A DNA stretch of 64,000 bases from Candidatus Poribacteria bacterium (lineage in GTDB: Bacteria; Poribacteria; WGA-4E; WGA-3G). The notes below the pieces were generated by a model. That model was not told the DNA's origin, ran no database searches, and worked only from the letters and a program-made list of their open reading frames with translations. The position numbers and the translations under genes are program-made. Below, piece by piece: positions 1 to 64,000 of the stretch; the stretch's first letter is position 1; each line of letters opens with the position of its first letter. The stretch is taken from assembly GCA_022828145.1 (NCBI GenBank), contig JAJEJA010000043.1, positions 62,001 through 126,000 on the forward strand, written 5' to 3'.

Positions 1-1
1 G

Positions 2-244
2 GATAAAGCAACGAAAACTGCTAAACGTAAACGTACAGAACTCGGAGAAGCGTTCATTGAGGCTTACAACACAGAATGCCTTGCTGCGTTTGACCCGCAA
101 AGTTTACTTGACGAATTAAAGCCAGAGGCACAGGTTGTTGCACTTTTTTGTGTGGAAACCGTACCAGAAGCATGCCACCGCTCATTAGTAGCAGACAAAT
201 TGGTCAATACATTTAATTGGGAGGTAGAGGATATTTTACCGTGA
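2..244 (+). CDS. DUF488 family protein (3' end only)
   Basis: This is the C-terminal 80 residues of a gene that begins before the window. The reading frame is open from base 2 to the TGA at 242-244. The segment LFCVETVPEACHRSLVADKL matches the conserved C-terminal signature of DUF488 proteins (hydrophobic strand, Cys, Glu, then CHRS and a helix). The biochemical role of DUF488 is not settled; the invariant Cys-His-Arg suggests catalysis or nucleic-acid binding. Its stop overlaps the GTG start of the RecQ-like helicase (GTGA), so the two are probably translated together. The N-terminal half cannot be assessed. Confidence 0.75.
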   Translation, partial: DKATKTAKRKRTELGEAFIEAYNTECLAAFDPQSLLDELKPEAQVVALFCVETVPEACHRSLVADKLVNTFNWEVEDILP

Positions 245-2724
245 GAGTTCTTATTGTTGCGAAAACTCGTATGGCAAAAGGAGCATGTATTGGTGCAATT
301 ACGGAAACGGGAGAAAGTGTTCGACTTATTCCATTTAATGCTGACCCACACGACGGGGCAAACAGAGAATATAATGTCGGTGAGATTTGGGAGATAACCG
401 CTGAACCTGTGCCAGAAACTTCGCTGATTCCACCGCATATTGAAGATATTGTGGTTCATGAGAACCGATTTATACATGCCGAACCAGATATGGGAAGTTT
501 AGTTACCTCTATTGAACTCTTGATGCCTCCCAAAATTGGAAATCCTCAGATACTTTATGAGGGACTATTACAGACGACGCGTAATGGATCCCTTTATGTT
601 CCTGCTGGAAGCAATGTTCCATCCCATAGTACGACCTTTTGGCGACCTGACCAACAACTTATACGGGACATAGACGATAAACGGATACGATATCGTTATC
701 CTACAGTGAATGGTGGCTGTACCCTTACCTTCGTTGGTTTCCAAGAACCGATTGCGTTTATTCCGGAAGGGATGCTCCTGCGTGTGTCACTGGCACATCG
801 TTGGAGACCCGAAGATCGACCTGATCTTGAAGAACGGCACTATGTCCAGATTTCAGGTTGGTTTCTTGAGCATGTGGAACAAACTGAATCGGAACGGTCT
901 ACAGAAGCTGAAATCTCACCCTTACAGGTTTCAACCCAAAATCCGTTAGCAGTACTTCAGCGTGTTTTTGGACATGAGACGTTTCGTCCTTATCAGCATG
1001 TGATAATAGATAATATCCTTGAAGGACGAGATGCTTTAGTTGTGCTGCCGACAGGTGGCGGGAAGTCTCTCTGTTATCAATTACCTGCTCTTATTTTTGA
1101 TGGTATGACTGTCGTTGTTTCACCCCTGATTTCTCTCATGGAGGATCAAGTGGTGAAGTTGCGAAACAGGAACATCAATGCAGCTTTTCTCAACAGTATG
1201 CTTAGCCACTCAGCGTATTTAAAGACTATGCAGGCAGTTAGGAACGGGGACATCAAATTGCTCTATGTAGCACCAGAAACACTCGTACGACCTGAAATAC
1301 TTGTGATGCTTGATGAATCAGATGTTAAATGTATTGCCATTGATGAAGCGCACTGTATATCGCAATGGGGTCATGATTTTAGACCTGAATATAGAGACTT
1401 GGTTTCAGTACGTCAACGATTCAAAAGTGCCGTTTGTGTAGCATTAACTGCCACTGCAACTACCCGAGTTCAAAATGACATCCAGCAATTACTTAACATT
1501 TCTGCTGATAATACTTTTATTGCCAGTTTTGACAGGCAAAATCTATACATCTCTGTTGAACCGAAAGTTGAATTGTTAGAACAGACACTTGCTTTTCTCC
1601 GTAAACATCCCCAAGAATCAGGTATTATATACTGTCAAACGATAAAGCAGGTAGAATCGTTATGCCGCAATTTGGACGCCAGACGTTATGCTATACGTCC
1701 TTATCATGCAAAATTAGATAACGAAACACGAAAACAGAATCAGGAAGCCTTTATTAAAGGAGATATACAGATAATAGTAGCCACAGTTGCCTTCGGCATG
1801 GGAATAGACAAAGCAGATGTGCGGTTTGTGCTTCATGCGGGGTTACCGAAAGAACCTGAGTCTTATTATCAGGAGATAGGTCGTAGTGGTCGCGATGGAC
1901 TTCCAGCGGAGTGTCTGTTACTGTTTAGTTATGGAGATGTAGATACCATATTTCACTTCATAGGTAAGGGAGCAGCATCTGAAAGAAGGGGACGAATGGA
2001 ACGTTTGCATACACTTGTGTCGTGGGCAACTGCTAATACCTGTCGGCGTAAAATGATGTTGTCTTACTTTGGAGAGGAATATGAACAAGACAATTGCGGT
2101 ATGTGTGACAATTGTCGTAATGCTAATGAGAATCGTGTGGACTTAACAATACCTGCTCAGAAGTTTCTTTCATGCATACTTCGTAGCAATGAATTGTTTG
2201 GTGAAGCTTATATTATAGACGTACTACGAGGATCACAGCAGAAAAGAATTCTGGAAAACGGACATGACCGTCTCTCTACCTACGGGATTGGAACAGATCA
2301 TAGTAAGACGCAGTGGCGATATATGTCTTACCAATTCATTCAACATGATTTGGTAGCACGAGACCCTCAACATGGAAGTCTTAGCGTAACACAGAAGGGA
2401 TGGGAAATACTTAAAAGAGGAGACCAATTCTTCGGTCTATCGGTTGATTCTATTCACCTTACAACATCTGACATTCTTTCAGAATATGACACAGGATTAT
2501 TTGAATTGCTTCGAGTTGAACGAGATAGATTAGCAAGGTTAGAAGATGTACAGCACTTTGTAGTTTTCCACGATAGAGCATTGCAAGCAATGGCGACCTA
2601 TTATCCAACCACTATAGCGTCTTTCAAGTTGATGCACGGTGTTGGTCCATCAAAAACAGAAAAATATGCTAATGCTTTCTTACCGATTATTCAAGGGTAT
2701 TGTGAGGAACATGGGATTGATTGA
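241..2724 (+). CDS. RecQ-family DNA helicase with N-terminal extension
   Basis: ATP-dependent 3'-5' DNA helicase of the RecQ family, about 827 aa. I place the start at GTG 241, which has an AGAGG site about 10 bases upstream and overlaps the DUF488 stop; a TTG at 217 would add eight residues. The first ~210 residues (VRVLIVAKTRMAKGACIGAI onward) precede the helicase and look like the dual-OB domain often found beside DUF488. The helicase core follows: GGGKS Walker A near residue 272, DEAHCISQWGHDFR, and the motif VI region QEIGRSGRDG. Next come four RecQ-type zinc cysteines (CRRKMM...CGMCDNC), a winged-helix RQC region, and a C-terminal HRDC domain (LLRVERDRLA...HGVGPSKTEKY). The pairing suggests a defence or repair role rather than housekeeping RecQ, which is inference. 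Confidence 0.9.
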   Translation: MRVLIVAKTRMAKGACIGAITETGESVRLIPFNADPHDGANREYNVGEIWEITAEPVPETSLIPPHIEDIVVHENRFIHAEPDMGSLVTSIELLMPPKIGNPQILYEGLLQTTRNGSLYVPAGSNVPSHSTTFWRPDQQLIRDIDDKRIRYRYPTVNGGCTLTFVGFQEPIAFIPEGMLLRVSLAHRWRPEDRPDLEERHYVQISGWFLEHVEQTESERSTEAEISPLQVSTQNPLAVLQRVFGHETFRPYQHVIIDNILEGRDALVVLPTGGGKSLCYQLPALIFDGMTVVVSPLISLMEDQVVKLRNRNINAAFLNSMLSHSAYLKTMQAVRNGDIKLLYVAPETLVRPEILVMLDESDVKCIAIDEAHCISQWGHDFRPEYRDLVSVRQRFKSAVCVALTATATTRVQNDIQQLLNISADNTFIASFDRQNLYISVEPKVELLEQTLAFLRKHPQESGIIYCQTIKQVESLCRNLDARRYAIRPYHAKLDNETRKQNQEAFIKGDIQIIVATVAFGMGIDKADVRFVLHAGLPKEPESYYQEIGRSGRDGLPAECLLLFSYGDVDTIFHFIGKGAASERRGRMERLHTLVSWATANTCRRKMMLSYFGEEYEQDNCGMCDNCRNANENRVDLTIPAQKFLSCILRSNELFGEAYIIDVLRGSQQKRILENGHDRLSTYGIGTDHSKTQWRYMSYQFIQHDLVARDPQHGSLSVTQKGWEILKRGDQFFGLSVDSIHLTTSDILSEYDTGLFELLRVERDRLARLEDVQHFVVFHDRALQAMATYYPTTIASFKLMHGVGPSKTEKYANAFLPIIQGYCEEHGID

Positions 2725-2779
2725 TTCTGCTCTTTTATACTGTCACGATCGTCCTGAACGTGTTGAAAATCAAGATTGT

Positions 2780-3091
2780 TCATGATAGGACGACAAGTTT
2801 AGTGTATCTCCCCTCATTGTAGTTTTGCTGGGCTTGAGCTTCAAGTTTTTTCATTGTTTCGGAAGTGGCAGCTTCGGTCAATACGCGTTCCCATGCTTCT
2901 TCTTCTCGTATCAACTCCTGATTAACTGCGCTCGGTAATTTTTGTTCAACTGCTTCAACAGTATCACCGTGGCATTTGAGTTCTGGTATGTCTGGCACTA
3001 AACCGACCCAACTTGCTCCATTTTTTTCAATATGTGCAGTAAACGTCTCATCAAACAATTCATTGTGGATTAAGTACGTTTTTGCAACCAT
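2780..3091 (-). CDS. HicB-like antitoxin-fold small protein, no partner toxin
   Basis: A 103-aa protein. The start is ATG 3091, with AAGGAG six bases upstream; an in-frame start eight codons earlier lacks a site. The first half (FTAHIEKNGASWVGLVPDIPELKCHGDTVEAVEQKL) follows the HicB pattern: a beta strand, a charged turn, a V-P-D-I-P-E-L segment, then G-D-T-x-E-A and a helix. The second half is a charged helix ending in a short tail, unlike the ribbon-helix-helix of classical HicB. No HicA-like RNA-binding toxin is adjacent, so it may be solitary. The fold assignment rests on pattern alone. Confidence 0.5.
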   Translation of the reverse strand: MVAKTYLIHNELFDETFTAHIEKNGASWVGLVPDIPELKCHGDTVEAVEQKLPSAVNQELIREEEAWERVLTEAATSETMKKLEAQAQQNYNEGRYTKLVVLS

Positions 3092-3115
3092 GATACTCTC
3101 CTTATAGGATAACAT

Positions 3116-3598
3116 CCTTAAATGAAAGTTAAATACTACAAGAATATTTAGGCATTTTTTCTATATACAACGAATATTATACAATAGCGTCAATTGATTT
3201 GTCAATTGTTTTCCACTGTTTGGGTGTGTAAATTTATTGTCACTCTATTTGTCTGAACCAAGATTTGCGGGATTAGAGGATTTTCAAATCAACGGTATGA
3301 ATGCCATTTAGGCATTCCCCGGGATAAGAGGCATCTTCTCGTATTCTATTCTTCTGAAAATGTGAAACTTTTTGTGGTTCATCTGTCTATGTACATAGCA
3401 CTCCGCTGGAGTGCAGCTCGTTGACAATCCTTTTTCTATAGACATATTGCTCCGCTGGAGCAAAGGGGGCAGCGATACTTTTTCTATAGTGACAAACTTT
3501 AGGGACAAAAACTTCACACACCCGATTTTGAGTTGTGGTTTGCCATTGTTGTGAAAAGGATTAAACCGCAGTAATACTGCTTTGAATCTCAAAATATT
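3116..3598. other. Intergenic region with small hairpins, no gene seen
   Basis: About 480 bases with no convincing coding sequence. It holds a perfect hairpin GAATGCC-ATTTA-GGCATTC at 3299-3317 and two related hairpins at 3398-3463, annotated separately. A further short inverted repeat, GCAGTA-A-TACTGC, lies near 3569-3581, just beyond the 3' end of the minus-strand hsdS. It might end that transcript, but there is no clear T-run. Confidence 0.5.
3398..3463. repeat. Two copies of a CTCCGCTGGAG hairpin repeat
   Basis: GCACTCC-GCT-GGAGTGC at 3398-3414 and TTGCTCC-GCT-GGAGCAA at 3447-3463 are both perfect 7-bp hairpins with a GCT loop. Each is preceded by a similar TCTAT(A/G)...CATA flank. The stems differ outside CTCC/GGAG but remain paired, so compensatory changes have kept the structure. 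This is a REP-like palindromic element of unknown function. Confidence 0.6.
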
Positions 3599-4885
3599 CT
3601 ATGCCTCCGCCAACAGAATCTGTTCAACTCTCTCTTTCGCCTGCTCTACAATATCATTTGCTTCTTGTTGCAGCTGCTTTGCGTTACTACGGATTTCGGT
3701 AATGTGGTTAGCAATTTTTGCTTGTTTTGCTATGTCGGGTAAAATTATCTTTAGTCGTTTCACAACGTCCCTTGTTATGCCAGTAACAGTTGCTCCTGTG
3801 ATCTCTCTTTGTATTTGCAACTTACCAAAACTTGAGTTTAGGTAGTAAAGCAGGTAAATGGGGTTTACACCTTCGTTTGTTCTCAGTAGGAATAGATGTT
3901 CATTTATATTCTGTCCTACATGTGCTGTGTCACTTACAATTCCAATTTTCCCTGTAGTCGCACCGTCTTTTACTAAAAGCAAATCGTTTAGTTGCGTTTC
4001 TGTACTCTTGTGTAGACTATGGAATTCGTGTGGGATGTATCTTGGCGTGTTTATTTCTACTTCACACTGATTGTTTATATGTTCTCCACCAAAACTCAAT
4101 ACGCCAGATTGTATATTAGCAACTCCCCCTTTCGGACGGCTTCCGCTGTCTATTAGCTGTAATAATTCAACAAGTCGTTTTACATTGTGCGATTGACTTA
4201 AGATGTTTTGGATTGCTTTAAAATGATTTTGATGATAGAACGGATCAGTCCGTAAACCTACCGTTTCACTTGCATTAACGACAAAACTTTTCTTTTGTTC
4301 AACTGCTGGCATCTCAATTCCCAATTCTGATAACACATAGCCATCAATTGAATCCAAAAGTGCATCTGCTTCCTGTTCCTTCTGCTTTTTCTGGGAATAT
4401 GCGGATCGCATTCTGCTAACTATATGGTTTTGGAGGTTAGGGGGTGGAAGGATAATTTGAAGGGATTTGACAGCTTTGTAATCAAGAGCAGGACGAGTTC
4501 CACCTGTCACTTCTCTGATTGACAAAGATCGTCCAAACGCTGAATTAAGAAAGACTGCAACATAATGAGAGTTAATAGTGAGATTTGCGATCTGTAGCTT
4601 GAGTTGAAACCTAACTGAATGTTGATTTATATTGCCTTCAAAGTTGTCCGGAACCACAGCGACACTACCGATTCGTCCGGTAATTGTGAGCACTAAATCG
4701 TCTTTTTTTAGTTGTGAGTGTTTAAGTATTCCATCATGAACACTTTTTTTGATAAACTTCACTTCATTAAGATCAATTCCATGGCTTTTCACATTTTGAA
4801 CTCTCAAAAACGGGATACCTGATGAATCCGTATAATGATCTTCGTCTACTTTCGGAGTGATGCCGCTGGAAATGTCACCTATCAA
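3599..4885 (-). CDS. hsdS: HsdS DNA-specificity subunit (canonical start unclear)
   Basis: Target-recognition subunit of a type I/IIB-like restriction-modification system. The minimal frame from TTG 4885 gives 428 aa. There are two target-recognition domains: the first begins at IGDISSGITPK; the second follows the central conserved repeat (LLDSIDGYVLSELGIEMP, then TDPFYHQNHF) and begins at LLQLIDSGSRPKGG. Each ends in a conserved helix, and the C-terminal helix reads ANDIVEQAKERVEQILLAEA. The TTG start would cut into the first domain: the expected N-terminal stretch (IFLTYRGDIINKRIDAYYYQPKF) is encoded in the same frame upstream of 4885, where no ATG, GTG or TTG is available. See the next entry. 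It lies directly downstream of the methylase gene. Confidence 0.85.
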   Translation of the reverse strand: MIGDISSGITPKVDEDHYTDSSGIPFLRVQNVKSHGIDLNEVKFIKKSVHDGILKHSQLKKDDLVLTITGRIGSVAVVPDNFEGNINQHSVRFQLKLQIANLTINSHYVAVFLNSAFGRSLSIREVTGGTRPALDYKAVKSLQIILPPPNLQNHIVSRMRSAYSQKKQKEQEADALLDSIDGYVLSELGIEMPAVEQKKSFVVNASETVGLRTDPFYHQNHFKAIQNILSQSHNVKRLVELLQLIDSGSRPKGGVANIQSGVLSFGGEHINNQCEVEINTPRYIPHEFHSLHKSTETQLNDLLLVKDGATTGKIGIVSDTAHVGQNINEHLFLLRTNEGVNPIYLLYYLNSSFGKLQIQREITGATVTGITRDVVKRLKIILPDIAKQAKIANHITEIRSNAKQLQQEANDIVEQAKERVEQILLAEA

Positions 4886-5044
4886 ACTACCTAAATTAAA
4901 AACATCAAATTGGACTTCTTCCAGCGTTTGGTCAATTGTTTTAAATTTGGGTTGGTAATAGTAGGCATCAATCCGCTTATTAATTATGTCGCCCCGATAG
5001 GTGAGAAAAATCTGATTTTTTCTATCAGGGCTTACCCGAAAAAA
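4886..5044 (-). other. In-frame hsdS N-terminal extension and possible -1 frameshift site
   Basis: The hsdS frame stays open upstream of 4885 to a TGA at 5075-5077. It encodes the family-typical N-terminus, including RIDAYYYQPKF. This segment overlaps the 3' end of hsdM in the -1 frame. The hsdM codons GAT TTT TTC GGG TAA contain the heptamer T TTT TTC at 5038-5044, the X XXY YYZ form used for -1 frameshifting. Slippage there would pass directly into hsdS and give one nuclease-methylase-specificity chain. Weak AU-rich hairpins follow (arms at 5012-5016/5024-5028, or 5004-5010/5017-5023). A base-calling error or a rare start codon such as ATT would also explain the layout. Confidence 0.5.
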
Positions 5045-7293
5045 TCCGGGTTCTCGGTAAACTTTCGGTATTCCTCACAGATAGCTTTGAGATCGTTAAT
5101 CGGGTCTTTGCGTCCCGTTGCATCGTATCCGATATGCTCGGCGATTGCCATGAAGATTAGATGATTGGCATTTTCCCGCACCCACTCGCGAATGTCCTCT
5201 ACGTTCTTTTCTTCCCATTCCTCTTTAACAACGTCAATCTTTTCCTTGTATTCTGCTTTGATTCGGCTTACCCACTCCGAATCGGCTGCTGCTTTAAATG
5301 CCTCTTTGTATTCCTTTTCAAGAGCGTTCAACGCGCTTGTCTGTGCCTCAAGTTCTGCGCGTGCAGTTGTCGTGTCAAACAATTCAAATTCTGTGGTAGG
5401 TGTGGATTCAATTTCTGGGAAGAAAAGGGTACTGAGACCTTGGACTTTTTTGTTCGGTTCTTTGCCAAGTTTCTGATTTAAGGTATCAATATTGTCCAAA
5501 ATTGAGATGAATTGTTGTCTATAGTTTTCCGTTACGTCAATCTGTGCTGGAGAACCATTTTTGATAATAGTTTGTCGTTCATTTTCAAGTTCTTCAATCT
5601 GAGGTGTATAGATTGATTTATTTTTCCCCTCGATTTGATCGATGGCAGCTTGATAACGATCATATTCCTGTTCTGAAAATTTTTGGAGGAATAGGATAGA
5701 CGTTTTTACACCAGCACCGTAATGTGAGAAAGCAATTTGCGGGAGCGAAACAACTGCAAGAATTTTAAAGTGCCGTTCAATGTAATCTCTCACATATTGT
5801 AGTGAGGAATTGGTCAAGATACCATCAGGTAGAATAATCGCAAGTGTACCAGTTTCCCACTTAAGAAAATCAAAACATCGTTCAAGAAACAGGATTTCTG
5901 TTTTTTGAGAAATCTTATCCTTGCCGAGTTCATAATCTGAAAGATACGGTTTTTCTGCTTGTTTTATGATGCCACCAAAAGGTGGATTGGTAAGGATTAA
6001 ATCAAACTTATCCTTTTCAAATCCGCTGTGCTGTCTGTAAAGAATATCGAAATTAATGAGGGCATCATTGCTGATAACGTTGCTATGTCCATCGTCGTGG
6101 ATAATCATGTTCATTTTGGCAACACGCGCGATAGAGTCATTGACTTCAATACCGAAGAGTCGTTTTTCAGCAAAATCATGCCAGTGAAGATAGTGTTCTG
6201 GGCTATCTTTATCATAGTAATCGGATGCCTGTTTTCTGATGTAATCCATGGCATGCAACAAAAAACCACCCGAACCACAGGCGGGATCAAGAGTCCGTGC
6301 TTCATGATTAGGTTTAACCATATCTACCATAAATTCGACTACTTGGCGTGGTGTAAAGAATTGTCCCATATCTCCTTTAAAATAACTTCCTAAGAACCTT
6401 TCAAATGCCACTCCTTTTACGTCCAAATCGGTTTGGTTGAGGTTAATTCCTTGCAAGTGATTGACAACCGAAAATAATAGATTATCATCAATTTTGATAT
6501 TTTCTGTAAATACCTCCGGGTCTTGTTCTTTTGCCTCTTGATAGAGTCCGTTGATTCGCTTCGCAACGGATTCAGATTTTTCATGCGTCTTGATCTGAAA
6601 GTCGTAAGGTTCATTTTTTCGTCTTGGTTTCTTTTCATCCCTGATCTTAATAAATAGGATTTTGGCGAGTTCATCATACGCTTCCGCTGGACCTAGTTTC
6701 CCACTTTGCCAAAGCGTATCTTGGCATTTTTCAAGGACACGGATAAGTTCTCTTCTTTCAATGACAGTCAGTTCTGAATGTGGGACACCCTTTAGGTATC
6801 TCCATTCTTGGACTTTGCCGTATCCGACTGGAGGATCGGCGATAATGTTCTGTGAACGTTCACCGGGTTTATAGTTTTTGACATCAAAGGATCTGCGCGT
6901 ATTTCCTGCAACGACAGCAGCATAATGTCCACGTAAAGAGTGGCAGTTACCAAATACCTGTTCAATTGCCTGCTCAAATTCTGCCTCAGAAATACCATCT
7001 TTTTTGCATTCAACTACAATAAATGGATCTTTCTGATCATCGTCTTGAAAAACAACGATGTCAGCGGAATCGGAAGGGGTTCGACGTGGAACGGTTACCT
7101 CTAAACCAATACGGGATTGGTCATATTGAAACCGCTCGATTAATTCGACATAGAACCTTGCGCGAACCTTTTCTTCAGGGTCGGTAAATCTATATTTTTT
7201 ATTGGGGATGACGTAGTGAATTCTTTTTTTGTCGTTAAGGAGTTGGATGTATCCTTTTTGCTGTCCTATCTGCAGGAAATCGATTTGATTCAT
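5032..7293 (-). CDS. Nuclease-methylase fusion (BcgI-A-like / HsdM with HsdR_N-type domain)
   Basis: A 753-aa protein that probably both cuts and N6-adenine-methylates DNA. Residues ~1-170 look like the HsdR N-terminal nuclease fold: D78 in SADIVVF, then E95 and K97 in FIVVECKK form a PD-(D/E)XK core. After a helical HsdM N-terminal region, the methylase has SAM motif I DPACGSGGF (~336-344) and catalytic motif IV NPPFGG (~436-441). The C-terminal ~150 residues are charged helices likely to contact HsdS. No DEAD-box HsdR translocase is visible in the window. Nuclease plus methylase in one chain with a separate S subunit is the layout of type IIB enzymes such as BcgI. Alternatively it is a type I HsdM with an inactive N-terminal domain and HsdR elsewhere. 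Confidence 0.85.
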   Translation of the reverse strand: MNQIDFLQIGQQKGYIQLLNDKKRIHYVIPNKKYRFTDPEEKVRARFYVELIERFQYDQSRIGLEVTVPRRTPSDSADIVVFQDDDQKDPFIVVECKKDGISEAEFEQAIEQVFGNCHSLRGHYAAVVAGNTRRSFDVKNYKPGERSQNIIADPPVGYGKVQEWRYLKGVPHSELTVIERRELIRVLEKCQDTLWQSGKLGPAEAYDELAKILFIKIRDEKKPRRKNEPYDFQIKTHEKSESVAKRINGLYQEAKEQDPEVFTENIKIDDNLLFSVVNHLQGINLNQTDLDVKGVAFERFLGSYFKGDMGQFFTPRQVVEFMVDMVKPNHEARTLDPACGSGGFLLHAMDYIRKQASDYYDKDSPEHYLHWHDFAEKRLFGIEVNDSIARVAKMNMIIHDDGHSNVISNDALINFDILYRQHSGFEKDKFDLILTNPPFGGIIKQAEKPYLSDYELGKDKISQKTEILFLERCFDFLKWETGTLAIILPDGILTNSSLQYVRDYIERHFKILAVVSLPQIAFSHYGAGVKTSILFLQKFSEQEYDRYQAAIDQIEGKNKSIYTPQIEELENERQTIIKNGSPAQIDVTENYRQQFISILDNIDTLNQKLGKEPNKKVQGLSTLFFPEIESTPTTEFELFDTTTARAELEAQTSALNALEKEYKEAFKAAADSEWVSRIKAEYKEKIDVVKEEWEEKNVEDIREWVRENANHLIFMAIAEHIGYDATGRKDPINDLKAICEEYRKFTENPDFFG

Positions 7294-7416
7294 TGTTCAC
7301 TTGTACCTATCTACTACTCAAAGAAATTAATGTGATTATAAGACCCCTGAGATTGTTTGTCAAGTCCAAAATTATTGAGGGGTGTGTAAGTATTGTGACA
7401 CCTTTTTTCATAAGAG

Positions 7417-7497
7417 ACGGCACTCGGAGAGTGCCTACTACTATTAAGAGCTTATGAAATCCTAAAACGGCACTCGGAGAGTGCCTACTACTATTAA
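7417..7497. repeat. Two copies of hairpin repeat GGCACTC-GGA-GAGTGCC + TACTACTATTAA
   Basis: Copies at 7417-7447 and 7467-7497 are identical over ACGGCACTCGGAGAGTGCC and the tail TACTACTATTAA. The palindrome is a 7-bp stem with a GGA loop and a fixed 3' tail. Related copies occur at 10728, 47011, 54823, 61167 and 61202, so this is a dispersed REP-like family. It sits in the ~360-bp gap upstream of the methylase gene, where I see no gene. Confidence 0.75.
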
Positions 7498-7513
7498 CGT
7501 GAGTTTGATAAAT
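7496..7513 (+). mobile_element. Solo terminal repeat of the MITE-like element
   Basis: AACGTGAGTTTGATAAAT here matches the terminal inverted repeat of the element at 25829-25970. No second end lies nearby. It begins right at the tail of the preceding hairpin repeat, the same kind of context in which the copy at 61225 sits. It is probably a deletion remnant. Confidence 0.55.
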
Positions 7514-7528
7514 CAGATTTTCCCAGGC

Positions 7529-7560
7529 CGGTAGGTTCGGTTAGGAAACCGAACCTACCG
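7529..7560. repeat. 14-bp-stem palindrome with GTAGGT...ACCTAC ends
   Basis: A perfect inverted repeat: CGGTAGGTTCGGTT, loop AGGA, then AACCGAACCTACCG. It belongs to a second dispersed family with a TTAGGAAA core, seen again at 14625-14650 and as a head-to-head pair at 15509-15575. No T-run follows, so it is not an obvious intrinsic terminator. Confidence 0.65.
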
Positions 7561-7657
7561 TGTCTGGGTCCTAATTACCCAATTTATTTTTTGATCTTCA
7601 TACGGGACTAAAGGAGATACCCAAATTTAGAAAATCCTTAAGTTGACACCTATGTTG

Positions 7658-8707
7658 CTATAAACGGGTATCATTAATCGGACTTCCTGAAGGCATCTCT
7701 TGCAATACAGGGATAACATAACTCCGAATTGTCAACCCGTCAATCGTTTCCGTTTCAACTTGCTGTTCAGGATTTTCCCGATGATCAAAAACTATATAAT
7801 ATCCATCCGTCACACCCTCAGTGTTGAGATACGCCGCAAGCTGCTTTTTCCCTGCCTGATAACGATTGTCCCCTCTCCATATCTTTGTTTCTACGATATA
7901 TTTCCGTTGGTTATGCGTGATAATTATGTCCATCCTGCCTCTGCCTGTCTGAACTTCAAGGTGCATAAAACCACCAATGATTTTTACAAATTGATCAAGA
8001 TAAGCAAGCAAGAGATGTCTGCCAACGGACTCTTGTGGTGTATCAGGAACCTGTAGAATTCTAAATCCTGCGCGTCCAATGAAATCTCGGAAGTTATCCA
8101 GTAATGGTTTCATATCAATGTGTCCCGCGGGAGTGAGATAATTAAGAAAACCTTTTCTATTTCCTTCAGATATGTATTCTTCTTCTAATCCATTTATAGT
8201 TGCCTTAAAGGTTTGTAGAATGCAGTACAGATAAATTGGATTAATTATTTCGCACATACCATCTTCACCTCTTGCAATGACACCGTATGTTGCAAGCTCA
8301 TTAATAACGTCACTACGTAAATTGAAGATCACACCATCCTCACGCTCCATAATCCGCATCAGAAGTTTTTCAAAACGCGGATCTCTTTGAATATTGGTCA
8401 GCAGATGTGTGAGATGGGTATTATCCTCCTCAAGTATTTGTGCATGTGCTTCTGAGAAATGTATCATGTCAATCGGTTTAGTTTTCGGAATATCCAGTTC
8501 TTCAGTGAGGATCTGCGAAAATTGGTTGACAAGTACCGGTTGTCCCGCTGTCTGCTTATGGATAGATTCAATCACCTCTGGAGCAAAAGGTTGTCCGACT
8601 TCCTCAGTATATTGTTCAATTAAATTCTGCACCTGCTCAAGTGTAAAGTTTGGGAGATGAAGTATTGTAACACATTCATTTGATGTCGTCAAGGTGCGCG
8701 GATTCAA
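7658..8707 (-). pseudogene. 5'-truncated AAA-like ATPase with PD-(D/E)XK nuclease domain
   Basis: An open frame of 349 codons whose only upstream start (TTG 8707) lies inside miaA. Homology-like sequence begins abruptly at LHLPNFTLEQVQNLIEQY. This corresponds to the C-terminal half of AAA-like ATPases, the helical lid and winged-helix region. The Walker A, Walker B and sensor part is missing. The C-terminal ~150 residues carry a PD-(D/E)XK-type core: GRGRMDIIITHNQRKYIVETKIW, with Asp, then Glu-x-Lys. The whole gene would normally be an ATPase-nuclease fusion. The junction lies almost exactly at the miaA stop, so a deletion or recombination probably removed the 5' half. A shorter nuclease protein could still be made. 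Confidence 0.6.
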
Positions 8708-9614
8708 TCTCTTCCATAATATACCCGCTAACGTTGGGTGTTGATTCCCGATCTATCCATCTTATACGTTTATCTTTACGGAACCACGTCAACTGCCTTT
8801 TCGCAAAGCGACGGGTGTTCTGTTTGAGTTGTTCTATCGCCTCAACATAAGTACATTTTCCATCAAGATACGCTATCAATTCCTTGTAACCGAAACTTTG
8901 GAGGGCAAAGGTGTCCCGCGAATATCCTGCTGCTAACAACGACTCTACTTCTGCTATCAATCCGTTAGCAAGCATTATATCAACTCGTTGTTCAATGCGA
9001 CGATAAAGTATTTCACGAGGCATTGTTAACCCGAAGGCGATGAATGGGTATCGTTGGTTTCCGTTTTGCCATTGCTGCTGGTGTTCGGACATGGGGGTGC
9101 CGGTTAGTTCATAGACTTCAAGTGCACGGATGACGCGTGTTAAGTTGTTCGGGTGGATCCGTTCTGCTGATTCTGGATCGCAAGCGCGGAGCCGATTATG
9201 GAGCGTATCAACTCCGTGTTTTTCTGCCTCTTGTTCAAGGCGTTTTCTGAATGCAGGGGCTGCTGCAGGTCCTTCAAACAAGCCATCAACAATCGATCGG
9301 AAATAGAGACCCGCTCCACCGACAAGCAAAACCTGTTTTTCTCTATTCTGTATATCTGCGATTGCTGCGTCTGCAAGGGATTGATAGTCGGCAACAGAAA
9401 AGGGGTGTGTGATGTCTACACAATCTATGAGATGATGGCGCGCTGCTTGCTGTTCTTCGGAAGTTGGCTTAGCAGTTCCAATATCCATCTGGCGATAGAT
9501 TTGACGGGAATCTACGGAGACAATTTCGCCATCAAGACGTTGTGCAAGCTGAAGTGCTACTTCTGTTTTACCAACTGCTGTGGGACCGAGAAGGCAGATG
9601 AGTTTCGTTTTCAT
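8676..9614 (-). CDS. miaA: tRNA dimethylallyltransferase
   Basis: Transfers the dimethylallyl group from DMAPP to N6 of A37 in tRNAs that read UNN codons. It has 312 aa, the usual length. Visible signatures are the P-loop LLGPTAVGKTEVAL at residues 8-21, the substrate-contacting SVDSRQIYRQMDIGTAKP, HHLIDCVD, and the C-terminal QLKQNTRRFAKRQLTWFRKD. It lies three bases downstream of mnmA, so two wobble/anticodon-loop modification enzymes form one operon. Its 3' end overlaps the truncated AAA/nuclease frame. Confidence 0.97.
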   Translation of the reverse strand: MKTKLICLLGPTAVGKTEVALQLAQRLDGEIVSVDSRQIYRQMDIGTAKPTSEEQQAARHHLIDCVDITHPFSVADYQSLADAAIADIQNREKQVLLVGGAGLYFRSIVDGLFEGPAAAPAFRKRLEQEAEKHGVDTLHNRLRACDPESAERIHPNNLTRVIRALEVYELTGTPMSEHQQQWQNGNQRYPFIAFGLTMPREILYRRIEQRVDIMLANGLIAEVESLLAAGYSRDTFALQSFGYKELIAYLDGKCTYVEAIEQLKQNTRRFAKRQLTWFRKDKRIRWIDRESTPNVSGYIMEEIESAHLDDIK

Positions 9615-9617
9615 CTA

Positions 9618-10709
9618 TCAAGTGTTTTTACGAGCGTCCACAATCCACCCGCCACCGATAACATATTCACCGTCGTAAAAGACGGTGGCTTGTCCGGGAG
9701 TAATTGCACGGCGCGGTTCATCAAATTGGACGACTGCTTCTGTGTCGTTGATAGGTGAGATGGTTGCAGGTCCACCTTCATCACGGGAACGAATTTTGAC
9801 GTGACCACGAATCGGTTCCATCAATCTATCTATAGATATAAGGTTTATACGTTCAACATGCATGGTATCTTCAAGTAGATCGTCGTTTTCTCCCACAACG
9901 ATGGTGTTATCGGATGCGTTGAGTTGCGTCACATAGAGCGGTTTCCCTACTGCTATACCGAGACCCCGTCGTTGTCCAACGGTATAAAACGGCACCCCTT
10001 GATGTTTTCCGAGGACTTTGCCATCCTTGTCAATAATATCGCCACCTTCAATTTTCTCAGGTATTCTATCCTGTATGAAACGTCTATAATTGGTATCTGC
10101 TACGAAACAGAGTTCTTGGCTTTCAATCTTTTCGGCAGTTTTCAATTGATATTTTCGCGCGAGGTCACGCACTTCTGCTTTGGAATATTCACCGAGTGGC
10201 ATCATGGCAGATTGAAGTTGTTCCTGTGTGAGTGCTGCGAGGAAATAGGACTGATCTTTACTGACATTGCGTGCTTTGCGTAGCAGGTGACGTCCTGTTT
10301 CAGGGTGCTGTTCTATACGTGCATAGTGCCCGGTTGCTATGGCATCACATTCTAATGTCTTTGCGAGGTCAAGGAGTTTGCCGAATTTGAGTTCTCGGTT
10401 ACATACCATGCAAGGACTCGGTGTTCTACCGATAAGGTATTCCGCGACGAAATAGTCAATAATCTGTTCTTGAAAAATATCCTCATAGTTCACGCCGTAG
10501 AAAGGGATACCGAGTTGAGTAGCAACACGTCGCGCGTCCTCAATGCCTTCAAGGGAACAGCAATTGGGACGTTCGGGTTCAACTTCAATTGTATCGGGTG
10601 AACCGAGGCGCATGGTGATACCGGTGACATCATAACCTGCATCAACCATCATGGCAGCGGTAACAGAACTATCTACACCACCGCTCATTGCGACGAGGAC
10701 TTTTTTCAT
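9618..10709 (-). CDS. mnmA: tRNA-specific 2-thiouridylase
   Basis: Catalyses s2U34 formation in tRNA-Lys, -Glu and -Gln. It has 363 aa, standard size. The PP-loop AMSGGVDSSV lies at residues 8-17. The catalytic cysteines are in PCMVCNRELKFG and in SQELCFV, and ATGHYAR and GQRRGLGIA are typical family blocks. The C-terminal beta-barrel domain ends in GEYVIGGGWI. It is the first gene of the mnmA-miaA pair and is preceded by a hairpin repeat at 10728-10758. Confidence 0.97.
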   Translation of the reverse strand: MKKVLVAMSGGVDSSVTAAMMVDAGYDVTGITMRLGSPDTIEVEPERPNCCSLEGIEDARRVATQLGIPFYGVNYEDIFQEQIIDYFVAEYLIGRTPSPCMVCNRELKFGKLLDLAKTLECDAIATGHYARIEQHPETGRHLLRKARNVSKDQSYFLAALTQEQLQSAMMPLGEYSKAEVRDLARKYQLKTAEKIESQELCFVADTNYRRFIQDRIPEKIEGGDIIDKDGKVLGKHQGVPFYTVGQRRGLGIAVGKPLYVTQLNASDNTIVVGENDDLLEDTMHVERINLISIDRLMEPIRGHVKIRSRDEGGPATISPINDTEAVVQFDEPRRAITPGQATVFYDGEYVIGGGWIVDARKNT

Positions 10710-10727
10710 TAGGGGTTACCTGAGGGT

Positions 10728-10758
10728 TACGGCACCTGGGGTGTGCCTACTACTATGA
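10728..10758. repeat. Hairpin repeat, GGCAC...GTGCC + TACTACTAT variant
   Basis: TTACGGCACCTGGGGTGTGCC followed by TACTACTATGA is a diverged copy of the 7417 family. The stem remains partly paired and the tail is conserved. It lies in the gap between mnmA and the enolase-superfamily gene and just overlaps the 3' end of the latter. Confidence 0.6.
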
Positions 10759-11916
10759 GACTTGCCAGTGTTCATTACCAGCATATTTTGCATCGTAAAC
10801 GTCTTGATTGAATTCTAACCCGAGACCAGGGGTGTCGGGCACTGTGAACGTTCCATCTGAGAATTCATAACCGGAAACATCTATGACATCACTGGTTAAC
10901 GTTGCGACTTCACCATAAAGAAAATGTGGGATCGTTTTTGCAAATTGGAGGCTGAGGAAGAAGCCGAGCAATGAACCCCAGTTGTGCGGTGCGCATTTCA
11001 CGTTCCCCTCGGAAGCCATATTCGCGAGTCTCCGCCATCCTGTAACGCCGAGTCCTTTCATGTCGTGTTGGATGACATCAATCACACCTGCTTCAAAGAA
11101 CGGATCGTAGAATTCCAATGGTGCTCGTGTTCGGGTTTCACCATCAGCGATTAAGGTATTTAAACCTTTTTCTTGGATATAGGCTTTTAAGTTGCGATAT
11201 AACTCAACATCCTCTTCAAACATCTCCTCAATCCAAAAGACATCACAATTAGTTGTTTCGTCCAAGAAGGTGATGACTTCATCGTAAGTATACGCATTAT
11301 TTGCGTCAACGAGGATATTATAACCTTCTCCTGCAGTGGTTCGTGCAAGTTGCACGAGCTCTATATCCCGTTCCAATCCGGCTTTACGTTCCATGAGATG
11401 ATTCCCGCGTCCTATTTTCATCTTGCAGGCGGTGAATCCATCTGCTAAACTTTTTTTGACGTCGTTTTCGATCCGTTTAAGACCTTCCGCTTTCGTCTCG
11501 TAGAGCAGATCATTGAAATAGATTGTGCTGTCGTAAGCGGGTAAACCGTTCCCATGGGCTTCAGTTCCCATCAGTTGATATGCGGGTTTATCTAGTATTT
11601 TTCCGATAGTATCCCACAGAGCGTTTTCGAATCCACGGTATTCTTCAACGACTCCATTTTCGGGGCTGAGTAGGTCAAAAGGGGTTTTGTTTATAGCAGT
11701 TTTTGCTTCTTCAGCGGCTGATCCCCAACTTGTTGTTCCCCACCCCAGTGTACCGTCGCTTGTATATATGCGCGTAATTCCTTCCCGCCATTTACCGTTG
11801 GGATCAGGTTGTTTTATCTCCTTTGCGCCCGAATTGCATCCGATCGCGGGTTGGTCAATTTCTATTGTAACTTGTTCAATTTTGGTGATCTTGATATCGG
11901 TTGGATAGTTCGGCAT
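10753..11916 (-). CDS. Enolase-superfamily (mandelate racemase/muconate lactonizing-type) enzyme
   Basis: About 387 aa. ATG 11916 is chosen because GGAGG lies eight bases upstream; an ATG at 11931 would contain that site. The capping domain occupies ~1-130. The barrel shows a KxK-type motif (ACKMKIGRG), the metal ligands Asp (LVDANNAY), Glu (FWIEEMF) and a third acidic position (ADGET), then IQHDMKGLG and the late His in CAPHNWGS. Members abstract a proton alpha to a carboxylate, as in sugar-acid dehydratases or racemases. The actual substrate cannot be told from sequence. It follows a HEAT lipoprotein gene almost without a gap. Confidence 0.88.
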   Translation of the reverse strand: MPNYPTDIKITKIEQVTIEIDQPAIGCNSGAKEIKQPDPNGKWREGITRIYTSDGTLGWGTTSWGSAAEEAKTAINKTPFDLLSPENGVVEEYRGFENALWDTIGKILDKPAYQLMGTEAHGNGLPAYDSTIYFNDLLYETKAEGLKRIENDVKKSLADGFTACKMKIGRGNHLMERKAGLERDIELVQLARTTAGEGYNILVDANNAYTYDEVITFLDETTNCDVFWIEEMFEEDVELYRNLKAYIQEKGLNTLIADGETRTRAPLEFYDPFFEAGVIDVIQHDMKGLGVTGWRRLANMASEGNVKCAPHNWGSLLGFFLSLQFAKTIPHFLYGEVATLTSDVIDVSGYEFSDGTFTVPDTPGLGLEFNQDVYDAKYAGNEHWQVS

Positions 11917-11931
11917 GGATTCAACCTCCAT

Positions 11932-13149
11932 TTATTCTGCTTGTTCACCCTCAGGAAGTTCATTGAGTAGTGTGTTCAACTCACTTTTTACAAGATCGTT
12001 TTTTTCTTTAGTCTCATAGTAATTATAGATGGTAGCGGGTAAATTATCGAAAGGGTCTGCTGCCTCAATTTCCTTTACAAGCACAGGTGTACTCATGAGT
12101 TGAACGATACGAATTCTATCCTCATGATTGGTGATTTCGGTTTTCGTCAACAAGTTGATTAGCCGTGGTGCTAAACCATCTGTGAGTCCTTTTTCAGCAT
12201 AGTACTCTAAAGTATTTACAGCAAGTTGCTTGGTTTTTCCACTTGAACTGTTGGTAAGTATATGAACTAAATTATCCACAGCGTTAGCATCAACATGTTC
12301 CCTTAATGCTATTACGATATCTCTGCGTACTTGGTCATCCGTGTCTTTGAGTGCTTCTATGAGTTTTGAAGTAGCAGGTTTATTCAGCAGGACCATTGAT
12401 CTTGCTGCGGCTTGTCTAACTAACACGTTATCTGAATTCAGCCCTGCTTCAATTTCATTTTTGTATGCCTTGTTTCCGAGGCGATATAGCACGACATTAA
12501 TTTCTGTCAGTAAAGCCTTGTCATTGATTATTTTTTTGGATGCTTCCAGTTTTTCTTGAATAACTGGGTCTCCTATATCACCAATTACTCGAATCAATTG
12601 TCTTTTAACATTTTTTGGTGTTTCATCTGCGTTGACAGCAGTTAAGAGTTGTTCGAGTCCGTCGGATCCGATCTGTGTCAAGATTTCCTCAAAACCTTTG
12701 TGTGCATTGGGATGCCGTTTGTTGAGGAAATCCTCTATAATGAGTGGTATAACTGGAGTCCCTTTATAAACCAGAACCTGTTGGGCACTTTTCTGCACAC
12801 GATGTCTTTCATTAAGGACCTTAAAAATCTCATCAATTTCATCAGCATTCAGTGTTTTAAGGCGTGCGTTACGCTGGTTTAGATATTCTGTTTCTAAGTT
12901 ACTACTTTTTAAATATGCAAGGTTTTTTGAAAGTGCGTGGCTATAAGCAATAAGTAATAATGCTCGTGGTTCAGCCTTATCTTTTTCATCTATTTCAGCC
13001 CGTTTGAGATGGGTAATAGATTCTACTGCAAGACCGGCTAATAACAGTTTATCTCTGCCTGGTGATAGTTCAGGAATGATTTGATCTCGCTTACATCCCA
13101 ACGACACAACCCATGCTACAACGAGGCATATCGTTACAAGTTTTTTCAT
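11932..13149 (-). CDS. HEAT-repeat lipoprotein (copy 1)
   Basis: A 405-aa lipoprotein. The signal peptide MKKLVTICLVVAWVVSLGC ends in a lipobox with Cys19. After a ~100-residue helical part sharing ALLLIAY with its neighbour, the rest is alpha-helical pairs of HEAT/PBS-lyase type, for example DNVLVRQAAARSMVLLNKPA and DDQVRRDIVIALREHVDANA. Such solenoids are protein-binding scaffolds. It is a paralog of the gene at 13335-14552; both contain a GLAVES/GLAIEAVDHL-type segment and RVIGDIGD/RVIGEIGD. It lies immediately upstream of the enolase-superfamily gene. Function unknown. Confidence 0.8.
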   Translation of the reverse strand: MKKLVTICLVVAWVVSLGCKRDQIIPELSPGRDKLLLAGLAVESITHLKRAEIDEKDKAEPRALLLIAYSHALSKNLAYLKSSNLETEYLNQRNARLKTLNADEIDEIFKVLNERHRVQKSAQQVLVYKGTPVIPLIIEDFLNKRHPNAHKGFEEILTQIGSDGLEQLLTAVNADETPKNVKRQLIRVIGDIGDPVIQEKLEASKKIINDKALLTEINVVLYRLGNKAYKNEIEAGLNSDNVLVRQAAARSMVLLNKPATSKLIEALKDTDDQVRRDIVIALREHVDANAVDNLVHILTNSSSGKTKQLAVNTLEYYAEKGLTDGLAPRLINLLTKTEITNHEDRIRIVQLMSTPVLVKEIEAADPFDNLPATIYNYYETKEKNDLVKSELNTLLNELPEGEQAE

Positions 13150-13334
13150 GTTCCGTTTATTTTTCCTCCTAACTCAACATATTACAAGGACTTGTGTATA
13201 GTGTAATTCCGGAATGCGTTATTTCTCCGTATTCAACTATCTGATTATGATAAAACATTTACATTTTTGTGTCAAGTTAATATTTATGCTGGACGCGTGA
13301 TTTTGTTTTATCTGTTCTGTCAGCACACATTCTA

Positions 13335-14552
13335 TTATCTGATAGCCCGGAGAAGTTCCCCCAGTGCAGTTTTTACAAAGTCGCTCTCTTCAACATTTGT
13401 GGTATATTCGTAAAGTTTGGTTTCAAGATCATCAAGCAGCATCGCTGCTTTTAGCTGCGTTACCAGCCGGTCTTTAAGGAAATTCGCCAAATTTATCCGG
13501 TCTTTATCACTTTTTACCTCTTGACTAATGAGCAACAGTGCCATAGATCTTGCTAATCCTTTTCTGAGTTCTCCGCCTGCTTCAGTATAGGTTGCGAGTG
13601 TGTTTAGAACAGCGTCCTTTGCTTTTGGTGCGTCCTCTGATTCTGGATCATGGGTACGTCTGAATACATTTAATAATAATTGATGAGCATCTTTGGTTTT
13701 ATGGACTGCTAATGCCTTTGCGATATCGGCAACAACCTGAAAATCTTCGTCTTTTAGTGCATTGATGAGGGTATTTGTATTGACGTTCTTTAGATTTGGC
13801 ATTGCTTTTGCTGCTGCGCGTCGCACGTCAACATCATCCGATTTTAATCCTGTCAGGATCTGCGTTTGATAGCTGCTATCACCGAGTCTATAGAGTGTTG
13901 TGTAGACTTCCAATTTGAAAGCTTCTGACATATTTGTCAGATCAATTGATTTCAACTTATCTACTGCTTTTTTATCGCCGATTTCACCGATCACACGGAT
14001 AAGTGTGATCTTGTTTTCGGGCGTAATTGCTGCATCTGTAATTCTGTTCATGACAGGGTCAACAGCTTCAGTTCCCATCTCTGTCAGAATTGATGGGAAA
14101 TGTTTATGAGCATCAGGGGTTGTTCCATCAGCATAATGGTTTAAGATGACAACTGCAGCCTCTGCCCCCTTATCGGTTAATGCTTGAAACCCGTCTTTTT
14201 GTACCTGTGAACGTTTACTGAGAATTTCTATCATTATTGTCATCTCAGCGTTATTCAGTGCGGCTATTCTTTCATTTCTCTGTTGTTTATACTCATCCTC
14301 AACCTTTTGTGCTTTTGCTGCTTCCGTTGAAAGTGCATAAGAATAGGCGATGATAAGTAGTGCGCGTGCTTCGTCTCTATCTACCTCATTCTTTTCTGCT
14401 TTCGTAAGATGATCGACTGCTTCGATTGCCAGTCCACTCTGGATAAGACTAGCTCTCCCTACCGACAAATGGCTTGGTCCTTTTTGCTGCGTTTTACAGG
14501 CAAAGCATGCAAATAAGATTAACATCATCGGAATAATTTTGAAATACTTCAT
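13335..14552 (-). CDS. HEAT-repeat lipoprotein (copy 2)
   Basis: 405 aa from ATG 14552, which begins a clean lipoprotein signal (MKYFKIIPMMLILFACFAC). A longer frame to 14621 adds a segment that does not look like a signal peptide. Purine-rich sites (GGAGGAGG, AGAAAGG) lie just upstream. It is colinear with the 11932-13149 protein: a shared helical N-terminus (SIGLAIEA-like block, then EARALLIIAYSYALS) and HEAT pairs such as DDVDVRRAAAKAMPNLKNVN. The two genes are a tandem duplication separated by 185 bases and have diverged well. Probably anchored to a membrane and binding protein partners. Confidence 0.78.
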   Translation of the reverse strand: MKYFKIIPMMLILFACFACKTQQKGPSHLSVGRASLIQSGLAIEAVDHLTKAEKNEVDRDEARALLIIAYSYALSTEAAKAQKVEDEYKQQRNERIAALNNAEMTIMIEILSKRSQVQKDGFQALTDKGAEAAVVILNHYADGTTPDAHKHFPSILTEMGTEAVDPVMNRITDAAITPENKITLIRVIGEIGDKKAVDKLKSIDLTNMSEAFKLEVYTTLYRLGDSSYQTQILTGLKSDDVDVRRAAAKAMPNLKNVNTNTLINALKDEDFQVVADIAKALAVHKTKDAHQLLLNVFRRTHDPESEDAPKAKDAVLNTLATYTEAGGELRKGLARSMALLLISQEVKSDKDRINLANFLKDRLVTQLKAAMLLDDLETKLYEYTTNVEESDFVKTALGELLRAIR

Positions 14553-14624
14553 AACCCTTTCTGTTCCTCCTCCATAAGTAATACAGCTATCTATGGTAGC
14601 ATATATTTTTATACATTTCACAAC

Positions 14625-14650
14625 GTGCGATTAGGAAATCGCACCTACCG
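14625..14650. repeat. Palindrome GTGCGATT-AGGA-AATCGCAC + CTACCG
   Basis: An 8-bp stem with an AGGA loop and the tail CTACCG. It has the same core (TTAGGAAA) and tail as 7529-7560 and 15509-15575. The stem sequence differs but remains perfectly paired. The rest of the 14553-14811 gap shows nothing further. Confidence 0.6.
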
Positions 14651-14811
14651 AGGTGTGTAAGTTCTCTTTTAATTCAATTATAAAAATACCACATAAATTG
14701 AAAAAAGTCAATGAAGATTGTGGTGTGTTTCAACGGTGTCAACTTGGTTTTAAATAAGGAAGGTGGGTAAATGAACTACCCACCTACACAACATTTATGT
14801 GACAACCGCAC

Positions 14812-15279
14812 TTATATTTTGTCAAGTTCGCTTAGGACCTGTTCTGCTGTCAACGTATTATCGGGTGGTGCATTCTCTACGTGTTTGAAGGCGATCTTTC
14901 CAGATCCGTCAACGATAAAGACACCGCGTGTTGTGATTCCTACTTCTTCAAGTGCCATCCCATATTCTTTTGATACCTCAAGATTCATATCCGAGAGCAG
15001 CGGAAAATTGACACCCCCAAGGTCTTTACTCCATGCTTTGTGTGCGAAAGTTGAATCTCGGTTTATGGCGATGACGTCGGCATTTTTGGCTTGTATTGCC
15101 TCTAAATTCTCGTTAAAATCCGGTACTTGTTCGGAACACACGGGTGAAAAATCTAACGGATAGAAGAGTATGACCAATTTTTTACCTTGATAATCCGATA
15201 ATGAAACATCATTTGTATCTTCCTGATCTGTTGATCCTGATAAACTGAAATCAGGAGCAGCATTTCCTATTTCTGCCAT
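14812..15279 (-). CDS. Thioredoxin-fold peroxiredoxin, apparent 1-Cys type
   Basis: 155 aa from ATG 15279, with AGGAGG six bases upstream; an in-frame start eight codons earlier lacks support. AhpC/TSA-family peroxidase that reduces hydroperoxides. The active-site segment YPLDFSPVCSEQ matches Pxxx(T/S)xxC, with peroxidatic Cys48 and Ser in place of the common Thr. No other cysteine is present, so a 1-Cys mechanism using an external thiol is expected. Later features (GVFIVDGSGKIAF) are standard. Monocistronic, flanked by hairpin repeats. Confidence 0.9.
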   Translation of the reverse strand: MAEIGNAAPDFSLSGSTDQEDTNDVSLSDYQGKKLVILFYPLDFSPVCSEQVPDFNENLEAIQAKNADVIAINRDSTFAHKAWSKDLGGVNFPLLSDMNLEVSKEYGMALEEVGITTRGVFIVDGSGKIAFKHVENAPPDNTLTAEQVLSELDKI

Positions 15280-15303
15280 TAATAACCTCCTATAGTAACG
15301 CAA

Positions 15304-15652
15304 AAAATGATAAATGAATTTCTATTTAAATGATACCATATATCCGTTAGAAATCCAAATTAAAACGGATGGATATTGGTAAAATTAAGTGACATACCTA
15401 CCTGTCTTGTGGTATGATATAAATATAGGAGCGTCAAGATATTATAGTATAATGTGATGAGAACACCCTATTTATTATAGTGAAATCTATAATTACTTTT
15501 ACATCCCTGGTAGGTGCGGTTTCCTAACCGCACCGGATCCGAGCACACCCGTGCGGTTAGGAAACCGCACCTACCGGGGGTGTTCACCTGTTTTTATTTT
15601 TTACTATAAATCATTTTTGACAAAGGCATTATCTGATAAGGAGTATTTACTA
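15304..15652. other. Divergent intergenic region holding an inverted repeat pair
   Basis: This region separates the minus-strand peroxiredoxin from the plus-strand nucleotidase, so promoters for both must lie here. The only strong structure is the repeat pair at 15509-15575. The 15304-15500 part is AT-rich with no clear element. Confidence 0.4.
15509..15575. repeat. Head-to-head pair of the GGTAGGTGCGGTT palindrome
   Basis: GGTAGGTGCGGTTTCCTAACCGCACC is followed, after a short spacer containing GGATCC, by GTGCGGTTAGGAAACCGCACCTACC. Each copy folds on itself, and the two are inverted relative to each other. This is a BIME-like arrangement of the 7529 family, about 80 bases upstream of the nucleotidase start. 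Confidence 0.7.
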
Positions 15653-16588
15653 ATGCAGCATAAGGATTTTCTGGTTCCAAATGTTATAGGGCTGAAAACC
15701 TACATTGCAAATATAGTTTATTTGATTTTACTGTTCAGTATTCTCACGCCAGCCTTTTCCCAAAGCGATGATCTGTCCTTGTCTAAAACGACGTTTCAAC
15801 TTCTCCATTCTGCAGACATGGAGGGTGGTATTGAGGCACTTGAAAACGCGCCTCGCTTCTCATCTGTATTGAATGCGCTCAAAGTTGAGGTGAAAGATAC
15901 AGTGATCATCGGTGCTGGTGATAGTTATATTCCTGGTCCGTTTTTTGCAGCTGCCAATAATCAGAGTCTTCGTGAAGTTTTAGGAAGAGAAGGTTCAGGG
16001 CGCGCCGATATTCTGATGCTGAACGCGATGGGTTTCATGGCAGGTGCACTTGGAAACCATGAATTTGATGTAGGCACCGGTACACTGGCAAGTTTGATTG
16101 CAGTAGATAGGGAATATGTCGGAACAGCGTTCCCGTTCCTGAGTGCCAACTTAGATTTTAGTTCTGATAGCAATCTCGCTTCGCTTGTTGTTGATCCAGG
16201 CCAGGAAGCAAGCACAATTCCGAATAGTATTACTAAGAGTGTCGTTATCACTACGTCTTCCGGTGTAAAAGTCGGTGTAGTCGGTATGACGACACCACGG
16301 CTCGGTAGTCTTTCTGTGCCTGGGAATGTCGGAATTGCCCCGGCAGATCCTAACGATATGGTGGCTTTGGCAGCTATCGTTCAAGAATCCGTTGATGCAT
16401 TAACGATGGCAGGTATCAATAAGATTATTCTTACTGGACACCTTCAACAGATTAGCCTTGATGAAGAAATTGCAGGATACCTCAAGGATGTTGACATTAT
16501 CATTTCGGGGGTTCAAACACGCTTCTCGCTGATGAAACGGATCGCCTTCATCCCGGTGATATGGCAGACCGTCCCTATCCGATCTTGA
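15653..16588 (+). CDS. 5'-nucleotidase/metallophosphatase, N-terminal part (frameshifted)
   Basis: Begins at ATG 15653 with AAGGAG nine bases upstream. It encodes a signal peptide (hydrophobic run to PAFSQS) and the N-terminal metallophosphatase domain: HSADMEGG, GAGDSYIPG, GALGNHEFDVG and TGHLQQ, the metal-ligand blocks of secreted 5'-nucleotidases (UshA/YfkN type). After VDIIISG the reading frame is lost and stops at 16588. The normal sequence (a GSNT-like loop, LLADETDRLHPGD) is encoded in the next frame. Five Gs at 16507-16511 where six are needed account for it exactly. Treat this and the following entry as one gene of about 960 residues. Confidence 0.8.
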   Translation: MQHKDFLVPNVIGLKTYIANIVYLILLFSILTPAFSQSDDLSLSKTTFQLLHSADMEGGIEALENAPRFSSVLNALKVEVKDTVIIGAGDSYIPGPFFAAANNQSLREVLGREGSGRADILMLNAMGFMAGALGNHEFDVGTGTLASLIAVDREYVGTAFPFLSANLDFSSDSNLASLVVDPGQEASTIPNSITKSVVITTSSGVKVGVVGMTTPRLGSLSVPGNVGIAPADPNDMVALAAIVQESVDALTMAGINKIILTGHLQQISLDEEIAGYLKDVDIIISGVQTRFSLMKRIAFIPVIWQTVPIRS

Positions 16589-18534
16589 CGCAATCGGCGT
16601 TGAATGAACCCGTTGCAATTGTTGGGACAGATGGTAATTATCGATACGTTGGAAGGTTGGTCGTTGATTTTGACGCTGCAGGTGTTTTAATTCCTGAATC
16701 AATTGACGTTACTGTTAGTGGTGCGTTTGTCACGGATGCCCAAGGTGTCTTAGACACCGGTAATGCAGAACCTGCAGCCCGTGTGGTCGAAATTACGGAG
16801 GCGGTACGGAATGTTGTGACTATAAAGGATGGCAATATATTTGGACAAACAAGTGTTTACCTGAACGGGAACCGCGGTTCTGTCCGTACAGAGGAGACCA
16901 ATATCGGTAACTTGATTGCTGAGGCAAATCTTGCTGCGGGGAAACGGGTTGATCCGAACGTAATTGTGTCTTTGAAGAATGGTGGTGGTATTCGCGCCCC
17001 AATTGGCGTGTCTGTCTATGGAGAATTGCTCCCACCCCCTGCAAACGCCTTGGTTGGTAAAGCGGTGGGTCAGATTTCGCAGATTGATATTGAAAATACA
17101 CTCCGGTTCAACAACGGATTAACACTTTTGACTTTAAGCGCAGTGGAACTGCTTGAAGTCATTGAACATGCGGTCTCTGCCTCTGATGCAGGTTCGGTCC
17201 CCGGGCGTTTCCCGCAGATTGCAGGTATGGCGTTCAGTTTTGATTCTTCATTGCCAGCGGGATCAAGGGTTCAGTCGCTTGTCATCACCGACGCAGCTGG
17301 AAATCCGATGGACACAATTGCGCAGCGTGGTGAAATCGTGGGAGATGCAGATCGCACTTTCCGAATGGTCACGATAACTTTCCTTGTTGATGGTGGAGAC
17401 GATTATCCTTATGCTAATTTCCCGAATACGAATCGTGTTGACCTTGCTGAGGTGATGACAGAGGAAGAATCTGGTGGACAAGCGACATTTGCTGTTCCCG
17501 GTACTGAGCAGGACGCGCTTGCAGAGTACCTTGCGGCGAACTTCTCTGAAATACCTTATGCAATTTCGGATGTTAGTCCTGAGAACGATGAACGCGTTCA
17601 GAATCTCGCGCTTCGTGCTGACAGTCTGATAATGCCTGATACGATCGAGGACTTTTTTGACATATCACTCAACACGGGTTTGAATATGATCAGTCTACCG
17701 CTGATGCCGAGCACACCTTACACAGCGCGTTCTTTTATGGAAAAAACTGGTGCGACAATGATCATTGAATTGGATGCCACTTCGCAAAAGCTCATCGGAT
17801 GGACAGCAAATTCTACCGGCGATGGATTTTCTATTGAAGGTGGAATGGGATACATTATCAACGTTTCTAAACCGAAGACTGTCCGTTTCAGTGGTCGTGC
17901 TTGGCAAGGCAGTACCTCATCGGTAGCGGCTCCGAAGCATCCGTTAATTCCTAAACCGTGGGCATTTGTCCTCCGCGCTCATCTTGAAGGTATCAGTGGC
18001 GTGAAACTCGCTGTCTATAACGGACACACCAGAGTCGCTGAGGCGGTTGAGAGTAACAATTATCATGCTGCTTGGTTAGATATGAACCGTGAATCGGTTG
18101 TCTCAGTTGGTGACACGTTGAGGATTGAAGTGCGGGACGCAACCGGTGTTCTGATACGTACGCTTCAACAGAAAATCAGTGTCGTGGACGTTCGCCGTGC
18201 CTTCACGGAGCTGCGTCTCACGTCTGCTGACTTAATCCCGAAACGGACTGTATTGCTTGCGAATTATCCGAATCCTTTCAATCCTGAGACGTGGATACCT
18301 TATCATCTCTCAAAACCAGCGAAGGTTACGTTAACTATTTATGGCGCAAACGGTTCGGTTGTTCGGACACTGGCATTAGGACATCAATCAGCAGGAATTT
18401 ATCAAAGTCGTAGCCGTGCTGCGTATTGGGATGGTAAGAATAAGGCAGGTGAGTCAGTAGCAAGTGGAATCTATTTTTACACTTTATCCGCAGGTAATTT
18501 TACTGCAACGCGTAAGATGTTGATACGGAAATAG
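16561..18534 (+). CDS. 5'-nucleotidase, C-terminal part with FlgD-like sorting domain
   Basis: Continuation of the preceding gene after the frameshift at 16507-16511. The ATG at 16561 is internal, not a natural start. It carries the 5'-nucleotidase C-terminal domain (SLKNGGGIRAPIG, FPQIAGMAFSFD, FLVDGGDDYPY), then a ~100-residue domain starting near LNTGLNMISLPL. The last ~95 residues form a FlgD-like Ig domain (LLANYPNPFNPETWIPYHLS ... GIYFYTLSAGNFTATRKMLIRK), the kind used as a C-terminal export or sorting tag. If intact, the protein would be secreted and hydrolyse nucleotides outside the cytoplasm. Confidence 0.8.
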   Translation: MADRPYPILTQSALNEPVAIVGTDGNYRYVGRLVVDFDAAGVLIPESIDVTVSGAFVTDAQGVLDTGNAEPAARVVEITEAVRNVVTIKDGNIFGQTSVYLNGNRGSVRTEETNIGNLIAEANLAAGKRVDPNVIVSLKNGGGIRAPIGVSVYGELLPPPANALVGKAVGQISQIDIENTLRFNNGLTLLTLSAVELLEVIEHAVSASDAGSVPGRFPQIAGMAFSFDSSLPAGSRVQSLVITDAAGNPMDTIAQRGEIVGDADRTFRMVTITFLVDGGDDYPYANFPNTNRVDLAEVMTEEESGGQATFAVPGTEQDALAEYLAANFSEIPYAISDVSPENDERVQNLALRADSLIMPDTIEDFFDISLNTGLNMISLPLMPSTPYTARSFMEKTGATMIIELDATSQKLIGWTANSTGDGFSIEGGMGYIINVSKPKTVRFSGRAWQGSTSSVAAPKHPLIPKPWAFVLRAHLEGISGVKLAVYNGHTRVAEAVESNNYHAAWLDMNRESVVSVGDTLRIEVRDATGVLIRTLQQKISVVDVRRAFTELRLTSADLIPKRTVLLANYPNPFNPETWIPYHLSKPAKVTLTIYGANGSVVRTLALGHQSAGIYQSRSRAAYWDGKNKAGESVASGIYFYTLSAGNFTATRKMLIRK

Positions 18535-18599
18535 TCGTCAGTTGGTAAACAATAGTGATCTATTCATAATCACTCTATATGCTCTATATGGAGGTTACT

Positions 18600-20798
18600 G
18601 TGAAAACGCAAATGGTCTTTGTAATCCAATTATTACTGATTATCCTGATCGGTTTACCGATCAGTTTGGCACAAGAAGAAGTCATTATTGAAATATCTGA
18701 AGAGGATGAGGTATTAGACCCAGAACCTGAATTTATTCCAGCCACAAACGCAGTTGACCGCATGGTTCGGCTTATCTATTTAGTACCAAATGACCGAGAA
18801 CCGCAACCCGATTTTGATGCTAAATTTGATGCGTTGATTAAGGAAACACAAAAGTTCTTTGCTGATGAGATGGAACGTCACGGATATGGCAGGAAGACTT
18901 TTAGATTCGAAGCAGATGAAAACGGAGAGGCAATCGTACATCGTATTAAAAGTAAACAAGATGATCAGCATTTTCAGGAATGGTCAAGGGATCCTAAGGC
19001 AGCCAGAGAGTATTTTGGCGATGACTATGATCTTAAGAAGTATGTTTTCTTAGAGGCAATTGATGTTAGCACAGGGCGATTGAGTTCACTGGGATTTTGC
19101 GGAATTTTTAGTGGGGGAATAGCATCGGTCCCTGCGTCAGGTCGTTGTTTTGATGTCAATACAGTTGCACATGAACTCGGACATGGGTTTGGATTAACAC
19201 ACAATTTCAATGATGATATTTACATAATGTCTTATGGTGGGTACAGGAAGAGTGTAATATCTGCTTGTGCTGCGGAATGGTTGGATGTTTCTCCTCATTT
19301 CAACACTGACAAAGCGATAAATTCGAACAAAAATACAAGTCTTCAGATGCTATCAAGTTCTTATGATACAACATTGCCTTATGCGCTACAATTAAGGTTT
19401 GAAGTAAATGACACAGATGGGTTACATCAAGCACTACTAATTACAAGGGGTGAAGCAAACTTTTCTCAATATGTAGATTGCAAATCGTTACAAGGCACTC
19501 AAGATATTATTGAATTTACAACAACTCATCCGTTAAGGATTGCAACGATCATTGTAATAGACAAGCAAGGCAACGTGCTAAATCAAGGTTTTGATATAGT
19601 GAATACATTGAAAACTCCGGATTCAGAAATTGCCCTGATACCCGATACAAACTTAACTTCAGCAATAAACAATGCATTAGGGTATGCCTTAGAAAAACCG
19701 ATCACAATATTTGATTTGTCAAGACTCCAGCAATTAGATGGTCAGGATTACGGTATAAAAGACATCACTGGACTTGAAGAGGCTGTGGGACTAAGGGAAC
19801 TTAATCTGAATCAAAATCAGATACAGGACATAAAGCCTCTATCAAACTTAACATTACTTAAAACCTTGTTGATTGATGGTAATCCGATCCAAAACGTAAC
19901 ACACTTGACAAAACTGACGCGATTAAATACATTGTTTCTTGATGATACCGGTATAAACAACTTGACACCTCTATTAGCTCTCACTAACTTAAGAGTCCTA
20001 TTACTGCGTAGAAATGGAATTACGGACATCACTCCACTTAGCAAACTGCCACACTTAACATATTTAGATCTTGATAATAATGATATCCGAGACATCAGTC
20101 CCTTGGAAAGATTAACACAGTTGGAGCAGTTATCTCTTAGGAATAACCAGATTCAGAATATTCGTCCGCTTACAGGATTGGTATCGCTTACACAATTATA
20201 TCTTGACAACAATCAAATCACCGACATCAGTCCCCTGGCACAAATGAAGGAATTAAAGACCTTATATCTACCAGATAACCAGATTCGTGATGTGAGTCTA
20301 TTAGCAGAAATGACAAATCTTGAATACATAGTCCTTCATGGAAATCTGATTAACGATAGAAAACCCCTCCTTGCACTTCTACGAAAAAATCCAGAAATAA
20401 AAATATATATCAAGGAAGAGAATGGGGCTTTGCCAGTCACATTATCATATTTCCAAGCAGAAAATACCGATGCAGGTGTTGTCCTCAAATGGACAACCGA
20501 ATCGGAGTTGGACAATGCGGGTTTCTACATCTATCGCAGTCTAACAAAAGATGGCAAGTTCAAAGTCGTCAACCCGACAATGATTCGAGGCGCAGGTACT
20601 ACAGGTGAACGCAACGAATATACGTGGACAGATACCACTGCTAAACCGAATACCGTCTACTATTATCGGATAGAGGATGTTTCACATGCTGGTGAACGTG
20701 AGAAGTTAGCCACCGTCCGCTTGCGTGGGTTTGTATCTGCAACCGGCAAACGGACGACAAGGTGGGCGGATTTGAAAGCAATAAATGGATCTCATTGA
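18600..20798 (+). CDS. Secreted zinc metalloprotease with leucine-rich repeats
   Basis: Start GTG 18600 with GGAGG five bases upstream; an ATG at 18588 would include that site. A signal peptide ends near PISLAQ. The protease domain has the full zinc motif HELGHGFGLTH (HExxHxxGxxH, from ~residue 191) and a later IMSYGG Met-turn-like segment. Residues ~395-585 form about nine 22-residue leucine-rich repeats of internalin type (LxxLxLxxNxIxDIxPL). The C-terminus (~620-730) is fibronectin-III-like, starting LPVTLSYFQAENTDAG. Probably an exported protease whose LRR and FN3 parts bind targets. Its N-terminal block (DEMERHGYGRKTFRFE) is repeated in the next gene. Confidence 0.85.
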   Translation: MKTQMVFVIQLLLIILIGLPISLAQEEVIIEISEEDEVLDPEPEFIPATNAVDRMVRLIYLVPNDREPQPDFDAKFDALIKETQKFFADEMERHGYGRKTFRFEADENGEAIVHRIKSKQDDQHFQEWSRDPKAAREYFGDDYDLKKYVFLEAIDVSTGRLSSLGFCGIFSGGIASVPASGRCFDVNTVAHELGHGFGLTHNFNDDIYIMSYGGYRKSVISACAAEWLDVSPHFNTDKAINSNKNTSLQMLSSSYDTTLPYALQLRFEVNDTDGLHQALLITRGEANFSQYVDCKSLQGTQDIIEFTTTHPLRIATIIVIDKQGNVLNQGFDIVNTLKTPDSEIALIPDTNLTSAINNALGYALEKPITIFDLSRLQQLDGQDYGIKDITGLEEAVGLRELNLNQNQIQDIKPLSNLTLLKTLLIDGNPIQNVTHLTKLTRLNTLFLDDTGINNLTPLLALTNLRVLLLRRNGITDITPLSKLPHLTYLDLDNNDIRDISPLERLTQLEQLSLRNNQIQNIRPLTGLVSLTQLYLDNNQITDISPLAQMKELKTLYLPDNQIRDVSLLAEMTNLEYIVLHGNLINDRKPLLALLRKNPEIKIYIKEENGALPVTLSYFQAENTDAGVVLKWTTESELDNAGFYIYRSLTKDGKFKVVNPTMIRGAGTTGERNEYTWTDTTAKPNTVYYYRIEDVSHAGEREKLATVRLRGFVSATGKRTTRWADLKAINGSH

Positions 20799-20834
20799 AA
20801 AGAGAGTACATCAAAAGGAAATTGAGGGAAGTAA

Positions 20835-22862
20835 ATGAAAAATAAAAAAATATTGTCCTTTCTCATCTTTTTATTTATCGTTGTTGGTCTTGTCGTATTT
20901 TTCATTTCTCGTCCACAACCAGAGGAATTGTTGCCGCAGAAATTTGCGACACTACCAGAAAAACCAAAACTCATCGCGGAATATAATCACGGTACAAGAA
21001 TCTATTCTGTAGCAATTTCACCATCAGACCCCTCCATAATAGGGTTGGCAGATGTTAATGGCACCATAAAGTTGTGGAATAAAAATCTAACAGATATACC
21101 CGCTGCTGTTCTGAACCACCCAGGACAGTATGTATCTATTGATTTTTCACCCACAGGAGAATTGCTTGCAAGTGCATGTCGTTATGGCAACTTAGTATTA
21201 TGGGACGTTGCTTCAAGAAAGAAAATCATTACGCTTGAGTCATCATACACCCAATTTGCTTTTTCACCAGATGGAAATCAACTTGCCACAGTTCGAAATA
21301 AATTGAGACTCTGGGATATACGGAATCTAAAGAAAATCAAAGAGATTGATACTTTACCTTTCAACGAAGGGCATAATACTGAAGGATGGGCGAGTGCAGT
21401 TGACATATCATCCAATGGTAAATGGGTAGCCATCGGTTATTCCCACGGAGCGATAAATGTATGGAATCTTCATACGAAACAACTTATCAAAAAATTAGAA
21501 ACATCCTTTTATCAAATGAATTTTCTAAAGTTTTCGCCAGACAACAGATTCCTGACAGCAGGAGGGCCTGTGCTTTTCACGGATAAGAATGGAAAGGAAT
21601 GGGTAAGTAATGGTACTAACGGTTATATCATGTGGGATCTGTCAAGTTGGCAACGTCACGGCGGAGTGCAACGTGGAAACATTGATAAAATAGTGTTTTC
21701 CCCAAATGGAAAGATGTGCGTCAGTGCAAATGATGAACCTTATTCAGGAAGAGGCGTTGAACTTTGGGCGGTTGAGACTGGTGCTCCAATCACTTTTCTA
21801 CCGACACAGGCAAATGATGCAGAATTTTCAAAAGATGGGAATTACCTCCTCACTGGCGGATGGGACGGCATTGTACAAATGTGGCAACTTACACCACAAC
21901 AATTAAAATTGGATAATACGCCAGACGATGTAGTGCGGATAGTTTTTTTGCTAACAGAAGAAAAAGAACCTTCTCCAAACATAACACAAAAATTAGATAA
22001 AATGATCAGAAAGGCACAAAAGTTCTATGCAGATGAAATGGAACGCCACGGATTTGGTAGAAAGACGTTCAAGTTTGAAGTCGACCAAAATGGAAAAGCC
22101 AAAATCTATCTTATCAAAAAAGACCAAATCAAGAATTTTGATTTGTCAAACTACCTCTGTATTGTTGTTATAGAGGGTGATATATCTACCTATCTACCAG
22201 ACTTTAGCATACATCTTCCAGAAAACAGAAATATATTTCCATATACCAGTATTGATCCTGGGATATATGGAGCCTATGGAACAACATACGGTGAAATTGT
22301 TCCTGTGTATACAAACAAAACCAAGTACGACTGGAAGACTATAGCACATGAACTCAAGTATGCATTTCCCAGGTTAAATTGGAGACACCGTGTGTATAAG
22401 TATGAGCGAAACGCTGTAAAACGTTTCTTCTCCCACCTAAACAGCAAAATGCCGTGGGGCAAAGTTAGGGTAGAAGTATCCAAATGTGAGGCAGAATGGC
22501 TGGATAAGTGTCGTTTCTTCAATCCAGACCAATCATTCTTTGATAAACCAACTAAGATCACACTAAATGTCTCGCATATAGATACGACAATGTCCCGGAA
22601 CTTACAATTTGATGTATCTGATGAAGATGGGGTACATCAAGTTCAATTGTTTTCTCCAATGAATCCCAATTTACAGTTCAATAAGAACAATCTTCAAGGT
22701 TGTCGCTTGTTGAACGGTAAAAAGGTTGCATCTGTTGAATTTGAAATAACTGATCCCGATATAAAAGAGGTCGAACTACGAATGATTGACATGCTTGGCA
22801 ACACCGCATCACAAGGATTTCGTATTAAGGATGAAACATCAGAACCCGATAAAAAGCAGTAA
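20835..22862 (+). CDS. WD40 protein fused to a degenerate copy of the neighbouring protease domain
   Basis: 675 aa, with one N-terminal membrane segment (ILSFLIFLFIVVGLVVFFIS). Residues ~45-355 are WD40/beta-propeller repeats (SVAISPSDP, FAFSPDGNQLATV, KFSPDNRFLTAGG, LLTGGWDGIVQMWQL). From ~365 on it parallels the upstream protease: DEMERHGFGRKTFKFEVDQNGKA versus DEMERHGYGRKTFRFEADENGEA. The zinc motif has decayed from HELGHGFGLTH to HELKYAFPRLN, so two of the three His ligands are gone and proteolysis is unlikely. The downstream CEAEWLD and SHIDTTMSRNLQF blocks still match. Probably a membrane-anchored pseudoprotease sensor or inhibitor; that role is inference. Confidence 0.8.
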   Translation: MKNKKILSFLIFLFIVVGLVVFFISRPQPEELLPQKFATLPEKPKLIAEYNHGTRIYSVAISPSDPSIIGLADVNGTIKLWNKNLTDIPAAVLNHPGQYVSIDFSPTGELLASACRYGNLVLWDVASRKKIITLESSYTQFAFSPDGNQLATVRNKLRLWDIRNLKKIKEIDTLPFNEGHNTEGWASAVDISSNGKWVAIGYSHGAINVWNLHTKQLIKKLETSFYQMNFLKFSPDNRFLTAGGPVLFTDKNGKEWVSNGTNGYIMWDLSSWQRHGGVQRGNIDKIVFSPNGKMCVSANDEPYSGRGVELWAVETGAPITFLPTQANDAEFSKDGNYLLTGGWDGIVQMWQLTPQQLKLDNTPDDVVRIVFLLTEEKEPSPNITQKLDKMIRKAQKFYADEMERHGFGRKTFKFEVDQNGKAKIYLIKKDQIKNFDLSNYLCIVVIEGDISTYLPDFSIHLPENRNIFPYTSIDPGIYGAYGTTYGEIVPVYTNKTKYDWKTIAHELKYAFPRLNWRHRVYKYERNAVKRFFSHLNSKMPWGKVRVEVSKCEAEWLDKCRFFNPDQSFFDKPTKITLNVSHIDTTMSRNLQFDVSDEDGVHQVQLFSPMNPNLQFNKNNLQGCRLLNGKKVASVEFEITDPDIKEVELRMIDMLGNTASQGFRIKDETSEPDKKQ

Positions 22863-22884
22863 GATATACAAGAAAGGAGAACAG

Positions 22885-23397
22885 ATGTCTAAGAGAATAG
22901 CAATTTTCCCCGCAAGTTTTGACCCTGTCACTAATGGACACGCGGATTTGATTGATCGCGTTTGTAAACTTGATGTTTTTGATGAACTTGTCGTCGTTAT
23001 CGGTGTGAATCCTGCAAAACCGGAACGTTTCACGCTTGAGGAGCGTATCCAGATGCTTGAAGAGGTTATCAAACCTTATCCGAAGGCTACTATTGATGGG
23101 TATGCTGGATTGACTGTGCATTATGCGCAAGCGTGTGGTGCGTGCTCAATTATCCGCGGATTACGCGAGATTTCCGACTTTGAATGGGAATTCAAAATGG
23201 CCCGGATGAATCAGCAGATTGCCCCGGAGATAGATACGCTCTTTATGGTTGCTAACACACAATATGCACATATCAGTTCAACGCTCGTGATGGAAGTTGT
23301 GGAGATGGGACAAGGCAAGGTGAGTGAAGATAAGTTGCTGGAGATGGTGCCGCCGATTGTTGTGGAATATATCAAACGTAAGTTTCATGTGTCGTAG
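22885..23397 (+). CDS. coaD: Phosphopantetheine adenylyltransferase
   Basis: Penultimate step of CoA synthesis: 4'-phosphopantetheine + ATP to dephospho-CoA. 170 aa from ATG 22885 with AAGGAG five bases upstream. Nucleotidyltransferase motif (T/S)xxH is in FPASFDPVTNGHADLIDR; the conserved IIRGLREISDFEWEFKMARMN and the ISSTLV block are present. The family usually has ISSS-(x)-R at the latter site. Housekeeping gene 22 bases downstream of the pseudoprotease gene. Confidence 0.96.
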   Translation: MSKRIAIFPASFDPVTNGHADLIDRVCKLDVFDELVVVIGVNPAKPERFTLEERIQMLEEVIKPYPKATIDGYAGLTVHYAQACGACSIIRGLREISDFEWEFKMARMNQQIAPEIDTLFMVANTQYAHISSTLVMEVVEMGQGKVSEDKLLEMVPPIVVEYIKRKFHVS

Positions 23398-23451
23398 GTT
23401 GGGAGCAATATAAACCGTTCTCTTATATGTGCCGTGCCCTGATGTTAATAT

Positions 23452-25800
23452 TTAAAACCGATTGTCTAAACTTATGCTCACATTGAATCCGGGTGAATTG
23501 ACACCTGACCCGTGTACGCGATACCGACGATCCCATAGGTTTTCAAGTGTTAACGTTAGACTTGAATGACCGAATAGTTTGACCCCACCTTGTAGGTTGA
23601 GTGTCCACCATGCGGGTGTGCCTGCATCAACTGCATTTCCATTATCATCAAATTCAACTTCTGCGGGATCCCGTGTTTTTCCTTGTATTCGTGGATCGCG
23701 TATGTCACTACGATTTAACCTTCTCTGTTCGGCAGCACCGCGTACAAAGAGGGTTCCCCAATAGTTCGTATTGACCGGATTCCACTGGATGCCGATGATT
23801 CCGTTTAATGGCGGTTCTCTACGGGTGTGTGCTTCCCACGGCTTCTCTGGGTCCGGTTCTACACCGTTAATCAATAGCACTTCGCCACGCATGAAGGCAA
23901 CATTTCCAAAGATAGAGATAGCTGAATCAATCGGTACTAAACCTGCTATTTCAACACCCTGAAATTGTACTTTGTCGACGTTGTCAAAGACAAGCACATC
24001 AATTCCGTCATATTCATTAATTAGTGCTTGGTGGAGTTGCGGTATTTTACCATCATCGTATACCTCTTGGACAGGTCGGCGTGCAACCAAACCGTTGACT
24101 CTGCTGTGGAACACAGTAAGTGTTCCCCGAAAGTTAGTATGGTCTACTTTGAACCCGCCCTCAACTGTCCACGAAGTCTCAGGATTAAGATCGGGACTCG
24201 GTGCGGTAACCCCTTCATTGGTGACTTCAACTGCTGTTGTATCATTGAGTGAAGGTGCGCGAAACGCTGTAGCGATATTACTTACAAGGTTCACCGAATT
24301 TGTCAGACCGATAACTACGCCAGCACTTCCTGTTAAACTACTGTCAAGTTCATTAAATACGTCAAAGTCCTTTGCCCGGATTGAAAGATCGGCATGGGTT
24401 TGATAAACTGTTGCCCGTCCGCCGAGTGTCAGTTCAACTTTATCGTGAAGTGTTATTTCATCTTGTAGATATAGACTTGCATCCCAAAACTGGGAACCGT
24501 CAATGAACCGTGCAAGGTTGTCGTCAATAGTGACATTCCCTTCAGCATCAGTTCTTTCGGTTTGGCTCTGCAGGGTATCAAAATAGAATTCACCACCCCC
24601 AACAATCCGCTGCTTTGGTAAGACAGAACTAACGACTTGTGCACTTAGACCGATGGTATTTACCGTATCGTTTCTATGTCTGCGGGAATCCGCATCACGT
24701 TGCACTTCATTGCGTCCCTCTTCTTGACGGTGAAAAGAAGCGGTTACACGGTACTGATCTATACTATCACTTTCAGGGTTTGCAAGGTAAGTAGCATAAA
24801 CGAGGTCTCTATTTTGCGGTTCAAAATAGAATTCGTCAAATGCCTGGGGTGCAATCTTATCATATCGGGGTGTCTGTGGTTGTCTCCACATCTGATAGGC
24901 GACGTTGATCGTGCTTGTATCGTTGAGTTGATACGCGATTTTTGCATCTGCATCATACGCCTGCCAGTTTAAAGGTCCTTCATCGTCAATGAGCCATGTT
25001 TCTGGGATGTTATCTTTTGATAATTTTCGGAGATCGTCGTAGGTATAGAGTTCTGTGTTACTTGGCATTTCACTCACGATTTCATATTTACGGTTTTTAT
25101 AATGGAGGTCGTAGCCATTGCCAGAGTTTATATCTCCGTAGTATCGCAGACCACCGCCAATACTGAATCCGAACTGTCTGCTGTTTCCTGTCACCTCTAA
25201 TCTACCGAGTCGTTCTTGTGTAGCTGATGAATACCGAGCGAGCACTCGTGGAGAGATCGTCCAGTTTTCCTGTGATGCATCAAGTGGAATATCTTTCGTA
25301 AAGAAACTAACAACACCCCCCATCGCGCCGCTTCCATACAAGACAGAACTTGATCCGAGTAGTACCTCAGCCTTTTCTATTATCTCCGGTGCAATAGTTG
25401 CTGTGTATTGATTCGGTCCTGAACGAAATGTTGAATTATTGAGACGTACCCAATCAACTTGTATGACCGTCTGATAGCCTGTTAAGCTTCGTAACATCGG
25501 TGAACCTTGTCCGACTGTTGTCTCTTGTGCGATAGCACCTACGACATCTTGTAGGAGGTTAGACGCGTGTTCTGCGTTGGATCTCTCAAACTGTTTTTGG
25601 TCAAGAACAGTAATAGCGTTTGGTGTTTTATAGGGGGATTTTACTGCGCGTGTAGCGGTCACTGTAATTTCTGGCAGTTGTACGATTTCATCGTCGCTCG
25701 TTACTTCACTGTCGGTATGACCGTCCGCGTAGACTTGCGGCCCCCAACTTAGTGCACAACCCAAACTTATTACTAAAAAAAGATAAAGTGTTTTTCGCAT
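23452..25800 (-). CDS. TonB-dependent outer-membrane receptor
   Basis: About 782 aa. ATG 25800 begins a good signal peptide (MRKTLYLFLVISLGCALSWG, cleaved near VYADG); in-frame starts further up add non-signal sequence. A TonB-box-like EITVTATRA is followed by the plug domain (AITVLDQKQFERSN ... LLGSSSVLYGSGAMGGVVSF) and a 22-strand barrel ending in Phe (SISLDNRF). The FRAPSL and NPETS segments resemble haem/haemoglobin receptors, but I see no His between them, so the ligand is uncertain. Convergent with coaD. A MITE-like element sits just upstream. Confidence 0.92.
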   Translation of the reverse strand: MRKTLYLFLVISLGCALSWGPQVYADGHTDSEVTSDDEIVQLPEITVTATRAVKSPYKTPNAITVLDQKQFERSNAEHASNLLQDVVGAIAQETTVGQGSPMLRSLTGYQTVIQVDWVRLNNSTFRSGPNQYTATIAPEIIEKAEVLLGSSSVLYGSGAMGGVVSFFTKDIPLDASQENWTISPRVLARYSSATQERLGRLEVTGNSRQFGFSIGGGLRYYGDINSGNGYDLHYKNRKYEIVSEMPSNTELYTYDDLRKLSKDNIPETWLIDDEGPLNWQAYDADAKIAYQLNDTSTINVAYQMWRQPQTPRYDKIAPQAFDEFYFEPQNRDLVYATYLANPESDSIDQYRVTASFHRQEEGRNEVQRDADSRRHRNDTVNTIGLSAQVVSSVLPKQRIVGGGEFYFDTLQSQTERTDAEGNVTIDDNLARFIDGSQFWDASLYLQDEITLHDKVELTLGGRATVYQTHADLSIRAKDFDVFNELDSSLTGSAGVVIGLTNSVNLVSNIATAFRAPSLNDTTAVEVTNEGVTAPSPDLNPETSWTVEGGFKVDHTNFRGTLTVFHSRVNGLVARRPVQEVYDDGKIPQLHQALINEYDGIDVLVFDNVDKVQFQGVEIAGLVPIDSAISIFGNVAFMRGEVLLINGVEPDPEKPWEAHTRREPPLNGIIGIQWNPVNTNYWGTLFVRGAAEQRRLNRSDIRDPRIQGKTRDPAEVEFDDNGNAVDAGTPAWWTLNLQGGVKLFGHSSLTLTLENLWDRRYRVHGSGVNSPGFNVSISLDNRF

Positions 25801-25828
25801 TTTTATATATTCCATTTTTTGTCGTTCT

Positions 25829-25970
25829 AACGTGAGTTTGATAAATGTAGCGCAAACTTTCAGTTTGCGAAGATGTGCCACAAACTGAAAGTTTGTGCTA
25901 CAATTTCACGCCTCTCGGATACGAAAGGGTGTGAGTGAACGCAACCGAAATGATTAATCAAGCTCACGTT
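25829..25970. mobile_element. MITE-like element, copy A
   Basis: A ~142-bp non-coding element with inverted termini: ACGTGAGTTTGATAAAT on the left and ATTAATCAAGCTCACGT on the right. Inside is a long hairpin (TAGCGCAAACTTTCAGTTTG paired with CAAACTGAAAGTTTGTGCTA), each arm of which contains its own CAAACT-TTC-AGTTTG palindrome. The flanks show a 4-5 bp direct repeat (TCTA, or TTCTA depending on boundary). Copy B at 61225-61365 is nearly the same in opposite orientation. No transposase is encoded, so it would be moved in trans. Confidence 0.75.
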
Positions 25971-26260
25971 TCTAAAATATTGTGTCCGTAAATGTAATAT
26001 TATAAACTTCACTTTTCTTACTTGTGCAAATTTTATGCCATATATAATCCTAACATAAACCGATAATTTTAATCAGTTTTTGACAGAATTTGGACTATAG
26101 TGTTCATTTTTTGGACAGTTGGCAAATTGTTAGGACAGATTCTTTCAATACCTTCGCCATTTTTTAGTGCCTTTGAGATTTTTGCTGAAGCGTTTTTAAT
26201 TGTCATAGATCCTGATTTGACAATAGAAATGACTTTCAGCAGACTGACAATAAAGGCTAT
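25971..26260. other. Non-coding stretch upstream of the minisatellite
   Basis: AT-rich DNA between the MITE-like element and the tandem repeats. Short open frames here show no family signature. I see no gene or clear regulatory element. Confidence 0.35.
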
Positions 26261-26565
26261 ATGCACAATCAAGGATGAATGTGCTACAAAGAAATGCACA
26301 ATCTAACAGAATGTGCTACAAAGAAATGCACAATCTAACAGAATGTGCTACAAAGAAGATGCACAATCTAACAGAATGTGCTACAAAGCAGATGCACAAT
26401 CAAATATGAATGTGCTACAAAGAAGATGCACAATCTAACAGAATGTGCTACAAAGATGCACAATCAAGGATGAATGTGCTACAAAGAAGATGCACAATCT
26501 AACAGAATGTGCTACAAAGAAGATGCACAATCAAAGATGAATGTGCTACAAAGAAATGCACAATT
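26261..26565 (+). repeat. Minisatellite, about nine tandem copies of a 31-34 bp unit
   Basis: The unit is GAATGTGCTACAAAG(AAG)ATGCACAATC followed by TAACA, AAGGAT, AAATAT or AAAGAT. Nine GAATGTGCTACAAAG starts are present between 26277 and 26550. Variation clusters at two places: the AAG/A length after CAAAG, and the last 5-6 bases. There are no unique spacers, so it is not a CRISPR array. A single related hairpin unit is at 47125-47153. Confidence 0.85.
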
Positions 26566-26684
26566 TCAAGTGAGAAGTCAAATTAATGTAAATCAGTGAT
26601 GTGGGTTTTGGCACAATTAATTCCTTGCATTTTGTTATGGGTCATGGTAACTTTATACTAAAATGAAGTGAATGAGGAACATAT

Positions 26685-27686
26685 ATGTCAAAACAGAAGT
26701 TAAGATTCGGTTTTATAGGATGTGGTGGAAATTCGCGAGGACACGGACGTAGTGTCTCTGGTGTTGAAGATGTAGAAATCGTAGCACTTGCTGACCCGAG
26801 CGAAAATGCTCTCAAAGCATTCAAGGAAACCGTCGGTTTAGATGATTCTGTCCCTACTTATGCTGACCACGATGAGATGTTGGCAGCTGCTAAACCGGAT
26901 GCGGTCGTTATTAGCTCACCACACGGTCTGCATTTTGAACATATCATGTCAGCACTGGAAGCAGGTTGCCACGTGCATACCGAAAAACCTATGGTCTGCA
27001 CAGTCGAACACGCTAAACAGGTGATGGCAAAAGTCGAAGAGACCGGTCTGCACCTGATGATCGGTTATCAACGGCATTTGAGTCCTACCTATCAATACTG
27101 TCGTAATGTCGTTCAGAGTGGTGAACTCGGTAAAGTTAATTTTGTTGCTGCACATCAATCACAGAACTGGTATCGCAACCAACAAGGAAAATGGCGGCAG
27201 GACCCATTTCTCGGAGGCGGTGGTCAGTTAAACGATTCTGGTAGCCATCTTATTGACATTCTTCTCTGGGTGTTGGAAGCCAGTCCAGACACAGTGTTTG
27301 CAATAATTGATAATCTTGATATTGAGGTAGATGTCCTCACTGCAATGTCAATTAAATTTGATACGGGTGCGTTGTGTAATATCAGTATTGTTGGACATGC
27401 ACACGGCGGCGTTCAAGAAGACTTTTCTATCTGGTTGGAGGAGGGAGGACTTTTTCTACGCGCAGGTCAACTCTATCGTCAAGGACAAGGGGGAAAACCG
27501 ACTCCTGTTGATAGTGCTGATTTGCCTAAAGGTGGAAATAAAGATGTCGCTTTCATTGAGTTGATACGGGGTGAACGTACGGATAATCCGATTGGCGTTG
27601 AAAACGGATTGCGTGTTATTCAACTCACCGAGGCTGCCTGGCAATCTGCGGACCTTGGTAGACCTGTTAAGGTGGATCTGAGTTAA
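26685..27686 (+). CDS. Gfo/Idh/MocA-family oxidoreductase
   Basis: 333 aa, NAD(P)-dependent. Rossmann start RFGFIGCGGNSRGHG (residues 7-21), nucleotide-proximal EKPM (HTEKPMVCTVEHAKQVM), then the substrate domain with GGGGQLNDSGSHLIDILLW, whose D-x-G-S-H-x-x-D pattern supplies the usual catalytic residues. Members oxidise sugar or inositol hydroxyls. No signal peptide, so cytoplasmic. GAGGAA lies upstream of ATG 26685. It starts the catabolic-looking cluster that runs to 32674. Substrate unknown. Confidence 0.9.
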   Translation: MSKQKLRFGFIGCGGNSRGHGRSVSGVEDVEIVALADPSENALKAFKETVGLDDSVPTYADHDEMLAAAKPDAVVISSPHGLHFEHIMSALEAGCHVHTEKPMVCTVEHAKQVMAKVEETGLHLMIGYQRHLSPTYQYCRNVVQSGELGKVNFVAAHQSQNWYRNQQGKWRQDPFLGGGGQLNDSGSHLIDILLWVLEASPDTVFAIIDNLDIEVDVLTAMSIKFDTGALCNISIVGHAHGGVQEDFSIWLEEGGLFLRAGQLYRQGQGGKPTPVDSADLPKGGNKDVAFIELIRGERTDNPIGVENGLRVIQLTEAAWQSADLGRPVKVDLS

Positions 27687-27701
27687 GGAGCGGAAGAAGG
27701 A

Positions 27702-27917
27702 AGGGTGACCAGGATTTTCAGGATTTTCAGGATTTGATCAGGATAAGAGGGAAGGGTGGAAGGGTGACCAGGATTTTCAGGATTTTCAGGATTTGATCAG
27801 GATAAGAGGGAAGGGTGGAAGATTGGAAGAGGGAAGGGTGGAAGGTTGAAAGGGTGGAAGAGTGGAAGGGTGGAAGGGTGGAAGGGTGGAAGATTGGAAG
27901 GATAGAAGGATAGGAGT
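27702..27917 (+). repeat. Direct repeat of 59 bp followed by purine-only GGAAGGGT repeats
   Basis: A 59-base unit (AGGGTGACCAGGATTTTCAGGATTTT... to GAGGGAAGGGTGGA) occurs twice, at 27702 and 27761. It is followed by GGAAGGGT/GGAAGATT heptamer-octamer repeats to about 27917. Related tracts are at ~61573-61600 and 63397-63480. The purine run ends in AGGAG, the likely ribosome site of the next gene. Confidence 0.75.
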
Positions 27918-27923
27918 TTGGAA

Positions 27924-28697
27924 GTGTTGGATGTCCAAAACCTCAGCAAATCCATTGACAAGAAGCGATTTCTCTCAAATCTTACTTTTCAGGTGGGAAC
28001 AGGGGAGTCCCTTATTCTACTCGGTGAAAACGGTGTGGGTAAGACCCTTCTCATCAACATTTTGGCAACGCTTGTTGAACCGACATCAGGTACTGTTTCT
28101 ATTTTTGAAATGAATGCGTTTAGAAACTTGAAACAGGTGCGTTCACATATCGGATATATACCGGTTGCGTTTGAGGGGTATCCTGAGTTATCCGTAGTTG
28201 ATTACCTCAATTTTTTCGCTTCTGCTTACAAATTAGAGAAACAGGAACGTGCTGCTGCCATTGATACAGTGCTTGAATTAATGGACATTCAGCATCTCCG
28301 AGACACTTTAATTGGTGTTTTGTCAAGTGGGGCAAGGCAACGTCTTTTGTTTGCGAAAACTTTTCTTCACGAACCGATGTTGTGGTTACTTGATGAACCG
28401 TTAACCCCGTTAGACCCGCGTGGACAAATTGAGATGTTAGAATTACTGCGTGAACTTCAAACAATGGGTAAAACACTCGTCATTGCAACCAATCGCTTGG
28501 AGGATGTGTATAAACTTTGTGGGATTGGTGCTGAGGTTTCATCGAAGAGGGACTATCTCGGCATTCTCAAAGATGGTAAATTTGCTGTATTGAATACTAT
28601 AGGTAAGTTGCAACAAGAACAGATAGCAAAGAATGAATCAGAAGACCTTAAGCCGAATTGGCTTGCTGAACTATATTTGGAGGTTACAAAATCGTAA
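27924..28697 (+). CDS. ABC transporter ATP-binding protein
   Basis: About 257 aa. I prefer GTG 27924, seven bases after AGGAG; the TTG at 27918 is too close to that site. Walker A is GENGVGKT, Walker B LWLLDEPLTPLD with the catalytic Glu, and the D-loop and H-loop region follow. The signature motif reads LSSGARQR rather than LSGGQ. Size and motifs match CcmA/CydC-like or antibiotic-export ATPases. No permease gene is adjacent; the next gene is a dioxygenase overlapping by TAATG. The membrane partner must be elsewhere. Confidence 0.88.
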   Translation: MLDVQNLSKSIDKKRFLSNLTFQVGTGESLILLGENGVGKTLLINILATLVEPTSGTVSIFEMNAFRNLKQVRSHIGYIPVAFEGYPELSVVDYLNFFASAYKLEKQERAAAIDTVLELMDIQHLRDTLIGVLSSGARQRLLFAKTFLHEPMLWLLDEPLTPLDPRGQIEMLELLRELQTMGKTLVIATNRLEDVYKLCGIGAEVSSKRDYLGILKDGKFAVLNTIGKLQQEQIAKNESEDLKPNWLAELYLEVTKS

Positions 28698-29470
28698 TGT
28701 CAGATATTGGACAATTCTTTCACGAAAACGGATACTATTTTGCCAAAGGTGTCTACTCACCTGATGAAGTTAGAGTTATGGAAAATGACTTTGATCGCGT
28801 GGTAGACCAGTTGGTTAAAAGCGATGAGAACATCAATGCGCGTTGGGGTGGTAGGTTGATGGATGCCCTTGATGGCGGTGAATCTATTATTATCCACACG
28901 CATAATATACAGAGTTTTTCTGGTGTATGGTTGCAGGCATTCCTACAAGAGAATTTTCTTGATACGACTGAAGCCATTCTCGGACCGGATATTATGTTGC
29001 ACCATTCAAAACTTTTCTGCAAACCGCCTGAGAAGGGTTCACCATTTCCGATGCATCAGGATTGGCAGTATTTTCCATCTGTCAAGGATAGTATGATCGC
29101 TGCTATCATATATGTATCAGATGCCACGGATGAGATGGGCTGCGTTCGCGTATATCCCGGTTCTCACAAAGAACTTGGTCGGACTGATGGCATGATGGGT
29201 AGTGGACAGAACGAAGAGATCACTGATAGATACCCGATTGAGAATGCTACGGTATTAGAGGCGGAAGCGGGAGATGTGCTTTTCTTTAGCTATTTCACAC
29301 TACACGGTTCAATGCCGAATAGGTCAAAAAAGATGAGGAAGAGTGTTCTTGTTCAGATGCTTGCAGGTGATGATCAGATTCAAGATGAAAATCGACATAC
29401 CAACGTGCAGTTAGTGTTACGGGGTTGGAATCACTTCGCTACTCGAGCTTCTGTTGGCAGGATTCGGTAA
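28697..29470 (+). CDS. Phytanoyl-CoA dioxygenase (PhyH) family protein
   Basis: 257-aa Fe(II)/2-oxoglutarate-dependent oxygenase. Iron ligands H120 and D122 in MHQDW, distal H203 in TLHGS, and a 2OG-binding Arg near 214. The double-stranded beta-helix is recognisable (CVRVYPGSHKELG, AEAGDVLFFSYF). Its ATG overlaps the ABC ATPase stop, so translation is coupled. Members hydroxylate diverse small molecules; the substrate cannot be assigned. This family is strikingly expanded in Poribacteria. Confidence 0.88.
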   Translation: MSDIGQFFHENGYYFAKGVYSPDEVRVMENDFDRVVDQLVKSDENINARWGGRLMDALDGGESIIIHTHNIQSFSGVWLQAFLQENFLDTTEAILGPDIMLHHSKLFCKPPEKGSPFPMHQDWQYFPSVKDSMIAAIIYVSDATDEMGCVRVYPGSHKELGRTDGMMGSGQNEEITDRYPIENATVLEAEAGDVLFFSYFTLHGSMPNRSKKMRKSVLVQMLAGDDQIQDENRHTNVQLVLRGWNHFATRASVGRIR

Positions 29471-29528
29471 GGTGCCGCTATCAGGACATCAAAAAGGTTC
29501 TTTAGACGTATTAGCAGAGGGATTTGAT

Positions 29529-29840
29529 ATGGAAAATCAAACAATTCTCAGCAAGGAACATATTAAACAGAGTCTGGTAGACAATCGAGAGACCTTGCGA
29601 AAATACGGTGTCAAGCGGATCGGCTTGTTCGGATCTTATGTGCGCGGGACAGCAACTGCTAAGAGCGACATTGATTTCATCGTTGAACTTGAGAGATTAA
29701 CCTTTCGAGACTACATGGGGTTAGCACTTTTTCTTGAAGATCTGTTTAAAAGGGACGTTGACCTGGTTACTGTTACCTCTATCAAACCGCGTCTAAAACC
29801 TTATATTGAAAAAGAGATAGAATATGTCCCGAATCTATAG
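29529..29840 (+). CDS. mntA: MNT-type nucleotidyltransferase antitoxin (MntA-like)
   Basis: 103 aa from ATG 29529, with AGAGGGA upstream. The minimal nucleotidyltransferase core is intact: GLFGSYVRGTATAKSDIDF, with G35-S36 and metal-binding D47 and D49. In characterised MntA-HepT pairs this protein AMPylates the HEPN toxin and neutralises it. The gene overlaps the HEPN gene by 17 bases, the classic layout. Confidence 0.9.
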   Translation: MENQTILSKEHIKQSLVDNRETLRKYGVKRIGLFGSYVRGTATAKSDIDFIVELERLTFRDYMGLALFLEDLFKRDVDLVTVTSIKPRLKPYIEKEIEYVPNL

Positions 29841-30168
29841 TTTATATCTCCAGGATATAATAGAAGCATCTGAACGTATTACATCTTACGTTAAAGGAGT
29901 TGCCTATAGTGAATTTGAAATGGATCAGATGCGGATTGACGCGGTTATCCGAAACCTTCAAATCATCGGTGAAGCAGTCAAGAAACTCCCCGATTCAATC
30001 CGGGATAGATATCCCAATATTGCATGGCAGGAAATTGCGGGGTTAAGAAACAGAGTGACACACGTATATTTTAATGTAGATATTAATATTATTTGGGACG
30101 TAGTGCAATCTGAACTGCCGCTGTTGCAGACACAAATTCAACAAATCCTTGAAGATATAAGTGAATAA
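29824..30168 (+). CDS. hepT: HEPN-domain (DUF86) RNase toxin, HepT-like
   Basis: 114 aa, all-helical. The catalytic RX4HXY motif is complete: R75-NRVT-H80-V-Y82. The conserved RNLQIIGEAVKKLP helix is also present. Predicted metal-independent RNase whose activity is blocked by AMPylation from the upstream partner. The pair sits between a PhyH gene and a Gfo/Idh gene and looks like an inserted toxin-antitoxin cassette. Confidence 0.9.
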   Translation: MSRIYSLYLQDIIEASERITSYVKGVAYSEFEMDQMRIDAVIRNLQIIGEAVKKLPDSIRDRYPNIAWQEIAGLRNRVTHVYFNVDINIIWDVVQSELPLLQTQIQQILEDISE

Positions 30169-30252
30169 TATCATTCTATCCTACGATTCAAGGATTCTGA
30201 GGACATCACATTAGATGGTGATTATTCAGGTCAAGTTAAAAAGGAGAAATAA

Positions 30253-31260
30253 ATGATAAGAGTCGCAAAAATTAGTATGGCGCATGTTCACGCTGGCGGA
30301 TACGCACGACAGATCCACGAAAATCCCGAAACCGAACTCGTTGCGGTTTGGGACGAAGAGGGCTTTGATCATGGTGGGGGTGGAAAAGGTGCTGCTGAAA
30401 ATTACGATGTACCGTTCTATACCGACCTTGATGAGGTGTTAAGTCGTGATGATGTTGACGCAGTGGCAGTTGATGCAGTAACATCTGATCATCCGCGGGT
30501 GATGATTGCTGCCGCTGAAGCGGGTAAACATATATTCACGGAAAAAGCACTGGCTATTACGGTGGCAGAATGCGATCAGATTATTGAAGCAGTTGAAAAA
30601 GCGGGTGTGAAATTCATGATTTCGCTTCCTTCTCGCGCGAATGCTGAGATCCTGTTTGCAAAGAAAGCGATTGATGATGGACTGCTCGGTGATATAACGT
30701 TCGGCAGAGGACGGATTGCACATTCCGCTGCGCTTGATAAATGGTTCAGTGGCACAAGTGCATGGTTTGCTGACCCTGTCCGTGCGGGTGGTGGTGCACT
30801 TTTTGATTTAGGTTGCCACCGCGTTGATGTTATACGATGGTTGATGGGGGAACCGAAAAGTGCAATCGCTAAGATAAATAACTTCACAGGCAATTTTCCG
30901 ATTGATGATAACAGCGTCTCGGTTGTGGAATTTGCGAACAAGGCACTCGGTGTGATTGACGTTGCCTGGACACATCGCTCCGGTCCGAATATGCTTGAGA
31001 TATACGGCACAGAAGGTTCGTTTGCTGCGGGACACGGTGAGATGCATTTTCAGACGCGAAAACTCTCCGATGAAGATCGGACAAAATACGTTGCGGATGC
31101 ACCAGCAGCACCACCGTCACCGATGCAGCAGTGGATCAACGCTATCCTTCGCGATGAACCGATGACGATCACTATTCAAGATGGACGTAATTTGACAGAA
31201 TTGATGCAGGCATTCTATATGTCCTCTGAACAGGGGAAAGCGATAGAATTTCCGCTGTAA
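30253..31260 (+). CDS. Gfo/Idh/MocA-family oxidoreductase
   Basis: 335 aa, start ATG 30253 with AAGGAG six bases upstream. The N-terminal Rossmann fold is less glycine-rich than usual (RVAKISMAHVHAGGYARQI), followed by FTEKALAITVAECDQII, where Ala replaces the common Pro of EKP. The second domain has GGGALFDLGCHRVDVIRWL, with the typical D-x-G-x-H-x-x-D catalytic arrangement. Likely sugar dehydrogenase. The unusual N-terminal motif may reflect a different cofactor mode or structural role. Confidence 0.87.
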   Translation: MIRVAKISMAHVHAGGYARQIHENPETELVAVWDEEGFDHGGGGKGAAENYDVPFYTDLDEVLSRDDVDAVAVDAVTSDHPRVMIAAAEAGKHIFTEKALAITVAECDQIIEAVEKAGVKFMISLPSRANAEILFAKKAIDDGLLGDITFGRGRIAHSAALDKWFSGTSAWFADPVRAGGGALFDLGCHRVDVIRWLMGEPKSAIAKINNFTGNFPIDDNSVSVVEFANKALGVIDVAWTHRSGPNMLEIYGTEGSFAAGHGEMHFQTRKLSDEDRTKYVADAPAAPPSPMQQWINAILRDEPMTITIQDGRNLTELMQAFYMSSEQGKAIEFPL

Positions 31261-31327
31261 GTTAGTTATCTTTAAGGCACAATCAGACTTTCAATTATAC
31301 ACCAAAAATATTGGGAAGGAACTTGAA

Positions 31328-32674
31328 ATGATTCAGACAGCTTATCAAGAGACATATCGTCCACAGTATCACTTCACACCGAAAACGAACTGGACTAACG
31401 ATCCAAATGGACTAATCTACTACAAAGGGGAATATCACCTTTTCTTTCAACACAACCCATTCGGTATCAACTGGGGAAACATGACATGGGGCCACGCTGT
31501 TAGTCCCGATCTTGTTCACTGGAAACAGTTACCGCATGCTATACATCCGGATGAACTGGGAACTATTTTTTCAGGTTCGGGTGTTGTGGATTGGAATAAT
31601 ACAGCTGGTTTTCAAACAGGAGATGAAGCAGTGCTTGTCGTCTTCTATACTTCGGCTGGAAGTCACGCTCCCGAAAAAGTGCCATTCACACAGAGTATCG
31701 CCTATAGCAACGACCGTGGACGGAGTTGGACGAAATATGATGGCAATCCTGTGATTGAGCATATTGTCGCAAGCAACCGAGATCCAAAAGTGATTTGGCA
31801 CGAGCCGACGCAAAAATGGGTGATGACGCTCTTTCTTGATGGAAACGATTTTACATTCTTCGGTTCAACAAACCTTAAGGAGTGGGAACGACTTTCAGAT
31901 ATTAAGATTCCTGATGGTGAATGTCCTGACATTTTTGAACTCCCTGTTGATGGCAACCCAGATAATACCAAATATGTGTTTTGGGGTGCTGGTGGAAAAT
32001 ACTATGTCGGTGATTTTGATGGTAAAACTTTCACGCCAGATGGAGAATCGCAACGGGCAGATTACGGTAGGAATTTTTACGCTGCACAGACATGGAGTGA
32101 TATTCCTGATGCTGATGGTCGACGGATTCAGATTGCATGGATGAATGGCAGCAATCCACCCGAAATGCCGTTTAATCAGCAGATGAGTTTCCCATGTGTG
32201 TTGACTCTTCACTCAACAGATGATGGTATCCGTTTGCATCGCGAACCGGTAACTGAAATAGAGAATATTCACGACTACACACATGCATGGCGTAATGTTC
32301 CGTTAAATCCTGATGAGAATCTTTTGGCTGGTTTGACAGGTGAGTTGTTTGATATTCGTGCTGAGATAGAACTCAACGATGCATCAGCTGTAGGATTCAA
32401 TATCCGGGGTCAAGATGTGCGATATGATGTCGGTGAAAGCCAGTTGACGTTCCTTGAAAGGAGTGGCCCTCTTACGGCACAAGACGGTAAAATTCAACTC
32501 CAGATTTTGGTGGATCGTATCTCTATTGAAGCATTTGGGAATGCGGGTGCACTCTCAATGACATCGTATTTCGTGCCAGATTTAGAAAACGCGGACATCG
32601 GGGTTTATGCCGAGGGCGGTTCTGCGAGACTCGCCTCGTTGAAAGTGCATGAGTTGAAATCCTCGTGGGTCTAA
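31328..32674 (+). CDS. Glycoside hydrolase family 32 (fructan/sucrose hydrolase)
   Basis: 448 aa. Five-bladed propeller with nucleophile D25 in NWTNDPNG, transition-state stabiliser in RDP (151-153) and acid/base E198 in GECPD. A C-terminal beta-sandwich occupies roughly 335-448. GH32 enzymes cleave beta-fructosyl linkages (sucrose, levan, inulin). There is no signal peptide, so it should act on imported sugar, but no transporter is nearby. GGAAGGAAC precedes ATG 31328. It closes the plus-strand cluster with the Gfo/Idh gene. Confidence 0.93.
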   Translation: MIQTAYQETYRPQYHFTPKTNWTNDPNGLIYYKGEYHLFFQHNPFGINWGNMTWGHAVSPDLVHWKQLPHAIHPDELGTIFSGSGVVDWNNTAGFQTGDEAVLVVFYTSAGSHAPEKVPFTQSIAYSNDRGRSWTKYDGNPVIEHIVASNRDPKVIWHEPTQKWVMTLFLDGNDFTFFGSTNLKEWERLSDIKIPDGECPDIFELPVDGNPDNTKYVFWGAGGKYYVGDFDGKTFTPDGESQRADYGRNFYAAQTWSDIPDADGRRIQIAWMNGSNPPEMPFNQQMSFPCVLTLHSTDDGIRLHREPVTEIENIHDYTHAWRNVPLNPDENLLAGLTGELFDIRAEIELNDASAVGFNIRGQDVRYDVGESQLTFLERSGPLTAQDGKIQLQILVDRISIEAFGNAGALSMTSYFVPDLENADIGVYAEGGSARLASLKVHELKSSWV

Positions 32675-32696
32675 ACATAAATCCACTGTCTGAATG

Positions 32697-33107
32697 CTAT
32701 GCGTATATCGTTGCGATAAGGTTGCGTTTACCACCTTGATTGCGGAATTCGCATAGATAAATTCCTTGCCATACGCCTAAGTTCAGACGATGGTCAGTAA
32801 TCGGGATGGTAATCGAAAAACCGACAAGAGACGCTTTGATGTGTGCTGGCATATCATCGTCTCCTTCTATCGTGTGTTTATAGAAAGGTTCACGCTCCTT
32901 GATCAGTTGGTCGAAGCTATTGGCAAAGTCTTCTCGCACGGTTGGGTCAGCATTCTCATTGATTGTTAAACCTGCTGAGGTATGGTGAATAAACAGGTGC
33001 AGAATTCCGGTTTTTGGTAAATCCTCAAGAGATTTCAAGACTTCATCGGTGATAAGATGGAAACCGCGAGCGTATTCTGGTAACGTTATTTCATATTGTT
33101 GTATCAT
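32697..33107 (-). CDS. yjbQ: YjbQ/UPF0047 family protein
   Basis: 136 aa, the family length. Contains the conserved LHLFIHHTSAGLTINENADPTVREDF block, the MPAHIKASLVG segment, and LGVWQGIYLCEFR near the end, including the His-rich site. YjbQ proteins show thiamine-phosphate synthase activity in vitro, but their physiological role is unclear. Convergent with the GH32 gene. Confidence 0.93.
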   Translation of the reverse strand: MIQQYEITLPEYARGFHLITDEVLKSLEDLPKTGILHLFIHHTSAGLTINENADPTVREDFANSFDQLIKEREPFYKHTIEGDDDMPAHIKASLVGFSITIPITDHRLNLGVWQGIYLCEFRNQGGKRNLIATIYA

Positions 33108-33165
33108 TTTGCGTTGTTCCAGCCCTCATTATGATGATATATGGTTATAGAGTCTACCTTAGACA

Positions 33166-33897
33166 CTACCCCCTTCCTATATAGAGTTGTTCCACAGGTA
33201 ATACTGTTGCTTCTAACATGTTCATATTGGGGGGTAGCGTTGCCATAAGGACGGCGGCTTGTGCGAGGCCATCAACATCCATCATCGGTTCAGATGGGGG
33301 TTGTGGACGATTCTGTACACGTTCAACAAAGGTATTCCCAGGTTGTAAACAACTTGCAGTAATACCGTGCGGTCTACCTTCCAATGCTGTCACTTGTGTC
33401 AATCCCCAAATGCCAAATTTACTTGAACTGTAAGGGGCACTATTCGGTCTTACCCGATGTGCAGAAATACTTCCGATGTTAATAATCCTACCGCCTTCGC
33501 CTTGTGCTTTCATAATCCGCATCGCTTCACGAGAACAGAGAAAAGGTGCGCGTAGATTTACACCGATGACTTTGTCCCACGCTTCTGTAGACAGTTCGTC
33601 TATCGGTCCACCATCAAACGCGCCTGCATTGTTCACAAGGATATCTAAACGATTATACTCATTCATGGCTTTTTCAAAGAGTGCTATAATCTGTTCTTCA
33701 TCGGTAACATCGGTTGGTACAGCGAGGACTTTGGCCCCTCTGTTTCGGAGTTCTTCTGCGGTTTGTGTGAGTAAGGCTGCATCTCTTGCAGCGATAGTCA
33801 AACTTGCGCCTTCAGCGGCAAATCCTTTTGCTATACCTTTTCCGATGCCTCTGTTGCCACCCGTTATAATCGCCACTTTTCCATTTAATTGACCCAT
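33166..33897 (-). CDS. Short-chain dehydrogenase/reductase
   Basis: 243 aa classical SDR. Cofactor motif TGGNRGIGKGIA (TGxxxGIG), NNAG, and the Ser-Tyr-Lys catalytic set in IGSISAHRVRPNSAPYSSSKFG. NAD(P)H-dependent interconversion of hydroxyl and keto groups. Its ATG overlaps the stop of the upstream glycosyltransferase (TAATG). Last gene of the operon that begins with the NtrC-type regulator. Substrate unknown. Confidence 0.92.
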   Translation of the reverse strand: MGQLNGKVAIITGGNRGIGKGIAKGFAAEGASLTIAARDAALLTQTAEELRNRGAKVLAVPTDVTDEEQIIALFEKAMNEYNRLDILVNNAGAFDGGPIDELSTEAWDKVIGVNLRAPFLCSREAMRIMKAQGEGGRIINIGSISAHRVRPNSAPYSSSKFGIWGLTQVTALEGRPHGITASCLQPGNTFVERVQNRPQPPSEPMMDVDGLAQAAVLMATLPPNMNMLEATVLPVEQLYIGRG

Positions 33898-34595
33898 TAC
33901 GACTTCTCCTTTGATAGTTTGAGCAATATTTTCTCTGTTCTAACGGCTTGCACACGATCCCCTGCGAGTCTTAATGCGGATAAATGTGCTTGTAAAAAAT
34001 CTAAATCTTCAGGTGTATCTACGTCATACCACACTGGCAAGAGTTTCAGCTTTGCGTTTATTTTATGAATACGTTCTACTGTCTGCTGAAAGACATGTTT
34101 TGTACTCCATGCGATTCCCTCATAGATAGTGGGAAGTACGGCAGTTAGGTTCTGATTAGAAAGACCGATAAGATAATAACCCCCATCCACACTCGGTCCG
34201 ATAACTACATCACAAGTGTCAAGTGCCTCAACGGCTTGTGATATATAGACAAGGGGCACTGTTGGACTGTCCGAACCCGTGATAATGATCTTTTTGTATC
34301 CGTTTTCTGATGCCCAATGTGTTGCCGATGTTAGCCGTTGTCCGAGACCATCTCCTATTTGGGGTATGTAAGTGCCAGCGTCACCGATGATAGCTTGTAA
34401 GTCGGGTTGACTCCCTTCAGGTGTATAAGCAATGATCAGGTCTATCGTTGATAGTTTTGATAGTGTTTCGCACCAATCTGTTAGGAATGCTCGGTATAAT
34501 GCGGTAGCCTGTGCAGCAGACAATCTTGGGATAAGTCGTGTTTTGACATGATTCGGTATCGGATTTTTTGCAAAAACTATGACACAATTACGCAC
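33897..34595 (-). CDS. DUF2064 / TIGR04282-type glycosyltransferase
   Basis: 232 aa from a GTG. Nucleotidyl/glycosyltransferase-A fold: VIVFAKNPIPNHVKTRLIPRL at the N-terminus and the metal-site region GSDSPTVP, then VVIGPSVDGGYYLIGL. Members of this group are annotated for arsenosugar synthesis or as CofC-like enzymes, but the specific reaction is uncertain. It lies between GDPD and SDR genes in one operon. Confidence 0.85.
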   Translation of the reverse strand: MRNCVIVFAKNPIPNHVKTRLIPRLSAAQATALYRAFLTDWCETLSKLSTIDLIIAYTPEGSQPDLQAIIGDAGTYIPQIGDGLGQRLTSATHWASENGYKKIIITGSDSPTVPLVYISQAVEALDTCDVVIGPSVDGGYYLIGLSNQNLTAVLPTIYEGIAWSTKHVFQQTVERIHKINAKLKLLPVWYDVDTPEDLDFLQAHLSALRLAGDRVQAVRTEKILLKLSKEKS

Positions 34596-34616
34596 TGCGC
34601 CTTACCCACAACGTTG

Positions 34617-35375
34617 TTATACTTTTTCGAATATATCTGGATAGTTTGATGTAATCCCTTGAACGCCGTAAGAGAGCAATTCCTGTATACGCTCAATATC
34701 GTCCACTGTCCAACACCATAGTGTGATACCCCGTCTTCGGACTTCATAAGCAAATTCTGGTGTTATAAGTTCGTGATGCACATTGAGAACATTACTACCG
34801 ATTAGACAGAGTTTCTGACACAATTGGATTGGACAGCCACTTCCGTTGCGACCACTGCTCAACAAACCTGTTGAGATTTTCGGTTCTACACTACGAACGG
34901 TTTCTATGGCTGAAAAATCAAATGAGATGATTATCACCTGGTTAAGTACATCCATCTCACACACAATTTCTACAACCCGTTTGGTAATTGTCGTGTCCTT
35001 TATTTCTAAAACGGATATTGTTTTGTCAGCAGCAAATGTCAATACTTCAGAGAGTGTTGGAATAGTTTCCCCTGCAAACTTCTGATCAAACCAGGATCCT
35101 GCATCCGCCTGTTTTATTTTCTTTAAGGCTGTCTGTTTTATTAATCCGTTCAGGTCTGTTGTTCTATCCAACGTAGAATCATGTATCACAACAATCTGAT
35201 TGTCGACCGTGCCGTGTAGATCTAATTCAATAGCATCCACACCGATCTCAATTGCGGTCTTAAAAGCTGTGAGTGTATTCTCTGGTGCTATTCCTGATGC
35301 ACCGCGATGTGCGATACGTATGAAATCGGTTTTGTGAGATATTTTGTTAGTTACTTTCATTAAGCTTACTGGCAT
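34617..35375 (-). CDS. Glycerophosphodiester phosphodiesterase
   Basis: About 250 aa. GDPD signatures: IAHRGASGIAPENT (catalytic His-Arg) and AIELDLHGT with acidic metal ligands, then VIHDSTLDRTT with the second catalytic His. The C-terminal barrel carries LWCWTVDD. No signal peptide. It hydrolyses glycerophosphodiesters to sn-glycerol-3-phosphate. ATG 35375 and 35360 are both possible; either overlaps the 3' end of the regulator gene. No clear ribosome site favours one. Confidence 0.92.
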   Translation of the reverse strand: MPVSLMKVTNKISHKTDFIRIAHRGASGIAPENTLTAFKTAIEIGVDAIELDLHGTVDNQIVVIHDSTLDRTTDLNGLIKQTALKKIKQADAGSWFDQKFAGETIPTLSEVLTFAADKTISVLEIKDTTITKRVVEIVCEMDVLNQVIIISFDFSAIETVRSVEPKISTGLLSSGRNGSGCPIQLCQKLCLIGSNVLNVHHELITPEFAYEVRRRGITLWCWTVDDIERIQELLSYGVQGITSNYPDIFEKV

Positions 35376-36807
35376 TAAGGTTACTGGTATTTAGATGTTG
35401 ATTTATTTTTTTTGATAGGGTCGTTCGGCTGATACCGAGTAATTCAGCTGTTTTGCTGTAGTTATCTGAACATTCAGTCAAAGCCAGTTGAATGAGGGTT
35501 TTGTCCAAGAGTGATACTATTTCGTTGTATATGTCAATTTTACCTTCAGCGATAGCTGTTTTCGTGATTTCTTGTAGAACAGTTTTGAGAGAGGTATCTA
35601 AATGTGTGGTGTCAGGTTTGTTTATGCTGCGACCTGTTTGTATCTCAATTGGTAAATGCTCGGGTAGAATTACATCTGATCGGGAAAGGGCAGCTGCGCT
35701 TCTAATGCAGTTTTCTAATTCTCTAACATTTCCGTACCAAGGATATTTCATTATCAGTTCCATTCCATTATCGGAGATCCCGCGAATTGATTTGCCGAGT
35801 TCTGTTTGTGTAAGTTGCAAGAAATGTGAGACAAGCAATGGAATATCTTCCTGTCGTTCACGTAAGGGGGGTAGATGTATTGAAATGCGTTTAAAGCGGT
35901 AGTAGAGATCGGAACGAAATTGACCAAGTTCAACCAATCGTGCGAGTTCTTGATTCGTTGCGGCTAACACGCGGACATCTACTGTTCGTGTCTGCGTCCC
36001 GCCTAATCTTTCAATTTCTTGGGTTTGCAATGTGCGTAATAGTTTAATTTGCAATGCTGGGCTCATGTTCGCGACTTCATCAAGGAAGAGTGTTCCTCCA
36101 TTTGCCAATTCAAAACGTCCTGGTTTACCTTCAGATTTTGCTCCGGTGAATGCTCCGGGTTCGTACCCGAATAGTTCACTTTCCAGTAAATCATCTGGGA
36201 GTGCTCCACAATCCACGGGTACAAAAGGGTTATTTTTCCGTTCACTTCCTGCATGTATAGCGCGTGCTACGAGGTCTTTTCCGGTTCCTGTTTCTCCTTC
36301 AATCAGTACTGTTGTTGTGTTGCTTGCCATGACTCCGATGAGTTTGTATATTTCGCGCATCTGCTCGCTTTTGCCGACGAGTCTGTGTCCGATCTCCTCA
36401 CGGTTTTGTTTGTTTTCAGTCTGAATTGGCAATATGCTTCTGACAGACTGCGTTCTGTATGCCCGTTCCAGCACACCCTTCACGACAGTTAGGTCTATCG
36501 GTTTCGGTACAAAATCAAAAGCGTGTAGTCGCATCGCTTCTATTGTTGTGTCAAGGTCATCGAAAGCGGTAATTATGACGACGATCACCTCTGGATGTTC
36601 TGCTTTTATTTTTTTTAATGCTTCTAACCCGCTCATTCCTGGCAGTTTTACATCCAGCAGAACAACATCTGGTTTGTCGGCAGCAATTCGTCGTAACCCC
36701 TCTTCAGCACTGTTCGCGATACTGGCGTTATATCCTTCACCGTCGAGGAACTGCTGAAATGCCCAACAGATTTTTTCGTCATCGTCAACAACTAAGACAT
36801 TTTTCAT
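35347..36807 (-). CDS. Sigma-54-dependent NtrC-family response regulator
   Basis: 486 aa. Receiver domain 1-120 with acidic pocket DDD 8-10, phospho-acceptor D52 and the T-x-x-K positions. AAA+ domain: Walker A GETGTGKD (171-178), the sigma-54 contact loop GAFTGA (218-223), and FLDEVANM Walker B with Asn after Ala. The C-terminal Fis-type helix-turn-helix reads NYSKTAELLGISRTTLSKKI. No histidine kinase is adjacent. It is first in an operon with GDPD, glycosyltransferase and SDR genes, which suggests that envelope-lipid or sugar metabolism responds to it. Confidence 0.95.
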   Translation of the reverse strand: MKNVLVVDDDEKICWAFQQFLDGEGYNASIANSAEEGLRRIAADKPDVVLLDVKLPGMSGLEALKKIKAEHPEVIVVIITAFDDLDTTIEAMRLHAFDFVPKPIDLTVVKGVLERAYRTQSVRSILPIQTENKQNREEIGHRLVGKSEQMREIYKLIGVMASNTTTVLIEGETGTGKDLVARAIHAGSERKNNPFVPVDCGALPDDLLESELFGYEPGAFTGAKSEGKPGRFELANGGTLFLDEVANMSPALQIKLLRTLQTQEIERLGGTQTRTVDVRVLAATNQELARLVELGQFRSDLYYRFKRISIHLPPLRERQEDIPLLVSHFLQLTQTELGKSIRGISDNGMELIMKYPWYGNVRELENCIRSAAALSRSDVILPEHLPIEIQTGRSINKPDTTHLDTSLKTVLQEITKTAIAEGKIDIYNEIVSLLDKTLIQLALTECSDNYSKTAELLGISRTTLSKKINQHLNTSNLNASKLNESN

Positions 36808-36835
36808 AATGAACGTCCTTCATCTGTTTGCCATG

Positions 36836-38119
36836 TCATGTTTTCTGCCTACTGCCGCCTTCTATAGAGAGTAGAAATTTCTTTCCGTCTTCACTCATCT
36901 CTTCCGCACCCGTTTCTGTGACATTCTCCTCAAGTTTTTTCTTGAGAATAGGATAAGAATCGACTATAGGGATTTCACTGTGTGATGTTAGTTCAGGTTT
37001 TCGTGCATCTGCAGCATGTATTGCGTCTGCAAGTCGTTCATTTTTGTGTGTTGAATGTTCTATGTCTCTTGCTTTGAAGTCGGGTAAAACTTTGTCAGCA
37101 AAGAGTTTTAGCGATTCACATATATCCTCATGTCGATTCATTCCTGCTTGCTGAATGAAAACGACTTGGTCAACACCTGCGTTCTCCATTATTTCTAAAT
37201 GTTCACGAATTTGTTCGGGTGTGCCGATTCCAGCGCGAGCTTCTGCTGGGTCTTGTTCAGATTGCTTATACAGTTTCCAAATATCTGTTTTACCAGGTGT
37301 TTGTGATCCATTGTAGTAATAGTGTGCAAGTGCAAAACGGAAGAATCGGAAGCCATCTAAGCCGCGTGCAAGTGCAGTTTCTTCATTTTCATGGCACGAG
37401 AACCCTGATACCATTGCGATATTTGGATTGACTCTTTGTGTTAGGGGTTTGCATTCTTTTTCGAAGATTTCATAGTATTCTTCTACCCAAAATTTTGCTT
37501 CTGCTGCATCTACGAAGGCGAATGTAAGTGCTCCTAATCCATATCGTGCTGCGAATCGGAGGCTGTCTCTACTTGAGCAAGCGACCCATGGGGGTGGATG
37601 TGGTGTTTGGAGTGGTTTTGGTATGACATTGCGCGGTGGCATTGAGAAGTGCTTTCCATCATATCCAGGGTAGGGAGCTTGTATCATCATCTTCGCGGTT
37701 TCGCGTGTGCATTCCTCCCACATCTCCTTTTTGCCCTTTGGGTCAACTTTAAAACCGCCGAGTTCCATGTGTGAAGCAGATTCTCCGGTGCCCCACTCAA
37801 CACGTCCATTTGATACCAGGTCGAGAGTAGCGATTCGTTCAGCCACCCGTGCAGGATGGTTATAGGCAGGTGGCATCAGAACGATTCCGTGTCCTAAGCG
37901 GATTTGCTTAGTGCGTTGACTACAGGCAGCAAGAAATACCTCTGGTGCAGAGGAGTGTGAGTATTCTTCAAGGAAGTGGTGTTCTACTTCCCAGATATAG
38001 TCAAACCCGAGTTTGTCTGCAAGTTCAACCTGTTGTAATGCGTCTTGGAATAGTTTATGTTCTGCTCCTTTTTGCCAAGGTCGTGGGATTTGGTGTTCAT
38101 AAAACAGGCCAAATTTCAT
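36836..38119 (-). CDS. LLM-class flavin-dependent oxidoreductase
   Basis: 427 aa, bacterial-luciferase-like TIM barrel. Recognisable blocks are MKFGLFYEHQIPRPW, the DYIWEVEHHF active-site segment, HGIVLMPPAYNHPARVAERIATLD and GRVEWGTGES. Such enzymes use reduced FMN or F420 for monooxygenation or reduction. The last ~75 residues are charged and longer than in simple family members. Same strand as the neighbouring aldo/keto reductase and possibly cotranscribed with it. Confidence 0.9.
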   Translation of the reverse strand: MKFGLFYEHQIPRPWQKGAEHKLFQDALQQVELADKLGFDYIWEVEHHFLEEYSHSSAPEVFLAACSQRTKQIRLGHGIVLMPPAYNHPARVAERIATLDLVSNGRVEWGTGESASHMELGGFKVDPKGKKEMWEECTRETAKMMIQAPYPGYDGKHFSMPPRNVIPKPLQTPHPPPWVACSSRDSLRFAARYGLGALTFAFVDAAEAKFWVEEYYEIFEKECKPLTQRVNPNIAMVSGFSCHENEETALARGLDGFRFFRFALAHYYYNGSQTPGKTDIWKLYKQSEQDPAEARAGIGTPEQIREHLEIMENAGVDQVVFIQQAGMNRHEDICESLKLFADKVLPDFKARDIEHSTHKNERLADAIHAADARKPELTSHSEIPIVDSYPILKKKLEENVTETGAEEMSEDGKKFLLSIEGGSRQKT

Positions 38120-38141
38120 AAAGCGGTGTAGTTCCTTTCTC

Positions 38142-38909
38142 CTAATTTTCGAGTGTCTGCATTTCCGAGTCTGTTAATTGCCAATCAAATAGCTCAAAGT
38201 TTTCTCGCAGATGTGCTTCTGAACCAGACTTTGGAATTGTAATGATACCTTTCTGTATTAGCCATCGCAATGCTACTTGTGCTGCTGTTTTACCGTGCTT
38301 GCTTCCGATTTCATGTAATTCCTTATCACCTGAGAGGTTTCCTGCCGATAGGGGTCTATGTGCAGTGATAGGTATATTTCGTTCTACACAGTGCTTTCGC
38401 AAAGCTTCTTTATTGTTTCGGACATGGTACTCAACCTGATTTGTACAAATTGGCAGTTCAGATTTCTCACAGGCTTCATTTACCTGAGCGATGCTAAAAT
38501 TGCTTATACCGATACTTTTGACTTTACCGTCGTCATATATCTCCTTGAAAGCACCGATAGTTTCCTCATAAGGCACTGTATCACTGGGCCAATGGATTAG
38601 CAAAAGATCGACATATTCCATCTGTAGGTCGTTTATACAGATCTGAAATTGACTTAGCACATCGTCACGTTTCAGGTGTGTATGCCATATTTTAGAGGTA
38701 ATGAATAGTTCTTCACGTTCAACGCCGATTTCCCGCAGTGCTTTACCGATCTCACGTTGGTTTTTGTACATCCATGCAGTGTCAATATGTGTATATCCTA
38801 AGTCAATAGCTAATTTGACAATTTGTTCACACTGGTGTCCATTAAGTCGCCAGGTTCCCAGACCTAATATTGGAATTTTGTGTCCTGATGCGAGTGTAAT
38901 GTTTTCCAT
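38142..38909 (-). CDS. Aldo/keto reductase
   Basis: 255 aa, AKR fold. The catalytic tetrad is D43, Y48, K73 and H106 (HIDTAWMYKNQ, TSKIW, LLIHWPSD). NADPH-binding C-terminal segments include GISNFS and IPKSGSEAHLRENF. Reduces small aldehydes or ketones, of 2,5-diketo-gluconate reductase or YvgN type. First gene of a minus-strand pair with the LLM enzyme. A 150-bp AT-rich gap separates it from the divergent tRNAs. Confidence 0.93.
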   Translation of the reverse strand: MENITLASGHKIPILGLGTWRLNGHQCEQIVKLAIDLGYTHIDTAWMYKNQREIGKALREIGVEREELFITSKIWHTHLKRDDVLSQFQICINDLQMEYVDLLLIHWPSDTVPYEETIGAFKEIYDDGKVKSIGISNFSIAQVNEACEKSELPICTNQVEYHVRNNKEALRKHCVERNIPITAHRPLSAGNLSGDKELHEIGSKHGKTAAQVALRWLIQKGIITIPKSGSEAHLRENFELFDWQLTDSEMQTLEN

Positions 38910-39061
38910 CTGTTTGATAATGGGACATTAGTTTATCCCATCTCTCCTTTCTTCTTGCATGATATTGAATTCCTTAAAAAAGTCAAGGGAATTGTGGTTG
39001 TGAGTATTTAAAAAAAGTTGACATCCTCTTTTTAACCGTGTATAATATATCATGTTCTTTG

Positions 39062-39147
39062 GGTCGAGTGGTGGAATCGGTAGACACAATGGACTTAAAA
39101 TCCATCGCCCATCAAAAGGCGTGAGGGTTCAAGTCCCTCCTCGACCA
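39062..39147 (+). tRNA. tRNA-Leu(UAA)
   Basis: Acceptor GGTCGAG pairs with CTCGACC and is followed by discriminator A. The anticodon loop CTTAAAA gives anticodon UAA. The long variable arm (CGCCCATCAAAAGGCG) is typical of type II leucine tRNAs. T-arm GAGGG-TTCAAGT-CCCTC. CCA is not encoded. Total 86 nt. Confidence 0.96.
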
Positions 39148-39168
39148 TGTTCTTCTTATATATCTTAT

Positions 39169-39242
<74 letters not shown>

Positions 39243-39274
39243 TCTCCCTTTATTCCCATCTGACTTATAAGCGA

Positions 39275-40537
39275 CTAAATTCCCAACCCATCATCAATTT
39301 CACGTTGATAAGTGTTGATGGATGCGTTTAGCATATCGTCAATATGGACAATCTGTTGCGTAGTCCCGGATTCGAGCATGGCATAAGAGATGGCAACGGA
39401 ACGTGTGCCTTGATATGCGTCAACTTCAATTGTCCGCTTTCCTGCGATTGCTTCAGCGAAATCGCCATATTCAATTGCGATGATTTTTGCATCAGTGTCT
39501 GCAAATGGCAGGTTGTATTGCCATAGACGGTCTCCGCCGAATAGGTCTGTTGTGACAGCATCAAGTCGAAAATCTGGTACAAGGTCTAATAGTTTTTCAT
39601 CTTCAATTGTTCCATGTCCATCTACTTGAAGCGAGATGACTCCCCCACTTCTGTCGCCGGGGAGTGTCATTGAGCCTTTTGATCCGTGTATCTGTCGTGT
39701 CCAGCTCCCCTTTCCCCATGCGGCATGGTCTTCAATATACTGTCCAACCGTACCGTTTTTGAAAGTTAACGTTGCATAAGTTGCATCTTCTGCGGTTGCT
39801 TTAAACTCGGCGGGCATTTTGCGTTGCCATTCTGTATAAACACCGGCGGGATTGGAACCGGATTTCCCTGTCACAGCAGCAGGATTGTGTCGAATTGGTT
39901 CGTGAAGTCGTGTTTGTGCATATACGGTTTCTACTTCACCGAGCAGATACTCAATCATATCAGCATAGTGAACGCCGACATCCAACAAGACGCCGCTTTG
40001 ATCTTTCTGATGCCGCCATACAGAGATAAGCATTCGGTTTGAACCACCAATTGTATGGTGCATGAGGAACCGGGGTTTGCCGATAACTTCTGCATCAAGT
40101 AATGCTTTTGCCAATCTATTGATTGGATCACGGCGGTAGTTTTCTGCGACACTCAACACAACATCAGCCGTATCGGCTGCGTGCCGTATGAGGTTGCATG
40201 CGCGAACGGTTAGCCCCATCGGTTTTTCGACCATAGTGTGCCAGCCGCGTTCAAGTGTTTCAACAGCAACAGTATGGTGGTAGGGGGGAGTTGTCGTTAC
40301 ATCAACTGCGTTAACGTTAACTTTGGCAAGTTCATCTAAGTTGGTAACAACAGTTGGTTTTTTACCAAGTCGTTCTTCTGCCTGCTCAGCGAGGGATTCA
40401 GCATTGGAAATGACTGGATCACATACAGCAACGAGTTCAAATCTATCCCATCCGACGCGATGCAGTTCTGCTAAACCGTACATGTGTCGGTGTCCCATAC
40501 CACCGCAACCGATAATTGCTAATCTAATTTTATTCAT
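39275..40537 (-). CDS. Gfo/Idh/MocA-family oxidoreductase
   Basis: 420 aa, the longest of three in the window. Rossmann motif AIIGCGGMGHRHMYG, then MVEKPMGLTVRACNLI with the EKP signature, and the second domain with SGVLLDVGVHYADMIEYLL (D-x-G-x-H-x-x-D). Longer insertions in the C-terminal domain distinguish it from the 333- and 335-aa relatives. NAD(P)-dependent oxidation of a sugar or cyclitol is likely. Confidence 0.9.
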   Translation of the reverse strand: MNKIRLAIIGCGGMGHRHMYGLAELHRVGWDRFELVAVCDPVISNAESLAEQAEERLGKKPTVVTNLDELAKVNVNAVDVTTTPPYHHTVAVETLERGWHTMVEKPMGLTVRACNLIRHAADTADVVLSVAENYRRDPINRLAKALLDAEVIGKPRFLMHHTIGGSNRMLISVWRHQKDQSGVLLDVGVHYADMIEYLLGEVETVYAQTRLHEPIRHNPAAVTGKSGSNPAGVYTEWQRKMPAEFKATAEDATYATLTFKNGTVGQYIEDHAAWGKGSWTRQIHGSKGSMTLPGDRSGGVISLQVDGHGTIEDEKLLDLVPDFRLDAVTTDLFGGDRLWQYNLPFADTDAKIIAIEYGDFAEAIAGKRTIEVDAYQGTRSVAISYAMLESGTTQQIVHIDDMLNASINTYQREIDDGLGI

Positions 40538-40546
40538 ATCCTGTCT

Positions 40547-42052
40547 CTACTTTTCAAGTATTACTTCTAACCTACTTAAATCAGTTTCCAATACTGATTT
40601 ATCGTCACGATATATTTTCTGTCTGGATAGTACCTTGTCAACGTATATTTTACCTCTACTTAGAAGAGGCCCTTTTATGCTGACTCTGCCGGGTCCAACA
40701 TTATATGCCCCGATTGCTAAAGTCTGGTTATTGTGATACCTTTCTAATAGATAGTTGAAATATGTCAATCCTGCTTCAAGGTTTTTCTTTGCGTCAAATC
40801 TTTCATCAACCTTCCCATCAATGTTGGGTTTTGTTTTATTTGTGTAGTGTGGCACTTTCAACCCGTATTCTCTTGCAGTAGCAGGTAATATTTGCATTAA
40901 GCCACCGGCACCTGTTCTTGATACAGCAAGAGGATTGAATTTTGATTCCACATAAATTATTGCTAACATTAATTCGACAGAGATATTATGTTTTTCTGCA
41001 ATTTGTATACTTGCCTTTTGTGATGACTTTTGTTTAGGTTCGGTTTTATGGTGTGTTGTGTTGGTGGGTGTTTGATGAATAGATGTTTCTTTTGTGTATT
41101 CTTGCGTTGGTTCTCCAAAAGTAAAACCGAATGAGAGCAGATGTTTATGGTTTAGGTCTCCTTGATTAAGATAGGCATAATAGGTCTGCTTCCCCCATTT
41201 ATTCAATGAGAATCCCATACTCCATGAATGTGCATACTCACCTGAATCAAAAACGAAATGTGATCCGACGTTTGCGGAAAGTATACCTGTTATGAATTCT
41301 ACACTTGTGCCAAAACCTGGGGATGTGACATTATAGCATGCATGCCATTTAACTTGCTGAAGTGGTATAAGTGTTGTTCCGAATGCCAGTTGTGAGTTAA
41401 ACGTATTGAGGATAACACCGTTCTGATCTCGGATAGATACGCCACTAATATCTCGCAATTGCATACCTACCAGTGCATTTGGTGAAAGGGTTATTAATGC
41501 TCCAACGTCGTAGTTTTGTGCCCAAAGGCTATTCTCATAAGGTGCTCGACTAAAACCTGTACTCACACCGAGTTGTATGGCTCCGAACTTCCTTGCATAG
41601 GATAGCAAGGCTTGGTTGTATCCATATTCAAACGTCCCAATTGGATTGGAATTGTGGTCTATGAGGAATCGATCAGCGTTGTTGAAATCGAGGAGGTTAA
41701 TTCCGAATGTCCCAAGGACTTTAACAGGATAGGCGATAGACAGGGCTCCCTGAGAGAGGTCATAAATCAGGTTACCTCGGTCAAGTGATGCGAGTCCTGC
41801 TGGGTTCCAGAGTGGGCTTGTAGCATCATCTGCGCTGCTAATATAAGCTCTGCTTAGCCCGATTCCGCGCGTGCCGATTACAGGTCTCGGCTCGGGTATG
41901 CCGATGTTGGATTGATCATTTTTTGTTTCAACGAGCGTGGTACTTACACCTTGAGAATTGGTGAACAAGAGGAGCAAGATGATTATGCTTAGCCATCTAT
42001 AGTCATGGCATCTATTGTCACGGCAGATCAAGGTGGCGAGCTGGGTTTTCAC
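40547..42052 (-). CDS. Outer-membrane barrel (PorV/UPF0164-like) fused to SLT lytic transglycosylase
   Basis: About 501 aa from GTG 42052, with AAAGG upstream and a good signal segment (WLSIIILLLLFTNSQG). An in-frame start at 42154 would overlap the upstream gene much further. Residues ~30-300 look like the PorV/UPF0164 beta-barrel: GTRGIGLSRAYISSADDATSPLWNPAGLA, then alternating strands to HLLSFGFTFG. A Thr/Lys/Gln-rich linker follows. Residues ~345-480 are an SLT domain with catalytic Glu in AIIYVESKFNP (~369) and GAGGLMQILPATAREYGL, plus AYNVGPG. It would cleave peptidoglycan glycan strands from an outer-membrane anchor. It overlaps the M23 peptidase gene by 35 bases. Confidence 0.8.
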   Translation of the reverse strand: MKTQLATLICRDNRCHDYRWLSIIILLLLFTNSQGVSTTLVETKNDQSNIGIPEPRPVIGTRGIGLSRAYISSADDATSPLWNPAGLASLDRGNLIYDLSQGALSIAYPVKVLGTFGINLLDFNNADRFLIDHNSNPIGTFEYGYNQALLSYARKFGAIQLGVSTGFSRAPYENSLWAQNYDVGALITLSPNALVGMQLRDISGVSIRDQNGVILNTFNSQLAFGTTLIPLQQVKWHACYNVTSPGFGTSVEFITGILSANVGSHFVFDSGEYAHSWSMGFSLNKWGKQTYYAYLNQGDLNHKHLLSFGFTFGEPTQEYTKETSIHQTPTNTTHHKTEPKQKSSQKASIQIAEKHNISVELMLAIIYVESKFNPLAVSRTGAGGLMQILPATAREYGLKVPHYTNKTKPNIDGKVDERFDAKKNLEAGLTYFNYLLERYHNNQTLAIGAYNVGPGRVSIKGPLLSRGKIYVDKVLSRQKIYRDDKSVLETDLSRLEVILEK

Positions 42053-42830
42053 TTTTACCTTTGTATCGGATTTCAAAATGCAGATGGGGGCCAGTTGAGA
42101 CGCCAGTATTTCCGGATAGCCCGATAATTTCACCTTGTTTGACGATATCACCAACAGAAACTCGGAATCTTGACAAGTGTGCGTAGCATGTTGAGTAGTT
42201 ATCGGCGTGTTTTATTCTAACGATTCGCCCATATCCTCGTTCCCAGGCAGCATAAACGACTCTACCTGTTTTTGAAGCGTACACTCTTGTTCCTGTGGCA
42301 GCGCGGAAATCTATGCCTCTATGCATCAAGTACTTTCGGTTCACTGGGTGGTGCCGATATCCGTATCTTGAAGTTACATATAGCGGGATACGCAACGGTT
42401 TTGCGAAACCGTCAATCGTTTCACCTGGTATATATATTCTATCTCCTATTTTGAGACGTTTTGGATTAGAGATATTGTTGAGATGTTGGATTTTTTTCCA
42501 ATCTTTAATACCGTGACTCTGTGCGATACTATATAAGCTGTCTCCATCCGTTACAGTGTACCAAACGCCATCTGAATTCCCGTTTGAACTGGAGGGTTTT
42601 GATCCGATTGGTATCAATAATTTGTCTCCAATTTGCAGGTGATTCATAGATTTCAAACTGTTGGTTTGAGCAATAGATTTCATAGGTACTTCATATTTTC
42701 TGGCGATTTCAGATAAGGTTTCCCCTTTCTTTACTTGATGTAGCATTCCAATACATGAAGATGTCAATGATTCTGAGATGAAAATTGCGAGTAAGACGAA
42801 TATAGTGACTTGAATTTTGTTTTTCTTCAT
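42018..42830 (-). CDS. LysM-containing M23 metallopeptidase
   Basis: 270 aa with an N-terminal signal. Two LysM domains (HQVKKGETLSEIARKYEV at 31-75; YTVTDGDSLYSIAQSHGI at ~91-135) bind peptidoglycan. The M23 domain follows, with HRGIDF, HLHFEI and the surrounding G-x-x-x-G turns. The zinc ligands His-x3-Asp and His-x-His are present, so it may be a working endopeptidase rather than a pure NlpD/EnvC-type activator. Translationally coupled to the transglycosylase fusion, so the two probably remodel the wall together. Confidence 0.92.
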   Translation of the reverse strand: MKKNKIQVTIFVLLAIFISESLTSSCIGMLHQVKKGETLSEIARKYEVPMKSIAQTNSLKSMNHLQIGDKLLIPIGSKPSSSNGNSDGVWYTVTDGDSLYSIAQSHGIKDWKKIQHLNNISNPKRLKIGDRIYIPGETIDGFAKPLRIPLYVTSRYGYRHHPVNRKYLMHRGIDFRAATGTRVYASKTGRVVYAAWERGYGRIVRIKHADNYSTCYAHLSRFRVSVGDIVKQGEIIGLSGNTGVSTGPHLHFEIRYKGKSENPARHLDLP

Positions 42831-43027
42831 ATTTTACCTATTTTTGGTTATGCTAACTAAAACCTATTAATTAACTAAGTACATATTTGGAAAATGATTT
42901 ATCTTGTACGATATAAATAAAATGAAAGTATGTAAATAAAAGTAGTTATGTAGGAAATTCTATTTTCATTATGCGAATCTCAATTGTTATTATTGATAAT
43001 ACGGTGGCTATTTATTGCCTTAGCCTC
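42831..43027. other. Intergenic, nothing recognised
   Basis: AT-rich spacer upstream of the M23 peptidase gene, likely holding its promoter. No hairpin repeat of the families described elsewhere. Confidence 0.3.
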
Positions 43028-43549
43028 TTATTCTCGGACGACCTTAAGTAGTATTTCTTTTGTATCAGAGATAATTTGTGTTTCTGTCTGTATTTCGTTA
43101 TCATTGACAGCAACGATTTCGCTGATAACAGTTACAACAAGTTGAAGCACTTCGACTTTAGCACTATCCCCATTTAATGTGTCGGGTGCTGTCCATGTGA
43201 CTGACAGGTCGTCATCTGAAGAGAGAGACCCGTATCCGGTAATGTTAAGCCAGTTTAATGTGACGCTTGTTCCTCTAACCCCTTGAACTGAGGCTGTGAT
43301 TTCTACTTTCTCACCCGGTTTTACTGTTTTTTGTGTAACAGTTACTGTTACGTCAAGTTCTCCTGTATTTTCAGTATCCTCTATGGTCTGTGTGTCATCT
43401 AACCCACCGTCTGTATCATCACTCGTATCATCCATAGTATCTGCGTCTGACACAGGATTTTTGAGGTTACTTCCACCGCATCCTGATATGTTAGTTAAAC
43501 TGATTAAAGCAACAACAAAAACTATTCCAAGTAGAAGAGACTTTTGCAT
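43028..43549 (-). CDS. Ig-like lipoprotein
   Basis: 173 aa. Signal peptide with lipobox SGCG (Cys24). An Asp/Thr-rich spacer (~38-62, DTMDDTSDDTDGGLDDTQ) follows. The rest is a beta-sandwich of bacterial Ig type: VTVTVTQKTVKPGEKVEITASV, then VTLNWLNITGYGSL and LSVTWTAPD. Such proteins are usually surface or periplasmic modules. No partner gene is obvious. Function unknown. Confidence 0.75.
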   Translation of the reverse strand: MQKSLLLGIVFVVALISLTNISGCGGSNLKNPVSDADTMDDTSDDTDGGLDDTQTIEDTENTGELDVTVTVTQKTVKPGEKVEITASVQGVRGTSVTLNWLNITGYGSLSSDDDLSVTWTAPDTLNGDSAKVEVLQLVVTVISEIVAVNDNEIQTETQIISDTKEILLKVVRE

Positions 43550-43776
43550 GAGTCCACCTATTAATTGTATTTAAGGTTAGAAGTTACCTTAAAAATTTTA
43601 TCTGTCTAATTTCCGTGTTACTGAACATTCAATCTATTCAAGTAACTTTTCCGTTAATTATTCTTGATAAAACAAGGCGTTAATTAATACGGAAATTTAC
43701 GGTTGAGGGTTACAAATAAACAAGTGAAAACTCAAAAGTCATCTATTGAGAGCCGTTTTTTGATAAGTGTTTGTGT

Positions 43777-44550
43777 TTATCTGGCGGTACCTTCCATTTG
43801 CTCGCGTAGAAATGCAAGGATATCGGCGATATCTTGGTCGCTGAGGATATCGGATGCGTAGAATGGCATGAGTGATCCGCCGCCTCGAATTTTGGTTGCC
43901 CAACGCGTAATAGTTTTATCAATATCGCGTGGGGGTCGTGTTCTCACGAGTTGGATACCGATACCAGCCTTTTTGGGTGTTGGGTGACAAACGACGCAAG
44001 CGCGTCCCCAGAGTTCCCATCCTTTTTTGGTGTCTCCGGTCATAGCAGCGATCTTTTCTCCTGCTTCAGTCTTTGCTGCAGCATCTAACATTTGCATTTC
44101 AAATTGTGGGCCCTTTTTTCCTTCAGAAATTGCCTCAAAGTATGCCATGAGTGCTTCTGCATGTTCTGCTGGGATTGCTGTTGGGTTAACTTTAGATTCT
44201 GGTATTTTCTGTAAAAAGTGTTGGTAGCAGAAACCCCCGCCTCCTGCGGCTCTTGCGAAATCTGCACCTTTAATCATACCCCCCTTTGCAGAACCGCGTT
44301 GTGGAACACCGATAACACTATGTCCGGCACGAATTACGCCGTCAGGTTCATCTTCATCATCAAAATCTGCGTGACAATTTGCACAAGAGAGTCCGGTTGC
44401 AACTTTAGGATTGATAGTTCCCTTAAACGTTGGATCATGGAAAAGTTCCCGTCCAAGTTGTGCCTTATCTGATAACTGTTGTGCTTGTGTCAAGAATACT
44501 AAAACTGTTATCAGCATTGCAGCAATTGAGAACGAAACAAATTTACGCAT
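43777..44550 (-). CDS. Dihaem c-type cytochrome
   Basis: 257 aa from ATG 44550, seven bases after AAGGAG; a TTG one codon earlier is less likely. Signal peptide to TQAQQ. Two haem sites, CANCH (56-60) and CVVCH (185-189). The distal Met ligand may be in GGGSLMPF, and the domain ends in SDQDIADILAFLREQM, the usual cytochrome c helix. Periplasmic electron carrier or part of an oxidase or dehydrogenase. Monocistronic. Confidence 0.9.
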   Translation of the reverse strand: MRKFVSFSIAAMLITVLVFLTQAQQLSDKAQLGRELFHDPTFKGTINPKVATGLSCANCHADFDDEDEPDGVIRAGHSVIGVPQRGSAKGGMIKGADFARAAGGGGFCYQHFLQKIPESKVNPTAIPAEHAEALMAYFEAISEGKKGPQFEMQMLDAAAKTEAGEKIAAMTGDTKKGWELWGRACVVCHPTPKKAGIGIQLVRTRPPRDIDKTITRWATKIRGGGSLMPFYASDILSDQDIADILAFLREQMEGTAR

Positions 44551-44735
44551 CAAAAATCTCCTTTATTTCTTAAATAACGTTACTATTGTATATAAGAAAA
44601 AAAAATTTGTCAAGTAAAATGTTTAAAAAAGATGCATGATGATTTCTACAAATTGATTTTACAGATTTTAGAGTTACAAAGTAGTTAACACATTATGAAG
44701 AACGTTCAAGATGAGGATAAGTGGTATTGGTACTA

Positions 44736-45593
44736 TTATGACCAGACATATATTTCGTTATCGTCGGGTGAATATCCGATGAATACTGCTAATACTATCC
44801 TTGCTCGCGTGCCTTTGACAGGGGGCACCTCGTGGATACACCGTGTATTGAAAAAGTAAAGGTCCCCTTGTTGCAAGTTGACTCGGTAGTGTTCTATTTT
44901 GTTTTTGCTGGCATACTTGTCAAAGGTCTCTTCTGCAATATAGGGTTGAATATTTTCTGACCAGAGACATTTATGCAGTATTGCTTGTGTTGCTTCTCCA
45001 GTTTCATCTGCATTTTGAATGCATAGTACACCTGCGAACTGATGTTCGAATCGATAGACAGCGTAATCTGTGCGTTGTTCGCGATATTTCACACTATCTA
45101 TGTGGGGTTTATAGCTATGCGTTTCGTAATGGACACGAAATATTGCTGGTCCGTATAGAGAACCATCAGGTTCGCGAGCAACCTGGACATCCTTACCAGG
45201 GGAAAGTGCGGATAAAGATTGATAGATCAGGTCTATAGGATTGTCAAAACCATCGAACAGAAATTGGAAAAGATGGTGGGTCGTCTCAGCGTGTGCTAAA
45301 AAGCGTGTTTTGTTGTCACCGCGATTGCCAAGACTTGTTCCGATGTCAATCCGCGTGCGTTTGTCGGCAGAATTCGTGTCTGCTTCGTCTCTCATCAACC
45401 CCATATTTGTAAATCTATTGATAAGACCTTGACACTGTTCGGGTGAATATACGTTCCGCAATATGATTGCGGGTATTTCTGCCTGTGATAAGGAATAAAT
45501 TGGGTTCTGATAGTTTTTGAGAACGGTTTTTAGATTAGGTTCTGCGGGCAGCCAATCTGTTTGAGCTAAACCGTGTATGCCAAATTTTCTCAT
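44736..45593 (-). CDS. 2-oxoglutarate/Fe(II)-dependent oxygenase
   Basis: 285 aa. Jelly-roll oxygenase with H164 and D166 (KPHIDS), distal H254 (RCIHEVPPV) and Arg 263/265 (GTRARIVLAVF) for 2-oxoglutarate. It has a ~130-residue N-terminal part, LILRNVYSPEQC-like at its start. Its ATG overlaps the aspartate kinase stop (ATGA), so the two are coupled in translation. It might hydroxylate an amino acid or a peptide; that is inference. Confidence 0.82.
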   Translation of the reverse strand: MRKFGIHGLAQTDWLPAEPNLKTVLKNYQNPIYSLSQAEIPAIILRNVYSPEQCQGLINRFTNMGLMRDEADTNSADKRTRIDIGTSLGNRGDNKTRFLAHAETTHHLFQFLFDGFDNPIDLIYQSLSALSPGKDVQVAREPDGSLYGPAIFRVHYETHSYKPHIDSVKYREQRTDYAVYRFEHQFAGVLCIQNADETGEATQAILHKCLWSENIQPYIAEETFDKYASKNKIEHYRVNLQQGDLYFFNTRCIHEVPPVKGTRARIVLAVFIGYSPDDNEIYVWS

Positions 45594-46942
45594 ACGAAAA
45601 ATTCCTTGTATAGTGCTTGAACTGCGGCTTCCATCCCTATTGATTTTACACCGAACATCATACTGACCTCATTTGATCCTTGGTTTATCATCTCTATATT
45701 GACATTTGCGTTTGCAAATGCAGTTGTTGCTCTTGATGCTACCCCGACAGTATGTTGCATACCTTCGCCGACGACCATGATAAGAGATAGGTCGCGTTCG
45801 ACGTAAACGTCTTCTGGTGCGAGTGTTTGTCGTATCTTTTCTACGACTCTTTTCTCTTTGTCAAGTGGAAGGTTCTCTTCACGGAGTATTACAGACAAAT
45901 TATCGATTCCAGAAGGGATATGTTCAAAAGAGATATTCTCGGTTTCTAAGATCTGTAGCAATCGTCTACCGAAACCGATTTGGCGGTTCATTAGATATTT
46001 GCTTAGGTAGACACAGCAGACATCGTTCATTGCAGCGATGCCAACAACAGGGTTATCATTTGCTGTCCGTTTCGGGACGATTCGTGTTCCTGTTGCATCT
46101 GGGTTGTTTGTATTACGGATGTGAACTGGTACCATCGCGCGGTATACAGGTTCAAGTGCTTCATCGTGAAATACTGAAAAACCTGCATAAGAGAGTTCAC
46201 GCATTTCACGGTATGTGAGTTCTGAGATTGGAGCAGGATTTGAAACTATTGACAGATTTGCTGCGAACACGGAGTCGACATCGGTGAAATTTTCATAGAC
46301 TGTTGCTCGTACAGCCCCTGCGAGGATTGCCCCTGTAATATCTGAACCACCTCGTGAGAACGTCACAATGTGTCCATCTTTTGAATAGCCGAAGAATCCT
46401 GGGAAGATCGTAATTCCTGGGCGTTCACTTAAACTTCGCAAACGGGTGTAAGCTTCAGGAAGGATTTGAGCGTTCCCCGGTTCATCCGATAGAAGTAAGC
46501 CGGCGTCTTTTGGATTTACGTAGTGTGCTTCTACACCCCGTGCTTGTAACACTTGTGCGATGAGCCTGGCACAGTTGTCTTCACCACCTGCTTTCATGGT
46601 ATCCATATAAAGATCGGTGTCGTCGGTATTTGATTCCAGTCGTTGTGTTAGATCACTTGCAATAGGGTCAACTACCTTTGGCGGGAGTTCTAATTCTGTC
46701 GCGATATTTCTGTAACGTTCTATTGCTTCGGCACATTCAGAAGCTCCGATTTTTCCCATGAGTCTTTCTGATGCTGCTGCGATGAGTAGATCCGTAACTT
46801 TTATGTCTTGGCTGTGTCGCTTTCCTGGCGCGGATACAACGATTAACCTTCTATCTGGCTCGGCAGTGATGATGTCGCAGACTTGCCTAACCTGTTCTCC
46901 AGTTGCGAGAGAACTACCCCCAAATTTTGATACTTTTAACAA
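45590..46942 (-). CDS. lysC: Aspartate kinase
   Basis: 450 aa. Amino-acid kinase domain: KVSKFGGSSLATGEQ at the N-terminus, TFSRGGSDITGAIL, and the ENFTDVDSVFAANL segment. Two ACT domains follow (~300-450), ending in IEMINQGSNEVSMMFGV, the regulatory region. Phosphorylates aspartate on the way to Lys, Thr, Met and diaminopimelate. No other biosynthetic gene of the pathway is adjacent; instead an oxygenase is coupled behind it. Confidence 0.94.
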   Translation of the reverse strand: MLKVSKFGGSSLATGEQVRQVCDIITAEPDRRLIVVSAPGKRHSQDIKVTDLLIAAASERLMGKIGASECAEAIERYRNIATELELPPKVVDPIASDLTQRLESNTDDTDLYMDTMKAGGEDNCARLIAQVLQARGVEAHYVNPKDAGLLLSDEPGNAQILPEAYTRLRSLSERPGITIFPGFFGYSKDGHIVTFSRGGSDITGAILAGAVRATVYENFTDVDSVFAANLSIVSNPAPISELTYREMRELSYAGFSVFHDEALEPVYRAMVPVHIRNTNNPDATGTRIVPKRTANDNPVVGIAAMNDVCCVYLSKYLMNRQIGFGRRLLQILETENISFEHIPSGIDNLSVILREENLPLDKEKRVVEKIRQTLAPEDVYVERDLSLIMVVGEGMQHTVGVASRATTAFANANVNIEMINQGSNEVSMMFGVKSIGMEAAVQALYKEFFV

Positions 46943-47010
46943 TCCATATCCTCCAATACTTGTTTGTTATGCTTATATATTATACCATACATTAAGAAGA
47001 AATGACAAGT

Positions 47011-47042
47011 TACGGCACTCGGAAAGTGACTACTACTATTAA
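47011..47042. repeat. Hairpin repeat, GGCACTCGGAAAGTGAC + TACTACTATTAA
   Basis: Another copy of the 7417 family in the gap upstream of the aspartate kinase gene. One stem base has changed (GTGAC for GTGCC), which weakens pairing. The tail TACTACTATTAA is intact. Confidence 0.65.
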
Positions 47043-47124
47043 TTTTATACACATTCCGCACTGCTGATGCTGCCGATTTTGACAATAGGATTCTTTTTGT
47101 GAGTTTCAGGCAATTGACATGATA

Positions 47125-47153
47125 CGTAGCACAATCAAGATGAATGTGCTACG
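47125..47153. repeat. Hairpin CGTAGCACA...TGTGCTACG, single unit of the minisatellite motif
   Basis: A perfect 9-bp stem with an 11-base loop ATCAAGATGAA. Loop and right arm (CAATCAAGATGAATGTGCTAC) match the unit repeated nine times at 26261-26565. It lies about 45 bases beyond the 3' end of lptD, where it could act on the transcript end. Confidence 0.6.
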
Positions 47154-47198
47154 GCTGTGTGACGATGTTTGTTGAGCAGAGAGGTGCAATCAGGGATG

Positions 47199-50100
47199 TT
47201 AGAAGAAGGATCTACCGAGTGAATTGCCGGTGCCGAATGCATTATACGGAACACCTGCTGGTAGGGTGTGAAGTCCCCATGTTTCAGTTGTTGCATCGTA
47301 ACCGATACCCGCTGAGACTGCAGGCTCGCCTATTAAGTTGACCTGGAATGTGAAATCTTGCCTGACATTGTCAAACGGGGGGTCCCGTTTAATGCCGACA
47401 CGACTCCAAGATATGCGTAAATTCCAATCGTGTAAATTTCGGTTTATACTGATGCGCTGTGAATAAAACTGACGTTCTATCGGGTAATAGATGAGACTGA
47501 AATCGAACTCCAGATCTTTGCTGAATCGGTATCGTCCGTTGGCAGTCATTGAACGAGAAGCACGAATTGAGGTATGTCGTTTACTAAAAGAATTACCTAA
47601 GCTCACGTTCCAACTTTTACGTGTATATCTGATATTCGTCCTTATCCCGACCATTTTAAATTGTTCCCCATCATCGGGATGTGGATTGGGGTCATGGGTA
47701 AGTCGAACTGTCATATTCAGATTACGACTGGGGAGTGGGACGATGGTAAAATCACTTTCTATAGGTTCGTATTTGCGTCTATAGAGTGCTTCAAATTCTG
47801 TGAAATCTGCAGTGAGTCGTGTATCAAAATGGAATATGCGATGTGCCGATTGACTACGTCTGGTTTTTATTTCGATGTTTGTGTTAAAGTTGTAGGTTAG
47901 CCTTTTGCGCTCAAAGAAATAGGTGCTTGGACCAAATGGATAAAGATTTTCGTTTGCATCAATGGGTGGCTGGTAATCAAAAGTCAATGAAGATTGCAGT
48001 TCATGCCGTAATTTTCTGACACTGGGAATAAATCTGGGACTGTATATTCGGAACAGTGTATTCGTTGCTTGGGTTCTGATGCTATAAACACCGCGTATGA
48101 TGTTTCTGTTTTTCTCTTGGTCTTTTGCATGCCATATTACGTTAGTATTCAAGTTTGCACTTATTTTGAGTTCTCGGAGCGGTGTTATGAATAAGCTCGA
48201 TTGTTTACGTAGGTCAAATCCTACATCCATAGATTGTAGGAATATGTTCTTTTCGTCTTCCCTAAATTTGTTCCGGTATGTTTGTCTATAGAAGTTGCCG
48301 AACTCAATATCCATATCGAAGCTGGTGTCTTCCAGTGTAGGAATTGCGAAAACTGAGAGGAATGGTATATCTGTTTTTGCTTTTTCCGATATGCTCACTA
48401 AACCGTCATTGATATTCTCAAAGAGTGGTAGTCTACTGAATCGCATGCGGGAAAAGTTCAGCGTTAATTGCGGCAGTTTTTGTAGTGCGGTATTGTTCTC
48501 ATCTGAGAAGTCATGCACATGTCTGACCTCAAGTCTACCGGTAAAATCCCCGATGGTTTCTCGTGAGAAGCGTAGGTTTCCATCTTCATCAATGTCTTTA
48601 TCACTTGCTGCAGAAAATGCTGCGCCGTAAGTGATGATTCCAAATGAATTGATTGAGGATTCATTGGGTAGTTTTAATTCTTCTCTGTAATGTTCAGCGC
48701 GCCATGCAGTCCGTCCTACAAAACTAATCGGCCGTCGCCCGTCTTTCTTACTATCCCAGGGTGTGAAGAAGGATTGTCTATGTCCCCACCGCATATTCCA
48801 CCGTCTGCCGATTCGTGTAGCATCCTGCCTGCTGAAGGAGTATTCGTCTGCCCCGTATAGATAGATATCTCCGTAATAGCTGCGTTTTCGGTTAACTTTT
48901 AGGATATGATAGGACTCTTTTGTATCAATTAATCTGCTATATTCTCCTGCGTAGAGACTTTGTGCTTCAGAAGCGACCTGTCGGTGGTCTTCCCATCTTC
49001 CACGGAATCCGTGTTTTCTATAGACTTCTATTTTCTCTTCTTCCTCTTCTCCGATTTCCGTTTCATCCGTATTTTCTTCAGTTTCTGAAGGTTGATCTGA
49101 TTTATCAATTGTATCATCCTGTTGTTCAACCTGTAACGGGTTATCATCTTCTTTAGTCTCTGCGGCTATATCTTCATCATTATCAGATGAATCCGTTGTT
49201 GTTTCATCCGTAGTTTTTTCAGTTTTTTCAGAATCTTCATAAGTAATGCTTTGTTCCTCGCCGTTCAAAGTAGGCTGTATCGGTTTTTTTTCTTGTTCGT
49301 TTTCTTGAACCTTGTCTGTGTCGGTAGTCGTTTCCTTTTCACTGGGAGTTGCCAATACCTCAGCTTGGAAGGTTTCCCATTCAGCTTCAAATCCTTCTGC
49401 CAGTTGTTCAAACGTTGGTGTTTCGTCTTTTTTGATGAGTTGGAAGATATAGAGTCCTTCAGGTGAAAAAACAGGATTTCGTTCAGTAATATCTCCTGGT
49501 TTCTGTAATCTTCTGACAGAATACTGCCATCCTGAAGCCATTTCGTTTAGTGGTAGACCTTTGCCTTCATTGATTTCAGCCAGTTCTGCTTCGGGGAATT
49601 CTTCAGCGAGTTTTTCGAATGTTTCACCAGCAATTGCGCGTTTATGGATATCCGTTGCGATCTCTCTGACCTTCTGTTGTGTTTCATTGCTTGCGGTGAC
49701 TGCAATGTCGATACGGGATAGTCTTATCTCCTTTTCTCCATAGACATTGAGTATTCGTTCTACCTTTAAGATATGAAATGCGGTATCTGTTCTTAGAACA
49801 GAGCTGATTTCTCCCTCTTTGAGGGAGAATGCGGCTTTATCTAAGATTGGGTCAAGGATTGGTTTACCTTCCTGATTCGTTTCGCCTTGTGTCAGGAATC
49901 CCATATCGCCGCCTTCGTATCGTGTATCCGTGTGGTCAGATTCTCTCTGTGCGATTTCAGAGAACGTAGCGTTTTCTTCATTAAGTTGTTGGTGTATTTT
50001 ATCTGCTTCCTCTTTTGCTCTATTTGCATCTTCCTCTGTAATCTGATACTCCAGAAAAAGTTGTTTTAGCCAGTAGCGATCATAATCACCTTCAAGTTGC

Positions 50101-51110
50101 TCGTGCAGCATTTCTGCTTTTTCTTTTAGTTTCGTGCGTTGTGCGGGTGTTGCGTCGGGAGGAATTGGAATATATATTTCTCTAAACTTTGTATCATTGA
50201 ACCTATATTTCCCCTCAAAACCGAAACCTTGTCCTCTCCGTGCGCTTCTATCGTATAGGATTGCAGCATCATATCGTCTCTGTCGTAAGAAAGGATATAT
50301 GATGCTGATATTTGGACCTTGGTAACTATCTGTGCCGATTCTCACAACAATTTTTGCGACTTTATCTTTGCGTAGATCGCGTCGGATTGCGGGGAAATAG
50401 AAAAGCGGAATACCCCCGATTTTCATGACGATATTCTTTGCTATCATCTCCTGATTCATTTTGATAATGACTTCGGACACACTGAAATAGTAGTGGGGGT
50501 ATTTGAGGGAGCAGGTTGTCAGGGAGCCGCTTCGGATATACGATTTTTTATCCTCTATTTTGAAGATTTCGCTTCCCCCGAAGTACCAGGGGTCGCTAAA
50601 AGTAAATCCATTTCTTGCAATACCTTTCTTCGTATCAAGGTTGAAGACGAGTTCATCGGAGAATGTCTCCTCTTCACCGACTTTTAGGTAAACGTTGCCA
50701 GCTGCGCGCATTAGGTTCTCATTGAAATCTGCCCATACGTTATCTGCTCGTAACGTCACATTATCATATTTGATAAGTGCATCACCGTGAATGCGTACGA
50801 TATTGTCCAGAATAATTACCTCATCCCCATCACCAATGACTGTATCAGGTTCAGGTGCCATAGTCTCAGGGTCTAATACCTGTTTAGGCTTTGTTACGGA
50901 TTGCGTTTCATTCGTATCACCGTTTTCGGATGATTCTTGTGAAGGTGTTTCTGGGGTCTGTGCATATAATGACCGTATCGGTAATAACAAGCAGGAGAGA
51001 GAGACAATGAGAATAGAAAACAGATACAACAACCTGTGTATAGGCTGTTTATTCTTGGATTTAATGTTATGCCAAAGAGTTTGCAATAACGTGTTCTTAT
51101 GTTGGCTCAT
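47199..51110 (-). CDS. lptD: LptD/OstA outer-membrane protein with embedded parvulin-like segments
   Basis: 1303 aa, about 1.7 times E. coli LptD. A signal segment lies at 28-50. Residues ~85-235 form the OstA periplasmic domain (VRIHGDALIKYDNVTLRADN). GGIPLFYFPAIRR (~232-244) matches the LptD transition into the barrel. Then ~345-455 is a PpiC-type parvulin (FSEIAQRESD, GGDMGFLTQGE, AAFSLKEGEISSVLR, AFHILKVERI); ~463-562 is a weaker second copy. An acidic Glu/Asp/Thr linker spans 590-695, and ~698-742 is a third half-copy (LYAGEYSRL, SYHILKVNRK). The barrel resumes from ~745 and ends SLGRSFF. The first parvulin His is missing, so chaperone rather than isomerase activity is likelier. Predicted LPS inserter carrying its own folding helper. 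Confidence 0.82.
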   Translation of the reverse strand: MSQHKNTLLQTLWHNIKSKNKQPIHRLLYLFSILIVSLSCLLLPIRSLYAQTPETPSQESSENGDTNETQSVTKPKQVLDPETMAPEPDTVIGDGDEVIILDNIVRIHGDALIKYDNVTLRADNVWADFNENLMRAAGNVYLKVGEEETFSDELVFNLDTKKGIARNGFTFSDPWYFGGSEIFKIEDKKSYIRSGSLTTCSLKYPHYYFSVSEVIIKMNQEMIAKNIVMKIGGIPLFYFPAIRRDLRKDKVAKIVVRIGTDSYQGPNISIIYPFLRQRRYDAAILYDRSARRGQGFGFEGKYRFNDTKFREIYIPIPPDATPAQRTKLKEKAEMLHEQLEGDYDRYWLKQLFLEYQITEEDANRAKEEADKIHQQLNEENATFSEIAQRESDHTDTRYEGGDMGFLTQGETNQEGKPILDPILDKAAFSLKEGEISSVLRTDTAFHILKVERILNVYGEKEIRLSRIDIAVTASNETQQKVREIATDIHKRAIAGETFEKLAEEFPEAELAEINEGKGLPLNEMASGWQYSVRRLQKPGDITERNPVFSPEGLYIFQLIKKDETPTFEQLAEGFEAEWETFQAEVLATPSEKETTTDTDKVQENEQEKKPIQPTLNGEEQSITYEDSEKTEKTTDETTTDSSDNDEDIAAETKEDDNPLQVEQQDDTIDKSDQPSETEENTDETEIGEEEEEKIEVYRKHGFRGRWEDHRQVASEAQSLYAGEYSRLIDTKESYHILKVNRKRSYYGDIYLYGADEYSFSRQDATRIGRRWNMRWGHRQSFFTPWDSKKDGRRPISFVGRTAWRAEHYREELKLPNESSINSFGIITYGAAFSAASDKDIDEDGNLRFSRETIGDFTGRLEVRHVHDFSDENNTALQKLPQLTLNFSRMRFSRLPLFENINDGLVSISEKAKTDIPFLSVFAIPTLEDTSFDMDIEFGNFYRQTYRNKFREDEKNIFLQSMDVGFDLRKQSSLFITPLRELKISANLNTNVIWHAKDQEKNRNIIRGVYSIRTQATNTLFRIYSPRFIPSVRKLRHELQSSLTFDYQPPIDANENLYPFGPSTYFFERKRLTYNFNTNIEIKTRRSQSAHRIFHFDTRLTADFTEFEALYRRKYEPIESDFTIVPLPSRNLNMTVRLTHDPNPHPDDGEQFKMVGIRTNIRYTRKSWNVSLGNSFSKRHTSIRASRSMTANGRYRFSKDLEFDFSLIYYPIERQFYSQRISINRNLHDWNLRISWSRVGIKRDPPFDNVRQDFTFQVNLIGEPAVSAGIGYDATTETWGLHTLPAGVPYNAFGTGNSLGRSFF

Positions 51111-51164
51111 TTTATATTATGACTTAATATCTTTTTCTCTTAATACGTTTCCTATTCAATGCTG

Positions 51165-52496
51165 TTATTTTTCTGTAGTTTCGGTTGATGGTACGGCATC
51201 TGGTTTGATTTTTATATAGGCATTTTCCAGCAGTGAATCTGTGTATGCTGTATATTCTTTTTCAAAAAGTTGTTGGCGTAAGATTCCGATTATCTGCTTT
51301 TTCTCTTGTGTTGTCAGTTCTGGTGTTTTGCGGTCTTCAACTTTGTAGATATGAAGTCCATTATCTAATGCCAATGTTTCACTGAATTTACCAATTTCAA
51401 GTGGTTCGACGATCTTCTGGATGATAGGATTTAATTCTGTAAGTGTATGAGTACCCATGTTTCCTTCATCTGTTTTGGTTTTAATATCGTCTGAATGCAA
51501 TTTCGCCAGTTTGGCAAAACTTTCACCTGCTTCCAGTTTTTTTAGTATATCCTGCATCTTATCTTTTGCTTTCTGGATAACTTCTTGACTGAAGGAGAAT
51601 GGCACTGTTAAATGTCTGAAAGTTATTTTCTCATCCGTTCGTGTTTCTACCATGAAAACATGATATCCGTCTTCTGCTTCAATAGGTTCGCTCATCTCAC
51701 CTGCTTTCAGTTTAGAAAGAACTGTAAGGAACACATTCGGATATGACAAGATTTCTGCGGGTGTTGTTTCAATTACGAAACCGACTTGTGTATTTAGGTT
51801 ATGTTTAGTGGCGATATTTCTTGCGATTGCTTCAAATTGTGTTTTATCAGTTTTTATATTAGTAAGTGCTTGCTTCACTTCGTCATAAGCAGTTTTCTTT
51901 TCTGCTTCGGATGGTTTATATGCGATGAATATTTTTCGTAAATGAACTTTATCTGCTTTAGTTGGTAATTGGTCTCGGTTTTCTTCAAAAAACTTTTGGA
52001 CGTCGCTGTCCCGTACTTGTAGTCGTGGTAAGATTCTCCCCATGACGAGTTTTTCAGTCATCAAGTTTCGTTGTAGTTGTTCTCGAAACGCTGCTAATGT
52101 TAATCCATTTCGGTTAAGGAATTTCTTAAATTCTTCATCTGATGCTATCTGAAATTGGGTTTTGTATTTTTGGATATGTTCTTCAATTTCTACGTTGGTT
52201 ACTTCGACCTTTAGCGTTAAGGCTGCTTCTAAAACTAGCATTTCTCGGATAAGTCTATCAAGCAATTCACTCCGTTCTTTTTCTGCTTCTTTTAGTGCCT
52301 CACTTTCAGTGTATCTGTGCATTTGTTGTAGTTCAAAAGCCCGTTGTTTAACGACTAAATCAAGCCGTCGTTTGGTAATGACATCGTCATTCACGTAAGC
52401 GATTATTTTGTCAAATATTCTTGCGTCACTTGTGGGTAGATTGATGCATAGTATGAGTATGATAAGCAGTGTAGAGGTTGTTGTTTTAGGCTTCAT
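51165..52496 (-). CDS. surA: SurA-like periplasmic chaperone with two parvulin domains
   Basis: 443 aa from ATG 52496, with GGAGG eight bases upstream; a GTG three codons earlier is less likely. Signal peptide to about TSDAR. SurA N-domain ~30-165 (IFDKIIAYVNDDVITKRRLD). Parvulin 1 ~180-290 (VHLRKIFIAYKPSEA to EDGYHVFMVE); parvulin 2 ~293-400 (FRHLTVPFSFSQEV, EGNMGTHTLTELNP, NGLHIYKVEDR). Escorts outer-membrane proteins through the periplasm. Lies 54 bases upstream of lptD, a known SurA client in proteobacteria. Confidence 0.92.
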   Translation of the reverse strand: MKPKTTTSTLLIILILCINLPTSDARIFDKIIAYVNDDVITKRRLDLVVKQRAFELQQMHRYTESEALKEAEKERSELLDRLIREMLVLEAALTLKVEVTNVEIEEHIQKYKTQFQIASDEEFKKFLNRNGLTLAAFREQLQRNLMTEKLVMGRILPRLQVRDSDVQKFFEENRDQLPTKADKVHLRKIFIAYKPSEAEKKTAYDEVKQALTNIKTDKTQFEAIARNIATKHNLNTQVGFVIETTPAEILSYPNVFLTVLSKLKAGEMSEPIEAEDGYHVFMVETRTDEKITFRHLTVPFSFSQEVIQKAKDKMQDILKKLEAGESFAKLAKLHSDDIKTKTDEGNMGTHTLTELNPIIQKIVEPLEIGKFSETLALDNGLHIYKVEDRKTPELTTQEKKQIIGILRQQLFEKEYTAYTDSLLENAYIKIKPDAVPSTETTEK

Positions 52497-52525
52497 TTTA
52501 TTCACCTCCGATAATTAGTTAAGAT

Positions 52526-52635
52526 GTTGGGTTTCGTGCCTCAACCCAACCTACGTAGTTATTTATTCTGATTTATCAGACTCCCTGATGGGGAGACTTA
52601 CCCCCCTTTATCCCAGCCCCCGAAAGCGAGGGGCT
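52526..52635. repeat. Palindromes in the surA upstream gap
   Basis: GTTGGGTTTCGTGCCTCAACCCAAC then CTAC at 52526-52554 is a hairpin ending in the same CCTAC tail as the other repeat families. At 52615-52635, AGCCCC-CGAAAGCGA-GGGGCT is a second stem-loop. They lie between the PpiC-like lipoprotein and surA and could separate the two transcripts. Confidence 0.5.
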
Positions 52636-52726
52636 AAGAATAGCAAGCGGGGGAGATGAAGTCCATCTGATAAAGGGATTCAGGGTTCTTCCGATTAACA
52701 ATGAGATATTACCATTTAGACTGATG

Positions 52727-53722
52727 TTATTTCTCTGGCGTAGTCTGTTCAGCAGGTTCTTCAGTCTGTTGTTCCTCTTGCTGTTGTACCTCTTCTGGTG
52801 CTTTATCCTCAGGGATCCGGTCTATGAATGTTTTGACTTCGGCTCGTTCTCGGAGTTTTGTTGTCCACTCTTTCATGAGCATATCCCGTCGTTCCCGTTC
52901 AGCTTTCCTGACGACACTTCTGCGGACTTCCTCTTCGCTGAAGGGTCTTTGAAAGGCATCTCTGGCTTCTTTTTTGACAAACATCATGTAGTATTTTTGC
53001 CCCTGTACCTCTACCTCTATGACAGAAGGGTGGAGTTTGTCTATTTCGGCATTGAAGGCAGCTTCCATGAACGGTTCTGTTCCTGTTGGATAGGTATTTT
53101 TGCTGATATAATCGGTATCTCCGGGTGCTTCAGGGTTAGCACCGGGTCCTACTAATTCACCTCTATCAGATAGTTCTTGTGCTGCTACGGCGATGTCTTT
53201 CCCAGCTTTCAGTTCAGCGTAGACTTCATCTGCGCGTTGTTTATCCATGAGTGTGATGCACATCAATTTGACCTGTTTAGGACGAATATAATCCTCTTTA
53301 TTTGCCTCATAGTAATTGAGGTAATCATTTTCTGACAAGAGCAGTTTGCTTTCTACCTCTTGTTCAGTGATTTTTTCTACCATTAGGTCTATAAGATAAT
53401 TCTGTACTTTCTTAAGAATCTCAGGGTCTTCATTCAGTTTTTTGTCTTTAGCGAGACACAGGATGAGTCGGCTTTCTGCCATAAGTGTCATGTATTCTTC
53501 AAGTCCGGCTTTATCTCGGTATAGTCGTTGTTTATATTCAGGGAGTTCACTGATTTCTTGCATCATCTCTTCAAGCGTGATTCTCTGTTTACCGTCCCAT
53601 TCAAATTCAGCGATAACGGTTCCATCTGCCCCGATTGCTTTGTCTCCACAACTATATAAGAATGGTAGTGTTGCCATGAGTGCGACGAGCAGTATAGTGT
53701 GAACAATACTAAATCTTTTCAT
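52727..53722 (-). CDS. PpiC-like lipoprotein (copy 1)
   Basis: 331 aa, start ATG 53722 with AGGAGG. Lipoprotein signal ending LYSC. A SurA/PrsA-type N-helical region (LEEMMQEISELPEYKQRLYRDKAGLEEYM) precedes a parvulin domain with QVKLMCITLMDKQRADEVYAELKAGKDIAVAAQ and KYYMMFVKKE. C-terminal helices are Arg/Glu-rich, then a Glu/Gln/Pro tail. The GGDLG and HIIKV-like active-site residues are poorly kept, so it is probably a chaperone. Paralog of the 53755-54732 product, 32 bases downstream of it. Confidence 0.83.
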   Translation of the reverse strand: MKRFSIVHTILLVALMATLPFLYSCGDKAIGADGTVIAEFEWDGKQRITLEEMMQEISELPEYKQRLYRDKAGLEEYMTLMAESRLILCLAKDKKLNEDPEILKKVQNYLIDLMVEKITEQEVESKLLLSENDYLNYYEANKEDYIRPKQVKLMCITLMDKQRADEVYAELKAGKDIAVAAQELSDRGELVGPGANPEAPGDTDYISKNTYPTGTEPFMEAAFNAEIDKLHPSVIEVEVQGQKYYMMFVKKEARDAFQRPFSEEEVRRSVVRKAERERRDMLMKEWTTKLRERAEVKTFIDRIPEDKAPEEVQQQEEQQTEEPAEQTTPEK

Positions 53723-53754
53723 TTATTTTTCCTCCTTTGGGTAAGTTTCAGACA

Positions 53755-54732
53755 TTAGTTGTCGGAGTCTTTACCATTTTTCGTATTTTCTGGTTCTGGT
53801 AGCAGGGTTTGTGGTATATTCTCAGGATAGGTTTTGAGTTTACCGGCGTTTGAGATTTCTTCTACCCATTCGAGAATACGTGCGCGTTTTTTCTCGCGTT
53901 CAACTTTTCGATTAATATCTGATTTGACCTCATCAAATTCTCTCTGGCGTTCCGGTTTCTCTTCCTCTTTGCGAAAGATCAGGTAAAATGTATCCTCTCC
54001 GACATCTGTTTCAAAAACAGTTTCGGTCATTTCATTGACCTTCATCTCAAAGACCTCATCAATAAATTCTGACCAATTAGGAGCTGCAGATTTTCCAAAG
54101 AAAAGTGTATTACCTGGGTCTTGCTGGCTTGTACCTGGACCGTTTGCCACTTTATTTGCTTCTGTGAGTTCTTTAGCCATTTCTTTTATGTCTTTCCCTG
54201 CGAGTATTTTGTCTAAAGTCTCATTTGCGAAGTCTTCATCATCAAGTGTAATACAGATTGCACGCACTTTTTCTTCTTCGATGTAATCTCCCTTATTTTC
54301 TTCATAATATGCGATCAAATCACCGTCGGTAATGGCGATCTTTTCATCAACTTCCATTTCTGTGAGTTTTTCGACCATGAGTTGATAGGAGTAATCTTCC
54401 ATTTTCTTCAGGAAGTCTTCTAATTTATCAAAACCTTCATCTGTAGCCTGTAGCAGTTTGAGTTTCTGGTCAATATAGGTTTCCAGATATTCGGCTTTAC
54501 CTTTTTTGCTGGCATAGTTTTGTTGTCTGTAGGTTGGTAATTCTGCGATTGCAGCTTCAAGTTCAGCGAGTGAAATCTGATGAAGTTCACCGTTCCACTT
54601 ATATTCGGCTATAATAATGCTTTTCTTGTCTATCTCAACTTTTGCTGCTTCATGGTTGTCGGATTGCACAAGTGACCAAGTGAGTAGACAAGTTGCTACG
54701 ACTAATGTAGCAACGATTAATAATTTTTTCAC
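53755..54732 (-). CDS. PpiC-like exported protein (copy 2)
   Basis: 325 aa from GTG 54732 with AAGGAG nine bases upstream. Signal peptide without a lipobox (LVVATCLLTWSLVQS). The organisation matches copy 1: VAEYKWNG/AEFEWDG-type strand, ELPTYRQQNYASKKGKAEYLETYID helix, then the degenerate parvulin (VRAICITLDDEDFANETL, TFYLIFRKEEEKP). Very acidic overall. A tandem duplication feeding into the surA-lptD genes. Confidence 0.8.
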   Translation of the reverse strand: MKKLLIVATLVVATCLLTWSLVQSDNHEAAKVEIDKKSIIIAEYKWNGELHQISLAELEAAIAELPTYRQQNYASKKGKAEYLETYIDQKLKLLQATDEGFDKLEDFLKKMEDYSYQLMVEKLTEMEVDEKIAITDGDLIAYYEENKGDYIEEEKVRAICITLDDEDFANETLDKILAGKDIKEMAKELTEANKVANGPGTSQQDPGNTLFFGKSAAPNWSEFIDEVFEMKVNEMTETVFETDVGEDTFYLIFRKEEEKPERQREFDEVKSDINRKVEREKKRARILEWVEEISNAGKLKTYPENIPQTLLPEPENTKNGKDSDN

Positions 54733-54759
54733 TTTGAAATTCTCCTTTCAATTGTTATG

Positions 54760-54856
54760 AGGTGTGATAAGGATATCGCACCTACTGGTTATTATTACAA
54801 AAGTTTTTTTATGAACATTTTATAACGGCACACGGCGTGTGCCTACTACTTTTAAG
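54760..54856. repeat. Two hairpin repeats between mfd and ppiC
   Basis: GAGGTGTGATAAGGATATCGCACCTAC at 54760-54786 is a diverged TTAGGAAA-type palindrome. ACGGCACACGGCGTGTGCC + TACTACTTTTAA at 54825-54856 is a 7417-family copy with a new but perfectly paired GGCACAC/GTGTGCC stem. They occupy the only sizeable gap in the mfd-lptD run and could separate transcripts. Confidence 0.6.
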
Positions 54857-54866
54857 CACCCCTCAG

Positions 54867-57800
54867 TTATTTAGCGCAATTCGTAATAAACATATTGAGA
54901 TTCTGTTGCAGTTCGTTTAATAATTTTCTGCTATTCGTTTCTTCTATACTAATTAGAAGTTGCGCGGGTGGACGTAATTCCAGTTGCGGGTTATCTTGAA
55001 CTGCTTCAACAAATTTCGCTACGTCCATTTTTGGATTTTTGTCATCAAATGTCACTTTTATTCGTTTTCCGCCCGCAACAATTGATGTAATTCCTAATTT
55101 TTGACAAAGATATTTGATACTGCATATTTCTAACAACATCTCAACCGGTTCAGGTAAAACACCATATCTATCAATCAGTTCATTTGTCAATTCACGTTTT
55201 TCCATTGCAGATTTTATTGCAGACATTTTTTTATAGATAGATACTTTTTGTCGGCTGTCAGGTATATATTCATCTGGTAGAAAGGCGTCGATCGGTAGAT
55301 TGATACTGGTCTCAATTTCGTCTTCAACCTTTTGACCTTTTAGTTTTTTCACAGCATCATCCAGCAATTTACAGTAGAGTTCATATCCAACATTGGTGAT
55401 GTGTCCGTGTTGCTGTGAACCGAGTATATTTCCAGCCCCTCTTATTTCTAAGTCTCTTAGTGCAATTTTGAAACCGGAGCCGAGGTCTGTGAATTCTTCA
55501 ATAACGCGAAGTCGTTTCTGTGCTCCTTCGGTAATTGCTTTGTCTTGTGGGTAGAAGAGATAACCGTAAGCTTGTTCATCAGCGCGACCGACTCGTCCCC
55601 GGAGTTGATACAGTTGTGCTAAACCGAACGCGTCTGCTCTATTTATCATGATTGTATTTACATTCGGAATATCTAAGCCGGACTCAATGATCATAGTACA
55701 GACGAGTATATCATGTTTGTGTCTGACAAATTCTAACATAACGTTCTCTAATTCCCGTTCTGGCATCTGTCCATGTGCGATTGCAACACGCGCATCAGGT
55801 GCAAGTTCCTGTATAGTGTTCGCGATTGTCGCTATATTTTGAACGCGGTTATGCACGAAGAATATTTGTCCATCCCGTGCCATCTCGTTTATTATTGCAT
55901 CTTTAATTACCTTTGAACTATAAGGCATCACATGTGTTTGAATTGGTAATCTATTGGCAGGAGGTGTGTTGATAATACTAAAATCTCTAATCCCAACAAG
56001 CGACATGTGTAATGTCCTTGGGATCGGGGTTGCTGTGAGTGTAAGAACATCAACTGTTTCTTTAAATTGCTTGATCTTTTCTTTATGTTTTACCCCGAAA
56101 CGGTGTTCTTCGTCAACAATAAGTAATCCGAGATTATCAAATGAGACAGTTTTTGATAGCAGAGAATGTGTGCCGATAACAATATCCAAAGTTCCTTCTG
56201 CGAGTTTTTCTTTGATGGTCCGAATTTCTTTTTGACTTCTGAATCGGTTCAGCATTTCAAGATGGATAGGAAAGGGTTTAAACCGTTTCTCGAAAGTATC
56301 ATAGTGTTGGAGTGCGAGGATCGTTGTTGGCACGAGGACTGCCACCTGTTTTTCAGCCATCACAGCTTTAAAGGCAGCCCGTAAAGCGACTTCCGTTTTA
56401 CCATAGCCGACATCACCACAGATCAGTCGATCCATGGGTCTTTCTGTTTCCATATCTGCTTTAACATCTTCAATAGCTTGTAGTTGGTCTTCAGTCTCTT
56501 GGAATGGAAAGAGTGCCTCAAATTCTCCTTCCCATGGTACTTCGCTGGGGAAGCTGAAACCTGTGTTCGCTTGTCGTGCAGCGTATAGTTTTAGAAGTTC
56601 CGCTGCCATCTCCTCTACAGCGGCTTTTGCCCGGGCCTTTTTGGTTTGCCAAGATTTGCTGCCGAGATAATCAATTTTTGGTGCATAGGATTCATCTTTG
56701 TTGCCGATATACTTTTGGACGAGGTCTACTTGATATGTCGGCACATAAAGCACATCGTCTTCCCTATATCTAAGAATTAGAAAGTCTTGTGCCTGTTCGT
56801 CTATATCAATTCTGCGGATACCTTCGTAAATTGCTATACCGTGGGAAACATGAACGACATGGTCTCCCACTTTCAAATCAACAAGGCTTAGGATCGGTGC
56901 TCCGTTTGTGTTTCTTTTCTTTATTAAGGGCCGTCGTTGACGATTACCAAATATTTCATTTTCCGAGATAACAATTAGTTTTAGAGATTCGCTTAAGAAT
57001 CCTTCAGAGATGTATCCTACCGTGATCGAAGTATTTTCTGGTGGCAGGTCACGTTCTATTAGGATTTCTGAAACGCGTTTTGCCTGTTGTGGTGTTTCAC
57101 AGAAAACGTTGATAAAATAACCTTTTCTTGTCCATCTGCTGAGATGGTCAATCACTATTTGGTAGTTGCCTTTGCCGAGACCGAGCGGTTTCATGTCAAA
57201 ATGTATCTCAGAGTCCTCAACAGATAGACTGTCTTTAGTAGTATCCTTGCGGTTTATGGCAGAGGACGCTAAAGAGATTGTGATGTTAGCATAATCATCA
57301 AACTTAGACTGAAGCGTATCTGGTTGTAATAATATGCTATCAAGAGGCGGTATTAATTTACCTTCTGATAGTTTGCTGTCAATAATTTCCTGTAGCTGTT
57401 CATGCATCTGATCCATTTCACGGATTTGCCAACGCGGTTCTACCGAGACAACAATCGTATTGTTTGGGAGGTAGTCTGTTAGCATATCTGTTTTCGGATA
57501 TAGCATTGGCAAGAATGCCTCTATGCCATCAACGTCAAGAGGCGGGTCATCCATTACATTCCAATTCTCTATCTGTGATCTTTTTAGGTTTTCTTCTAAC
57601 TTCTGTGTGATATTTTTAATGTGATTGATGGTTTCCGTGGATTGCCCAACTTGATTCATCAACTTTTCTGTTTCAGATTTCCAGTAAGGTATAGAGATGT
57701 CGGCGGGACAAACTTCGGACACTGGGGTAATGACCATGGAAGAGGTTCTCTCTATTGAGACTTGTGATGTCGTGTCGAATAGACGTATATCATCAATTTC

Positions 57801-58466
57801 ATCACCAAAAAAATCAAACCTAACAGGTGAGTCTGAAGTTAGGGGGAAGACATCAACGATATCCCCTCTATGTGCAAATTCTCCTTTTGTCTCTACCAGT
57901 TCAACTTGACGATAACCGTTACGAATCAAGAGAGATACAAACTCGTGAAATTCTATTTCATCGCCTTTTCTGAGGGTGCGACATGCTGCCGTGAGTATCT
58001 CCCTCGGAACGAGTTTATACAGCAATGATCGGATAGATGTAAAAATTGCACAGTGTGATGTTCTTGGTAAAGAATTATCATCGTCCGGTTGGCAGTCTTT
58101 TGAGATCAATCTGTGTAGACAACGCATTCTTTGACCTGATATGTTCTTACTCGGTGTTGCCCCCTCAAACAGCGTATTTTGCCATGCAGGAAACAGCAGA
58201 AAATCTCTATGTGATATATTTTGCGTTGCTCTATATTCAGACTGTGTATTATAGAATGTGCGGACTTCTTCCAAAACCTGTTCTGCCTCTCTACGAGATG
58301 GAAACACGAGAAGGAAAGATTTATCGTAGAATTCTTCCATTAGAGATGCGAAGAAATAAGGGATTGATGCGTTCAACAATCCTCGTATGTATGGAAGTTC
58401 TTCTCCATTCTTGATGCGATCAACCAAGGTCTGGTATTTTTCTGTTTTTTTAATATGTTCCAGCAC
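54867..58466 (-). CDS. mfd: Transcription-repair coupling factor
   Basis: 1199 aa from GTG 58466 with GAAGGA upstream. Full Mfd order: UvrB-like N-terminal domains (~1-340), RNA polymerase-interaction domain (LVDLKVGDHVVHVSHGIAIYEGI, ~530), RecG-like translocase with GDVGYGKTEVALRAAF (~685), DEEHRFGVKHKE, TATPIPRTLHMSL, and QLYQLRGRVGRADEQAYGYLF, then the C-terminal TRCF domain. Displaces stalled RNA polymerase and recruits UvrA. Upstream neighbour of the ppiC-surA-lptD genes, an mfd-surA linkage seen in several phyla. Confidence 0.97.
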   Translation of the reverse strand: MLEHIKKTEKYQTLVDRIKNGEELPYIRGLLNASIPYFFASLMEEFYDKSFLLVFPSRREAEQVLEEVRTFYNTQSEYRATQNISHRDFLLFPAWQNTLFEGATPSKNISGQRMRCLHRLISKDCQPDDDNSLPRTSHCAIFTSIRSLLYKLVPREILTAACRTLRKGDEIEFHEFVSLLIRNGYRQVELVETKGEFAHRGDIVDVFPLTSDSPVRFDFFGDEIDDIRLFDTTSQVSIERTSSMVITPVSEVCPADISIPYWKSETEKLMNQVGQSTETINHIKNITQKLEENLKRSQIENWNVMDDPPLDVDGIEAFLPMLYPKTDMLTDYLPNNTIVVSVEPRWQIREMDQMHEQLQEIIDSKLSEGKLIPPLDSILLQPDTLQSKFDDYANITISLASSAINRKDTTKDSLSVEDSEIHFDMKPLGLGKGNYQIVIDHLSRWTRKGYFINVFCETPQQAKRVSEILIERDLPPENTSITVGYISEGFLSESLKLIVISENEIFGNRQRRPLIKKRNTNGAPILSLVDLKVGDHVVHVSHGIAIYEGIRRIDIDEQAQDFLILRYREDDVLYVPTYQVDLVQKYIGNKDESYAPKIDYLGSKSWQTKKARAKAAVEEMAAELLKLYAARQANTGFSFPSEVPWEGEFEALFPFQETEDQLQAIEDVKADMETERPMDRLICGDVGYGKTEVALRAAFKAVMAEKQVAVLVPTTILALQHYDTFEKRFKPFPIHLEMLNRFRSQKEIRTIKEKLAEGTLDIVIGTHSLLSKTVSFDNLGLLIVDEEHRFGVKHKEKIKQFKETVDVLTLTATPIPRTLHMSLVGIRDFSIINTPPANRLPIQTHVMPYSSKVIKDAIINEMARDGQIFFVHNRVQNIATIANTIQELAPDARVAIAHGQMPERELENVMLEFVRHKHDILVCTMIIESGLDIPNVNTIMINRADAFGLAQLYQLRGRVGRADEQAYGYLFYPQDKAITEGAQKRLRVIEEFTDLGSGFKIALRDLEIRGAGNILGSQQHGHITNVGYELYCKLLDDAVKKLKGQKVEDEIETSINLPIDAFLPDEYIPDSRQKVSIYKKMSAIKSAMEKRELTNELIDRYGVLPEPVEMLLEICSIKYLCQKLGITSIVAGGKRIKVTFDDKNPKMDVAKFVEAVQDNPQLELRPPAQLLISIEETNSRKLLNELQQNLNMFITNCAK

Positions 58467-58488
58467 GAAAGAAAATCCTTCTGATCAT

Positions 58489-59319
58489 TTACCTGATATG
58501 TTCAATGTTTGACAGGTTAGCTGTTATTTTACCGATTTTCATTTCAGCTTCAATCCTTACAGGGATATGCCGTCGGTCATCTGTTAACCAAAGTCGTGAT
58601 CCTTCAGAGGTTTGCACCACAAGTGTTCTGATACGTCCCAATCCTTTAACCTTTATTGTTTCTCCGCGTTTGACATGTAGTCGAACTTTCAGTACTTTAC
58701 CTTTACTAATGAGTGGGAAGAAATATGTAGTTCCAGGCACCAATTGCTTTCGCCTTAGTAGGTATATCATTGAAAGTTCATCTTGTGTGCCTGTTGGTAT
58801 CTCTAACGTTTCCTTTTCAGTTTTCTCTTTAGATTTTGGATTTAATTGTGAGATTTTCTGATATTCTGCTTCATCATCGTTAAAATCAATTCCTACTCTG
58901 GCAGTATATTTCCTATCTTTCAGTTGATTTCTAAAATGGATAGGGTTGAGTCCATTAACATTGAGATATGTATACTGAAGATTACGGAAGCTGTAAACTT
59001 TTGCCAGTGAACTCGTTCTCGCTTCAGATCGTACCTTATATGCTTGATGTCCATTAAATGGTATTTTTTCAATAACATGATCTGTTCTTTTACCGATTGA
59101 TACCCATCCTAACTTGATGTTGTATGTCAATTTTTCGCCGACTCGAATGTGTGGTGCAGAAATATTCTTTTCATCTACCAGTGCCACTTCCGTGTTTTTT
59201 TTGTTCGTAGTTGTATTCTTTGCAGGTTGTGCTTTTCCTGAAACATCTATTAGGGTCAGAAAAAGAACTGTAATAAACAGAACGATGCGGGAGCAACTCC
59301 TCAGATAATCCACATTCAT
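58489..59319 (-). CDS. DUF3108 periplasmic protein
   Basis: About 276 aa from ATG 59319, which gives a signal segment (SRIVLFITVLFLTLIDVSGKAQ). A longer frame to 59436 adds residues with no signal character. The mature part is a beta-rich DUF3108 domain: VGEKLTYNIKLGWVSIGKRTD, YKVRSEARTSSLAKVYSFRN, and the C-terminal RRHIPVRIEAEMKIGKITANL. DUF3108 proteins resemble lipid/outer-membrane transport beta-barrel-lid folds and often sit in envelope gene clusters, as here. Function unproven. Confidence 0.8.
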   Translation of the reverse strand: MNVDYLRSCSRIVLFITVLFLTLIDVSGKAQPAKNTTTNKKNTEVALVDEKNISAPHIRVGEKLTYNIKLGWVSIGKRTDHVIEKIPFNGHQAYKVRSEARTSSLAKVYSFRNLQYTYLNVNGLNPIHFRNQLKDRKYTARVGIDFNDDEAEYQKISQLNPKSKEKTEKETLEIPTGTQDELSMIYLLRRKQLVPGTTYFFPLISKGKVLKVRLHVKRGETIKVKGLGRIRTLVVQTSEGSRLWLTDDRRHIPVRIEAEMKIGKITANLSNIEHIR

Positions 59320-59544
59320 AACCCCAAAGAAATCTCCATTTTTGGATGCTATACAATGCCTTTTTTTGTAGCATAATCTGTTAGGTTGTGTTACCAGAAT
59401 GATCCCGTATCTCTGATAACCCGCATCTAACATCACAGACTTCGCTTAAAACTGCGTAGGTCAGGGTAGATTGAACCGTGTGCAGCCGAAAAACAGTATC
59501 CTGTTGAAACACAAACGCATAGACTGATGTGGACGTAGACATGT

Positions 59545-60156
59545 CTAAAACCTGTGCGTGAAAACAAACGTGCGCGATCCACTTTTAGTTTGTTGCATCT
59601 GAACTGATATTCTTCGATTATTATATGTTTCGGCAGTTTTTGAGGCATCCATGATATTCCATACATGTATGCCGATGCCTACCATCACAAAAAGCGATCC
59701 TTGAATTGCATGATCTGCTGATCTCGCTTTGACTTGGTCTTCAGTCAAAAAATCACCAGTTTTTTCATCATAGAAGCCGGTGTTAAATTTGTTGTGGTTT
59801 CTATAGTGCAGTGAGCGTGCGATATGATAACTTGCATAAGAAAAGACGCCAATCTCTGAGGCAAGAAAAAGTGTAGCCTTCAGATAGTTATCGGCATAAG
59901 CTTGTCCTAACCCCGGCATTGTTGCGGATAGTATTGTCGCTTTGCGAGTACTGAGTTCAGAATAGTATTGTTTTCTATGTGTTCGGAATAGGGGATATTT
60001 TTCTTCTGATTCAGCAGTGTCCGTTGCAGGTGAACTCTCTTTGGGATACGGATAACGTTTCTTTGTCTCCGTTGTCTGTTCAACCGATAATGCCTCAATC
60101 TGAAAAAAAGATAAAGTAAGAAGCGTGAAAAACAGAAGAAATGCGTATTTTTTCAC
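59545..60156 (-). CDS. DUF5683-like membrane protein
   Basis: 203 aa from GTG 60156 with GAGGA upstream. Signal or first membrane segment at 3-20. Central motif ATMPGLGQAYADNYLKATLFLASEIGVFSYASYH, typical of DUF5683 (PGLGQ-Y), contains a membrane helix; another is near GSLFVMVGIGIHVWNIMDA. It ends in alternating strands and VFTHRF. Possibly an inner- or outer-membrane component of the envelope block. No function known. Confidence 0.7.
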   Translation of the reverse strand: MKKYAFLLFFTLLTLSFFQIEALSVEQTTETKKRYPYPKESSPATDTAESEEKYPLFRTHRKQYYSELSTRKATILSATMPGLGQAYADNYLKATLFLASEIGVFSYASYHIARSLHYRNHNKFNTGFYDEKTGDFLTEDQVKARSADHAIQGSLFVMVGIGIHVWNIMDASKTAETYNNRRISVQMQQTKSGSRTFVFTHRF

Positions 60157-60184
60157 TAATTGTCCTCAGGGAAGTCTGATCACA

Positions 60185-60997
60185 TCAACGTTGTAATGCG
60201 GGTGCTAATTGTGTATTTCTCGGTTCAGTCTGATATGCCCAATCAAAGACTACATCAAAATCTGAAAGTCTACGTACATGTATTTTCGCGTAATTGTAAT
60301 CAGGTGTACGAATTGCATATATATGTCCTTCAAGGAGTTCAACAAATAGGGACGTATATCCTTGCGTTGGCACGAAATCTATCCCATCAAAACTATCTTG
60401 AAAGCCAAGATCCTGCATTTTAGTTCCATTATCTGAATAAAGATAGGAGACATTAAACTGCGTATCAAAACCGAAATATACATCAGTTGTTCTGTCATCC
60501 CAAGCAATTGTACCTTTACCGAAATTGGAGAAGTCAAATCCACTTCGGTCCGGTTCAAAATTGTAGTCTTCTAATATAATATTTCTACCTTCTGGACGCG
60601 GTGTATCCCATGCGCCTTCCGGACTAAGATCACTCTCATTTGACGGATTATTGGAGTCATAAGCAGAAACTGCATAATAATATGTTCTGCCATTTCGAAC
60701 ATCTCTGTCAGTGTAATGTGTTATATCTGCCGGTAAGTCGGCGATTTCATCAAAGTCTCTGTCGTTGGTGCTTCGCCACACGATGTAACCGGCTAAATCA
60801 AATTCAGCATTGGGATACCATTCAATATCAACGTAGCCATCACCAGTAATAGTTCTTACGCCTCTTGGAATAGCGGGTGGTTCGCGATCGATATAGTCGT
60901 CATTGCCAACGTCAGTTTCAATATAACATCCGGTTAGGACGATTGCTGGAATTATAAGCATTAGAAGCGATATTAATAATTGTATTTTTTTAAGCAT
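60185..60997 (-). CDS. Fibronectin-III-like lipoprotein
   Basis: 270 aa from ATG 60997 with AGGAG six bases upstream. Lipobox VLTGC. Residues ~38-130 are an FN3 domain (PAIPRGVRTITGDGYVDIEW ... GRTYYYAVSAYDSNN). The C-terminal ~140 residues are beta-rich with a repeated W/Y-F-D pattern and no recognised family. Likely surface or periplasmic. Last minus-strand gene of the envelope block. Confidence 0.75.
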   Translation of the reverse strand: MLKKIQLLISLLMLIIPAIVLTGCYIETDVGNDDYIDREPPAIPRGVRTITGDGYVDIEWYPNAEFDLAGYIVWRSTNDRDFDEIADLPADITHYTDRDVRNGRTYYYAVSAYDSNNPSNESDLSPEGAWDTPRPEGRNIILEDYNFEPDRSGFDFSNFGKGTIAWDDRTTDVYFGFDTQFNVSYLYSDNGTKMQDLGFQDSFDGIDFVPTQGYTSLFVELLEGHIYAIRTPDYNYAKIHVRRLSDFDVVFDWAYQTEPRNTQLAPALQR

Positions 60998-61150
60998 GAT
61001 CTTCTCCTGTGTGATATGTGATAAACATATCATTTAACGCTTATTTTTGGAACTGCGTTGACATATCAAATTATAGTATCATTTTATTTGTGAAGATGCA
61101 AGGATAAAACTTTCCGCGTGTGTAAAGTTTTGTCGGCTTTTTTTCAAGAG

Positions 61151-61224
61151 ACGACACTTGGAAAGAACGGCACTTGGAAAGTGCCTACTACTATTAAAGA
61201 GACGACACTCGGAAAGTGCCTACT
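61151..61224. repeat. Cluster of GGCACTTGGAAAGTGCC hairpin repeats
   Basis: A truncated copy at 61151, a full copy at 61167-61197 with tail TACTACTATTAA, and a third at 61202-61224 whose tail is interrupted by the MITE-like element after CCTACTA. The tail appears to resume after the element as TACTACTATG. Confidence 0.65.
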
Positions 61225-61365
61225 AACGTGAGTTTGATTAATCATTTCGGTTGCGTTCACTCACACCATTTCGTATCCGATAGACGTGCATTGTAGCACA
61301 AACTTTCAGTTTGTGGCACATCTTCGCAAACTGAAAGTTTGCGCTACATTTATCAAACTCACGTT
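61225..61365. mobile_element. MITE-like element, copy B (inverted relative to copy A)
   Basis: ACGTGAGTTTGATTAATC at the left and ATCAAACTCACGT at the right, with the same internal hairpin as copy A (CAAACTTTCAGTTTG and CAAACTGAAAGTTTG arms). Orientation is opposite to 25829-25970. It is flanked by TACTA on both sides, apparently a 5-bp target duplication within the tail of a hairpin repeat. No coding capacity. Confidence 0.75.
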
Positions 61366-61676
61366 TACTACTATGACTTGGCTTGATTTCATTTCTGTTT
61401 GTATTCTGCTAATTTCGTTAATGATATGATTAAACATTGTCTGATTTTGGATTTGCCTATAATATTTCTCTATTAGTATATCGTAATATATAATATAACA
61501 TATACATTAAACGGGTGTCAAATAAAAAGACCACAATTGTGTATTCTTTTAAGATTTTATGCATGAGTAGTTTGAGGATGGAAGAGTGGAAGGGTGTATG
61601 AGGGGAAGAATGTGTATTAGATGTTTTGGGTGGGGTTCTTGAGTTTGTCTGACCCAGGGTTTTCAGGATAGGAGGT

Positions 61677-62945
61677 TTATGGTTCTTTTCGGACATCTAT
61701 TTTGCCTGTCACCGCTTCGGAGATGAGGGATTGACGGTATTCTTTTAAGAGTTGGATTTTTTGCTGTTCTGCTGCTATCAGTTCGTCAATCTGCTGTGTC
61801 TTACTATTGAGGAAGTCAGCAATTTGCGTTTGTTCAAGGGGAGGTGGAATGATAACGGTGATATTCATGAGATGCTCACTCGTTAATTTTGGCTGTGCTG
61901 CCCCTGTAATATAGTGTGTATAGTCCAACGATTCAAGCATATTTGTGAGATAATCTATATTGCCATGCTTTGGCTTGAGGACGTGAGCATGATTATTAAC
62001 CCAGTATTTACCTGTTGCCTTAAATGCCAATGGAGTTGAACGTAAGTAAAGATTCGCACCATCCTCACCAATCAAAATGAGAGGTTCATCAAAAATGTAA
62101 TTTTCAACTTTATCAATAATACCAGAGGCACCGTAGTAATCATAGACTTTTAATTTCATACTTCCACGAGTTTCAGAATTCAATGGAATTCGCAAATTAT
62201 CCAGAGACTCAAATTCATGCTTTACTTTCCTGATTATCCAATGTTTCGGTATCTCTCCAATCCACTCCACGCCCGATGGTTTCATCTCCACATTTGGGTC
62301 AAGTCCCTTTGTTACTGCTTGATTTATGAGTGCGGCGCGTTGTTCTTGTAGCAGTTCTATCTGTTGTTCTTTGATGCGGATGAGTTCGTCAATTTGTTTA
62401 GTTTTGCGGTCAAGGAAGTTGGCGATTTGGGTTTGTTCGGTATGTGAAGGAAGAAAAATCTCAAGATTGGCATATTTTTGACCGTTTACATTCCCAATAG
62501 TTGATTGAATCGTGTTCAGTGTTATCCAATCTTCAAAGCAGCTAGATTTTGTGAAATAGAATATAAAACGTGATTTGATAGAACACCCAAAATTGAATCG
62601 AACTAAGTATCCACCATAAGTATGTTTTTCATCTGATTGATGAAGATAGGTTCTTCCTAAAGTTCCACTTCTTGAAATTAGGAAATCATTCGGTTGTGTT
62701 AAGTAGATGTTCTCAACTGAATCACTCTCAAGATAAACACCTTTATCAATTAGTTCTCCATCATCAGTAATGTCTGTAGTTCTAATAAACCTTATTCCTT
62801 GCTCAACATAGAGATCCGAGTTTATGTTTAAACCGTATTGAACGGGTACTAACGATTCATACTTGAACCGAGTTTTTTTCCAATGCATTGGTATCTCTGT
62901 AATCCATTCTATACCACTCTCTTTATATTCAGGATAACGTTTCAT
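61677..62945 (-). CDS. hsdS: Orphan type I HsdS specificity subunit
   Basis: 422 aa. Start MKRYPEYKESGIEWITEIPMHW is typical of HsdS. Two target-recognition domains are separated by the conserved helix HTEQTQIANFLDRKTKQIDELIRIKEQQIELLQEQRAALI; the second repeat begins SGVEWIGEIPKHW and ends with the parallel helix (QTQIADFLNSKTQQIDELIAAEQQKIQLLKEYRQ). It would dictate the DNA target of a HsdM/HsdR complex. No hsdM or hsdR lies within the ~700 bases upstream or elsewhere in this half of the window. Unlike the 3599-4885 protein in sequence, so not a recent duplicate. Confidence 0.93.
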   Translation of the reverse strand: MKRYPEYKESGIEWITEIPMHWKKTRFKYESLVPVQYGLNINSDLYVEQGIRFIRTTDITDDGELIDKGVYLESDSVENIYLTQPNDFLISRSGTLGRTYLHQSDEKHTYGGYLVRFNFGCSIKSRFIFYFTKSSCFEDWITLNTIQSTIGNVNGQKYANLEIFLPSHTEQTQIANFLDRKTKQIDELIRIKEQQIELLQEQRAALINQAVTKGLDPNVEMKPSGVEWIGEIPKHWIIRKVKHEFESLDNLRIPLNSETRGSMKLKVYDYYGASGIIDKVENYIFDEPLILIGEDGANLYLRSTPLAFKATGKYWVNNHAHVLKPKHGNIDYLTNMLESLDYTHYITGAAQPKLTSEHLMNITVIIPPPLEQTQIADFLNSKTQQIDELIAAEQQKIQLLKEYRQSLISEAVTGKIDVRKEP

Positions 62946-63108
62946 AATTCTAATATCTTTTTGTTAGAATCTCGGATTATTCGGAAAACACACCTCAGTT
63001 AACATAGCTGGTATAGATGGGCGCGGAAAGTGTTCATGTCTGTGAAGCATTTAACTGCGAATTCTCTGTGATTGTCCTGTAATTTCATAACGTTTCTCTT
63101 TTCGAAAT

Positions 63109-63240
63109 CGTACCATATGGTACGAAATTTCGTACCGTGGTACGATTTGGTACATTGGTTGTGACGTTAGTCACCATAAGGTTTTGTAGCGTGTTTTTTG
63201 ACAGAGTCAAAATTTTAAAATTCCTTTTTGGTACGAAATT
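63109..63240. repeat. Cluster of GGTACGAAAT/CGTACC palindromes
   Basis: CGTACCATATGGTACG (63109-63124), GGTACGAAATTTCGTACC (63119-63136) and CGTACC-GT-GGTACG (63131-63144) overlap head to tail. Another GGTAC follows at about 63149 and a further GGTACGAAATT at 63230-63240. The common unit is GGTACGA(A)ATT in both orientations. The spacing suggests protein-binding sites or iterons rather than an RNA hairpin. Confidence 0.7.
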
Positions 63241-63396
63241 CTCTGCATGTTGAAATATGCCTGAAAATGTTGGATTTTTTCTGATATTATGATCATTTCT
63301 GGACATATTGTAAAATAGCATTGTAAACACCTTTTTGTATAAACATATTGTTAGTAATATTATAACGCATAAAATTATATTTGTCAAGATAAATAT

Positions 63397-63480
63397 GACC
63401 AGGATTGACCAGGATTTTCAGGATAAGAGTGGAAGGATGGAAGAGGGATGGAAGGGTGGAAGAGTGGAAGGATGGAAGAG
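63397..63480 (+). repeat. CCAGGATTTTCAGGAT and purine GGAAGAG repeat tract
   Basis: TGACCAGGATTGACCAGGATTTTCAGGATAAGAG followed by GGAAGGATGGAAGAGGGATGGAAG-type repeats. Same composition and order as 27702-27917, but shorter. It belongs to a dispersed low-complexity family. Confidence 0.65.
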
Positions 63481-63648
63481 AATTCTATACACCTTTCGCA
63501 CCTCTGGTGCTGCCGATTTGGTTATTAGCTTTCTTTTAAAACTGAATATCCCTGGCAATATCATAAATTCTGTTGTCAATATACCTTTATGTATGATATA
63601 CTTCTAAAGTAGGGTATTTGCATATTATGTCTAAGGAGGAATTGATCG

Positions 63649-63858
63649 ATGATAGGTCCTATGGAAATGCTTGGGATCCTCGTGCTTGCACTGGTCGTTT
63701 TTGGACCAAAGAGACTGCCCGAAATGGGAAAATCAATAGGTCAAGCGGTCCGTGAATTTAAAAGTGTCGGTAACGAAATTCAGGATGAGATAACAAAGGT
63801 CACTGAAGACATTGCTATTGATCCGGAGAAGCGTATAAAACCCCCAAAATCTGACTAA
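63649..63858 (+). CDS. tatA: Sec-independent translocase subunit TatA
   Basis: 69 aa, start ATG 63649 with AAGGAGGAA upstream. Single membrane helix MEMLGILVLALVVFGPKRLPEMGKSIGQAVREF, with the conserved FGP hinge and amphipathic helix, then a charged tail. TatA multimers form the pore for folded proteins. tatC follows 20 bases later. Confidence 0.95.
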   Translation: MIGPMEMLGILVLALVVFGPKRLPEMGKSIGQAVREFKSVGNEIQDEITKVTEDIAIDPEKRIKPPKSD

Positions 63859-63878
63859 CAGCGTGAGCAAAAAGTATA

Positions 63879-64000
63879 ATGGAATCGAATGATGTTGCAA
63901 TGACCTTTTGGGAGCATCTTGAAGAGCTCCGAAGACGTATCATAATATATCTGATTACCTTGGGAGTTTTTTCATTCATTGGTCTCTTGTTTACCGGTCC
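63879..64000 (+). CDS. tatC: Sec-independent translocase subunit TatC (5' end only)
   Basis: ATG 63879 opens the frame. The first 40 residues contain TFWEHLEELRRRIIIYLITLG, the near-invariant TatC cytosolic N-terminus (HLxELRxR) and the start of membrane helix 1 (LGVFSFIGLLFTG). TatC recognises twin-arginine signal peptides. The gene continues beyond the window. Confidence 0.93.
   Translation, partial: MESNDVAMTFWEHLEELRRRIIIYLITLGVFSFIGLLFTG

Follow-up and report, generated by a model that had tools for sequence, protein, structure and literature searches.

Can a lytic transglycosylase be held at the outer membrane by a beta-barrel that forms part of its own chain, and what would such a protein do there? 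The question is raised by one gene in the window, the 64,000-nucleotide stretch of Candidatus Poribacteria DNA that was analyzed here and to which all positions refer unless a locus handle is given. Enzymes that cut the wall endanger the cell, and their control is largely a matter of the place where they are held. The outer-membrane lytic transglycosylases of E. coli, for example, are held by lipid. An excerpt of PMC10139938 describes Slt70 as soluble, MltA-F as outer-membrane-bound, and MltG as inner-membrane-bound. Relative to these E. coli enzymes, the fusion described below features a beta-barrel that precedes the enzyme, and such an anchor would add another way of holding a wall-cutting activity.

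Architecture of the barrel-transglycosylase gene

The gene occupies 40547-42052 on the minus strand and encodes 501 amino acids from a GTG start in a single open frame; neither a stop nor a frame error separates the barrel half from the SLT half. The same one-frame arrangement recurs in 79 of the 84 Poribacterial genomes, so the fusion is beyond chance, and the initial annotation was right to treat the two halves as a single protein. A frame error or a pair of separate genes is ruled out by the open frame together with this recurrence. In residue order, the chain comprises a signal-like N-terminus, a FadL/PorV-type barrel, a short disordered linker, and a family-1 SLT domain.

The start codon may be either GTG 42052 or TTG 42031; a predicted Shine-Dalgarno-like AAAGG (42058-42062, minus strand) lies 5 nt ahead of the former, inside the adjacent M23 gene. 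Residues 1-37 (41942-42052, minus strand) read as a signal-like segment with an LSIIILLLLF core, which is poorly conserved in alignment A1 (28 fusions, picked for spread out of 57 fusion loci). Visual inspection of the gene revealed no lipobox cysteine, and no cysteine is conserved in the N-terminal columns of A1; on this feature, the fusion would fall outside the lipid-anchored Mlt enzymes. The linker at residues 316-345 (41018-41107, minus strand) has low pLDDT in the AlphaFold model, and its length varies from 13 to 101 residues across the 28 fusions (alignment columns 399-536).

The initial annotation had described the N-terminal part as a PorV/UPF0164-type barrel. The fold holds up in the model, in which residues 59-315 (41108-41878, minus strand) form a FadL/PorV-type barrel; the UPF0164 label is too narrow, as PF03687 hit a single one of the 28 barrels (E 0.11) and gave no match to the barrel of the window even with E allowed up to 1. 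Profile matches to related families are weak throughout. The NCBIfam PorV/PorQ family model (PorV_fam, NF033709) matches the N-terminal part at E 5.2e-9, and because its 36.1 bits lie below the cut-off of 90, we term the barrel PorV-like rather than a member of the family. Pfam FadL-type (Toluene_X) matches occur in 11 of 28 barrels with a best E of 0.0016, and a barrel-profile search of PDB sequences returned PorV (6h3i_F) as its top, weak match (E 0.022). Within the sequence WNPAGLA lies an NPA motif, N83-P84-A85 (41798-41806, minus strand); across the 28 fusions, N83 is invariant and P84 is at least 90% conserved.

The AlphaFold model of the full chain covers residues 36-501 and was made with 32 rows, only 3 of them covering the barrel. 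Its mean pLDDT is 69; most SLT blocks exceed 90, whereas most barrel blocks lie at 58-82 and one barrel stretch falls below 50. It features a short helix at WNPAGLA, an all-beta N-terminal part, a disordered linker, and a helical SLT domain. With its three barrel rows, the model fits a 14-strand FadL/PorV fold with an N-terminal hatch (about 14 strands by hand count of DSSP elements). Foldseek returned transglycosylases, then lower-ranked porins (E about 3e-4 and up). By VIA-align, the barrel matches TodX (Z 16.2), the FadL homologue 3dwo (Z 15.7), and PorV (8gl6_F, Z 15.1; 6h3i_F, Z 14.5) over about model residues 25-280, equivalent to protein residues 60-315, with about 215-225 residues aligned at 3.4-3.9 A; a Porphyromonas gingivalis BAM-complex chain follows at Z 13.8. 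FadL structures altered at NPA (N33A, P34A, and delta NPA) are also among the structural matches. A model of the barrel alone, likewise built from three rows, reached a mean pLDDT of 44.2 and, being poor, was left out of the fold search. The barrel identity draws jointly on the one full-chain model of middling confidence, the weak profile matches, and the conserved NPA motif.

FadL-family barrels have 14 strands according to an excerpt of PMC12611786, and the 14-stranded FadL/TodX and PorV/BamG barrels share with the fusion both the N-terminal NPA motif region and the barrel fold. The fusion differs from them in its short barrel (about 257 residues), its appended enzyme, and sequence scores below the family cut-offs.

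In the C-terminal half, Pfam PF01464 matches residues 348-458 (40679-41011, minus strand) at E 2.1e-27, scoring 95.4 bits where the cut-off is 21.3, and a conserved tail extends to about residue 495. The SLT domain and catalytic glutamate of the initial annotation are thus both present, over about 150 residues rather than the roughly 135 first given. Alignment to 1qsa places E369 (40946-40948, minus strand) opposite E478, the catalytic residue of Slt70. E369 is invariant in 28 of 28 fusions, as are S370, S378, G384, L385, Q387, and Y450, and the GLMQ and AYN motifs around the catalytic site are retained in all or nearly all of the 28. The nearest solved sequences are MltD, Slt70, MltC, and LtgA-type enzymes, and the best VIA-align matches over the domain are 5mpq (Z 15.8) and MltF (Z 15.7). 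Structures of LtgA, Slt, MltF, MltC, and MltD match at Z 13.6-15.8 and share the SLT fold and catalytic glutamate. A profile score above the cut-off, the predicted catalytic glutamate, and the SLT motifs all fit a family-1 lytic transglycosylase.

Distribution and descent of the fusion

Poribacteria are a largely uncultured bacterial phylum, and the fusion is near-universal among them. The 79 genomes with barrel and SLT in one frame (hand count) comprise 78 recovered in one search, by a span or two same-frame pieces, and one (G049) recovered by another. A profile search, which scored at most four candidates per genome and displayed matches at E <= 1e-38, yields the same 79, with 78 single spans and one genome (G039) represented by two pieces of one frame. 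Among the other five, G057 carries barrel and SLT in two overlapping frames, read as a frameshift; G058 has the halves on two contigs; in G064, a contig of 4224 bases carries the SLT end alone, at its edge; and the SLT of G060 is cut by a contig end and groups with fusion SLTs in the tree. In G059, we found no fusion, only a distant SLT and separate barrels.

Elsewhere, no fusion was found among the genomes searched. In that profile search, none of 302 genomes outside the phylum showed one among the matches at E <= 1e-38; G256 alone passed 1e-38, with SLT-only matches. In 80 genomes of a Krumholzibacteriota-type phylum, reached through loci L131 (titled Krumholzibacteriota) and L095, none of the matches listed, best first, spans both parts, although that phylum does have SLT proteins as well as PorV-like barrels. 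An SLT-motif scan of wider contigs found a barrel in 2 of the 80 loci kept, both in Poribacteria, and none in the other 78; it is a weak test of rarity because SLT motifs drove it and the matches considered were limited in number. When viral contigs were compared with the barrel alignment, none of the 47 pattern matches was a relative. PorV barrels are abundant in Bacteroidota, and these searches outside the phylum had other centers. In a surface-level search of the literature on such fusions and on Poribacterial walls and secretion, we recognized no description of a barrel-transglycosylase fusion. Each part is already known in kind, and it is the combination, near-universal in one phylum, that we did not recognize in the literature searched. 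The fusion may also offer a genetic handle on the envelope of these bacteria.

The two halves appear to share one history. Their distances correlate across the fusions (r 0.87 over 378 pairs, which are not independent), and a tree of 58 SLT domains places all fusion SLTs in one clade (95/98; the bootstrap is unsettled and the root is a midpoint). Because the half distances correlate and the fusion SLTs form one clade, the data fit one old fusion that would have been inherited vertically. Between the window gene and its relative at L009, dN/dS is 0.04 for the barrel and 0.24 for the SLT domain, and it reaches 2.8 in the signal region of 40 codons; comparisons with more distant relatives come close to synonymous saturation. 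Three further sequences fall in the clade: the SLT of G060 that a contig end cuts, the fragment from G057, and one TPR-SLT protein from G041. The last of these (L152 1306-3408, G041:C160) has an SLT domain that nests inside the fusion clade, which suggests a copy whose barrel was lost and which is possibly a new fusion.

The M23 neighbor and a proposed role at the wall

Directly upstream on the minus strand, at 42018-42830, lies a gene for a metallopeptidase with two LysM stretches and an M23 domain (Pfam, 127.6 bits) that carries the zinc-site patterns H-x-GID and GPHLHF. The coupling to a LysM/M23 endopeptidase in the initial annotation is borne out by this neighbor and by the recurrence of such a gene immediately upstream, in the same orientation, at 49 of the 57 fusion loci, where both simple zinc-site patterns occur in 45 of the 49 M23 frames. 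With GTG 42052 as the start, the fusion and the M23 gene share 35 nt, and this overlap, together with the AAAGG five bases ahead of that GTG, suggests coupled translation. The pair would not be obligatory, since no upstream M23 gene was found in 8 of 57 loci (L049, L052, L058 to L062, and L068; for L058, just 1164 upstream bases were available). NlpD, MepM, ActS, and DipM share the LysM and M23 domains and the zinc-site patterns with the neighbor, which differs in that it reaches the cut-off of none of these named models and is paired with a barrel-SLT gene. A two-enzyme set for cutting the wall is plausible from this gene order.

We regard it as likely that the fusion is a periplasmic lytic transglycosylase anchored by an outer-membrane barrel, acting with the M23 endopeptidase on the wall. 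The course that we infer for it, from export, insertion, and topology to activity, partnership, and biological role, would run as follows. The chain would be exported, and the FadL/PorV-type barrel, judged by its fold, would insert in the outer membrane. A 14-stranded barrel has both of its ends on the periplasmic side, so the SLT domain at the C-terminus would lie there, hanging from its flexible linker toward the peptidoglycan, so that by analogy the enzyme would face the wall from the outer membrane. There, E369 would cut the MurNAc-GlcNAc bond to leave 1,6-anhydro ends, as in its family; the LysM/M23 endopeptidase, probably made from the same transcript, would cleave the cross-links of that wall; and the pair would together remodel it. 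OmpA consists of a barrel and a periplasmic wall-directed domain. The fusion, with its predicted topology, would share this layout with an enzyme as its second part, and would differ from OmpA in its barrel type, with 14 strands where OmpA has 8, and in carrying an enzyme in place of the binding domain.

Sister proteins and competing readings

Related barrels in the host genome bear on this topology. It has about 12 other PorV-like barrel loci (hand count), three SLT proteins over cut-off, and five OmpA-domain (PF00691) matches over cut-off. One barrel protein of 652 amino acids (L149 2086-4041, G000:C123) has Ig-like segments and terminates in a SPOR domain (45 bits), and in G043 a PorV-like barrel (L161 1-1983) likewise ends in SPOR (23.6 bits). 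SPOR domains bind peptidoglycan, and the SPOR tails of these sisters argue for a periplasmic C-terminus on such barrels. An excerpt of PMC12611786 describes BamG as a FadL-family barrel whose periplasmic C-tail touches BamD. PorV/FadL-type barrels may be used as platforms for periplasmic domains. In two further PorV-like barrels (L150 1179-3392 and L151 813-2936), the long C-terminal part belongs to no Pfam family of its own; an FGDCDDS stretch looks transglutaminase-like by eye.

The host genome also encodes a SprA-like frame of 2040 amino acids (L165 54-6176, G000:C39; TIGR04189, E 9.6e-44, 149 bits against a cut-off of 200). A type IX-like translocon in Poribacteria is possible, and because this frame exists, so is a link between it and the fusion. 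In one extension, which we consider doubtful, PorV-type barrels would be exchangeable outer-membrane platforms bearing SLT or SPOR, of which the SLT version opens peptidoglycan for the SprA-like secretion machine. If true, a secretion-linked transglycosylase would be built into the outer-membrane barrel itself.

A related idea is that the barrel partners an outer-membrane machine, PorV-like with a SprA-like translocon or BamG-like, while its SLT tail clears peptidoglycan. The structural matches to type IX PorV and the P. gingivalis BAM-complex chain, with the SprA-like frame itself, speak for such a partnership. However, TodX and FadL rank equal to or above PorV, the SprA-like gene lies on a different contig and scores below its cut-off, and the partner might equally be a barrel from any of the other loci. 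The close neighbors of the fusion, moreover, look like the M23 gene and metabolic genes (the downstream ones appear metabolic from their translations) rather than secretion genes. We accordingly judge this partnership improbable.

That the SLT domain mainly tethers or senses the wall, cutting little or nothing and joining outer membrane to peptidoglycan in the manner of OmpA, would agree with the OmpA-style layout and with the barrel-SPOR protein of the same genome, in which wall-binding tails are used on these barrels. This is unlikely given that E369 and Q387 are invariant, that the GLMQ and AYN motifs are so widely kept, and that the SLT dN/dS against L009 stays low; the five OmpA-domain matches could, in addition, account for tethering. 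Muropeptides are not hydrophobic. Fusion of enzyme and channel would suit a pore that imports or releases the anhydro-muropeptides made by its own SLT tail, but although FadL-family barrels include transport channels, their ligands are hydrophobic in an excerpt of PMC12611786, which leaves this most improbable.

Two other genes of the window may be recorded beside the barrel-anchored transglycosylase. At 44736-45593 (minus strand), a WelO5-type halogenase-like 2OG-Fe(II) oxygenase (PF22814, 100.6 bits) adjoins a frame whose translation reads as aspartokinase-like. At 47199-51110 (minus strand), a frame of 1303 amino acids reads as LptD/OstA-like, with no LptD Pfam match at E 0.01; two internal stretches match PPIC-type rotamases (PF00639, E 5.9e-30), and the frame perhaps encodes an outer-membrane barrel protein into which a folding helper has been fused.

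Follow-up and report, generated by a model that had tools for sequence, protein, structure and literature searches.

The LptD-like barrel protein of Candidatus Poribacteria carries nested parvulin domains in a predicted periplasmic turn

In the window analyzed here, a stretch of 64,000 nucleotides from a Candidatus Poribacteria genome, one open reading frame (47199..51110; this and all features given with coordinates below lie on the minus strand) encodes an outer-membrane barrel protein, very probably LptD, whose chain accommodates a single nested unit of three complete parvulin domains: an outer domain, likely split in sequence, and two inner domains lodged between its halves. The frame spans 1303 amino acids, is open throughout with zero internal stops, and recurs as the same frame across nearly the whole phylum.

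The insert is almost certainly real and conserved. An LptD-parvulin protein is present in 59 of 60 relatives and 19 of 20 genera, mostly as a single frame of 1,100–1,400 amino acids; all relatives found by the search are Candidatus Poribacteria, and two outgroup families (G060 and G061) likewise encode such a protein. A query with the insert region matched 83 of 85 Poribacteria genomes and all 56 of good quality (completeness ≥90%, contamination ≤5%). In G011 and G065, two of the 83, the SurA gene alone accounts, or probably accounts, for the match, and the insert lies within the LptD frame, at the same place, in at least 81 of the 85. Genomes without a detected insert are mostly fragmented ones. 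The earlier note on this DNA had named an assembly error as what would undo its reading, and a search for the same fusion in related genomes as a check. These counts, with the identical single frame in independent assemblies of many genera, some in one contig, refute an assembly or frame artefact that fuses lptD with a ppiC gene, and leave it with a negligible probability.

Both halves of the host, on either side of the insert, resemble LptD. The chain begins with a putative export signal (aa 1-50, 50961..51110), recognized by reading the sequence as a hydrophobic stretch that ends in SLYAQT, followed by an LptA/OstA-like N-terminal domain (aa 95-232, 50415..50828), assigned from profile matches, in which Cys200 aligns with E. 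coli Cys173. The GIPLFYFPAI motif at the junction preceding the barrel, picked out in the earlier note, is found at aa 233-242 (50385..50414), and beyond it the putative barrel strands 1-4 (aa 246-305, 50196..50375; borders estimated) run co-linear with residues 206-284 of E. coli LptD. A profile of aa 95-322 returned N. gonorrhoeae LptD (7omm) as the sole significant PDB match (E=2.1e-4), followed only by LptA proteins at noise level, and hhalign placed it on E. coli LptD at 88.8%, in co-linear order, with the landmarks SLTTCSLK and GIPLFYFP of the window protein facing SFTSCLPG and VPIFYSPY. This profile bears out the OstA domain first read from the letters; OstA_2 itself was found in 16 of 19 relatives at weak E-values (best 7.7e-4).

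The second half (aa 743-1303, 47202..48884) would extend from strand 5 to a C-terminal Phe and was assigned from its LptD_2 match and the full alignment. For aa 742-1303, six of the 19 relatives gave a match to Pfam LptD_2 (PF19838), at best 1.1e-5, and the window protein itself scored 6.9e-5 and 22.1 bits, just below the 22.5 cut-off. With this match and a chain terminus of ...SFF, the proposed barrel ending in Phe stands. A PDB search with the barrel half gave ribosomal-protein noise only. On the whole chain, the Pfam check suggested earlier came out positive for Rotamase (PF00639; 104.5 bits, E=5.9e-30, in two stretches) and negative for LptD, which had no match at E≤0.1. The LptD model PF04453 has no match anywhere in the genome, a negative without diagnostic weight, since of 14 control genomes the model recognizes just two, both Proteobacteria.

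LpxC (3.5e-88), LptF and LptG as a pair of neighbours, and six Omp85 matches occur in the same genome, so that an LPS pathway for the protein to serve exists. A whole-protein search of the genome returned SurA as the only other match and no second LptD. Because both host halves match LptD, the LPS pathway is present and the only other match is SurA, we treat the protein as this genome's LptD with high confidence. It shares with E. coli LptD, N. gonorrhoeae LptD and LptD_2 the LptA-like N-terminal domain, the junction motif, the barrel, a proline at the putative strand-2 place and the position of Cys173. By contrast with E. coli LptD, we saw no strand-1 proline at the same position and no partners for the disulfides, Cys200 being the only cysteine seen, by reading, in the mature chain. 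The two interdomain disulfides are not known to be universal in LptD.

The alignment also places the insert within the barrel. In E. coli LptD, Pro231 and Pro246 belong to strands 1 and 2 (PMC12644819); we separately confirmed the E. coli residue numbering. Pro273 of the window protein, invariant among 19 relatives, aligns with Pro246 of strand 2, and strand 4 ends 13 residues after an ...RRG... turn that the two proteins have in common past this proline. At that point, E. coli LptD makes the short turn QAG and the window protein carries the insert, after which the segment YGDIYLYGADEY aligns with E. coli AGLMELDYLP. The insert thus appears to occupy the turn between strands 4 and 5, with the exact strand borders estimated from the alignment. 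Since strand 1 leaves the periplasm, this turn, and the insert with it, would be on the periplasmic side of the barrel. An AlphaFold (AF2) run on aa 104-1303 with 19 sequences reached a pLDDT of 33, and this model was left unused.

Within the insert, the parvulin pieces follow one another in the order N N-R N-R R, N standing for strand 1 with helix 1 and R for the remainder of the domain. The two N-R pairs are the inner domains, delimited by Pfam, SurA alignment and AF2: B (aa 343-457, 49740..50084), in a position like that of SurA PPIase-1, and C (aa 458-565, 49416..49739), in one like that of PPIase-2. As isolated pieces they match Rotamase at 5.5e-20 and 1.8e-6, respectively, both exceeding the gathering score. 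B agrees with the clear PpiC-type parvulin that the earlier note had placed at ~345-455; its weaker second copy (~463-562) is indeed a parvulin, and we revise it to a complete domain. B-C can be aligned with SurA P1-P2 over the full length (22-26% identity), and Foldseek ranks the PPIase structure 8hm4 (1.7e-10), SurA 1m5y and PpiD 8zht among the top hits for the insert. The SurA N-terminal/core domain is absent from the LptD frame in the Pfam search.

Flanking the inner pair are an N piece that no R follows, aa 306-342 (DTKFREIYIPIPPDATPAQRTKLKEKAEMLHEQLEGD; 50085..50195), and an R piece that no N precedes, composed of aa 566-589 (TFEQLAEGF...; 49344..49415) and aa 693-742 (ending SYHILKVNRK; 48885..49034). 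These are likely the two halves of one split outer parvulin. To test the pairing, we trained an HMM on 119 domains taken exclusively from the SurA-like frames at these loci. When aa 303-342 were joined to the C-terminal pieces, the score rose to 36.8 bits from the 21.6 of R alone, and the joined domain aligned contiguously, with model positions 2-33 drawn from the first piece and the remainder from the second. In 46 of 47 homologs the true N piece beat all 30 controls (20 shuffled and 10 foreign N pieces). Pfam Rotamase responded in the same way, with 6.1e-7 (30.8 bits, profile 2-96) for the joined window domain versus 0.0042 for R alone, 7.3e-20 versus 1.3e-13 in the homolog L042, and 1.8e-16 versus 2.2e-12 in the outgroup G061.

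An AF2 model of aa 296-760 (36 sequences; overall pLDDT 71) contains a strand at aa 307-315 and a helix at aa 322-340 with a pLDDT of about 79-89, whereas most of aa 697-742 lies at 60-87 and the linker below 50. In the assembled outer domain, aa 307-315 would pair in space with aa 733-742. The gain in score upon joining, seen with both the SurA-like HMM and Pfam, led us to drop the notion of a stand-alone half parvulin; the third half-copy once placed at ~698-742 belongs instead to the C-terminal part of the outer domain, whose N-terminal half is aa 306-342. Some 500 extra residues had been held to explain the length of the protein, and the insert covers most of that excess.

Between the second and final parts of the outer parvulin lies a disordered linker (aa 590-692, 49035..49343; 39% D/E, 8% K/R), in accord with the ~105-residue acidic linker described before. 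In a closely related pair, the parvulin pieces had a dN/dS of 0.04-0.12, the barrel 0.05 and the linker 0.50 (values from small segments of this one pair); the parvulin pieces are under purifying selection, and the linker's rate is about ten times that of the host. The linker is a fast-evolving later addition. Its absence from class-level relatives and its dN/dS rule it out as the functional core.

The fold is retained without its catalytic histidine pair, which occurs in no B, C or outer copy among 47 homologs. At the strand-1 His place, nearly all B domains have Q or R, C domains mostly R and outer domains mostly E; the strand-4 His is commonly retained in B only (38 of 47). The lack of a complete pair in every domain makes a prolyl-isomerase role unlikely, and we rejected an active isomerase on these residues. 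Because the pair is lost yet the domains remain under purifying selection, they most likely act by binding: judged from their residues, they probably bind rather than isomerize. Such a role has a precedent in SurA, in which PPIase-2 alone is active and PPIase-1 binds segments of outer-membrane proteins (OMPs) (PMC13067283).

In a tree of the individual domains, the outer copies form one clade, the C copies form one clade, and the B copies form one clade barring the outgroup copy L065_B, which groups with SurA first domains. This topology is compatible with a SurA-type source; the tree is too short to prove a SurA origin. The outgroups G060 and G061 carry a fourth parvulin at a site corresponding to aa ~912-924 of the window protein (48339..48377), where the latter is empty. 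Here model positions 19-98 precede 1-35, that is, the domain is circularly permuted, and reordering it improved the Pfam E-value from 7.6e-13 for the first part to 8.0e-18.

An aspartate-kinase-type gene lies downstream of the frame, and the genes upstream of it, on the same strand, are mfd, a pair of PpiC-like genes and one resembling surA. The SurA-like gene (446 aa, 51165..52505) has the SurA N-terminal domain and two parvulins, and the PpiC-like genes encode 331 aa (52727..53722; Rotamase_2 3.9e-5, just below the gathering score) and 325 aa (53755..54732; Rotamase_2 3.6e-10). With a separate SurA and two PpiC-like genes directly upstream, the insert adds to SurA, and we rejected the idea that it replaces it. 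The source assembly totals 5.06 Mb over 123 contigs. LptE, a lipoprotein on which the assembly of LptD depends in E. coli, had no match in the window's own genome, as would be expected if the module substituted for it. However, LptE matches do occur in 36 of 85 Poribacteria, some of them from the same genus and with an LptD that bears the same insert. The gap in the window genome is therefore probably a matter of sensitivity, and LptE replacement is largely refuted and most improbable.

LptD is essential in E. coli, among the slowest barrels to assemble, and a drug target. We tentatively propose, as a reading that may well prove wrong, that the insert is a built-in, non-catalytic SurA-like module that helps its own barrel to assemble and is afterwards retained at the mouth on the periplasmic side. 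The nested module would replace the periplasmic strand 4/5 turn of the sole LptD of the Poribacterium. Its outer parvulin would be built on the two outgoing strands, with its own strand 1 extending barrel strand 4 and its last strand leading into strand 5, and the SurA PPIase-1/2-like tandem would sit in the helix 1/helix 2 region of this outer domain. LptD folding takes about 20 min (PMC13067283). As long as this slow barrel of 26 strands is in the periplasm and on BAM, the module could hold segments of its own barrel in cis, or dock to BAM or SurA, and following insertion it would remain at the barrel's periplasmic mouth. A broader version, in which parvulins in periplasmic turns, the permuted outgroup site included, bind their own unfolded strands and hand them to BAM, seems to us less likely than not. 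Against a cis-assembly role, a complete SurA adjoins, which may make extra chaperoning unnecessary, and SurA chaperone activity resides mainly in the core domain, which the insert lacks.

We favour assembly in cis over a gate. That said, it is possible that the module has no folding role and permanently covers the periplasmic mouth of the barrel as a lid, or serves there as a platform, near the lateral gate side (strands 1-4), where it would bind a partner (BAM, LptE, SurA, an LptA-like bridge or peptidoglycan) or control LPS entry. The presence of a complete SurA fits this alternative, as does a peptide-binding fold retained after catalysis was lost. The insert is adjacent to strands 1-4, on the side where E. 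coli LptD binds LPS and LptM is held (PMC12644819), and the extra outgroup parvulin at a second site is what a structural crown would lead one to expect. On the other hand, the apparent SurA-like descent of the tandem argues for a task in handling OMPs. The same tandem, together with three other parvulin genes in the gene row that suggest a heavy demand for OMP chaperones, could indicate a surface-tethered general chaperone that serves other outer-membrane proteins with LptD as an anchor only. We consider this improbable: a chaperone that is abundant and free would serve better than one tied to an essential protein of low copy number, and a stoichiometry fixed to LptD throughout the phylum argues for a role in cis. 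Domain insertions are common, and the catalytic residues have decayed, as they might in a functionless passenger tolerated in the turn since an old insertion. This is less probable still, given the contrast between the dN/dS of the parvulin pieces and that of the neighbouring linker, and the retention of the insert across the whole phylum.

Compared with known LptD proteins, the window protein is about 437 residues longer at the strand 4/5 turn, where it houses three parvulins. With E. coli SurA (1m5y) it shares a tandem of two parvulins, alike over the whole length; it differs in lacking the core/N-terminal domain and the catalytic pair, and in placing the tandem inside a third parvulin inside an outer-membrane barrel. 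The PPIase 8hm4 and PpiD 8zht are not described as inserted in such a barrel. Like the insert as we propose it, E. coli LptM, LptE and LptY bind to LptD and aid in its assembly or gating (PMC12644819); they are separate lipoproteins, with folds unrelated to the parvulin insert. As the earlier note had supposed, our searches of an open-access full-text library turned up no LptD of this layout and no similar fusion, nor did we find there a cis-chaperoned barrel described as a mode of OMP biogenesis.

Other bacteria supply such a folding or docking helper as separate proteins; the LptD of Poribacteria seems to have one built in. SurA-like domains within LptD would amount to a natural experiment in which chaperone and client share one chain, so that the place and time of binding become directly mappable. 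A parvulin within a parvulin within a barrel, together with the permuted copy at a second turn, indicates that the periplasmic turns of outer-membrane barrels can accept whole domains.

Directly upstream of the LptD gene lies a row of three separate parvulin genes, one SurA-like and two PpiC-like (window 51165-54732). In the outgroup genome G060, one such upstream frame (L070:792-2801) encodes a 670-amino-acid protein with two PpiC-like halves.

LptD of the outgroup Poribacteria carries a circularly permuted fourth parvulin at a second site (amino acids ~750-880 of L069:1-3795, minus strand, and ~247-378 of the L071 frame 1-2334), which may reflect either a gain or a loss in the main class. 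Parvulin B, the first inner copy of the LptD insert, has lost its SDD..GG loop in two class-level relatives (L045 and L048), and the parvulin copies therefore decay independently.

Elsewhere in the window, the product of 44736-45593(-) matches the WelO5 carrier-independent halogenase family (1.5e-28) and, more weakly, 2OG-Fe(II) oxygenases, making it a possible halogenase or hydroxylase. The window also contains a tandem pair of tRNA genes at 39062-39242(+) (Rfam, gathering threshold) and a type I restriction specificity subunit at 61677-62945(-) (Methylase_S, 7.5e-26).
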